Source of the DNA: a virus
Length of the DNA: 26,752 bases
IMG/VR virus record: IMGVR_UViG_3300032050_000683
Coordinates: 1 to 26,752 of that record
Strand: one strand, 5' to 3'
Part shown: piece after piece, positions 1 to 26,752 of the stretch
Layout of the letters: each line of letters opens with the position of its first letter
How positions within the stretch are numbered: the first letter of the stretch is position 1
The notes under the pieces: model-generated
What the model saw: the letters and a program-made list of their open reading frames with translations, nothing else
Databases searched by the model: none
Told to the model about the DNA's origin: nothing
Program-made: the position numbers and the translations under genes

Positions 1-74
1 TTAACAAGACCCCTTCAGACAAGCGCTTCTCCGGCTACGGAGGAATGCTCCTAGTAACAATCAGATCGGTATAA
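1..74 (+). CDS. C-terminal end of a phage structural protein (partial)
   Basis: An open frame runs in from the left edge and ends at TAA 72-74. The visible residues end in FSGYGGMLLVTIRSV. A short beta-type ending of this kind, directly before lysis genes, is common for tail or appendage proteins in actinophages. Only 23 residues are visible, so the function is inferred from position. The next gene starts at 76, right after the stop. Confidence 0.5.
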   Translation, partial: NKTPSDKRFSGYGGMLLVTIRSV

Positions 75-75
75 A

Positions 76-276
76 ATGACACCTGCTAACTGGGCCTCAC
101 TTATCGTAGCCATCATTGCACTAGTAACAGCATTTGCTGGAGCTGTTCGCTGGATGGTTAAGCATTACCTATATGAACTTCGCCCGAACGGAGGCCAAAG
201 CCTCAAGGATCAGGTCAATAGGCTTGAACAACGCCTTAATGAAGTTATAGATATGTTGATTGATGGTCGCAGATGA
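76..276 (+). CDS. Small membrane protein with coiled-coil tail, lysis module
   Basis: This 66-residue protein has one clear hydrophobic segment (about residues 5-26, ASLIVAIIALVTAFAGAV) followed by a basic, amphipathic and probably coiled-coil tail (LKDQVNRLEQRLNEVIDML). Such N-in or N-out single-pass proteins are often encoded directly beside endolysins and may act as holin, antiholin or spanin-like helpers. Its stop overlaps the endolysin start (ATGA at 273-276), so the two are probably translationally coupled. No enzymatic motif is seen. The lysis role rests on topology and neighbours. Confidence 0.7.
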   Translation: MTPANWASLIVAIIALVTAFAGAVRWMVKHYLYELRPNGGQSLKDQVNRLEQRLNEVIDMLIDGRR

Positions 277-761
277 CCCAGGTAGAAACATTCCTAGAGA
301 TAGCAGAAGCAGAAGTTGGCACCGTTGAAGGTGCCGGTAACAAAGTTAAATATAACAAGAACAACGGACAACCTTGGTGTGGTTACTTCGTAAACTGGTG
401 TGCTACAAAAGCCAAAGTAAAGATTCCTAACTGCGTATACACACCTGCTGGTAAGGCAGGCTTTCAAGGTCTAGGCACTTGGTTTAATATTGCAACAGAA
501 AAACCACAACCTGGAGATATAGTTTTCTTCGACTTCCCTGGAGGCGAGAAGGTAGACCACGTCGGTATTATCCTGAAAGATAATGGCGATGGAACAGTTA
601 CCACTATCGAAGGCAATACCAGTCCAGAGAAGAAACCTACTGGCTCACAAGCCAATGGTGGAGAAGTTGCCCTACGCATCCGTGCGTATAAGGCAAACAA
701 TAAGCGCAAGCTCGGTGTTTACATCGTCGGGTTTGGCAGACCGAAATGGAGTAAGAAATGA
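273..761 (+). CDS. CHAP-domain endolysin (peptidoglycan amidase/endopeptidase)
   Basis: This 162-residue protein is almost entirely one CHAP domain (cysteine, histidine-dependent amidohydrolase/peptidase), which cuts the peptide part of peptidoglycan at lysis. The expected catalytic Cys is C36 in PWCGYFVNWC, the His is H96 in KVDHVGII, and the polar third residue lies in TTIEGN (E113/N115). The PGDIVFFDFPG turn before the His is typical of the fold. There is no signal peptide, so export needs a holin, and the holin-like genes at 76 and 758 supply the context. There is no separate cell-wall-binding domain; the basic C-terminus (NNKRKLGVYIVGFGRPKWSKK) may help binding. The start overlaps the previous stop and the end overlaps the next start. 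Confidence 0.88.
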   Translation: MTQVETFLEIAEAEVGTVEGAGNKVKYNKNNGQPWCGYFVNWCATKAKVKIPNCVYTPAGKAGFQGLGTWFNIATEKPQPGDIVFFDFPGGEKVDHVGIILKDNGDGTVTTIEGNTSPEKKPTGSQANGGEVALRIRAYKANNKRKLGVYIVGFGRPKWSKK

Positions 762-955
762 ATAAAGCAATCATCAAGTCAGTAGTAGGAACATACCTAC
801 GTGCAGGCATCGCTGCTGTATTGGCTCTATATCTAGCTGGCGAAACCGATCCTAAGAAACTGTTAACAGCACTCGTCGCTGCAGTTGCAGGACCGCTTCT
901 CAAGGCGCTTGATCCTAAGCAGACCGAATACGGAGTTGGTTCTAAGAAAGAGTAA
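758..955 (+). CDS. Holin-like small membrane protein
   Basis: This 65-residue protein has a hydrophobic centre (residues about 15-28, LRAGIAAVLALYLAG) and a second weakly hydrophobic helix (LLTALVAAVAGPLLKAL), then a charged tail ending GVGSKKE. Two short helices plus a charged end fit small phage holins. It overlaps the endolysin stop by 4 bases (ATGA) and is the last gene before a strong terminator, so it closes the lysis cassette. Which of this gene and the one at 76 is the true holin cannot be decided from sequence. Confidence 0.7.
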   Translation: MNKAIIKSVVGTYLRAGIAAVLALYLAGETDPKKLLTALVAAVAGPLLKALDPKQTEYGVGSKKE

Positions 956-978
956 TACTGTATTTCTGCGAGGCAATG

Positions 979-1008
979 GCCCACCCTTCGGGGTGGGCTT
1001 CTTTTTTT
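979..1008 (+). terminator. Intrinsic terminator of the lysis/late operon
   Basis: A perfect 8-bp GC-rich stem, GCCCACCC with GGGTGGGC, closes on a stable TTCG tetraloop (979-998). TTCTTTTTTT follows on the plus strand. It lies 23 bases after the holin-like stop and just before a gene on the opposite strand, as expected for the end of the rightward late transcript. Confidence 0.93.
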
Positions 1009-1016
1009 GTGCCATT

Positions 1017-1178
1017 TTATTCTTTATCTACTGGACACGGAACGATTACTAAGTTGCCACAGTTGACGCAGGTAGCGTCAAGGTGATACCAGACCAGTTC
1101 GTAATCTTCAAAGGAAGCCATAACGCTAAAGACTTGTGAACCACAAGGACAAGCGTGGATCGGTCCCAAGGACCTCAA
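1017..1178 (-). CDS. Small zinc-ribbon-like protein of an actinophage family
   Basis: The conserved core reads ACPCGSQVFSVMASFEDYEL, then a CVNCG knuckle and a CPVDKE end. Two CxC/CxxC pairs could bind one zinc ion. I recognise this arrangement (GPxHxCPCGS, FxDYE, CxxCG, PTP/PCPVD) from small actinophage proteins of unknown role. The frame is open up to 1406, but residues before TDLRSLGP look non-coding and cover two perfect hairpins, and no ribosome site precedes the ATG at 1406. I therefore place the start near TTG 1178; a CTG at 1202 or TTG 1169 is also possible. It is the only leftward gene between two rightward blocks. Confidence 0.62.
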   Translation of the reverse strand: MRSLGPIHACPCGSQVFSVMASFEDYELVWYHLDATCVNCGNLVIVPCPVDKE

Positions 1179-1243
1179 GTCCGTGCCAAATTTATCAGGC
1201 AGATGTCTCTTATTTTTAAACAGGGTGGGTAGACGGAGCGTAA

Positions 1244-1287
1244 GGGTAACCTGTCGGTTACCCCGTTTGCGGCCCTCCAGGGGCCGC
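1244..1287. other. Two adjacent perfect hairpins in the intergenic region
   Basis: Hairpin one is GGGTAACC (1244-1251) with GGTTACCC (1256-1263) and a 4-base loop. Hairpin two is GCGGCCC (1269-1275) with GGGCCGC (1281-1287) and a 5-base loop. Neither is followed by a T run on either strand. They lie between the leftward zinc-ribbon gene and the rightward promoter near 1370, so they could be a structured 5' leader of the leftward gene (a possible -10 box TATACT lies on the minus strand at 1317-1322). Confidence 0.7.
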
Positions 1288-1369
1288 CTAAACCCTTTAA
1301 ACTCGCTCACGCTCGTAGTATACACAAACTCCAGTAAATCAACGCCTAGTAACCAATCTTGGCGTGTCG

Positions 1370-1378
1370 TGATATGAT
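1370..1378 (+). promoter_or_regulatory. Extended -10 promoter for the rightward early operon
   Basis: TGATATGAT matches an extended -10 element (TGn followed by TATGAT, 5 of 6 to consensus). There is no good -35 at 17 bases, as is usual for extended -10 promoters. The first gene's ribosome site (1390-1398) and start (1405) follow closely, giving a leader of roughly 20 bases. No other gap large enough for a promoter exists in the operon down to 8658. Confidence 0.5.
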
Positions 1379-1404
1379 TCACGCCCAAGGAAAGAAGGTG
1401 TCCC

Positions 1405-1968
1405 ATTACAACGGTTGTTGGAATAGAAGGGATTGATTACGCAGTTCTAGTAGCTGATAGTCAGATCACTGAATCTAATCTGGTAACTCTTGCACTTAGC
1501 ACACCGAAGATAGTAGAGATAGGTAAGTTCCTACTTGCTATATCCGGTGACACTAGGCCAGGAGATATACTCGCTTACAACTGGAAGCCACCTGCTTATC
1601 GTGGGGAGAATCCAGTAAGTTTTATGGGGAAGAAAGTTATCCCTAGTATCATCAAGGCTTTTAATGAAAACAACTACGACTTCAATAAGGTGGATCCAGA
1701 TGGTGGTTTCGATTATTTACTTAGCTTTAACGGCAATATCTTTCGGGTTGCTTGTGACCTCTCTTTTTTCCAAAGTGATGTCGGAAGTTACGCTATCGGT
1801 AGTGGCGGTCAGTTTGCTCTTGGGTATCTTTATTCAGACATCCAGGCTAACTTAGAGTTAGCAGACGCAAAGCGACTCGCCCGAAAAGCCGTTGAGATTG
1901 CGTCGGTCCTTGACGTGAATACTGGCAAGCCTTTACAGTTGGTAGTCCAGGAGAGGACAATATTTTGA
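1405..1968 (+). CDS. Proteasome beta/HslV-like Ntn-hydrolase, apparent ATT start
   Basis: The frame is open from 1378 and has no ATG, GTG or TTG before ATG 1624. A strong ribosome site, GGAAAGAAGG (1389-1398), sits 6 bases before ATT 1405, and starting there gives MTTVVGIEG. After Met removal the N-terminal Thr would be the nucleophile. D17 falls in VLVADSQIT and a Lys at 34 (PKI, the K33 equivalent) precedes LLAISGD. AIGSGGQFALGYL matches the Ser129 region of HslV and 20S beta subunits, and LDVNTG matches D166/T169. At 187 residues it has no propeptide and is HslV-sized. It is a predicted threonine peptidase of unknown substrate. Starting at ATG 1624 would delete the whole active site. It heads the early operon and overlaps the next gene by 4 bases. 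Confidence 0.8.
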   Translation: MTTVVGIEGIDYAVLVADSQITESNLVTLALSTPKIVEIGKFLLAISGDTRPGDILAYNWKPPAYRGENPVSFMGKKVIPSIIKAFNENNYDFNKVDPDGGFDYLLSFNGNIFRVACDLSFFQSDVGSYAIGSGGQFALGYLYSDIQANLELADAKRLARKAVEIASVLDVNTGKPLQLVVQERTIF

Positions 1969-2918
1969 CAGATGCAAAAGAGTTATTAATAAATGTTCTA
2001 CGTGCAAAAGATGCAAGTAGATCACGTTCAGTTCAGACACAGGTGGGACCGTCAGAACTTGGCGGTTGCCGTCGTAAGGTTTGGTATCGGTTGAATGCAC
2101 AACCAGAAACTAACAACAACGAATTAAAACTTGCAGCAATTATGGGGACTGCTATCCACGCAGCCATTGAAGAAGCTATCGGTGCTATTGACCCAAAGGG
2201 TGAGAAGTATATAGTCGAAGCTGAAGTTCAACACGGTGATATAAAAGCACACGTTGACTTATTCATACCAGAATCTGGTGATGTAATTGACTGGAAGACT
2301 AGCAAGATAAAGAACCTAAGTTACTTCCCATCAACGCAACAGCGTTGGCAGGTGCAGGTCTATGGCTATCTATTATCTAAGAATGGCTATGAAGTTAAGA
2401 ACGTTAACCTTGTAGCAATTGCACGTGATGGTGATGAACGTGATATCAAGTGGCACTCAGAACCTTACGATGAAGCAATGGCACTTGAAGCATTAGGTTG
2501 GTTAGCAGCAGTAAAAGAATCTGCTACACCACCTGATCCTGAGAAGGATGAAAGTTACTGTAAGTTCTATTGCAAATACTATGACGCATCTGGTGAGATG
2601 GGATGCGTTGGTCTAAAAAAAGAACGTATCGAAGTCAGTGAGGTAGTAATACCGGACCCTGATATTGACAAGAACGCATTGTTATATTTACAGTATGACG
2701 CACAGATTAAAGAACTAGAAAAACAAAAGGATTCCTTGAAGGCCAGCTTCGAGGGAGTAATAGGTAGCACTCTTAGTGGAGTGCAAATCAGTTGGACAAC
2801 AGTTGCTGGCAGGTCTACTGTTGATGACAAGGAAGTTGAGAAACTTCTAGGTTTTGTTCCTAAGAAATCAGGACCAGAATCAAATCGCTTATCTATCAAA
2901 CAAAGTGGAGGAAAGTAA
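1965..2918 (+). CDS. Cas4/RecB-like PD-(D/E)XK nuclease with probable Fe-S cluster
   Basis: This 317-residue protein shows the RecB/Cas4 nuclease order: GTAIHAAIE (61-69, helix with the metal-binding His), HVD with D98, DWKT with D109 and K111 (the core motif), and QVQVYGYLL (the QxxxY motif). Four cysteines are placed as in Cas4 and AddB Fe-S nucleases: C35 in LGGCRRKVWY, then C199, C203 and C214. It likely degrades or resects DNA during replication or recombination, or attacks host DNA. The start is TTG 1965, overlapping the previous stop. The C-terminal 90 residues include a probable coiled coil (ALLYLQYDAQIKELEKQKDSL). There is no CRISPR locus in the window, so a spacer-acquisition role is not supported. 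Confidence 0.88.
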   Translation: MTDAKELLINVLRAKDASRSRSVQTQVGPSELGGCRRKVWYRLNAQPETNNNELKLAAIMGTAIHAAIEEAIGAIDPKGEKYIVEAEVQHGDIKAHVDLFIPESGDVIDWKTSKIKNLSYFPSTQQRWQVQVYGYLLSKNGYEVKNVNLVAIARDGDERDIKWHSEPYDEAMALEALGWLAAVKESATPPDPEKDESYCKFYCKYYDASGEMGCVGLKKERIEVSEVVIPDPDIDKNALLYLQYDAQIKELEKQKDSLKASFEGVIGSTLSGVQISWTTVAGRSTVDDKEVEKLLGFVPKKSGPESNRLSIKQSGGK

Positions 2919-3305
2919 ATGGCTGCACCCGATTCAACAAAGTTACAGGCTAACTTTAAGTTAGCTGATGGAACTCTTATCAATGTATACGCAACATCAC
3001 AAGCAGAACTTGAAGCACAACTAACAACACTTCAAGATGTAACTGAACTTATTAAGTCAACATCATCAGCACTAGGTAGCGGTGGTAATGCCGCATATGC
3101 AGCAAAAGCATTTAACGCTACACCGGTAGTTGATACACCACCTTTTAACCCTGCTCCTGCTTCGACAGGAGCCGACCCACAATGTAAGCACGGAACAATG
3201 ACACTACGCTCAGGAGTTAATGCTTCTGGTAAAGCCTGGAAGGGCTGGATGTGTGCATCACCGAAAGGCACACCTAACCAGTGTGATGCGGTGTGGGTTC
3301 GATAG
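2919..3305 (+). CDS. CKHG-type zinc-binding protein of unknown role
   Basis: This 128-residue protein has an N-terminal small helical region (FKLADGTLINVYATSQAELEAQL, then a predicted helix to about residue 50), a flexible Ala/Pro-rich linker (about 51-85), and a C-terminal module with C89, H91, C112 and C122 (PQCKHGTMTLRSG, KGWMCASP, PNQCDAVWV). A CHCC set of this kind should hold one zinc ion. I recognise the CKHG...WKGWMC module from actinophage genes beside Cas4-like nucleases and helicases, where a nucleic-acid-binding role is plausible. It starts directly after the nuclease stop, with GGAGGAAAG ahead of the ATG. Confidence 0.7.
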   Translation: MAAPDSTKLQANFKLADGTLINVYATSQAELEAQLTTLQDVTELIKSTSSALGSGGNAAYAAKAFNATPVVDTPPFNPAPASTGADPQCKHGTMTLRSGVNASGKAWKGWMCASPKGTPNQCDAVWVR

Positions 3306-3308
3306 ATA

Positions 3309-3575
3309 ATGCGAGAGCCTCACGAGTTCGAGGCTCCATTATGTGCAGAGGTTGGTGGCGATCACTGGTTTCCTGAAAAGGAAGTTGATTTTCAGTCACA
3401 GGTGAATATTAAATATGCAAAATCAATCTGCTACCAATGTTCCCACCAAATTGAATGCGCTGAATGGGGCATCAGGAATGAATATTATGGGATCTGGGGC
3501 GGCTTAACTGTTAGAGCCAGACAAGCTGTAAGAAGACAACGAAATATAACAATAAGAGGAGAAGACGTTGCTTGA
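3309..3575 (+). CDS. WhiB-family transcription factor
   Basis: This 88-residue protein has the four conserved cysteines (C12, C41, C44, C50 in ICYQCSHQIEC) that bind a 4Fe-4S cluster in Wbl proteins, followed by the GIWGGLT turn (61-67) and a basic tail (RARQAVRRQRN) used for DNA contact. W20/F21 in the N-terminal HWFP motif also fit. WhiB-like proteins are restricted to Actinobacteria and their phages and work by contacting region 4 of the main sigma factor. It could redirect or repress host or phage promoters (compare phage TM4 WhiB, known to inhibit host WhiB2). It overlaps the next gene by 8 bases. Confidence 0.92.
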   Translation: MREPHEFEAPLCAEVGGDHWFPEKEVDFQSQVNIKYAKSICYQCSHQIECAEWGIRNEYYGIWGGLTVRARQAVRRQRNITIRGEDVA

Positions 3576-4407
3576 TTTATCCAGAGCTTGGAGTGGTGTG
3601 CTTACCAAAGCAACACCGCTACCTGATGTCTGGAGTGCGTTAGCATATAAACAAATTAAGTTTCGACGTGGGCAAGTATGTATGGTTGCGGCAGCACCTA
3701 ATGCTGGTAAGTCAATGTTTGCATTGATATATGCAATCAAAGCAGATGTGCCTACGTTATTCTTCTCTGCTGATACTGATACAACTACGGTTATGATGAG
3801 GGCTGCAGCGCACTTGTCAGGACATTCTCAGGTATTAGTTGAAAGCAACTTGGCTAGCGACACTCATTATTACAATCATCACTTACCTAAGTTGGGTAAC
3901 ATTAAGTGGGTCTTTGATTCATCACCTTCAATAGATGACCTTGAACTTGAGATTCGGGCTTATGTTGAACTATATGGCGTAGCACCAGAGTTGATAATCA
4001 TTGATAACTTAATGAACGTGGTATCTGAAACGGATAATGAGTGGGCTGGTCTTCGTGCAATTATGATGGAGCTACACGATATGGCTCGCAAGACTGAAGC
4101 GTGTGTTCTAGTATTGCACCACGTATCAGAACAAAGTGAGTATGGTTCTACTCATAACCCACCAGCACGTCGTGCTATTCACGGCAAGGTGAGTCAACTG
4201 CCGGCGCTGATACTTACCCTTGGATACAATCCAGCCGATCATATTTTAAAGGTTGCTGCGGTTAAGAATAGATTTGGACCGCACACTGCTGATGGAACAG
4301 ATCACGCAGCACTCTTTACTAACTATGCTGCTTGTCAGATAAATGACGCTGACGCTTATGGTAGGTCAGTTCGTAACCAGGCTATCTTTGGAGCGCAAAA
4401 TGTTTGA
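3568..4407 (+). CDS. RecA-fold ATPase, DnaB-type replicative helicase domain
   Basis: This 279-residue protein has Walker A APNAGKS (43-49), Walker B ELIIIDN (141-147) and the sensor stretch VLVLHHVSEQSE (180-191), matching the RecA-like core of DnaB, RepA or KaiC-type ATPases. The N-terminal primase-binding domain of full DnaB is absent, so it resembles short phage helicases or RepA-type loaders. A role as replication helicase fits the primase genes at 6004-6925. The start TTG 3568 lies after GAGGAGAAG and overlaps whiB. A single short protein with no second helicase domain is worth noting. Confidence 0.83.
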   Translation: MLDLSRAWSGVLTKATPLPDVWSALAYKQIKFRRGQVCMVAAAPNAGKSMFALIYAIKADVPTLFFSADTDTTTVMMRAAAHLSGHSQVLVESNLASDTHYYNHHLPKLGNIKWVFDSSPSIDDLELEIRAYVELYGVAPELIIIDNLMNVVSETDNEWAGLRAIMMELHDMARKTEACVLVLHHVSEQSEYGSTHNPPARRAIHGKVSQLPALILTLGYNPADHILKVAAVKNRFGPHTADGTDHAALFTNYAACQINDADAYGRSVRNQAIFGAQNV

Positions 4408-4546
4408 GTGGATTGAACGCAGTATCAGAGATAAAATTATCAAAGAGATAGAAAGTTGCATTGACTATCCAGAAGATGATTATGAGCGTGGCCTTAACAG
4501 AGGTATGTCCATAGCTATTAATATTATTAGGAGTAAGAAGAAGTGA
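4400..4546 (+). CDS. Small helical protein, unknown function
   Basis: This 48-residue protein starts MFEWIERSIRDKIIKEIESC. The ATG at 4400 overlaps the helicase stop and follows GGAGCG (4390-4395), a better start than the ATG at 4343 buried in the helicase. It is mostly amphipathic helix with a basic end (IRSKKK). The segment YERGLNRGMSIAINIIR is a helix seen in many small phage proteins. No function can be assigned. It overlaps the next gene by the GTGA at 4543. Confidence 0.65.
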   Translation: MFEWIERSIRDKIIKEIESCIDYPEDDYERGLNRGMSIAINIIRSKKK

Positions 4547-4665
4547 TACTTTTCTGCAAACTGATTGGGCATAAGGTTGAAAAGAAATTTATCAATCAAC
4601 AAGATTGTCTAGTCAGTAAATGCAATTATTGCTTACGCCAATATTTAAAGAAGGAGTTAGTGTGA
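4543..4665 (+). CDS. Tiny Cys-rich (zinc-knuckle) protein
   Basis: The 40-residue frame starts at GTG 4543, after AGGAGTAAG. It reads MILFCKLIGHKV, then CLVSKCNYCLRQYLK. C5 and H10 plus the C-x4-C-x2-C group could bind zinc, as in several tiny actinophage proteins. It overlaps its neighbours on both sides (GTGA at the start, GTGTGA at the end), which supports it as a true coupled gene despite its size. Confidence 0.6.
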   Translation: MILFCKLIGHKVEKKFINQQDCLVSKCNYCLRQYLKKELV

Positions 4666-4823
4666 ACACAGAGATCCAGTATCTAAAGAAGCGTATAGTC
4701 AAGCTGGAGATGGACTTTGCGGGCTTCGCCTCGCTCCTGATACAAGCAGGAATAGTAGAAGTTATTGACGAAGATGGTCAACAAGTCTTTAAAGTCAACA
4801 AGGTAAAACTTGATGGCAAGTAA
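4662..4823 (+). CDS. Small coiled-coil protein, unknown function
   Basis: The start is GTG 4662 after AAGGAG (4650-4655), giving 53 residues beginning MNTEIQYLKKRIVKLEMD. A longer frame from 4620 would lack a ribosome site and overlap the Cys-rich gene. The heptad-like N-terminus is a likely coiled coil, followed by a hydrophobic patch (FAGFASLLIQAGIVEVI) and a short beta-type end. There is no recognised family. Confidence 0.6.
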   Translation: MNTEIQYLKKRIVKLEMDFAGFASLLIQAGIVEVIDEDGQQVFKVNKVKLDGK

Positions 4824-5166
4824 ATACAATCGAGTCAAAGGTAGCATCTTTGAAACAGATGTTATGAAGTGGCTCCGCAAAGCAGGTGTCCTAGCTGAAC
4901 GCTTAACAAAAGCGGGTAGCAAGGATGAAGGCGATATGGTTGTTGTCATTGCTGGCAAGAGCTATATCTTAGAACTCAAGAACAGGGCAACGCTCTCCTT
5001 GCCTGAGTTCTGGAGGGAAGCTGAAGTTGAGGCGCTTAACTATGCTAATGCTCGTGGTATCGGGGAAGTGCCACTGCACTATGTTGTAGTCAAGCGCCGA
5101 AACTCAGGCATAGAAAATGCCTGGGTAATACAAGATCTTAAACAATGGTTAAAGGAGAAACAGTAA
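4813..5166 (+). CDS. Hjc-like PD-(D/E)XK endonuclease (Holliday junction resolvase type)
   Basis: This 117-residue protein shows the archaeal-resolvase/phage nuclease pattern: basic N-terminus with KGSIFETDV (E14), LTKAGSKDEGDMVV with D41, and ILELKN with E54 and K56, the classic E-D-ExK set. A QAEVEALNY-like helix follows. Such enzymes cut branched DNA during recombination or before packaging. AAGG precedes both TTG 4810 (6-base gap) and ATG 4813 (9-base gap); I use the ATG. A second, unrelated small PD-(D/E)XK gene occurs at 8102. Confidence 0.78.
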   Translation: MASKYNRVKGSIFETDVMKWLRKAGVLAERLTKAGSKDEGDMVVVIAGKSYILELKNRATLSLPEFWREAEVEALNYANARGIGEVPLHYVVVKRRNSGIENAWVIQDLKQWLKEKQ

Positions 5167-5669
5167 TGGCTGGTTCCAATCCTGAGAACAGAACTTGGGT
5201 ATTAAACAAAGCGTTTCAACTCCAACCTAAAACTGTTATAGATGTTGGAGCAGGTGGTGGAACTTACTCTAAGTTACTTCGTCCATTTATCGGGGCGCAC
5301 TATACAGCGATAGAGGTCTATCAAAAGAATATAGATCAATACAAGTTGCACGAATTGTATGATGATGTTCAACTTGGTGATGTTCGTAACTATGAAAGTC
5401 TAGAAGCTGACCTGATTGTCTTTGGTGATGTGCTTGAGCATATGACTAAAGAGGAAGCTGTTAAGGTATGGGATGTGGCTAGTAAAGGTTGCAGGTATGC
5501 GATTCTTTCTATCCCTATTATCCATTACCCGCAAGGTGTTATTGATGATAACCACCACGAGATACACGTAGTAGATGACTGGAATAATATCTCAGTCTTT
5601 GAATCATTTAAGAATATAATCGAATGCCGGTTAGGTGCTGAGACAGGCGCTTACCTAGCAAAATTCTAA
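5166..5669 (+). CDS. Class I SAM-dependent methyltransferase
   Basis: This 167-residue protein has the Rossmann SAM-binding motif VIDVGAGGGTY (24-34), an acidic end of strand 2 (AIEVY, E50) and the post-I segment LIVFGDVLEHM (83-93), typical of small-molecule or O-/N-methyltransferases. There is no DPPY or NPPF motif, so DNA-adenine methylation is unlikely. HHEIHVVDDW resembles the acceptor region of methyltransferases acting on sugars or other small substrates. The start ATG 5166 overlaps the previous TAA and follows AAAGGAG; ATG 5145 is less likely. The substrate is unknown. Confidence 0.82.
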   Translation: MAGSNPENRTWVLNKAFQLQPKTVIDVGAGGGTYSKLLRPFIGAHYTAIEVYQKNIDQYKLHELYDDVQLGDVRNYESLEADLIVFGDVLEHMTKEEAVKVWDVASKGCRYAILSIPIIHYPQGVIDDNHHEIHVVDDWNNISVFESFKNIIECRLGAETGAYLAKF

Positions 5670-5678
5670 GGAGAAGAA

Positions 5679-5906
5679 ATGCCAACGCCAACAGGAGATA
5701 TAACCAGCACTGAAACTTGGGGTGCAACACCGGACCTAGAGTTAATTGAAGAACAAACTATTGATACTAAAGGTTACTCGGTAAAGTTAATAGAGAAGGT
5801 AGCAGATATGGTTTTAATGGGTGGTTACACAAATCAAGTAGCAGTTAATATTATTGATCTAGTAACTAACTGGAAAGAACCTCAAAAGAAAGCTGTTCCA
5901 AAATGA
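5679..5906 (+). CDS. Conserved-looking small phage protein, unknown
   Basis: This 75-residue acidic protein has a strong ribosome site (AAGGAGAAG before ATG 5679). The N-terminal 30 residues are Thr-rich and probably disordered. The centre (YSVKLIEKVADMVLMGGYTNQVAVNIIDLVTNW) looks like a small helical domain. There is no functional motif. The end overlaps the next gene (ATGA, 5903-5906). Confidence 0.6.
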   Translation: MPTPTGDITSTETWGATPDLELIEEQTIDTKGYSVKLIEKVADMVLMGGYTNQVAVNIIDLVTNWKEPQKKAVPK

Positions 5907-6082
5907 TCTGCCACGACTGTCTAGTAGGCGGTGTCTTAAACACCGAGGGCTACTATGATAAGGCCACAGACTTACACTACCAATGCGAGGATAAGGGATG
6001 CGTATGTCAACACAAGGTTGGTCCAGGGTTAATCGCAAGAAAAGGTTCAACGGTTCCACCGATGCAAACACAATCCCCATAG
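5903..6082 (+). CDS. Small Cys/His-rich protein, likely zinc-binding
   Basis: This 59-residue frame starts at ATG 5903, inside the previous stop. It has CHDC (residues 3-6) and CEDKGCVCQH (28-37), enough ligands for one zinc ion. It overlaps the primase zinc-finger gene by 79 bases in a different frame, which is longer than usual here, so its C-terminal third or the start of the next gene is doubtful. The Cys spacing and coupled start make me think it is real. Confidence 0.55.
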   Translation: MICHDCLVGGVLNTEGYYDKATDLHYQCEDKGCVCQHKVGPGLIARKGSTVPPMQTQSP

Positions 6083-6381
6083 GGCCAATAGTCCTAGCAT
6101 TTGGTGGGGAAGTAAAAGAAGGTAAGTCCAGCTCGGTGCGTTGTGTATTGCACAATGACAGTAGACGCAGTGCGGTAATCAATACAATAGATAATCTCTA
6201 TTACTGCCACACCTGCGGTAAGGGTGGCAATGCAGTGAACTTGGTTTGTATACTAGAGAATATGGAGTTTAACGATGGCCTCAAACGTGCAGTCGAAATT
6301 GCTGCTGGAAGCGGCGCAACGATACGCTCAGGCAATAAATCAGGAAACTCTAGCCGTGCTAGAAGAACGTGGGATCTCTGA
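6004..6381 (+). CDS. DnaG-type primase, CHC2 zinc-finger fragment
   Basis: This 125-residue product holds the CHC2 primase zinc ribbon: C47 and H50 in VRCVLHND, C68 and C71 in YYCHTCGKGGNAVNLV, followed by the usual helix (ILENMEFNDGLKRAVEIAAGSG). It recognises template DNA during primer start. The start is ATG 6004 (AAGGG 6 bases before); ATG 5998 is possible. The last 35 residues (after about EIAAG) overlap the TOPRIM gene in another frame and look non-functional. A single primase appears to be made from two genes, or by a frameshift near 6275-6300. Confidence 0.82.
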   Translation: MSTQGWSRVNRKKRFNGSTDANTIPIGPIVLAFGGEVKEGKSSSVRCVLHNDSRRSAVINTIDNLYYCHTCGKGGNAVNLVCILENMEFNDGLKRAVEIAAGSGATIRSGNKSGNSSRARRTWDL

Positions 6382-6925
6382 ACTAGTAGCATCTAAGTAT
6401 CAGATTGGAACCATTACTGACCCTATCAACGGTCACGAGATGTATGCTGGATGGATTTCCATCCCTTATATTACTGCTGGTGGTCATTGTGTTGGCTTTA
6501 AGTTTAGAAGATTAGATGATGGCAAGCCTAAGTATGGTAGCCCAACAGGGCAGAAGGCTCATCTCTATAACGTCAGTGACCTAACCCTTTCGAGTAAGTA
6601 TATTGTTGTCACCGAAGGTGAGTTAGATGCAGTCATTACTAGTGGTGTGTTAGATATACCAGCAGTCGGAGTGCCAGGTGTCGCTGCCTGGAAGTCACAC
6701 TTCCCAAAGTTATTTAGCGGTTATGAAACCGTATTTGTAGTGGGCGATAATGATGTCAAAGAGGATGGCTCTAACCCAGGAGCTGAGTTCGCTAAGCGTG
6801 TCGCAAACGAGGTGATGAACTCAACTATTGTTACACTACCACCTAGTATGGATATCAATGACTACTACCTGGCTAATGGTGCCGAGGCAACCCGTAACCT
6901 ACTAATAGGAGAGTCTAATGGATGA
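6275..6925 (+). CDS. DnaG-type primase, TOPRIM catalytic part
   Basis: This 216-residue protein has an N-terminal primase-like helix (LAVLEERGISELVASKYQIG), a beta domain (YAGWISIPYITAGGHCVGFKFR), the first TOPRIM acid in VVTEGELDAV (E114, D118) and the second in VVGDNDV (D158, D160). It should synthesise RNA primers for the helicase at 3568. GGAG at 6265-6268 with a 7-base gap supports an independent start at ATG 6275, inside the zinc-finger gene. Its overlap with that gene is 107 bases. The C-terminal helicase-binding domain of cellular DnaG is missing. It overlaps the next gene by 8 bases. Confidence 0.85.
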   Translation: MASNVQSKLLLEAAQRYAQAINQETLAVLEERGISELVASKYQIGTITDPINGHEMYAGWISIPYITAGGHCVGFKFRRLDDGKPKYGSPTGQKAHLYNVSDLTLSSKYIVVTEGELDAVITSGVLDIPAVGVPGVAAWKSHFPKLFSGYETVFVVGDNDVKEDGSNPGAEFAKRVANEVMNSTIVTLPPSMDINDYYLANGAEATRNLLIGESNG

Positions 6926-7325
6926 GCGAGGAACTGGAATTAGCGCTGACAATTTTGATAGAGAGTGGCTTCATAGTGCTGAGCGTAGACCAGGCTCGCA
7001 AGGAGTTCGTAGTAACCCTGCGTCCAGTCCGTTAGCAGATCATCCAGTAGTAGCCAACTACCGCAGTGCTGGTGGCGTTAGCACTGATGACCTGACTTCA
7101 TTCATAGAGTCCTTCGCTTCGCTTCGTGCTGGACGTGTTAAGAGTGTAGGCCACGAACAGTATGCGTTAGCAACTGGTCAGAAGTTTGAGTCATTTACTA
7201 CTGCAGATACCATTAGGGAACTGCTAGAAGAACTAGCTGACGCTAGCAACTACATAGATTTCCTTGCTATCAAACTGCTTAACATCCAGCACGTAATAGA
7301 TCTGGTGCTACCTGACTGTGAGTGA
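6918..7325 (+). CDS. Phage protein with MazG/dNTP-hydrolase-like helical end
   Basis: This 135-residue protein follows AGGAG. The first 80 residues are polar and probably disordered. The C-terminus (GHEQYALATGQKFE, then TADTIRELLEELADASNYIDFLAIKL) has the acidic EELADA..Y helix seen in all-alpha NTP pyrophosphatase and related phage proteins, where paired acids bind Mg-dNTP. Only one EExxD helix is visible, so enzyme activity is uncertain. It overlaps the sigma-like gene by 8 bases. Confidence 0.6.
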   Translation: MDERGTGISADNFDREWLHSAERRPGSQGVRSNPASSPLADHPVVANYRSAGGVSTDDLTSFIESFASLRAGRVKSVGHEQYALATGQKFESFTTADTIRELLEELADASNYIDFLAIKLLNIQHVIDLVLPDCE

Positions 7326-7950
7326 ACTAGACCCTGCAGTATATGACTTAGTTCCTTCGGTTACTAATAGTATTCATCGTCGCTATAAGAACTTCATAGA
7401 GAAGGCAGACCTTGCCCAAGAGTGTTACGTCTGGGCTACTGGTCGTGCTACTTTCATCAACGCTCAGTTGGCTGAGCCAGATCCTGAACAATATAAACAT
7501 AACCTTCAACGTATCGCTTGGCAGATGCGTAGAGTAGCTGAACGCTACGCTCGTAGAGAGAAGGCAGATAAGTCCGGCTATTCAATAACGGATGAAACCT
7601 ATTACGAGACTGCTACCCTGGGCCAGCTCTTACCTTTCGTCATCGCTTCAGTAGTAGACGGAACAGTGCTAGAACAGATACAAGATATGATTAAAGATGG
7701 ACAACCTCGCGGCTCATCATCACCGTCAGAGGGTGGCAACTTACTTGCAGTCCTGATAGATATTAAGAAAGCTTACTTAAAGTTAGAGCAGTCCGATAAG
7801 GACTTGCTACTGCTTAGACATCACGAAGGTCTTACCCTTCAGCAGATCGCTGAAGTATATGGTTGCGCCCTATCTACTGCTGATAGGCGCTGTGCTAATT
7901 CACTTCGCAAGTTGCAGAACCTACTCGGAGGAGACAGCCCTTGGCGATAA
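7318..7950 (+). CDS. Sigma-70 family-like RNA polymerase sigma factor
   Basis: This 210-residue protein has an N-terminal helical stretch resembling sigma region 2 (YKNFIEKADLAQECYVWATGRA, residues 23-44) and a clear region-4 HTH (LKLEQSDKDLLLLRHHEGLTLQQIAEVYG then STADRRCANSLRKLQ, residues about 154-200). The linker contains a Gly/Ser-rich break (130-140). It is likely a phage sigma factor that moves polymerase to middle or late promoters; acting with WhiB, which binds sigma region 4, is a reasonable inference. The start is GTG 7318 with a poor ribosome site, suggesting coupling to the upstream gene. Confidence 0.75.
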   Translation: MSELDPAVYDLVPSVTNSIHRRYKNFIEKADLAQECYVWATGRATFINAQLAEPDPEQYKHNLQRIAWQMRRVAERYARREKADKSGYSITDETYYETATLGQLLPFVIASVVDGTVLEQIQDMIKDGQPRGSSSPSEGGNLLAVLIDIKKAYLKLEQSDKDLLLLRHHEGLTLQQIAEVYGCALSTADRRCANSLRKLQNLLGGDSPWR

Positions 7951-8105
7951 ACCGTTACCTGAAATACTTACGTGAATGTTATTTAATTGTGCGGTGCCTT
8001 GTCACACGCAACCACCAAACAAACTCTTGGTTTGTTATCAATCAGAGTGACGGCCTGATGCTTCGCCTTACTCACTGTATTAAATGCGGTAGGTATTGGG
8101 TATGA
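7941..8105 (+). CDS. Small Cys-containing protein (CIKCGRYW)
   Basis: This 54-residue frame starts at TTG 7941 after GGAGGAGA (7927-7934). It reads MAINRYLKYL and ends LTHCIKCGRYWV. The single CIKCG knuckle with H44 and other Cys (C13, C19) could bind zinc. It overlaps the sigma gene by 10 bases and the next gene by 4 (ATGA). There is no known function. Confidence 0.6.
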   Translation: MAINRYLKYLRECYLIVRCLVTRNHQTNSWFVINQSDGLMLRLTHCIKCGRYWV

Positions 8106-8485
8106 AAGAACTAGAACTATTTAATTACTTACAGGAAAGTTTATATCCGGACCTTGTTAAGAGTGAAGGTATCTTCGATTCATTCGATTGTATTAGTCAG
8201 CAAGCGGGCCATTACATAGAACTTAAGTGCCGCCACACTCACTACCCTACCCTGCTGATTGAGGAGATGAAGTATCGCAAGCTCATAACGCAGAGCGCTG
8301 AGCGCGATCTCATTCCCTTTTATATTAACTCAACTCCACTTGGTATCTATTCCTTTGATCTAATGGATATACCAGAACCTGAGTGGGTTAAGCACTGGAT
8401 GCCGGTTACTTCAGAGTTCGCTAACCGCAGTAAGATTGAGAAGTTAGTAGGTTATCTTGATATCGAGGAAGCGATTAAACTATGA
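8102..8485 (+). CDS. PD-(D/E)XK nuclease-fold protein of phage type
   Basis: This 128-residue protein has the sequence DSFDC (D26, D29), HYIELKCR (E40, K42) and then THYPTLLIEEMKYRKL, matching the D-ExK core of restriction-endonuclease-like phage proteins related to ones seen in cyanophages. The C-terminus (YINSTPLGIYSFDL) forms the later beta strands. The substrate is unknown; DNA processing is inferred. ATG 8102 is preferred over TTG 8096. It overlaps the FmdB-like gene by 4 bases. Confidence 0.68.
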   Translation: MKELELFNYLQESLYPDLVKSEGIFDSFDCISQQAGHYIELKCRHTHYPTLLIEEMKYRKLITQSAERDLIPFYINSTPLGIYSFDLMDIPEPEWVKHWMPVTSEFANRSKIEKLVGYLDIEEAIKL

Positions 8486-8658
8486 TTTATGATTACAGAT
8501 GTAAGTGTGGCTCGACTCTACAAGTAGAGCGCTCTATCCACGAGGAAGCTAGCAACCCTGTCTGTTATGACTGCCACGAAAGTATGGAAAGAGTTTGGTC
8601 ATCGCCTCCTGTTACCTTCAAAGGTAAGGGTTTCTACTCCACCGATCACGCTAAGTAA
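8482..8658 (+). CDS. FmdB-type zinc ribbon protein
   Basis: This 58-residue protein starts MIYDYRCKCG, then CYDCHESMERVWSSPPVTFKGKGFYSTD, the full pattern of the FmdB/CxxC_CxxC_SSSS family: aromatic YDYxCxCG, second CxxC, VWSSP and FKGxGFYxTD. The family's role is unclear and probably regulatory or RNA-binding. It is the last gene of the early operon, followed at once by a terminator hairpin. Confidence 0.88.
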   Translation: MIYDYRCKCGSTLQVERSIHEEASNPVCYDCHESMERVWSSPPVTFKGKGFYSTDHAK

Positions 8659-8663
8659 ATAGT

Positions 8664-8693
8664 AAAGCCCCACCGGACGGAGAGGTGGGGCTT
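8664..8693. terminator. Symmetrical terminator between converging operons
   Basis: A 10-bp perfect stem AAGCCCCACC (8665-8674) with GGTGGGGCTT (8684-8693) and a 9-base loop lies between the end of the rightward operon and the end of the leftward methyltransferase genes. On the minus strand it is followed by a T-rich stretch (TTTACTATTTACTT); on the plus strand the U run is weak. It probably serves both directions. Confidence 0.82.
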
Positions 8694-8725
8694 ACTTGTG
8701 CGACTAGGAAGAAAGAGTATAAGAC

Positions 8726-9136
8726 CTAGTTCGCAGTATCAAAGGTATCACAGATACCCTGAATAATCCATTCAACAACAGGAACTGTTACTGCATTTCC
8801 CATTTGCTTATATCTATGAGTATCAGATTGTCCTTCAGTCCACTCGTCAGGAAAACCTTGCAGCCTTTCATATTCTAGCGGCGTAAGTCTGCGAACAATG
8901 GGACCAACGAATAAAGTTTGATCATTACTAGTAGCTATGGTCAGACTTTTATCTTCTGAAAGTAAAGCTCCTTTACCTCCACCTGGTTTACCTGCTCGCA
9001 TTCTAACGATAACAGCAACGGTGGCCCTAATGTCTCCATTATCAAAAGCGTTCAATGTCGGGACCATCCCGCCCTCAATCCACGTTTCATAGTCCTCATT
9101 AGTTTGCGCTCTGCGACGCTTGGTGAACCAGAGCAT
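8726..9136 (-). CDS. C5-cytosine DNA methyltransferase, C-terminal part (split gene)
   Basis: This 136-residue protein contains the target-recognition end and final motifs of a Dcm-type enzyme: PTLNAFDNGDIRATVAVI, motif IX RRLTPLEYERLQGFPDEWT (82-100) and motif X YKQMGNAVTVPVVEWI (109-124). Motifs I to VIII are absent here and lie in the upstream gene. Its ATG overlaps that gene's stop (TAATG at 9138-9134), and GGAAGAA precedes it, so it can be translated as a second subunit. A natural two-chain enzyme (as known for M.AquI) or an old frameshift are both possible. Confidence 0.87.
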   Translation of the reverse strand: MLWFTKRRRAQTNEDYETWIEGGMVPTLNAFDNGDIRATVAVIVRMRAGKPGGGKGALLSEDKSLTIATSNDQTLFVGPIVRRLTPLEYERLQGFPDEWTEGQSDTHRYKQMGNAVTVPVVEWIIQGICDTFDTAN

Positions 9137-9753
9137 TACTTAATTCTTCCGGCAAGCTCTTGCCTCTGCGACTTGATCTGCGAAGTATCCCTTCGCAAGC
9201 CTTGGGGCTTAAATAATACTTCGTCTGGACCTCTTTCCCCTGAAGAACGTCGGCCAACGATGAAGACACGGCGGCGTCTTTGGGGAACTCCGAAGTGCTG
9301 AGCGTCAAGAGTCCTCCAGGCAACAGAATACCCGAGGTCTGCCATCGTCCCGAGCACGACTCCAAAATCCTTTCCTTCGTTACTGGATAACAGACCAGGG
9401 ACGTTTTCGAGTATGAACCATTCTGTTTGCGTTTCTTCCACAACTCGGGCAATCTCCCAGAATAACCCGCTTCGTTCGCCAGCCAAGCCAGCCCTCTTGC
9501 CAGCGACGCTGAGATCTTGGCAGGGAAATCCTCCTGTAATAATTCCTCTGCTTGGATTAAATCCTGCATTTATTAAGTCCTCTCCCTTTACTGTTGTTAC
9601 ATCATTAAATTGTTTTGCGTTAGGGAACTTACGTTCCAATAGAACTTGGCAATGTTTATCTATCTCCACATTAGCAACAACATTAACTCCGTTGCGTTCC
9701 ATCGCCAGGTCAAAGCCACCTACTCCTGCGAATAGTGATACTCCTGTAATCAT
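9136..9753 (-). CDS. C5-cytosine DNA methyltransferase, N-terminal catalytic part
   Basis: This 205-residue protein has motif I SLFAGVGGFD (6-15), motif IV GGFPCQDLS with catalytic C78, motif VI ENVPG (116-120) and motif VIII QRRRRVFIVG (158-167). It ends in the variable target-recognition region and the remainder of the enzyme is in the next gene. It methylates C5 of cytosine, probably protecting phage DNA from host restriction. The start ATG 9753 follows GAGGAG. No matching restriction endonuclease is seen nearby. The recognition site cannot be read from sequence, but CCGG is very frequent in this block. Confidence 0.9.
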   Translation of the reverse strand: MITGVSLFAGVGGFDLAMERNGVNVVANVEIDKHCQVLLERKFPNAKQFNDVTTVKGEDLINAGFNPSRGIITGGFPCQDLSVAGKRAGLAGERSGLFWEIARVVEETQTEWFILENVPGLLSSNEGKDFGVVLGTMADLGYSVAWRTLDAQHFGVPQRRRRVFIVGRRSSGERGPDEVLFKPQGLRRDTSQIKSQRQELAGRIK

Positions 9754-9762
9754 TTAGACTCC

Positions 9763-10209
9763 TCAGTAGTAGTTGTTCTTTCGTTGGAAAGAGTTGGCTC
9801 TACAAGGTGTGTCGTGTTTGTGAGAAATGTATCTAAGGCCTCGTAAGATTTGAGTAGCAGGATCTCTGCTTGTCTCTCCAAGGTGCTGAGCAATACCAAA
9901 AGCTGACGATCTTGGTCTGCCCTTATGGTCGAGAGGTCTGGCGTAGTGGTCAAACCTGCTCTCACGGGTCCAAAGGGCGATGAGGCACTCTCGCTCTCTC
10001 CCTTTCCACCCGAAAGCAAGGTAAGCGTAACGTGCTGCGAGCTTTTTATTCTGTAACTTCTGCTCATAAGTTGCCGGCCCGTGATTGATTATTGCGGGTT
10101 TCGGTCGGTGTATCTCTACCTCTATCGGTAACGGTGCCGGTGTTAGTGTCCACACTAGCATTAGTGTTACCGTCAAGGTCAATCCAAGTCTTCCCCTGCG
10201 TGTAATCAT
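9763..10209 (-). CDS. Membrane-anchored or secreted SLT lytic transglycosylase
   Basis: This 148-residue protein begins MITRRGRLGL with a hydrophobic segment (about 8-25, LTLTVTLMLVWTLTPAP), a signal peptide or anchor. It ends in a short SLT domain: ALWTRESRFDHYA with catalytic Glu 83, SSAFGIAQHLGE, and DPATQILRGLRYI, the typical actinobacterial/actinophage pattern. It cleaves peptidoglycan glycan strands. It lies away from the CHAP lysis cassette, in a leftward early operon, so it may aid cell-wall change or lysis from inside. ATG 10209 is chosen because GGAGGAGGAGAAG precedes it. It overlaps the upstream gene by 146 bases. Confidence 0.8.
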   Translation of the reverse strand: MITRRGRLGLTLTVTLMLVWTLTPAPLPIEVEIHRPKPAIINHGPATYEQKLQNKKLAARYAYLAFGWKGRERECLIALWTRESRFDHYARPLDHKGRPRSSAFGIAQHLGETSRDPATQILRGLRYISHKHDTPCRANSFQRKNNYY

Positions 10210-10351
10210 TAATCTTCTCCTCCTCCAGATAAACTTTATATTCATTAGGAAAAGCGTTAGCTAACTTGGTTAGCGCTCTCGCTCTCGCTCTTTGATAATT
10301 ACGTTGAGCTACTGCTCTTTTCTTGGCAGCAGCAATTCTTTTATCTTCCAT
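10064..10351 (-). CDS. Basic helical protein, unknown
   Basis: This 95-residue protein starts MEDKRIAAAKKRAVAQRNYQ, then ARARALTKLANAFPNEYKVYLEEEK, a helix-rich basic module I recognise in actinophage hypothetical proteins (RARxRALxxLAxxxPxEYxxLLEEE, then W-DLDG). The C-terminal 50 residues are polar and share DNA with the transglycosylase start. The start ATG 10351 follows GGAAAC; ATG 10366 is possible. The EEEK residues are encoded by the next gene's ribosome-binding site. Confidence 0.65.
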   Translation of the reverse strand: MEDKRIAAAKKRAVAQRNYQRARARALTKLANAFPNEYKVYLEEEKINDYTQGKTWIDLDGNTNASVDTNTGTVTDRGRDTPTETRNNQSRAGNL

Positions 10352-10421
10352 TAAGTTTCCAATCAACGGTAATTATTACGTAGGCCAGTAGTAAAACTAC
10401 GACCAAGCCAACAAACATCAT
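10341..10421 (-). CDS. 26-residue single-pass membrane peptide
   Basis: ATG 10421 overlaps the stop of the upstream gene (ATGATG; TGA at 10420-10418), with GAGAGG upstream. The 26-residue product starts MMFVGLVVVLLLAYVIITVD and ends in a short polar tail, a perfect single membrane helix. Such tiny hydrophobic peptides are common in phage operons. It overlaps the following gene's start by 11 bases. The helix and tight spacing make it plausible; no function is known. Confidence 0.6.
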   Translation of the reverse strand: MMFVGLVVVLLLAYVIITVDWKLNGR

Positions 10422-10681
10422 CGGGTTATCCTCTCTAGTGTGTTAGTGATCCCTGCTAGGACTAGGAAAGTTACATCTATCGGCTCGCCTACTAGGGCGG
10501 CGTCCTCGCCGTCCTCCGACCAGCTCGTTACGAATATGCGAGAGTTTATCGGACCATTACGCCAAAACCTAATACACTCGGTGACATCTCCCCCACCCCA
10601 TATGGCTATGCCTTGCTCATCTACCACTTCATAGAAGGTTACGTTCGTGGTCTTACCCTTAAAGCTGATTACATTACTCAT
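10418..10681 (-). CDS. Conserved small phage protein, beta-rich, unknown
   Basis: This 87-residue product starts MSNVISFKGKTTNVTFYEVVDEQG, then a central VTECIRFWRNGP segment and a VTSWSEDGEDA...IDVTFLVLAG end. The alternating pattern suggests a small beta-sheet protein. The ribosome site AGGAGGAGAAT at 10681-10691 lies in the overlap with the preceding gene. There are no catalytic motifs. Confidence 0.6.
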   Translation of the reverse strand: MSNVISFKGKTTNVTFYEVVDEQGIAIWGGGDVTECIRFWRNGPINSRIFVTSWSEDGEDAALVGEPIDVTFLVLAGITNTLERITR

Positions 10682-10844
10682 TCTCCTCCTCCTTCTCTTT
10701 TAATTGTATTTCTGCTAGTGCGTGGGTCATTCGCATTATGTTACGCATACCCATATCGGTATTACCTGCCCATATCTGCTGAATAGCTAACTTCTCGCAG
10801 AGATCAGCCTTAGCTTGATAGTATTCCGGTGTTGGTCTAGTCAT
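10674..10844 (-). CDS. Small helical protein, unknown
   Basis: This 56-residue product starts MTRPTPEYYQAKADLCEKLA and is mostly helical with the segment WAGNTDMGMRNIMRMTHALAEIQLKEKEEENE. ATG 10844 is chosen because a GA-repeat purine tract (GAGAGAGAGAGC, then AAGAA) just upstream can serve as ribosome site; the in-frame ATG 10865 lies inside that tract. It overlaps both neighbours. There is no known family. Confidence 0.6.
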   Translation of the reverse strand: MTRPTPEYYQAKADLCEKLAIQQIWAGNTDMGMRNIMRMTHALAEIQLKEKEEENE

Positions 10845-10989
10845 TTCTTGCTCTCTCTCTCTCATACCCGCAGTCCGGGCAGGTCCATACCACTATCCCG
10901 CCGCCGATTTGCGCCGGGATATCTTCATAAGTCTTACCGCAGTCCTCGCAGTCTGCGTCTATCATAGTTGAATAGAAGATAGCGTTCAT
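10837..10989 (-). CDS. Small zinc ribbon protein (CEDC...CPDC)
   Basis: The 50-residue frame from ATG 10989 to TAG 10837 starts MNAIFYSTMIDADCEDCGKT and ends with WTCPDCGYERERARND. Two CxxC knuckles separated by about 20 residues form a classic single zinc ribbon. The final ERERAR comes from the GA repeat that also forms the next gene's ribosome site. Start and stop overlap both neighbours (TAATG at 10991-10987). Confidence 0.75.
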   Translation of the reverse strand: MNAIFYSTMIDADCEDCGKTYEDIPAQIGGGIVVWTCPDCGYERERARND

Positions 10990-11276
10990 TAGACACCCTC
11001 TCCTTCACTCACTATTAGACTCATCTCGCAGTCATCGCATAAGTATTTACCGGAGTGAGTCTGAGCTATTAACCACCATTTCGAGTTGATTATCTCCCAC
11101 CCGCAAGAGCTGCACGTATATTCTCTCTCGCCCTCGCCCTCTACCATAGAGCAGATCTGACACTGAGCGTATTCCCACTCTTTACTAAATGAATCCTTAT
11201 CTTTCCCGCAGGTCGAGCAAAGCTCGCCCTCTCCCTCTACCACTTCCCGGACCATATCGTTCACGGTTTTATTCAT
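10989..11276 (-). CDS. Double zinc-ribbon protein with EGEG repeats
   Basis: This 95-residue protein carries four CxxC pairs: CSTC, CQIC, CSSC and CDDC, enough for two zinc ions, typical of nucleic-acid- or protein-binding ribbons. Acidic EGEGE inserts precede pairs one and three (VVEGEGELC, MVEGEGEREYTC), and another ends the protein (VSEGEGV). These inserts come from GAGGGN repeats in the DNA. The start ATG 11276 follows GAGGGAGATA. The function is unknown. Confidence 0.72.
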   Translation of the reverse strand: MNKTVNDMVREVVEGEGELCSTCGKDKDSFSKEWEYAQCQICSMVEGEGEREYTCSSCGWEIINSKWWLIAQTHSGKYLCDDCEMSLIVSEGEGV

Positions 11277-11301
11277 TATCTCCCTCTTTCATTAGGTTAG
11301 G

Positions 11302-11433
11302 TTAGTCTATATTAGTATCGTAGCTAATGCCACAATCTTTACAAGTGAATACTGCCATTCTCCCGGACCCGTAAGGCTCGATAGTTACTTTAATCGGCTT
11401 ATCGCAGTCCGCGCACGTCATCGGCTGCCCCAT
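11302..11433 (-). CDS. Small zinc ribbon protein (CADC...CKDC)
   Basis: A 43-residue frame begins MGQPMTCADCDKPIKVTIEP, followed by FTCKDCGISYDTNID. Two CxxC knuckles make one zinc ribbon. GAGAGGGAGAG is directly upstream of ATG 11433, which overlaps the preceding gene's stop (TAATG). The N-terminus lacks any other motif. Confidence 0.68.
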   Translation of the reverse strand: MGQPMTCADCDKPIKVTIEPYGSGRMAVFTCKDCGISYDTNID

Positions 11434-11576
11434 TACTCTCCCTCTCTCATATATTGACGAAAGAGCCTAATGCTCTCTCTCTTGTTATAGCCGTAATAGC
11501 TGCGGGTTACTAGGTATCCCCGGCTATCGCTAGCGTAGATAACCCACGCTCCCGCATAGTTGCGCTCTATTGTCAT
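11433..11576 (-). CDS. Small conserved phage protein (YGYxKRES type)
   Basis: A 47-residue frame reads MTIERNYAGAWVIYASDSRG, then YLVTRSYYGYNKRESIRLFR. The AWVIY...GY...RxYYGYxxRExIRLF pattern is a short beta-beta-alpha protein I recognise as recurrent in phage genomes, role unknown. The start ATG 11576 follows GAGAGAGTGAGC. The end is REGE, again from a purine repeat that also gives the next ribosome site. Confidence 0.66.
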   Translation of the reverse strand: MTIERNYAGAWVIYASDSRGYLVTRSYYGYNKRESIRLFRQYMREGE

Positions 11577-11600
11577 TCGCTCACTCTCTCTTTAAATTGC

Positions 11601-11672
11601 CCTCTCACGCCTTGCGAGAGGAATCTACCCGGTTAGGAGTAGTCCACCGGCTACCGCGTAAGCGATAACCGG
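11601..11672 (-). repeat. Intercistronic hairpins; copy A of a repeated hairpin
   Basis: Copy A (11647-11672) is an 11-bp stem on the transcribed minus strand with core arms GGTTATCGC and GCGGTAGCC around TTAC, helped by two G-U pairs. It lies 16 bases after the DnaN-like stop. A second hairpin, CCTCTC with GAGAGG (11601-11621), follows before the next gene. Neither has a U run. The outer sequence AGTCCACCGGCTAC on the plus strand is shared with copy B near 12378. Confidence 0.75.
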
Positions 11673-11687
11673 CGGGCCGCCTCTAAA

Positions 11688-12335
11688 TTAGATAGTCCGC
11701 ATAGGCATAAGTAGCCCGTGCCACGTAATTACGTCGTGATTAATCTTTACCTTAATCGGCTTACGGTCCCCGGTAAAGGTGAATTGCTGCCCGCCCCCAC
11801 TAGTCGGGACCTTAGCGAATGATGCAAGGTAATCGGCATTAAGTTGCAGCTCACTAACCGGGACCGGCTCACCGTTAAAGAGTTGCTTATATGGTGGGAA
11901 TTGCTGCCCGGTGTAAAGGTTAATAACTAGATTAGTGCCGCCCTCTCCCGCGTTAATAGTTACGGTAAGGATATCCCCGGCACGGTTAAGCGATAGCGTG
12001 GCCCGGCTTAGGGCCGCCTTGCCTAGCCCTTTAATAGCTGCGGTTATTCTTTTAATGTCTGCCAGTGGGATGCTAATCGGATCAAAATTAACACCCTCGC
12101 CCTCGCTCTCGCCCTCTCTCTCACTTTCAAGCTTTATTTCGCCATAGATTAAGCGATACCTATCGGTAGCGACTGCCGTCAAGATCCCGGAGCTCGCGCT
12201 CACGTTTACGCAATTTAAGGCCGGTAGGTCCGCCTTACTATGCGCCGCAATAGCAGCGCCGGTAAGTAGGTCTAGGGCCGTGCTAGCGTCGAGCGTTAGA
12301 CCTTGCAAGGTGTCCGGCTTGTTTAGTGTTTCCAT
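11688..12335 (-). CDS. DnaN-like sliding clamp (DNA polymerase III beta subunit type)
   Basis: This 215-residue protein has features of a phage-sized beta clamp: LTAVATDRYRLIYGEI (51-66, the DnaN hallmark ATDxxRL), a central SIPLADIKRITAAIKG domain, LQLNADYLASFAKV (163-176), and the C-terminal PIKVKIN...GLLMPMRTI (193-215), matching the PxxxLLMPxR end of DnaN. It is shorter than bacterial DnaN (about 370-400), so it probably has two domains. It should hold a DNA polymerase on DNA or lend a platform to phage proteins. Residues 70-81 are a GAGGGN-derived insert. The start ATG 12335 follows GAGG; 12353 has no ribosome site. Confidence 0.83.
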   Translation of the reverse strand: METLNKPDTLQGLTLDASTALDLLTGAAIAAHSKADLPALNCVNVSASSGILTAVATDRYRLIYGEIKLESEREGESEGEGVNFDPISIPLADIKRITAAIKGLGKAALSRATLSLNRAGDILTVTINAGEGGTNLVINLYTGQQFPPYKQLFNGEPVPVSELQLNADYLASFAKVPTSGGGQQFTFTGDRKPIKVKINHDVITWHGLLMPMRTI

Positions 12336-12362
12336 ATTCTTAACCTCTTTCATTAGGTAATT

Positions 12363-12409
12363 ACTGCTATTAGTAGCAGTCCACCGGCTACGGCTTAGGC
12401 CGTAACCGA
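12363..12409 (-). repeat. Intercistronic hairpins; copy B of the repeated hairpin
   Basis: Copy B (12384-12409) has minus-strand core arms GGTTACGGC and GCCGTAGCC around CTAA, the same 9-4-9 plan as copy A with changed but still pairing bases, and sits 11 bases after the stop of the gene at 12420. A second perfect hairpin, ACTGCTA with TAGCAGT (12363-12380) around TTAG, follows it. No U run is present, so intrinsic termination is unlikely; transcript processing or stabilisation is possible. Confidence 0.78.
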
Positions 12410-12419
12410 CGGGCCGGCA

Positions 12420-12734
12420 CTAATCGGCTAATTCAGCATTAAGTAATTGTTCGAGCCACGCCATTACGTCACTAGGCCGGTCCGCATATTCTTTTAATGC
12501 GTCTCCTAGGTAATCTAACTCTAGGTAGCCTAATGTCCGGTGGACATTCGATAAGTCGAATAGTGGGGCGCCGTATTCATTAGCAGAATATCCGATTAGG
12601 TCTAGGAATAAGGTAATCGGTCCTTGCCCGGCGTCATAGTTAAGGGACCATTCATAGAGCGCGTTAGTGTGCGCCGCATAGTCCGGTGGTGTCTCTAGTA
12701 ATTGCCAGAATTTTGGGTTAGTTATCGTCGCCAT
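12420..12734 (-). CDS. Acidic helical protein, unknown
   Basis: This 104-residue protein starts MATITNPKFWQLLETPPDYA, and has a repeated helix/turn pattern with LSNVHRTLGYLELDYLGDALKEYADRPSDVMAWLEQLL. It has the best ribosome site of the block (AGGAGGT). I recognise the LGYLELDYLADALKEYADRP segment as conserved in actinophage proteins of unknown role. No enzyme motif is visible. The start overlaps the upstream stop. Confidence 0.65.
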   Translation of the reverse strand: MATITNPKFWQLLETPPDYAAHTNALYEWSLNYDAGQGPITLFLDLIGYSANEYGAPLFDLSNVHRTLGYLELDYLGDALKEYADRPSDVMAWLEQLLNAELAD

Positions 12735-12898
12735 TATTTTTTACCTCCTAGTAATTGGGTGGTGTATTCGACGTCAGCGCCTTCTTCATTGACTGGCTCC
12801 TCAATTTGAGCGAATACCTGGCTGCGTAATAGGTCTATTTCTTCTTCACTTAGTGGTCTATCGGTGGTGAATATAATATTTATAGAGTAAATATTCAT
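12734..12898 (-). CDS. Small acidic protein, unknown
   Basis: A 54-residue frame reads MNIYSINIIFTTDRPLSEEE, then IDLLRSQVFAQIEEPVNEEGADVEYTTQLL, a beta-alpha-beta plan. TAATG overlaps occur at both ends (12736-12732 and 12900-12896), supporting a coupled gene. The final residues (LGGKK) are encoded by the next gene's AGGAGGT ribosome site. There is no known function. Confidence 0.63.
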   Translation of the reverse strand: MNIYSINIIFTTDRPLSEEEIDLLRSQVFAQIEEPVNEEGADVEYTTQLLGGKK

Positions 12899-13029
12899 TA
12901 ATTTTTATCTCCCTTAGTTAGTTGATTAATATCCTTAATGGCCGCGATAATAAAAGGCACGGCAAGAATTAGCACGGCAATCATTACGCCGCGAATATAA
13001 ACGGTTAGAGTCTGCTCGAGGATATTCAT
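12898..13029 (-). CDS. Small single-pass membrane protein
   Basis: A 43-residue frame begins MNILEQTLTVYIRGVMIAVL, then ILAVPFIIAAIKDINQLTKGDKN: a short amphipathic start, one clear hydrophobic helix (about residues 15-30) and a polar end. Its stop and start overlap the neighbours (TAATG). The ribosome site is GGAGAATAA upstream. A membrane location is likely; the role is unknown. Confidence 0.63.
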   Translation of the reverse strand: MNILEQTLTVYIRGVMIAVLILAVPFIIAAIKDINQLTKGDKN

Positions 13030-13352
13030 TATTTATTCTCCTTAGTTAGTGGTGAAACCTGGCGCCACAATTCATTAGCAATTTCTTTAATATCTTTTAA
13101 ATCATCGAATGAGCCGATTACGTTATTAGTGCCGTCTATTTCGTAACAATTCCACGAATAACCGGTGTCGGCCTCTAGTGACTCACCGAATGCAATCTCC
13201 CTTCCATTAGATAAAACTATGGACACGTAGCCGGGAAATTCCCAATTCACTTTACTATCGGCCGGTGAAGATAATTTAATTTCGTGCATTACTAGTTCAA
13301 TTGGATAAGTGTTACCGCTAGTAACACCGTCGAATTCCGTAACTTTTATCAT
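13029..13352 (-). CDS. Conserved-looking beta-rich protein, unknown
   Basis: This 107-residue acidic protein starts MIKVTEFDGVTSGNTYPIEL, and continues with VNWEFPGYVSIVLSNGREIAFGE, then a C-terminal helix with DIKEIANELWRQVSPLTKENK. The alternating pattern suggests a small beta barrel followed by a helix. AAGGAGAAGG precedes ATG 13352. There is no catalytic signature, and it does not resemble a family I can name. Confidence 0.6.
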   Translation of the reverse strand: MIKVTEFDGVTSGNTYPIELVMHEIKLSSPADSKVNWEFPGYVSIVLSNGREIAFGESLEADTGYSWNCYEIDGTNNVIGSFDDLKDIKEIANELWRQVSPLTKENK

Positions 13353-13364
13353 TATTCCTTCTCC

Positions 13365-13562
13365 TTATCGGTTGCAGTTAGGGGTTGCGTAATAAAGGCG
13401 GGCGCATTCCTTGCATATACCCTTAGACTTCTTAGGGTTAAGAATTGCAACAAGGCGCATAGCCTCTTCAGCCTTGCCTTCAGCAATCATCCCTTCAATC
13501 TTGTTATTGTGTTCGTCGCAAGTCCAAACGCGGCCCTTGTAATTCTTCTGCGTAATTATCAT
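13365..13562 (-). CDS. First gene of the leftward operon; small Cys/His zinc-type protein
   Basis: This 65-residue protein starts MIITQKNYKGRVWTCDEHNN and ends ICKECARLYYATPNCNR. C15, H18 and the CKEC pair (50-53) could bind one zinc ion. AAGGAAAGAG lies upstream of ATG 13562. As promoter-proximal gene it would be among the first products of this operon. The function is unknown. Confidence 0.63.
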   Translation of the reverse strand: MIITQKNYKGRVWTCDEHNNKIEGMIAEGKAEEAMRLVAILNPKKSKGICKECARLYYATPNCNR

Positions 13563-13609
13563 CTCTTTACTCTTTCCTTGAAGGGGTTTCGGTGTCCTTC
13601 AATAGATCT

Positions 13610-13655
13610 AGGATAGCAGCAATTGTCTATGCGTGTCTATGCTATTCGATCGAAT
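13610..13655 (-). promoter_or_regulatory. Promoter and operator-like repeats for the leftward operon
   Basis: On the minus strand, -35-like TAGACA (13639-13634) and -10-like TATCCT (13615-13610) are 18 bases apart, giving a leader of about 40 bases to ATG 13562. The -35 lies within two direct GTCTATGC repeats (plus strand 13625-13632 and 13635-13642, 10 bases apart, one helical turn). Just upstream is a perfect 12-bp palindrome ATTCGATCGAAT (13644-13655). A repressor or activator could bind here. The promoter match is moderate. Confidence 0.5.
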
Positions 13656-13687
13656 TTCAATAAGTTTTTAAGTCGGACTAGGCAAGT

Positions 13688-13935
13688 CCGGAGCTCCGGC
13701 AGTCGGATCTCTTTTAATTAACCGGGCCAAAACTCAGCTCCGTATCCGGGTCCAATAGTCCGGGCCTCGACGGGTTAGGTCCGGGCAATAGGTGGGAAAG
13801 ATTAGGCCGGGAGATATAGGGCCGGGCCGGGATAGGTGTTAGGTCCGGGCTATCGGTTAGGGCTTAGGGCTTAGGGGAGTTAGTGAATTATCGCCGGTTA
13901 AATAGTAAGCCCGGGCCGCCGCACTAACCGCCGGG
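13688..13935. repeat. CCGGG/CCGGGCC repeat cluster
   Basis: About ten CCGGG units, several as CCGGGCC, start at 13732, 13746, 13760, 13781, 13807, 13822, 13827, 13845, 13911 and 13931. TTAGGTCCGGGC occurs twice (13775-13786 and 13839-13850). A perfect palindrome CCGGAGCTCCGG (13688-13699) lies just left. No credible gene covers this region. It could be an iteron-type replication or partition site, a packaging site near the terminase, or a protein-binding cluster. Confidence 0.65.
13855..13877 (+). repeat. Telomere-like TTAGGG tract with G-quadruplex potential
   Basis: Four G runs (GG, GGG, GGG, GGGG) are separated by TTA, CTTA and CTTA, so TTAGGG is repeated three times within 23 bases. This can fold into a two-layer G-quadruplex on the plus strand. 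It lies directly next to the CCGGG cluster in non-coding DNA. Confidence 0.6.
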
Positions 13936-14180
13936 ACTTTACGGTATCGCCGCTAATCTGGCAGAAATAGGGCCGCGCCGTAACGGGTAGGGCAGAAAAA
14001 ACCGGACCCGGTGTTGTTAATATGACGGTGGTGTTGTATTGTGTAGCACGAATAAATATTTTTCCTAAAGTGAAAGGGCTGTAATTAGACATTATGCCCC
14101 CGATCTGTATACTGTTTTAGTGAACTACACCACATTTAAAAGATTTTTTACAAGAAAGCGGTAAATGCCTAAAATTTACT
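13936..14180. other. Intergenic DNA, GC-rich to AT-rich transition
   Basis: A frame on the minus strand (13898-14092) gives a protein with no credible features, so I leave this stretch as non-coding. It contains a near palindrome ACCGG-AC-CCGGT (14001-14012) and, from about 14040, an AT-rich part. GTAAAT (14161-14166) and ATTTAC (14174-14179) form an inverted repeat just upstream of the promoter-like TATACT. The GC-rich repeats beside AT-rich DNA resemble a replication-origin layout, without proof. Confidence 0.5.
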
Positions 14181-14184
14181 GCCT

Positions 14185-14190
14185 TATACT
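14185..14190 (+). promoter_or_regulatory. -10-like box TATACT ahead of the structured RNA region
   Basis: TATACT matches the -10 consensus at 5 of 6 bases, overlapping a second TATATA. No good -35 is seen at 17 bases, and the GTAAAT/ATTTAC inverted repeat lies at the -35 position, so an activator or repressor may control it. Transcription from here would begin near 14197 and cover the hairpin chain ending at 14340. Confidence 0.35.
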
Positions 14191-14199
14191 ATATAGGGA

Positions 14200-14340
14200 G
14201 CAAAGCTAATTGCAGTCTGCTTTGCGACCTACGGTTGGCCTCTGGCGAGGCCCCCAAGGCTGAGCCTATATTTACCCCTCAGTTCGCTTGGGCTCCTTCG
14301 GGAGCCAAACCTAAACAGTGCGGTGCTTGGCACCGCTTTT
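14200..14340 (+). ncRNA. Candidate structured non-coding RNA
   Basis: Hairpins follow one another on the plus strand: GCAAAGC/GCTTTGC (14200-14225), GGCCTC/GAGGCC around TGGC (14237-14252), AGGC/GCCT (about 14257-14267), GGCTCC/GGAGCC around TTCG (14291-14306), then the terminator GCGGTGC/GCACCGC with TTTT (14320-14340). No ORF with a start and ribosome site fits. A promoter-like TATACT lies just upstream. It is not a tRNA (no T-loop, no CCA arm). Alternatively it is a long terminator/leader region ahead of the terminase. Confidence 0.45.
14320..14340 (+). terminator. Intrinsic terminator upstream of the late operon
   Basis: A perfect 7-bp stem GCGGTGC (14320-14326) with GCACCGC (14330-14336), a 3-base loop and a following TTTT. 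It would stop rightward transcription entering from the intergenic region before the terminase promoter. Confidence 0.75.
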
Positions 14341-14375
14341 AGTTGGGTGAGATCTATTTAAATACTCGCGCCTAG

Positions 14376-14425
14376 TATAAATTCCTCAACCTAGTAATGA
14401 AATTTATTTCGCGGCATTACGCCGC
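14376..14425 (+). promoter_or_regulatory. Possible late promoter and a hairpin next to the terminase ribosome site
   Basis: TATAAA (14376-14381) within CCTAGTATAAATT could be a -10, with no convincing -35, so it may need the phage sigma-like factor. The hairpin GCGGC (14411-14415) with GCCGC (14421-14425) ends 2 bases before the GGAGGA ribosome site (14428-14433), so folding could affect ribosome loading. Confidence 0.4.
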
Positions 14426-14437
14426 TTGGAGGAATAC

Positions 14438-16297
14438 GTGGCAGAAAACTCAGCAGATATAGCAAAGAGGATTATCCTCGGCTGTATAGCAGAAGGTATG
14501 ACTGTAGACGCAGCCTGTGCCTCGGCTGGTAAGTCTATGAAGACTTATGAATATTACCGGCGCACCGATAAGGTCTTCGCCGACAAGATGGACCGAACAA
14601 GACTAGGTCTAAAGGATAAAGCTTTTGCCTCCGGCGATGTCCACGATATATCCTTCGCCGAATTTAGAGAACGCTTTTTAAATTCTAAGACTTTCGCCCA
14701 TCAGCAGAATCTAATAGATCTGATAGAGGGTAGAACCCCAGGGTGGCTACACCCTTCTATGAAGTATGAACCTGGCGTATCTGATAATAGAATCCTTATT
14801 AACATCCCGCCAAACCACGCCAAGTCAATTACGGTGACCGTAGACTATGTAACTTGGATGGTAGCTCGTAATCCTAACTTTAGAGTCTTGATAGTTTCCC
14901 AGACTCAACGCCTAGCAGCAGACTTTCTCTACGCCATCAAGCAACGCCTAACACATCCAATGTATCAGGAACTTCAAAGTGCATATGCTGCTGGCGTAGG
15001 GTTCAACTCTAAGTCAGCCTCTTGGCAGGCTACTCGAATCACCTTCGGTGATGAACTGCGTGAGTCCGGTGAAAAAGACCCGAACATCGAGGCAGTAGGT
15101 ATCGGCGGTCAGATTTACGGTAAACGTGCCGATATGATTATTGTAGACGATGCTGTAACGCTAAGTAACGCAAATGACTTTGAACGCCAGATCAAGTGGT
15201 TGACGCAGGACGTTAGGTCCCGTCTTAACCCTACTGGTAAACTTATTATTATTGGAACCCGCGTTGCCTCTGTAGATCTATACAAGGAACTACGCAACGA
15301 AGACAGATACCCAGGTGGCTTAGTCCCTTGGAAGTATCTGGCTATGCCAGCCCTACTTACGGCTGATGAAGACCCTGACAAGTGGGAAACCTTGTGGCCC
15401 TACTCCGATGCTCCATTCGATGGACAGACCGAAGTAGAACTCACGGCAGAAGGTTTATATCCTCGCTGGTCTGGACGTAACCTTTACAACGAACGTCAAT
15501 CTATGGACGCTTCGACCTGGGCTTTGATTTATCAGCAACAAGATATCTCAGATGACTCAGCCTTTGACCCAGTATGTGTCAGGGGAAGTATTGATGGAAT
15601 GCGTAAAGCAGGTCCATTGGTTGCCGGACATCCTGGACATCCACGAGATTTACAAGGCTTCAGTATTATCTGCGGGCTAGACCCCGCGATGATTGGTGAT
15701 ACTGCCGCGATTTGCTACGCAATTGATAGATCAAGTAATAAGCGCTACATCATAGACGCTATAAAGATTACTAGACCAAGTCCTGCGGCTATCCGCGACT
15801 TGATATTCAATTGGACTTCACTCTATTCACCTAGTGAATGGATAGTTGAGAAGAACGCCTTTCAGTCGTTCCTTACTCAAGACGAAGGTATCCGTCAGCA
15901 TCTAGCATCTCGCGGCGTTCTACTACGCGAGCACCACACTGGAAACAATAAATGGGATAGCGGATTCGGTGTAGCTTCTATGGCTACCTTGTTTGGAAGC
16001 AAACAGCACGACGGTAAGCACCATAGAGATAACTTAATACATCTCCCCTCAGATCAGACAGAAAATGTCAAGGCTCTAATAGAGCAGTTGATTACTTGGT
16101 CGCCTACTACTAAGGGTAAGACCGACTTAGTAATGGCACTTTGGTTCTGTGAGATCAGAGCAAGAGAAATGCTCAACTATGGTAACTATGCTACCCACCA
16201 TTTAAAGAATCCGTTTTTATCAACAGCAGAAAAGCGTAAGAGAATAGTCGTTAACCTAGACGAACTATTCGCACAAAAAGACAAGACCTTCATCTAA
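14438..16297 (+). CDS. Terminase large subunit with N-terminal TerS-like HTH
   Basis: This 619-residue protein packages DNA into proheads. Walker A is PPNHAKS (124-130), Walker B MIIVDD (233-238), the coupling motif IIIGTRV (270-276). The RNase-H-like nuclease begins ICGLDPA (about 411-417), with an acidic residue in IVEKNAF (469-475) and the last in DLVMALW (563-569). Residues about 12-55 (IILGCIAEGMTVDAACASAG, then KTYEYYRR) form a helix-turn-helix like terminase small subunits. No separate TerS gene is seen nearby. GTG 14438 follows GGAGGA; TTG 14426 overlaps that site and is rejected. It is the first gene of the late operon. Confidence 0.93.
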   Translation: MAENSADIAKRIILGCIAEGMTVDAACASAGKSMKTYEYYRRTDKVFADKMDRTRLGLKDKAFASGDVHDISFAEFRERFLNSKTFAHQQNLIDLIEGRTPGWLHPSMKYEPGVSDNRILINIPPNHAKSITVTVDYVTWMVARNPNFRVLIVSQTQRLAADFLYAIKQRLTHPMYQELQSAYAAGVGFNSKSASWQATRITFGDELRESGEKDPNIEAVGIGGQIYGKRADMIIVDDAVTLSNANDFERQIKWLTQDVRSRLNPTGKLIIIGTRVASVDLYKELRNEDRYPGGLVPWKYLAMPALLTADEDPDKWETLWPYSDAPFDGQTEVELTAEGLYPRWSGRNLYNERQSMDASTWALIYQQQDISDDSAFDPVCVRGSIDGMRKAGPLVAGHPGHPRDLQGFSIICGLDPAMIGDTAAICYAIDRSSNKRYIIDAIKITRPSPAAIRDLIFNWTSLYSPSEWIVEKNAFQSFLTQDEGIRQHLASRGVLLREHHTGNNKWDSGFGVASMATLFGSKQHDGKHHRDNLIHLPSDQTENVKALIEQLITWSPTTKGKTDLVMALWFCEIRAREMLNYGNYATHHLKNPFLSTAEKRKRIVVNLDELFAQKDKTFI

Positions 16298-16307
16298 GGA
16301 GAAGACA

Positions 16308-16877
16308 ATGGCTAAACTTCCAGCAGGATCAAGTAAGAAGAATTATATAACAGACAAGAAGACTGGCAAGCCTTTGTCTATGGACACCAAGAATCCTCAA
16401 GAGGCAGGCGTAGGTTCTGTTGGCAAGGCTGCAATTAAACTAGGCTTTAAGGCAATAGAAAAAATTGCAAACACTAAGCCCGGAGTTAAGGCTACCAAAG
16501 CTGTTGCTAAAAAAGTTCAAACTCAAGCGGTAAAGAGTAACAAAAAGACTGTTGAAAAAGTTGCAAAAATGCAAGAAGCAACTAAAGGGAAAAATGTATC
16601 AATATCTAAGGCAGAAGCCAAAGCTCTTAAAGCCGCTCAAGGTAAATCACTTGCATCACCAGCTAAAAAAATTGAGGCTAATAAAAACGCTAAAGAACGT
16701 TTAGTAGCAAAAAATATAGCTAAAGCTAATATAAAAGTTAATAAAGAAAATCCAAAAAAAGCTTATGGAGATGCCGCTAAAGCAGCAGAAGCTATGAAAG
16801 CACGTGATATTAAATTTGCTAAAAATCTTCCAAATACATTTGATAAAAAAACTATGAAAAACGTAAAGATTAAATAA
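16308..16877 (+). CDS. Lys/Ala-rich basic protein, possible DNA-binding virion protein
   Basis: This 189-residue protein has about 46 lysines (24%) with many alanines, resembling histone H1 or HU-tail type sequence (KATKAVAKKVQTQAVKSNKK, KAAKAAEAMKARD). No fold motif is visible. Its codons are more A-rich than in the terminase and portal genes on either side. It starts after AAGGAGAAG, 10 bases after the terminase stop. The position between terminase and portal, and the charge, suggest binding packaged DNA or an ejected protein; that is inference. Confidence 0.7.
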   Translation: MAKLPAGSSKKNYITDKKTGKPLSMDTKNPQEAGVGSVGKAAIKLGFKAIEKIANTKPGVKATKAVAKKVQTQAVKSNKKTVEKVAKMQEATKGKNVSISKAEAKALKAAQGKSLASPAKKIEANKNAKERLVAKNIAKANIKVNKENPKKAYGDAAKAAEAMKARDIKFAKNLPNTFDKKTMKNVKIK

Positions 16878-16902
16878 TCTTAACCAATCGTAAGGAACCC
16901 CA

Positions 16903-18654
16903 TTGTTAACAGCCAAAGAAGTTAATGCGAAGTTAGGTCGCTTGCAGACCAAGTTTGCAGCACGTGACCAGCGTATGCGCGACGTTCTTTCCGTGCGCCA
17001 AGGTGATCTCTCTAAAGTCTTTCCTTCAATGTTCTCAGAGGATTACCCAAAGCCACTAGTCGCTAACTTCATTGACGTTGCCGCACGTGACTTAGCAGAG
17101 GCGATGGCTCCTATGCCATCTTTCAACTGCTCAGCTACCAATATGGTTTCAGATGCACAGCGCAAGGCTGCTGATATCAGAACACGTATCGCTAACTTCT
17201 ATGTGACTTCATCTGATTTGCCTATCCAAATGTATCAAGGCGCTGACTGGTATAACACCTACGGTTCACTAGTTGCAATTGTCGAACTAGATTACGAAAG
17301 CAACAACCCACGCATCCGCCTATTGAACCCTTTTGGCGTTTACCCAGAAGTAGATCGTTTCGGACGCACAGTTTCTTTGACCCAAGTTGTTAATATTGAT
17401 ACTGAATCACTTGCTGCTCAGTATCCAGAATTTGCTGAGCAAATCCTTGCTCGCCAGAACTATCAACCTGGTAGCCCTTATATAACTATGGTTCGCTACC
17501 ACGATGCAGAACAAGACTTAATCTTCCTACCAGAGCGTAAGAACTTAACACTAGCTCGTGTGCCTAACCCAATCGGTAAGTGCCTAGCACGTGTTGTTAC
17601 ACGTCCATCACTAGATGGCGAAGCACGTGGTCAGTTCGATGATGTGCTATCAGTTCAATTAGCCCGTGCTCGTTTTGCTATTCTTCAAATTCAAGCCGCA
17701 GAAAAATCTATCCAAGCACCTATTGCTATCCCACAAGATGTGCAAGAACTTGCTCTTGGACCAGATTCAATTATGCGTTCAGCACAACCACAGAACATTC
17801 GTCGCGTTGGTTTAGACCTACCACCAGGAGTCTTTACAGAGTCCGGTGTATTAGAACGCGAACTACGTATGGGTGCTCGTTATCCTGAATCACGTTCAGG
17901 ACAGATTGACGCATCTGTTGTAACAGGTCGCGGAGTTCAAGCGCTACAAGCCGGATTCGATACACAGATCAAGTCAGCACAGGCAATGTTTGCACGTATC
18001 TTCGGTGAACTAATCTCTGTCTGCTTTGAACTTGATGAAAAACTATTCCCAACTGTTACCAAGACTATTAAGGGAACCGATGACGGAAATCCATTTGTCC
18101 TTAAATACATCCCTTCACGGGACATTAAGGGAGAATACGGAGTTGATGTCCGTTATGGCATTATGTCTGGTATGGATCCTAACCGAGCAATCATTGCGCT
18201 CCTACAAATGCGTAGCGATAAACTCGTCAGTCGCGACTATGTCCGTCGTGAAATCCCAATGGACCTAAACGTAACCCAAGAAGAACAGCGAGTAGACATT
18301 GAAGAAATGCGTGATTCTCTCCGCGTTGCTGTTGCTCAGTATGCACAAGCTATACCGGCTATGGCAGCGCAAGGACAAGACCCTTCACAAATCGTTACCC
18401 GCATTGCGGGTGTTATCCAGGGTCGTCAAAAAGGACTCTCATTAGAAAATATTGTGGAAAAGGTATTTATGCCTGAACCGCAACCTCAAGCACCAGAAAT
18501 GATGCCAGGTGCTCCACAGCAAATTCCAGCAGTAGGTGCGGCCCCCGCTCCTGCCTCGCAGCAACCTCCACAAGAACAAGCTGGTTCGGCCCCTGCTGCT
18601 GGTCAACGTCCCGATATCGCACAACTACTCGCCTCTATTGGCGGCGCAGCATAA
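16903..18654 (+). CDS. Portal protein
   Basis: This 583-residue protein follows the terminase as usual. It has the long helical portal plan: N-terminal helices with SEDYPKPLVANFIDVAARDLAEAMAPMP, a beta-rich wing (YGSLVAIVELDYESNNPRIRLLNPFGVYPEVD), the stem/crown region and a C-terminal disordered Pro/Gln-rich tail (QAPEMMPGAPQQIPAVGAAP). RxDxxD-type metal motifs are absent, as expected. It forms the 12-subunit ring through which DNA is packaged and ejected. The start is TTG 16903 after AAGGA. Confidence 0.86.
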   Translation: MLTAKEVNAKLGRLQTKFAARDQRMRDVLSVRQGDLSKVFPSMFSEDYPKPLVANFIDVAARDLAEAMAPMPSFNCSATNMVSDAQRKAADIRTRIANFYVTSSDLPIQMYQGADWYNTYGSLVAIVELDYESNNPRIRLLNPFGVYPEVDRFGRTVSLTQVVNIDTESLAAQYPEFAEQILARQNYQPGSPYITMVRYHDAEQDLIFLPERKNLTLARVPNPIGKCLARVVTRPSLDGEARGQFDDVLSVQLARARFAILQIQAAEKSIQAPIAIPQDVQELALGPDSIMRSAQPQNIRRVGLDLPPGVFTESGVLERELRMGARYPESRSGQIDASVVTGRGVQALQAGFDTQIKSAQAMFARIFGELISVCFELDEKLFPTVTKTIKGTDDGNPFVLKYIPSRDIKGEYGVDVRYGIMSGMDPNRAIIALLQMRSDKLVSRDYVRREIPMDLNVTQEEQRVDIEEMRDSLRVAVAQYAQAIPAMAAQGQDPSQIVTRIAGVIQGRQKGLSLENIVEKVFMPEPQPQAPEMMPGAPQQIPAVGAAPAPASQQPPQEQAGSAPAAGQRPDIAQLLASIGGAA

Positions 18655-18669
18655 CTAAGGAGGTGCAAT

Positions 18670-18798
18670 ATGAACAAAGGATCACACGCTCCAGCTCCAG
18701 TTCAACCAGTAAAGGTTGACACAAAGGCAGGATCTGTTAAGGGTGGCAAGGTAGACTTCGGCTACGCCCCTGCAGGTCGCAAAGGAACAAAGGCATAA
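18670..18798 (+). CDS. 42-residue basic Gly/Lys-rich protein
   Basis: A frame with a perfect ribosome site (AAGGAGGTG) starts MNKGSHAPAPVQPVKVDTKA and ends FGYAPAGRKGTKA. It has no hydrophobic core and is probably disordered. Its strong ribosome site and position between portal and further virion genes suggest a highly made minor virion or assembly protein. No function is known. Confidence 0.66.
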   Translation: MNKGSHAPAPVQPVKVDTKAGSVKGGKVDFGYAPAGRKGTKA

Positions 18799-18823
18799 AT
18801 GTTATTGATAGGAGCACTGGGTG

Positions 18824-19039
18824 ATGAACGATAATAAGATTAATCGCCCAGTGCATTCCGCAGATTTCCTAGCAGTGTTCGCTGGATTTGTGCATAACAT
18901 CGCACAATCAGTTGAAGTATTAACATCAGAATTATACGAAATGGCAATTTACAATTCAACCAACCGCACCAAGATAAATCGTGCGTGGGAAGAAATGTCC
19001 CAAGACTTAGAAAACTTACAGGAGGAACAAGATGGCTAA
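18824..19039 (+). CDS. Small helical protein, virion/assembly region
   Basis: This 71-residue product starts MNDNKINRPVHSADFLAVFA and is helical throughout, with a WEEMSQDLENLQEEQDG end that is likely coiled coil. GTG 18821 directly before the ATG is a possible start; GGAG at 18811-18814 fits both. It overlaps the next gene by 8 bases. There is no recognised family. Confidence 0.62.
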   Translation: MNDNKINRPVHSADFLAVFAGFVHNIAQSVEVLTSELYEMAIYNSTNRTKINRAWEEMSQDLENLQEEQDG

Positions 19040-19436
19040 CCCATTAGTCGGACCATCAGGCCCTGGTGCTTTTTCTAAGCGCACAGATGTAGGAACACCT
19101 GAAATGAAATTAGGTTCAATCGCATACGGCGAAGGTAAAGACACTGCTGCTATTAAAGCCGGTGCTCCACTTGCAAAGACAGGCGATGTAACGCCGTCAC
19201 AAGCTCCTAATGTTCCTGCTGCTCAGGAACCAGTAACTTCATTATTTGCACCATCACAACGCCCAGATGAACCAGTAACTACTGGTGTTGATATTGGTGC
19301 TGGTGCTGGCACAGAAGCCCTTATGATGGCTAAGCCTGCTGAAAAATTATCAGATACTTTGGCTCTTATGCTTCCATATGACATTACTGGAGAAATAACT
19401 ATTCTTTACCAGGACGCTTTAGCAAGAGGCAACTAG
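19032..19436 (+). CDS. Virion-region protein with disordered N-terminus, unknown
   Basis: This 134-residue protein follows AGGAGGAAC. The N-terminal 90 residues are Pro/Gly/Ala/Thr-rich and probably unfolded. The C-terminus (AEKLSDTLALMLPYDITGEITILYQDALARGN) looks like a short helical anchor. The layout suggests a connector or assembly partner of the portal or of the huge protein that follows, with which it overlaps by one base. Confidence 0.6.
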   Translation: MANPLVGPSGPGAFSKRTDVGTPEMKLGSIAYGEGKDTAAIKAGAPLAKTGDVTPSQAPNVPAAQEPVTSLFAPSQRPDEPVTTGVDIGAGAGTEALMMAKPAEKLSDTLALMLPYDITGEITILYQDALARGN

Positions 19437-22400
19437 TGCGCTACCAAAACCTAAACGTAGCTGCCGAGAAAGCAAATTTAAATCCTACACAAAAGCAACA
19501 AGTAGCAACATTGTCATCTTTGCTAGATACGCATAAGAATCTTCTTGACTTGCCTGAAAAGCAAGCACAACAAAAGTATGCAAATCTACCTGAAGATCAA
19601 CAGAAGGCTTTAATAGATACATTTGGTGATGAGCCAGATAAGCCCAAAAGAGGTTTCTTTGAAAACGCTGCTAGATATAGCGGTGCTTATTGGGCGTTTA
19701 AAGGATTAAATAAAGTTGCCCAACTTACAGATCGTGCCTACAGAACCGGTCAAATTGCTTTAGAAGAAACCAATATTCCATTTGTTGTTTCTGGCGATAA
19801 GTCACGTGGTATAACAAAGGTAAGCGAAGCTTGGAAAGTTGCTGGAGAAACTGGCGAACTAGTATTCAACCCATCTCGTATTGAAAAGGCTAAGAAAAAA
19901 TACGGAGAAGAACGTATTGCTGTTGCTATTAAGGCAGATTCTGGTATGCCTCTTGATGAGATTCAAGCAACCGGAACTCCTGCTGAACAAAAGATTGCAG
20001 CCGAAGCCGCACAAAACCGTGACCCATTATTTCAAGACGCAATTGATTCCGTTAAGGCTGCTAAATATTCTCCAGGCCGTCAATTAGCAAACGCCCTTCT
20101 TCCTGAATCTTTAGAAGGATCTGGCTTTTTATACAAAGGCATATCTGGTTTTACCGATGCTGCCTATAGAGTATATACCGACCCAACTCTTGCTCTTGGT
20201 AAAGCTAAGAAAGCCTATGACGTAGCAAACTATGCCCTATTTAAAATAGTTGGCAGTCCACAGAATGTAGATAGAGCATTCAGAAATCCAAGCGTTGTTA
20301 AGTTTTTTGACACTTACGGAACTGAATTAGAAAAACTTTCAACTGCTCGTAAAGCAAAAGACATTAAGGCAGCGACCGAAGCATCTGTCAACTTAAAGCG
20401 CATTGCTCCTGAATTTGGACCTACCGCTATTGATGAATTTATTAAAGCTGGTGTAAAAAACTCAGCAACTGCTAAGAACTATTTAGCGAATCACGCAGAC
20501 GTTGCTGTTATTTTAAAAGGACAACCTGCTCGTAGCACTCCTTTAATCCCTCGTTTAGATGCGGCCCGTAGAGCACGTATTGGTGTGTTAGCGGGAACTG
20601 ACAAATTTTTTGATATTGACAAAGTAGGGCAAAAGATTGTTACAGCTCTTTATGGTTCTGAACCACAATACGAAGATATTATTACCGGTCTTACTTCTCG
20701 GACTGAACAAATCGGTGCTTTAGAAAAAACAGTTGGAAAATTTAAAGGACAAACTGGAGTAGAGCGTTTATCTTTAAATCAAATCCGAGGACGCATAGAT
20801 AACTTTTCACGTAAGTTTACAACCATTCCATATTTTAAAGATGGTTATTTTGACGTAGCATCTCCTGACGCAACGGCTCAAGTTTATCGCATTGCTCGTT
20901 TAGCAAATAGTCGCTACCACAGCAAGGTTATTGCTGAGGCATTTGAGGCTGGAACTGAAGGTCAACGCAAGCAAATCTTTACTGGTCTTTGGAACACTGT
21001 TGCTGAAATTCGCGATGTGGCTAAGTCCAAAGCAGGAAAATCCTATATGGATGAATTTGCCGGCAAAGGACTTGAAAAGAAATATGCTGCAGATATTGTT
21101 ATTGATGGCGTTAATAAGGGTAATCCAGCCCAGTTTGGTGATCAACAACTAGCGTTGTTCCCATATCAACTTTCAACAGCAATTGCAGTTCCATCTGTAA
21201 TTGACCTGGATAGATTATCTGCTCGCTCTGGTCTTATCGGATGGATAATGGGTGTATCCCATCGAAAATGGGCAGAGCAATTAACTTCTTGGTGGACTAT
21301 TTTAACTCTTGCTGGACCACGTTTCGCGGTTCGTAACGCAACAGAAGATTTAATGATGCACCTTGCTATCGGCAGTTCTCCTTGGGGAGTTGCTAAGGGA
21401 CGTATGCTAAATACACGCGTTCGTGTTGGTAAAGGTATTTCTGGCGATGAAACAATTCGTGGCAAGATAAAGAAAACTGTTACCTTGGATACTGAAGCAG
21501 GCGAACTAGGCGCTATTAACAAACTTGTTCGCAGAAAAGAACTTGCTAAATACAAGTCTAAGATTGATAGTGCCAAGACAGTCGAAGATGTCCGTAGAGT
21601 TATGGCAGAAGCAGTCCTTGAGGATAAGTTAGCCTACAAACTTGATAAGCGTGGCGCTGAAATTCTTGCAGACATTGCACAATATGGAAACCTTGAACGC
21701 ACTTTAGCTGATGTTGCTGAAGGTGGAAAGAATGCGCTTCGTGGCGCAGACCAATACGTAAATGCTACTAATGATGTGGCTCGATTTGGCAAGATGGGCG
21801 CTGTTGAAATAAACGGAGTCGCCTACAAGCAAGCAGTTGGCGAAAAAGGCTTTACTCAATTTAACCCAGTAGCAAACCAAGCATCAAGAATCTCTTGGCT
21901 AGTTCAACTTGGTGTTACTAGTAATGATGATCTTGCTAAAATAGCCGTTGCTAACTTAGATAAAGAACCTGAAATTGCTATTAAGGCAATGAAGGATTAC
22001 CTAGGCGGTCTATCCGAAAAAGAACTAGGACGCTTTCAGCTTTATGAAGCTGGCGGAAATATAGATATCCACGCTCGTAAGGCTTACGATGCTGTCCGCA
22101 ACCTTTATTCAAAGCGTAATGGTGAAGTCAACTTAGATTTATTAAAGAAAGTTCGGACCTTTGATGAATTTGGTAACCCAGTAGTTTCTACCAAGAATCT
22201 ATCTATTGAAGATTTGCCAAATAATTCTAAATTAAGTCCTGAATTTATCTCTGGTCCTACATTAGTCCCAGTATTTGAAAGTAATAACTTTCCGACAAAC
22301 CTAGCTGAACGTGCTTGGGATGCTATGGGAGAGGCTAACGCTAGATTCTCCCGTGAGCCAATTGTCATTAATGAAATGATCCGAGTTCGCAAAGAGATGC

Positions 22401-24124
22401 AAGACTCAGGTTTTGAAGAACGCTTTATTGCCTCTCGCACTAAAGGATTATCTGGCGATAATTTAGCGCAAGGTATGATTAATGCTAAGCGTGAAGTAAT
22501 TAACCTTGCTGAAGAATTATCAGTAGGTAGAGTTCTAGCATATGTAGATAACCCTGCAATACGTAGCCAATTGGCTATGTCTTCTCGTAACTTTGCTCGG
22601 TTCTATCGTGCTACTGAAGACTTTTATCGTCGTATTTACCGCACAGTTAAATATAACCCAGAGTCAATTCGTCGTGCAGCACTTACGTATGAAGGAATTT
22701 CTCACTCAGGATTTGTCCAACAGGATGATAACGGAGATTCATACTTCTTCTATCCAGGTTTAAACCCTGTTTATCAAACTATGCAGGGCGTTGCAGATGC
22801 TTTTGGTATGCCAGAAGGATTCAAGGTTCCAATGCCGGTAGAGTTTGGCGCTAAACTAAATATGATTACGCCATCAATGAATCCTGATTCTTTATTTCCT
22901 ACATTCTCAGGACCAGTTGCAGCAGTCCCAATGAAGTTCCTATTTGCTCTAGTCCCACCATTAGATAAGTTTGAAAAGAACTTTCTCGGTATCTATGCTG
23001 AAGATCAAGCAATGGTAAAAGCTATATTTCCAGCACACGTAAATAAATTCCTATCTATTATGGATAGAGATGAGCGCAATTCTCAATACGCTTCAGCAGC
23101 GCGTAAGGCTGTAACAGCACTTGAGGCTGGTGGACACGGAGTTAAACCTACTTGGAATCCTGAAACTCAAGTTTGGGAAGCACCATCTGAGGGTGAACTT
23201 CAGGCCTATAAAGATAAGCTGGCAACATCCACAACAGCAGTTTTAGCACTGCGTTTTATATTTGGATTCTTTGCTCCAGCATCTCCACAGTTAACATTAA
23301 AGTCTGATATGGCTCAATGGGCTAGAGCCAATGAGAGAGTAAACTTTAAGCAGGTCTATAACAATCTTATTAACCGCTATAACGGAGATATAGATAAAGC
23401 ATCCACTGAGTGGATTCGTTTATATCCAGATCAAATGCCATATACCGTTTCAGAATCTGAAAGCGATGCTGTATCAGTAGTTCGTGCTGTAGATAATACA
23501 GTAGAATGGATTGATAAGAACGATGCTTTGTTAAAGAAGTATCCACAAGGCGCCCCATTCTTAATGCCTAAGACTGGCGAGTTCAGTTTTGATGCTTACA
23601 AGATTCTTTTTACACAAGGAATCAAAAGGTCTAAAACCCTTGAGGATTATTTAAGAGATGTTCAGACTGCTAGAGATGTCCAGTTCTATTACACCCAAAA
23701 GGAAGCCTACGAAGATGAGTTGGCTAACACTTACTCTGATTCATTAAAGCGTAACTTAAAGACACAATGGGAAACTTGGAAGAAGCAATTTACTTCAGCT
23801 CGTCCATTACTCCAAGAAGAATTTGGAACTCAGTCAGATAAAGCAGTAAAACGTCAAAGAGCATTTGATGATCTACAAAAGATGCTTGCCGATAATACTG
23901 TAAAAACTGAGCCTAATATCCGCAAGGCTCTTGCCCAGATGACACAAGTTTACAACGACTATGTATATAGCAAGGACTTAGTTCAAGGAAGTAGTGCTGC
24001 AATGGAAAATTACAAGGATTTGCTAAAGCAAAACGCTAAGCAAGAACTTGAGGCTATTGCTGAAACTAATCCAAATGCAAAAGATGCTTACAACGTATTG
24101 TTTTCAAGATTGATAGGGGACTAA
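19436..24124 (+). CDS. Large internal virion/ejection-type protein (1562 residues)
   Basis: The start is GTG 19436, which overlaps the previous TAG. It is long, mostly helical and Lys/Ala/Glu-rich, with several semi-hydrophobic stretches (WWTILTLAGPRFAVRNA; PVAAVPMKFLFALVPPLD; STTAVLALRFIFGFFAPASP) that could cross a membrane during ejection. No SLT, polymerase or tape-measure signature is visible. A giant protein right after the portal fits podoviral internal core proteins made for DNA delivery. It could instead be a fusion of several functions (the middle and ends differ in style). Role inferred from size and place. Confidence 0.68.
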   Translation: MRYQNLNVAAEKANLNPTQKQQVATLSSLLDTHKNLLDLPEKQAQQKYANLPEDQQKALIDTFGDEPDKPKRGFFENAARYSGAYWAFKGLNKVAQLTDRAYRTGQIALEETNIPFVVSGDKSRGITKVSEAWKVAGETGELVFNPSRIEKAKKKYGEERIAVAIKADSGMPLDEIQATGTPAEQKIAAEAAQNRDPLFQDAIDSVKAAKYSPGRQLANALLPESLEGSGFLYKGISGFTDAAYRVYTDPTLALGKAKKAYDVANYALFKIVGSPQNVDRAFRNPSVVKFFDTYGTELEKLSTARKAKDIKAATEASVNLKRIAPEFGPTAIDEFIKAGVKNSATAKNYLANHADVAVILKGQPARSTPLIPRLDAARRARIGVLAGTDKFFDIDKVGQKIVTALYGSEPQYEDIITGLTSRTEQIGALEKTVGKFKGQTGVERLSLNQIRGRIDNFSRKFTTIPYFKDGYFDVASPDATAQVYRIARLANSRYHSKVIAEAFEAGTEGQRKQIFTGLWNTVAEIRDVAKSKAGKSYMDEFAGKGLEKKYAADIVIDGVNKGNPAQFGDQQLALFPYQLSTAIAVPSVIDLDRLSARSGLIGWIMGVSHRKWAEQLTSWWTILTLAGPRFAVRNATEDLMMHLAIGSSPWGVAKGRMLNTRVRVGKGISGDETIRGKIKKTVTLDTEAGELGAINKLVRRKELAKYKSKIDSAKTVEDVRRVMAEAVLEDKLAYKLDKRGAEILADIAQYGNLERTLADVAEGGKNALRGADQYVNATNDVARFGKMGAVEINGVAYKQAVGEKGFTQFNPVANQASRISWLVQLGVTSNDDLAKIAVANLDKEPEIAIKAMKDYLGGLSEKELGRFQLYEAGGNIDIHARKAYDAVRNLYSKRNGEVNLDLLKKVRTFDEFGNPVVSTKNLSIEDLPNNSKLSPEFISGPTLVPVFESNNFPTNLAERAWDAMGEANARFSREPIVINEMIRVRKEMQDSGFEERFIASRTKGLSGDNLAQGMINAKREVINLAEELSVGRVLAYVDNPAIRSQLAMSSRNFARFYRATEDFYRRIYRTVKYNPESIRRAALTYEGISHSGFVQQDDNGDSYFFYPGLNPVYQTMQGVADAFGMPEGFKVPMPVEFGAKLNMITPSMNPDSLFPTFSGPVAAVPMKFLFALVPPLDKFEKNFLGIYAEDQAMVKAIFPAHVNKFLSIMDRDERNSQYASAARKAVTALEAGGHGVKPTWNPETQVWEAPSEGELQAYKDKLATSTTAVLALRFIFGFFAPASPQLTLKSDMAQWARANERVNFKQVYNNLINRYNGDIDKASTEWIRLYPDQMPYTVSESESDAVSVVRAVDNTVEWIDKNDALLKKYPQGAPFLMPKTGEFSFDAYKILFTQGIKRSKTLEDYLRDVQTARDVQFYYTQKEAYEDELANTYSDSLKRNLKTQWETWKKQFTSARPLLQEEFGTQSDKAVKRQRAFDDLQKMLADNTVKTEPNIRKALAQMTQVYNDYVYSKDLVQGSSAAMENYKDLLKQNAKQELEAIAETNPNAKDAYNVLFSRLIGD

Positions 24125-24125
24125 A

Positions 24126-25250
24126 TTGGCTATAAGTGTATGGAAAGAAGGCACAGTCCCTTCTCAATCAACTGCATCTACCGCCCCAGGCCTTTACGAT
24201 ACAGTCTTTGGTCCTTCATCTTCAGCCAATAAACCTAAATCTGGCGATAGCGCAAAGACTATTTCTGAAATGTCGGACCCAGAACGCAAAGAACTAGCAT
24301 TACTATTAAAAGCAGCAGGGTATAAGGTTCCTACTACTGGTAAAAAATCAAGTGCTATATCTCTTGCGGATGCTTACAACGAAGCCCAAACTTTAACACA
24401 ATCAGATTCAATGAGACTTGGGCAGAATCTAACAGTAAGAGAATTTTTAAAAAATAAAGCAGAGGACAGAGCTGGACTTGGTGGCACTGGATCCAAGAAA
24501 TACAACCCATATGCTACCCAAATTATTTATGATCCAACCAAGGCTAAGTCAACTATCAATGATGTTGTTAACGACCTACTAGGTCGTGAGGCTACTGTTG
24601 AAGAAATAAAACTTTACTCAGATAAATTAAATAAGAAGCAGTCTGCAAAGGGTAGTAGATCTGTAACTACCTATGAAATGATTGATGGAGTTAGAACTGC
24701 TAGAACAACTGGTGGTTTGGATGAAGTCCAATTCTTAACTAATATTATTCAGAAAACACCTGAATACAAAAAGGCACAAACAGCAAAAGAAGAAGTAAAG
24801 AAGTCTAAAGAGTTAGGATATGTAGACGTTCTAGCCAAGACTGCTATGGCTAACGGTCTTAGTATCAACCAGTTTGCAGATGCTAGTCAATGGGCATCTC
24901 GTATTGCTGCTGGTGAACCTATCGAAACATTTAAACAAACCATCCGTAACGCTGCAAAGCTAGGCTTACCGGATAACGTTAAGAACCTTGTTGACCAAGG
25001 TATTGACTTAGATACTATTTACTCTCCGTATAAGCAGACTATGGCTTCCATATTAGAGATTAATCCTGACTCTATTAGTCTTAACGATCCAACACTTCGT
25101 ATGGGTATTGCTAATGATAAAGAGATGCCTCTATATGAATATCAAAAAGCTTTAAAACAAGACCCACGCTGGCAATATACAAACAATGCTAGGGAAGATG
25201 TTTCTAGTTCCGTTCAAAAAGTCTTAAAAGACTTCGGATTTATGGGGTAA
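24126..25250 (+). CDS. Virion structural protein, probable internal/minor protein
   Basis: This 374-residue protein starts at TTG 24126 after AGGGGA. The first 90 residues are polar; a repeated helical module includes TINDVVNDLLGREATVEEIK and LYSDKLNKKQ, a LGRExTxxEIxxY pattern I know from phage structural proteins, and PLYEYQKALKQDPRWQYTNNARE near the end. No enzyme motif is present. It lies between the giant protein and another of similar length and helical style, so it probably acts with them in the virion. Confidence 0.62.
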   Translation: MAISVWKEGTVPSQSTASTAPGLYDTVFGPSSSANKPKSGDSAKTISEMSDPERKELALLLKAAGYKVPTTGKKSSAISLADAYNEAQTLTQSDSMRLGQNLTVREFLKNKAEDRAGLGGTGSKKYNPYATQIIYDPTKAKSTINDVVNDLLGREATVEEIKLYSDKLNKKQSAKGSRSVTTYEMIDGVRTARTTGGLDEVQFLTNIIQKTPEYKKAQTAKEEVKKSKELGYVDVLAKTAMANGLSINQFADASQWASRIAAGEPIETFKQTIRNAAKLGLPDNVKNLVDQGIDLDTIYSPYKQTMASILEINPDSISLNDPTLRMGIANDKEMPLYEYQKALKQDPRWQYTNNAREDVSSSVQKVLKDFGFMG

Positions 25251-26447
25251 ATGATGGCAACCAGAAAACAAATAGCGGCAGCGGAAGCTGCCCAAAAAAA
25301 GTTTGATAAAGAGTTAGCAAAGACTAGAGCGCTAGCCTCAAAAACTACTGCTGAAGTTAACAGATTGACAGCACCAAAACCATCGCAAACCCCTGAACTT
25401 ACTGAAACAGAAAAAAGAATATTCGGAGTAACAGGACCACTTGGCTCCACTGTATCTGTTGGCGCACGTTCAACAGGTGCTACTGGTGTCACTGGTGCTG
25501 TTAATCCAAACGCAGCAGCCGAACTTTTAGCAAAACAAGAAGCAGATAGAATTGCAGAAGAAAGACGCCGTCAGGGTCAATCCGCCTATGACATTCTTCT
25601 TAGCGAATTTACTAGATATGGCCTTCAGGCTCTAGTAGAACCTTTAAAGAGTCTTATTACTTCAGGTGCTTCAGCCGCAGAATTCTCATTAAAGCTACAG
25701 CAAACTGATGCCTATAAGAAGCGCTTTGCTGCTAACCAAGAACGTATCAACAAAGGTTTGGCTGCGCTATCTCCAGCAGAATATGTAGCACTAGAAGACC
25801 AATATCAGAACGTTATGCGTAACTATGGACTTCCTGCTACCTATTACACCAAAGATGCAATGGGAACTCAACAAGGTTTTGAGAAGTTCTTGGCTGCAGA
25901 TGTATCTGCGACAGAACTAGAAGATCGCATTATGACTGCACAGAACCGCGTTATCAACGCTAACCCAGAGGTAGCAAATGCTCTAAAGCAATTCTATCCT
26001 GATATTACTAATGGCGATATCTTGGCTTACACACTAGACCCACAACAGGGTCTATCTAATATCAAGCGCAAGGTAACTGCTGCAGAAATTGGTGGCGCTG
26101 CGCTAGCGCAAGGCTTAACTACTGGTATGACTAGAGCAGAAGAACTTGCTGGCTATGGTGTGACTAAGGAACAAGCACAACAAGGATTCCAAACAGTAGC
26201 TGGTATTGCACCACGTGGTGGGCAACTAGCATCAATCTATGGCGAGAGTCCATATACACAAGCAACTGCAGAAGCAGAAGTATTTAACACAGCAGGTGCG
26301 GCAGAATCTGCAGCGCTACGCAAGAAGTTAACCAAACTTGAACAAGCACAGTTTGCCGGTTCAGCAGGTATGGCTGGCGGTGCGTTAAGCAGAGATAGAG
26401 CAACCTCGCAAGGAACATATAGAAGTGCCGGTGCTGGCAACTTCTAA
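25251..26447 (+). CDS. Virion structural protein, helical
   Basis: This 398-residue protein starts at ATG 25251 (a second ATG follows at 25254). A coiled-coil N-terminus (AAEAAQKKFDKELAKTRALA) is followed by helical domains with a LSPAEYVALEDQYQNVMRNYGLP segment and a Gly/Ala-rich C-terminus (SAGMAGGALSRDRATSQGTY) ending in SAGAGNF. Its style matches the preceding gene and both probably form one internal or minor virion complex. No function can be assigned from sequence. Confidence 0.62.
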   Translation: MMATRKQIAAAEAAQKKFDKELAKTRALASKTTAEVNRLTAPKPSQTPELTETEKRIFGVTGPLGSTVSVGARSTGATGVTGAVNPNAAAELLAKQEADRIAEERRRQGQSAYDILLSEFTRYGLQALVEPLKSLITSGASAAEFSLKLQQTDAYKKRFAANQERINKGLAALSPAEYVALEDQYQNVMRNYGLPATYYTKDAMGTQQGFEKFLAADVSATELEDRIMTAQNRVINANPEVANALKQFYPDITNGDILAYTLDPQQGLSNIKRKVTAAEIGGAALAQGLTTGMTRAEELAGYGVTKEQAQQGFQTVAGIAPRGGQLASIYGESPYTQATAEAEVFNTAGAAESAALRKKLTKLEQAQFAGSAGMAGGALSRDRATSQGTYRSAGAGNF

Positions 26448-26459
26448 AACATAGACCTG

Positions 26460-26483
26460 CCGTTGGAACGACTGGCCCAACGG
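26460..26483. other. Hairpin in the leader of the scaffold-like gene
   Basis: CCGTTGG (26460-26466) pairs with CCAACGG (26477-26483) around a 10-base loop, with no U run. It lies in the 129-base gap between the structural gene and the scaffold-like gene, the largest gap in the late operon. It may mark an RNA-processing or regulated spot. Confidence 0.5.
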
Positions 26484-26576
26484 AGTGACAACAATTACCA
26501 GGAGTTAGAGCCATATCTGTTCCCCAACAGAATATGAGGCTAGCGAAATCAACTAATGATAGGGAGAAGGACCAAT

Positions 26577-26752
26577 ATGTCCAATTACGACTACGAGGAT
26601 GAGGATGAAGATTTCACACCAAGTGATAATTCAAACGACCTTGTCAAACAACTACGCAAAGCAGCTAAGCAAAAAGATAAAGAACTACAGGAATTAAAAT
26701 CCCAGTTTGAATCTTTGAACAAGGCTCAACGCGAAAGAACAATCAAGGATGC
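26577..26752 (+). CDS. Start of a scaffold-like protein (partial)
   Basis: The ATG after GGGAGAAGG begins a frame that runs off the window, with 58 codons visible. The product starts MSNYDYEDEDEDFTPSDNSN and continues into a coiled coil (LRKAAKQKDKELQELKSQFE). An acidic start plus coiled coil immediately before the expected major capsid gene is the usual form of scaffolding proteins. The identity is an inference from this pattern and the position. Confidence 0.65.
   Translation, partial: MSNYDYEDEDEDFTPSDNSNDLVKQLRKAAKQKDKELQELKSQFESLNKAQRERTIKD

Follow-up and report, generated by a model that had tools for sequence, protein, structure and literature searches.

Threonine peptidases of the proteasome type that lack a propeptide are not new in phages. 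PHROG 1040 ('peptidase HslV family') has members in Actinomycetia phage DSL-LC01, in the Planktophila phage record OX376640 and in Arthrobacter and Aeromonas phages, all with Thr directly after a start codon that is ATG, GTG or TTG, and the phage-associated, propeptide-free proteasome-like proteins PPH and AAH, both of group I, have also been described (PMC8665760). The same paper reported that AAH was absent from phages that infect only Actinobacteria. Among bacterial enzymes, BPH (the beta-proteobacteria proteasome homologue; PDB 5ovs/5ovt) is likewise propeptide-free, and HslV (ClpQ) has the common fold, a Thr1/Asp17/Lys33-type active site and a Gly-Ser-Gly-Gly motif.

The peptidase gene described here shares these features, but it appears to start at ATT. 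AUU and AUC are, as a rule, poor initiators. Bacterial precedents for near-cognate start codons are infC (ATT/ATC) and sigR (GTC); in Streptomyces infC starts at ATC and sigR at GTC, and both genes are restrained by IF3 (PMC5472188). Here, in contrast, the gene with the near-cognate start encodes a phage protease, and ATG is the start codon in its relatives. A search of a limited collection of papers for phage genes with AUU starts returned no relevant phage example, though such genes may be known.

The window that we analysed is a 26,752-base virus record from IMG/VR. On its plus strand a frame is open from 1378 to 1968 (reading FTPKERRCPITTVVGIEG..., with ...RRCPITTVVGIEGIDYAVLVADSQ... within it). 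The first in-frame ATG, GTG or TTG stands at 1624 and leaves an ORF of 114 amino acids. The first-pass annotation had remarked on this lack of a canonical start before 1624, and had proposed translation from ATT 1405, with GGAAAGAAGG 6 nt upstream, of a phage peptidase of the proteasome/HslV type. Both the missing canonical codon and the Shine–Dalgarno sequence were found as described; the latter lies at 1389–1398 (plus strand), and the calculated energy of its pairing with the 3′ end of the 16S rRNA is −13.3 kcal/mol. Read from ATT (1405–1407), the gene (1405–1968, plus strand) has 187 codons and a stop at 1966–1968, and its mature product is predicted to start at Thr (1408). We consider it likely that 1405–1968 encodes a propeptide-free threonine peptidase which is translated from ATT behind a leader with a strong Shine–Dalgarno sequence, uses Thr1 as its nucleophile and probably forms rings.

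We analysed the relationship of the protein to known families. It matched the Pfam Proteasome family (PF00227) with E=4.6e-13 and 49.7 bits, against a curated cut-off of 22.4, and PHROG 1040 over nearly its whole length (E=7.5e-23). It missed the NCBIfam equivalog cut-offs for HslV (TIGR03692, 22.5 versus 157.75 bits; NF003964, 23.9 versus 137 bits) and for the archaeal/bacterial proteasome beta subunit (TIGR03634, 42.2 versus 224 bits; TIGR03690 was not listed for the window protein), and no HslU-type partner turned up in the 10 records searched, several of which may be incomplete. D17, a K33-like lysine, the AIGSGG motif and LDVNTG, on which the proposed identity had leaned, are indeed present in that order, with the K33-equivalent lysine lying one residue later, as K34. 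T1, D17, K34, G47, G131, G133 and D169 were invariant in a family alignment of 38 sequences, and T1, D17, K34 and G47 were also invariant in a second set of 10 that included three distant phage relatives.

An AlphaFold2 model of the 186 mature residues, built from 38 aligned sequences (pLDDT 84, pTM 0.81), had helices at 49–58 and 69–87. The best solved structures found with Foldseek were BPH from Thiobacillus denitrificans, as the top hit, and proteasome beta subunits (E ~1e-10), and in structural alignment of the predicted model both scored Z ~20. BPH superimposed on the model with an rmsd of 2.8 over 174–175 residues at 26–27% identity, and residue 1 of the model (Thr) aligned with residue 1 of the BPH chain. 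The match to BPH and the beta subunits bears out the suggested fold and argues against a place outside the Ntn-hydrolases. BPH, however, is a bacterial and not a phage protein, and a ring is only presumed for the window protein. PPH differs in another way: it is shorter, at about 140 residues, and helix H2 is missing from it, whereas the window model has 186 residues and H2; the protein is not, by this definition, a PPH.

We infer the start at ATT 1405 from comparison with relatives. The homologous codon in the 80 nearest IMG/VR relatives was ATG (62), ATT (10), ATC (4) or TTG (4), and was always directly 5′ of Thr-Thr. Among all fetched loci (122 distinct sequences), 101 had ATG, 8 ATT, 5 ATC, 4 TTG and 3 GTG, the remaining one being a misplaced partial match. 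In distant actinophage relatives (~25–35% identity) this codon is likewise ATG or GTG. Judged by comparison alone, the gene thus has a near-cognate start, ATT or ATC, with no canonical in-frame start available. Checks of the homologues for a start at the internal ATG, a missing Thr1 or a different upstream start gave nothing that refutes the ATT start, and, as the start codon of the relatives directly precedes Thr, the claim that simple removal of Met would expose an N-terminal Thr, with no propeptide, is supported.

ATT and ATC occur throughout a clade of 14 close contigs and the divergent L183. A scan for an ATN-start pattern with the third base free returned 14 contigs, all of them clade members reading ATT or ATC, and a family-wide scan for ATH starts returned 15, the additional one being L183. 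Since ATT or ATC stands at this codon in 15 separate IMG/VR contigs, a sequencing error was ruled out. In a tree computed from the DNA with codon 1 removed, a branch with SH-aLRT 98 separates the ATT/ATC rows from all others, and the TTG starts make up two changes. L183 starts with ATC and has a different leader; it is a single contig, and a one-base indel is possible there. The same contig has a frame of 11 codons (L183:994–1029) that begins with an ATG, 6 nt downstream of a TATTAT hexamer, and overlaps the peptidase ATC start in a different reading frame; it may represent a small leaderless ORF or may point to an indel in the contig.

The codons that precede 1624 behave as coding sequence. 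Within the close clade, pN/pS was 0.079 for codons 1–73, 0.004 for codons 2–20 and 0.199 for codons 74–187, so that the part discarded by a start at 1624 is the most constrained part of the gene. It might be supposed that the 5′ end has decayed and that an inactive protein of 114 residues is translated only from ATG 1624, which is, after all, the first canonical start codon of the frame. However, the strong constraint on codons 1–73 across the clade (pN/pS 0.08) indicates that this ATG is not the start, every active-site residue is kept, and the strong Shine–Dalgarno sequence stands at the ATT. We rejected the internal start on the constraint upstream of it, and regard such a decayed gene as extremely improbable. 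The ATT start itself agrees both with this constraint and with the position of the ATG, TTG or GTG of the relatives.

Translation could also begin further upstream, in which case the Ile would be internal residue −1, as in subunits that carry a propeptide. Six of the 14 close members do have an in-frame GTG 36 nt upstream, but the remaining 8 carry TGA in frame at −30 and L183 carries TAA at −18, in each case without a canonical start in between. An upstream start was rejected on these in-frame stops, and there is very little likelihood that it is used. A third way to avoid the ATT would be initiation in another frame at GTG 1398, with a +1 shift just before the Ile codon and self-processing of the extra residues. 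All 14 close members keep this GTG, and in most of them AAGGA stands 7 nt before it. The bases between GTG and ATH, however, vary (TCCC, GCCC, GCAC, GAAA) and so offer no conserved slippery site; in L011 and L014 AAGGA is changed to GATGA while GAAGGTG is kept; L183 is without such a GTG; and in the relatives the protein has no propeptide and opens with (M)TT. The variable site and the absence of the GTG from L183 led us to reject the frameshift, which we think very improbable. Initiation directly at ATT 1405 is the reading that we retain.

We compared the regions upstream of the ATT/ATC and the ATG genes. In the window, a −10 hexamer TATGAT (1373–1378, plus strand), preceded by TG (extended −10), lies 26 nt before the ATT. 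The same distance was seen in the 14 close ATT/ATC members, with a very strong Shine–Dalgarno sequence between the hexamer and the start. By contrast, all 78 distinct ATG upstream regions had TANNNT at a distance of 5–7 nt from the ATG, 6 or 7 nt in nearly every case; since these regions are related, they do not represent 78 independent events. Shuffled sequences had TANNNT at this spacing in 4.6%. A −10 spacing of 5–7 nt would put the transcription start at or beside the A of the ATG, and the ATG genes are thus predicted to be leaderless, while the 26-nt spacing points to a leader of ~20 nt. In M. tuberculosis, a 5′ AUG or GUG is enough for leaderless translation (PMC9094748). Pairing with the anti-Shine–Dalgarno sequence was different, at −13.3 to −14.1 kcal/mol in the close clade as against a median of −4.7 in the ATG relatives and −3.6 in shuffles; the Shine–Dalgarno sequence of L183 is weak (−3.9 kcal/mol). 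The TTG starters have a longer spacing (15 nt in the single one whose upstream sequence reached far enough), and in three of them (L056, L074 and L173) a purine-rich stretch, GAGAAAGAGAAA, replaces the close −10.

An inverted repeat, GGCGTG...CACGCC (1361–1385, plus strand), surrounds the −10 of the window and may be an operator. Relatives with ATG (for example, L015 and L016) have a related repeat, GTGTCG...CGACAC, upstream of the −10. It is possible that the inverted repeats at the peptidase promoter are the operator of a shared regulator.

The comparison suggests that the switch of start codon accompanies a switch from leaderless to leadered expression. It is plausible that the gain of a leader and a strong Shine–Dalgarno sequence let the start codon leave ATG, L183 being a partial exception. 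The first-pass annotation had suggested that the rare codon may limit the dose of the protein; this is possible, but the very strong Shine–Dalgarno sequence speaks for at least partial compensation. We also asked whether the pattern at codon 1 reflects selection. As G was also present in only 4 of the 14 fourfold sites that hold both T and C, selection against ATG at codon 1 was unsupported; a T/C change without G fits neutral drift, and selection for the rare start is thus not demonstrated. It is conceivable, though we find it rather doubtful, that the clade keeps ATT/ATC because IF3 discrimination, acting against the very strong Shine–Dalgarno sequence, tunes the dose of the protease and ties it to the translation state of the host, replacing the leaderless AUG control of the other phages.

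The surroundings of the gene are conserved. An intrinsic-terminator-like site at 978–999 (plus strand) closes the upstream lysis genes. In 173 of 182 loci (counting duplicates) the next gene that is shared is that of a Cas4/PD-(D/E)XK-type exonuclease, which in the window (1965–2918, plus strand) overlaps the peptidase stop; after it come an L5 gp49-like gene, a WhiB-like regulator (3309–3575, plus strand) and a DnaB-like ATPase. The terminator-like site and the conserved exonuclease support the earlier placing of the peptidase at the head of its operon, which in these freshwater actinophages comprises exonuclease, WhiB and replication genes. The WhiB gene is a marker of an actinobacterial host. 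Pairing of the peptidase with WhiB recurs in distant actinophages: in DSL-LC01 (OQ999401, L081:6001–6954) a WhiB gene lies directly 3′ of the peptidase, and in L179 a WhiB match lies ~820 bases downstream of the peptidase start. On the minus strand of the window, a small zinc-ribbon-like frame (1017–1181; CPCGSQVF...CVNCGNLVIVPCP) had no Pfam or PHROG match and is similar in 165 of the 182 related loci.

HslV genes without HslU have been reported in a Salmonella jumbo phage (PMC7823757), and here, likewise, an AAA_2 search found no unfoldase in 10 related records, several of which are possibly incomplete; a partner may come from the host. A search with AAA (PF00004) hit two distant phages alone, OX376640 and DSL-LC01, with nothing to tie the hits to the peptidase. 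A scan of cellular genomes gave one partial match, in a betaproteobacterial assembly.

Many Actinobacteria have proteasomes, and the peptidase might be a subunit that joins the proteasome or unfoldase of the host and poisons or redirects it, rather than an independent protease. The actinobacterial host group (WhiB) and the failure of the AAA_2 search to find an unfoldase in the 10 records would suit such a role. However, a poison subunit could lose its catalytic residues, and these are all retained across relatives of ~25–35% identity; we consider the role of a joining subunit unlikely.

We favour an independent protease, a reading that draws on sequence conservation, the predicted fold, the position of the start site and the coding constraint. 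Translation would start at ATT 1405 with formyl-Met, and methionine aminopeptidase would be expected to remove the Met, since the next residue, Thr, is small; Thr1 would then be exposed as the nucleophile, together with Asp17, the Lys33-equivalent and Gly47. A leader of ~20 nt with a very strong Shine–Dalgarno sequence would have come between promoter and start codon in the clade, and probably made AUU or AUC acceptable to the ribosome. Like BPH and HslV, the enzyme probably forms a ring of identical subunits, and in the early phase of infection it probably degrades, with no unfoldase of its own, proteins that are small or unfolded. The roles that the first-pass annotation put forward, a host-takeover factor or a virus-made compartment protease, are possible ones.

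What looks new, within an enzyme family already described, is the switch of start codon together with the accompanying change of leader. Rare start codons hide real genes; annotation with ATG, GTG and TTG only would give a 114-residue product without the active site. The gene also adds a large group of actinophages to the poorly understood phage proteasome homologues, and a relative in a cultured Planktophila phage (OX376640, ~28–30% identity) makes laboratory work on the family possible. The family is a natural comparison of mostly leaderless ATG starts with leadered ATT/ATC starts in related, abundant phages, which could show under what conditions near-cognate starts can be used and whether a viral gene is subject to IF3 control.
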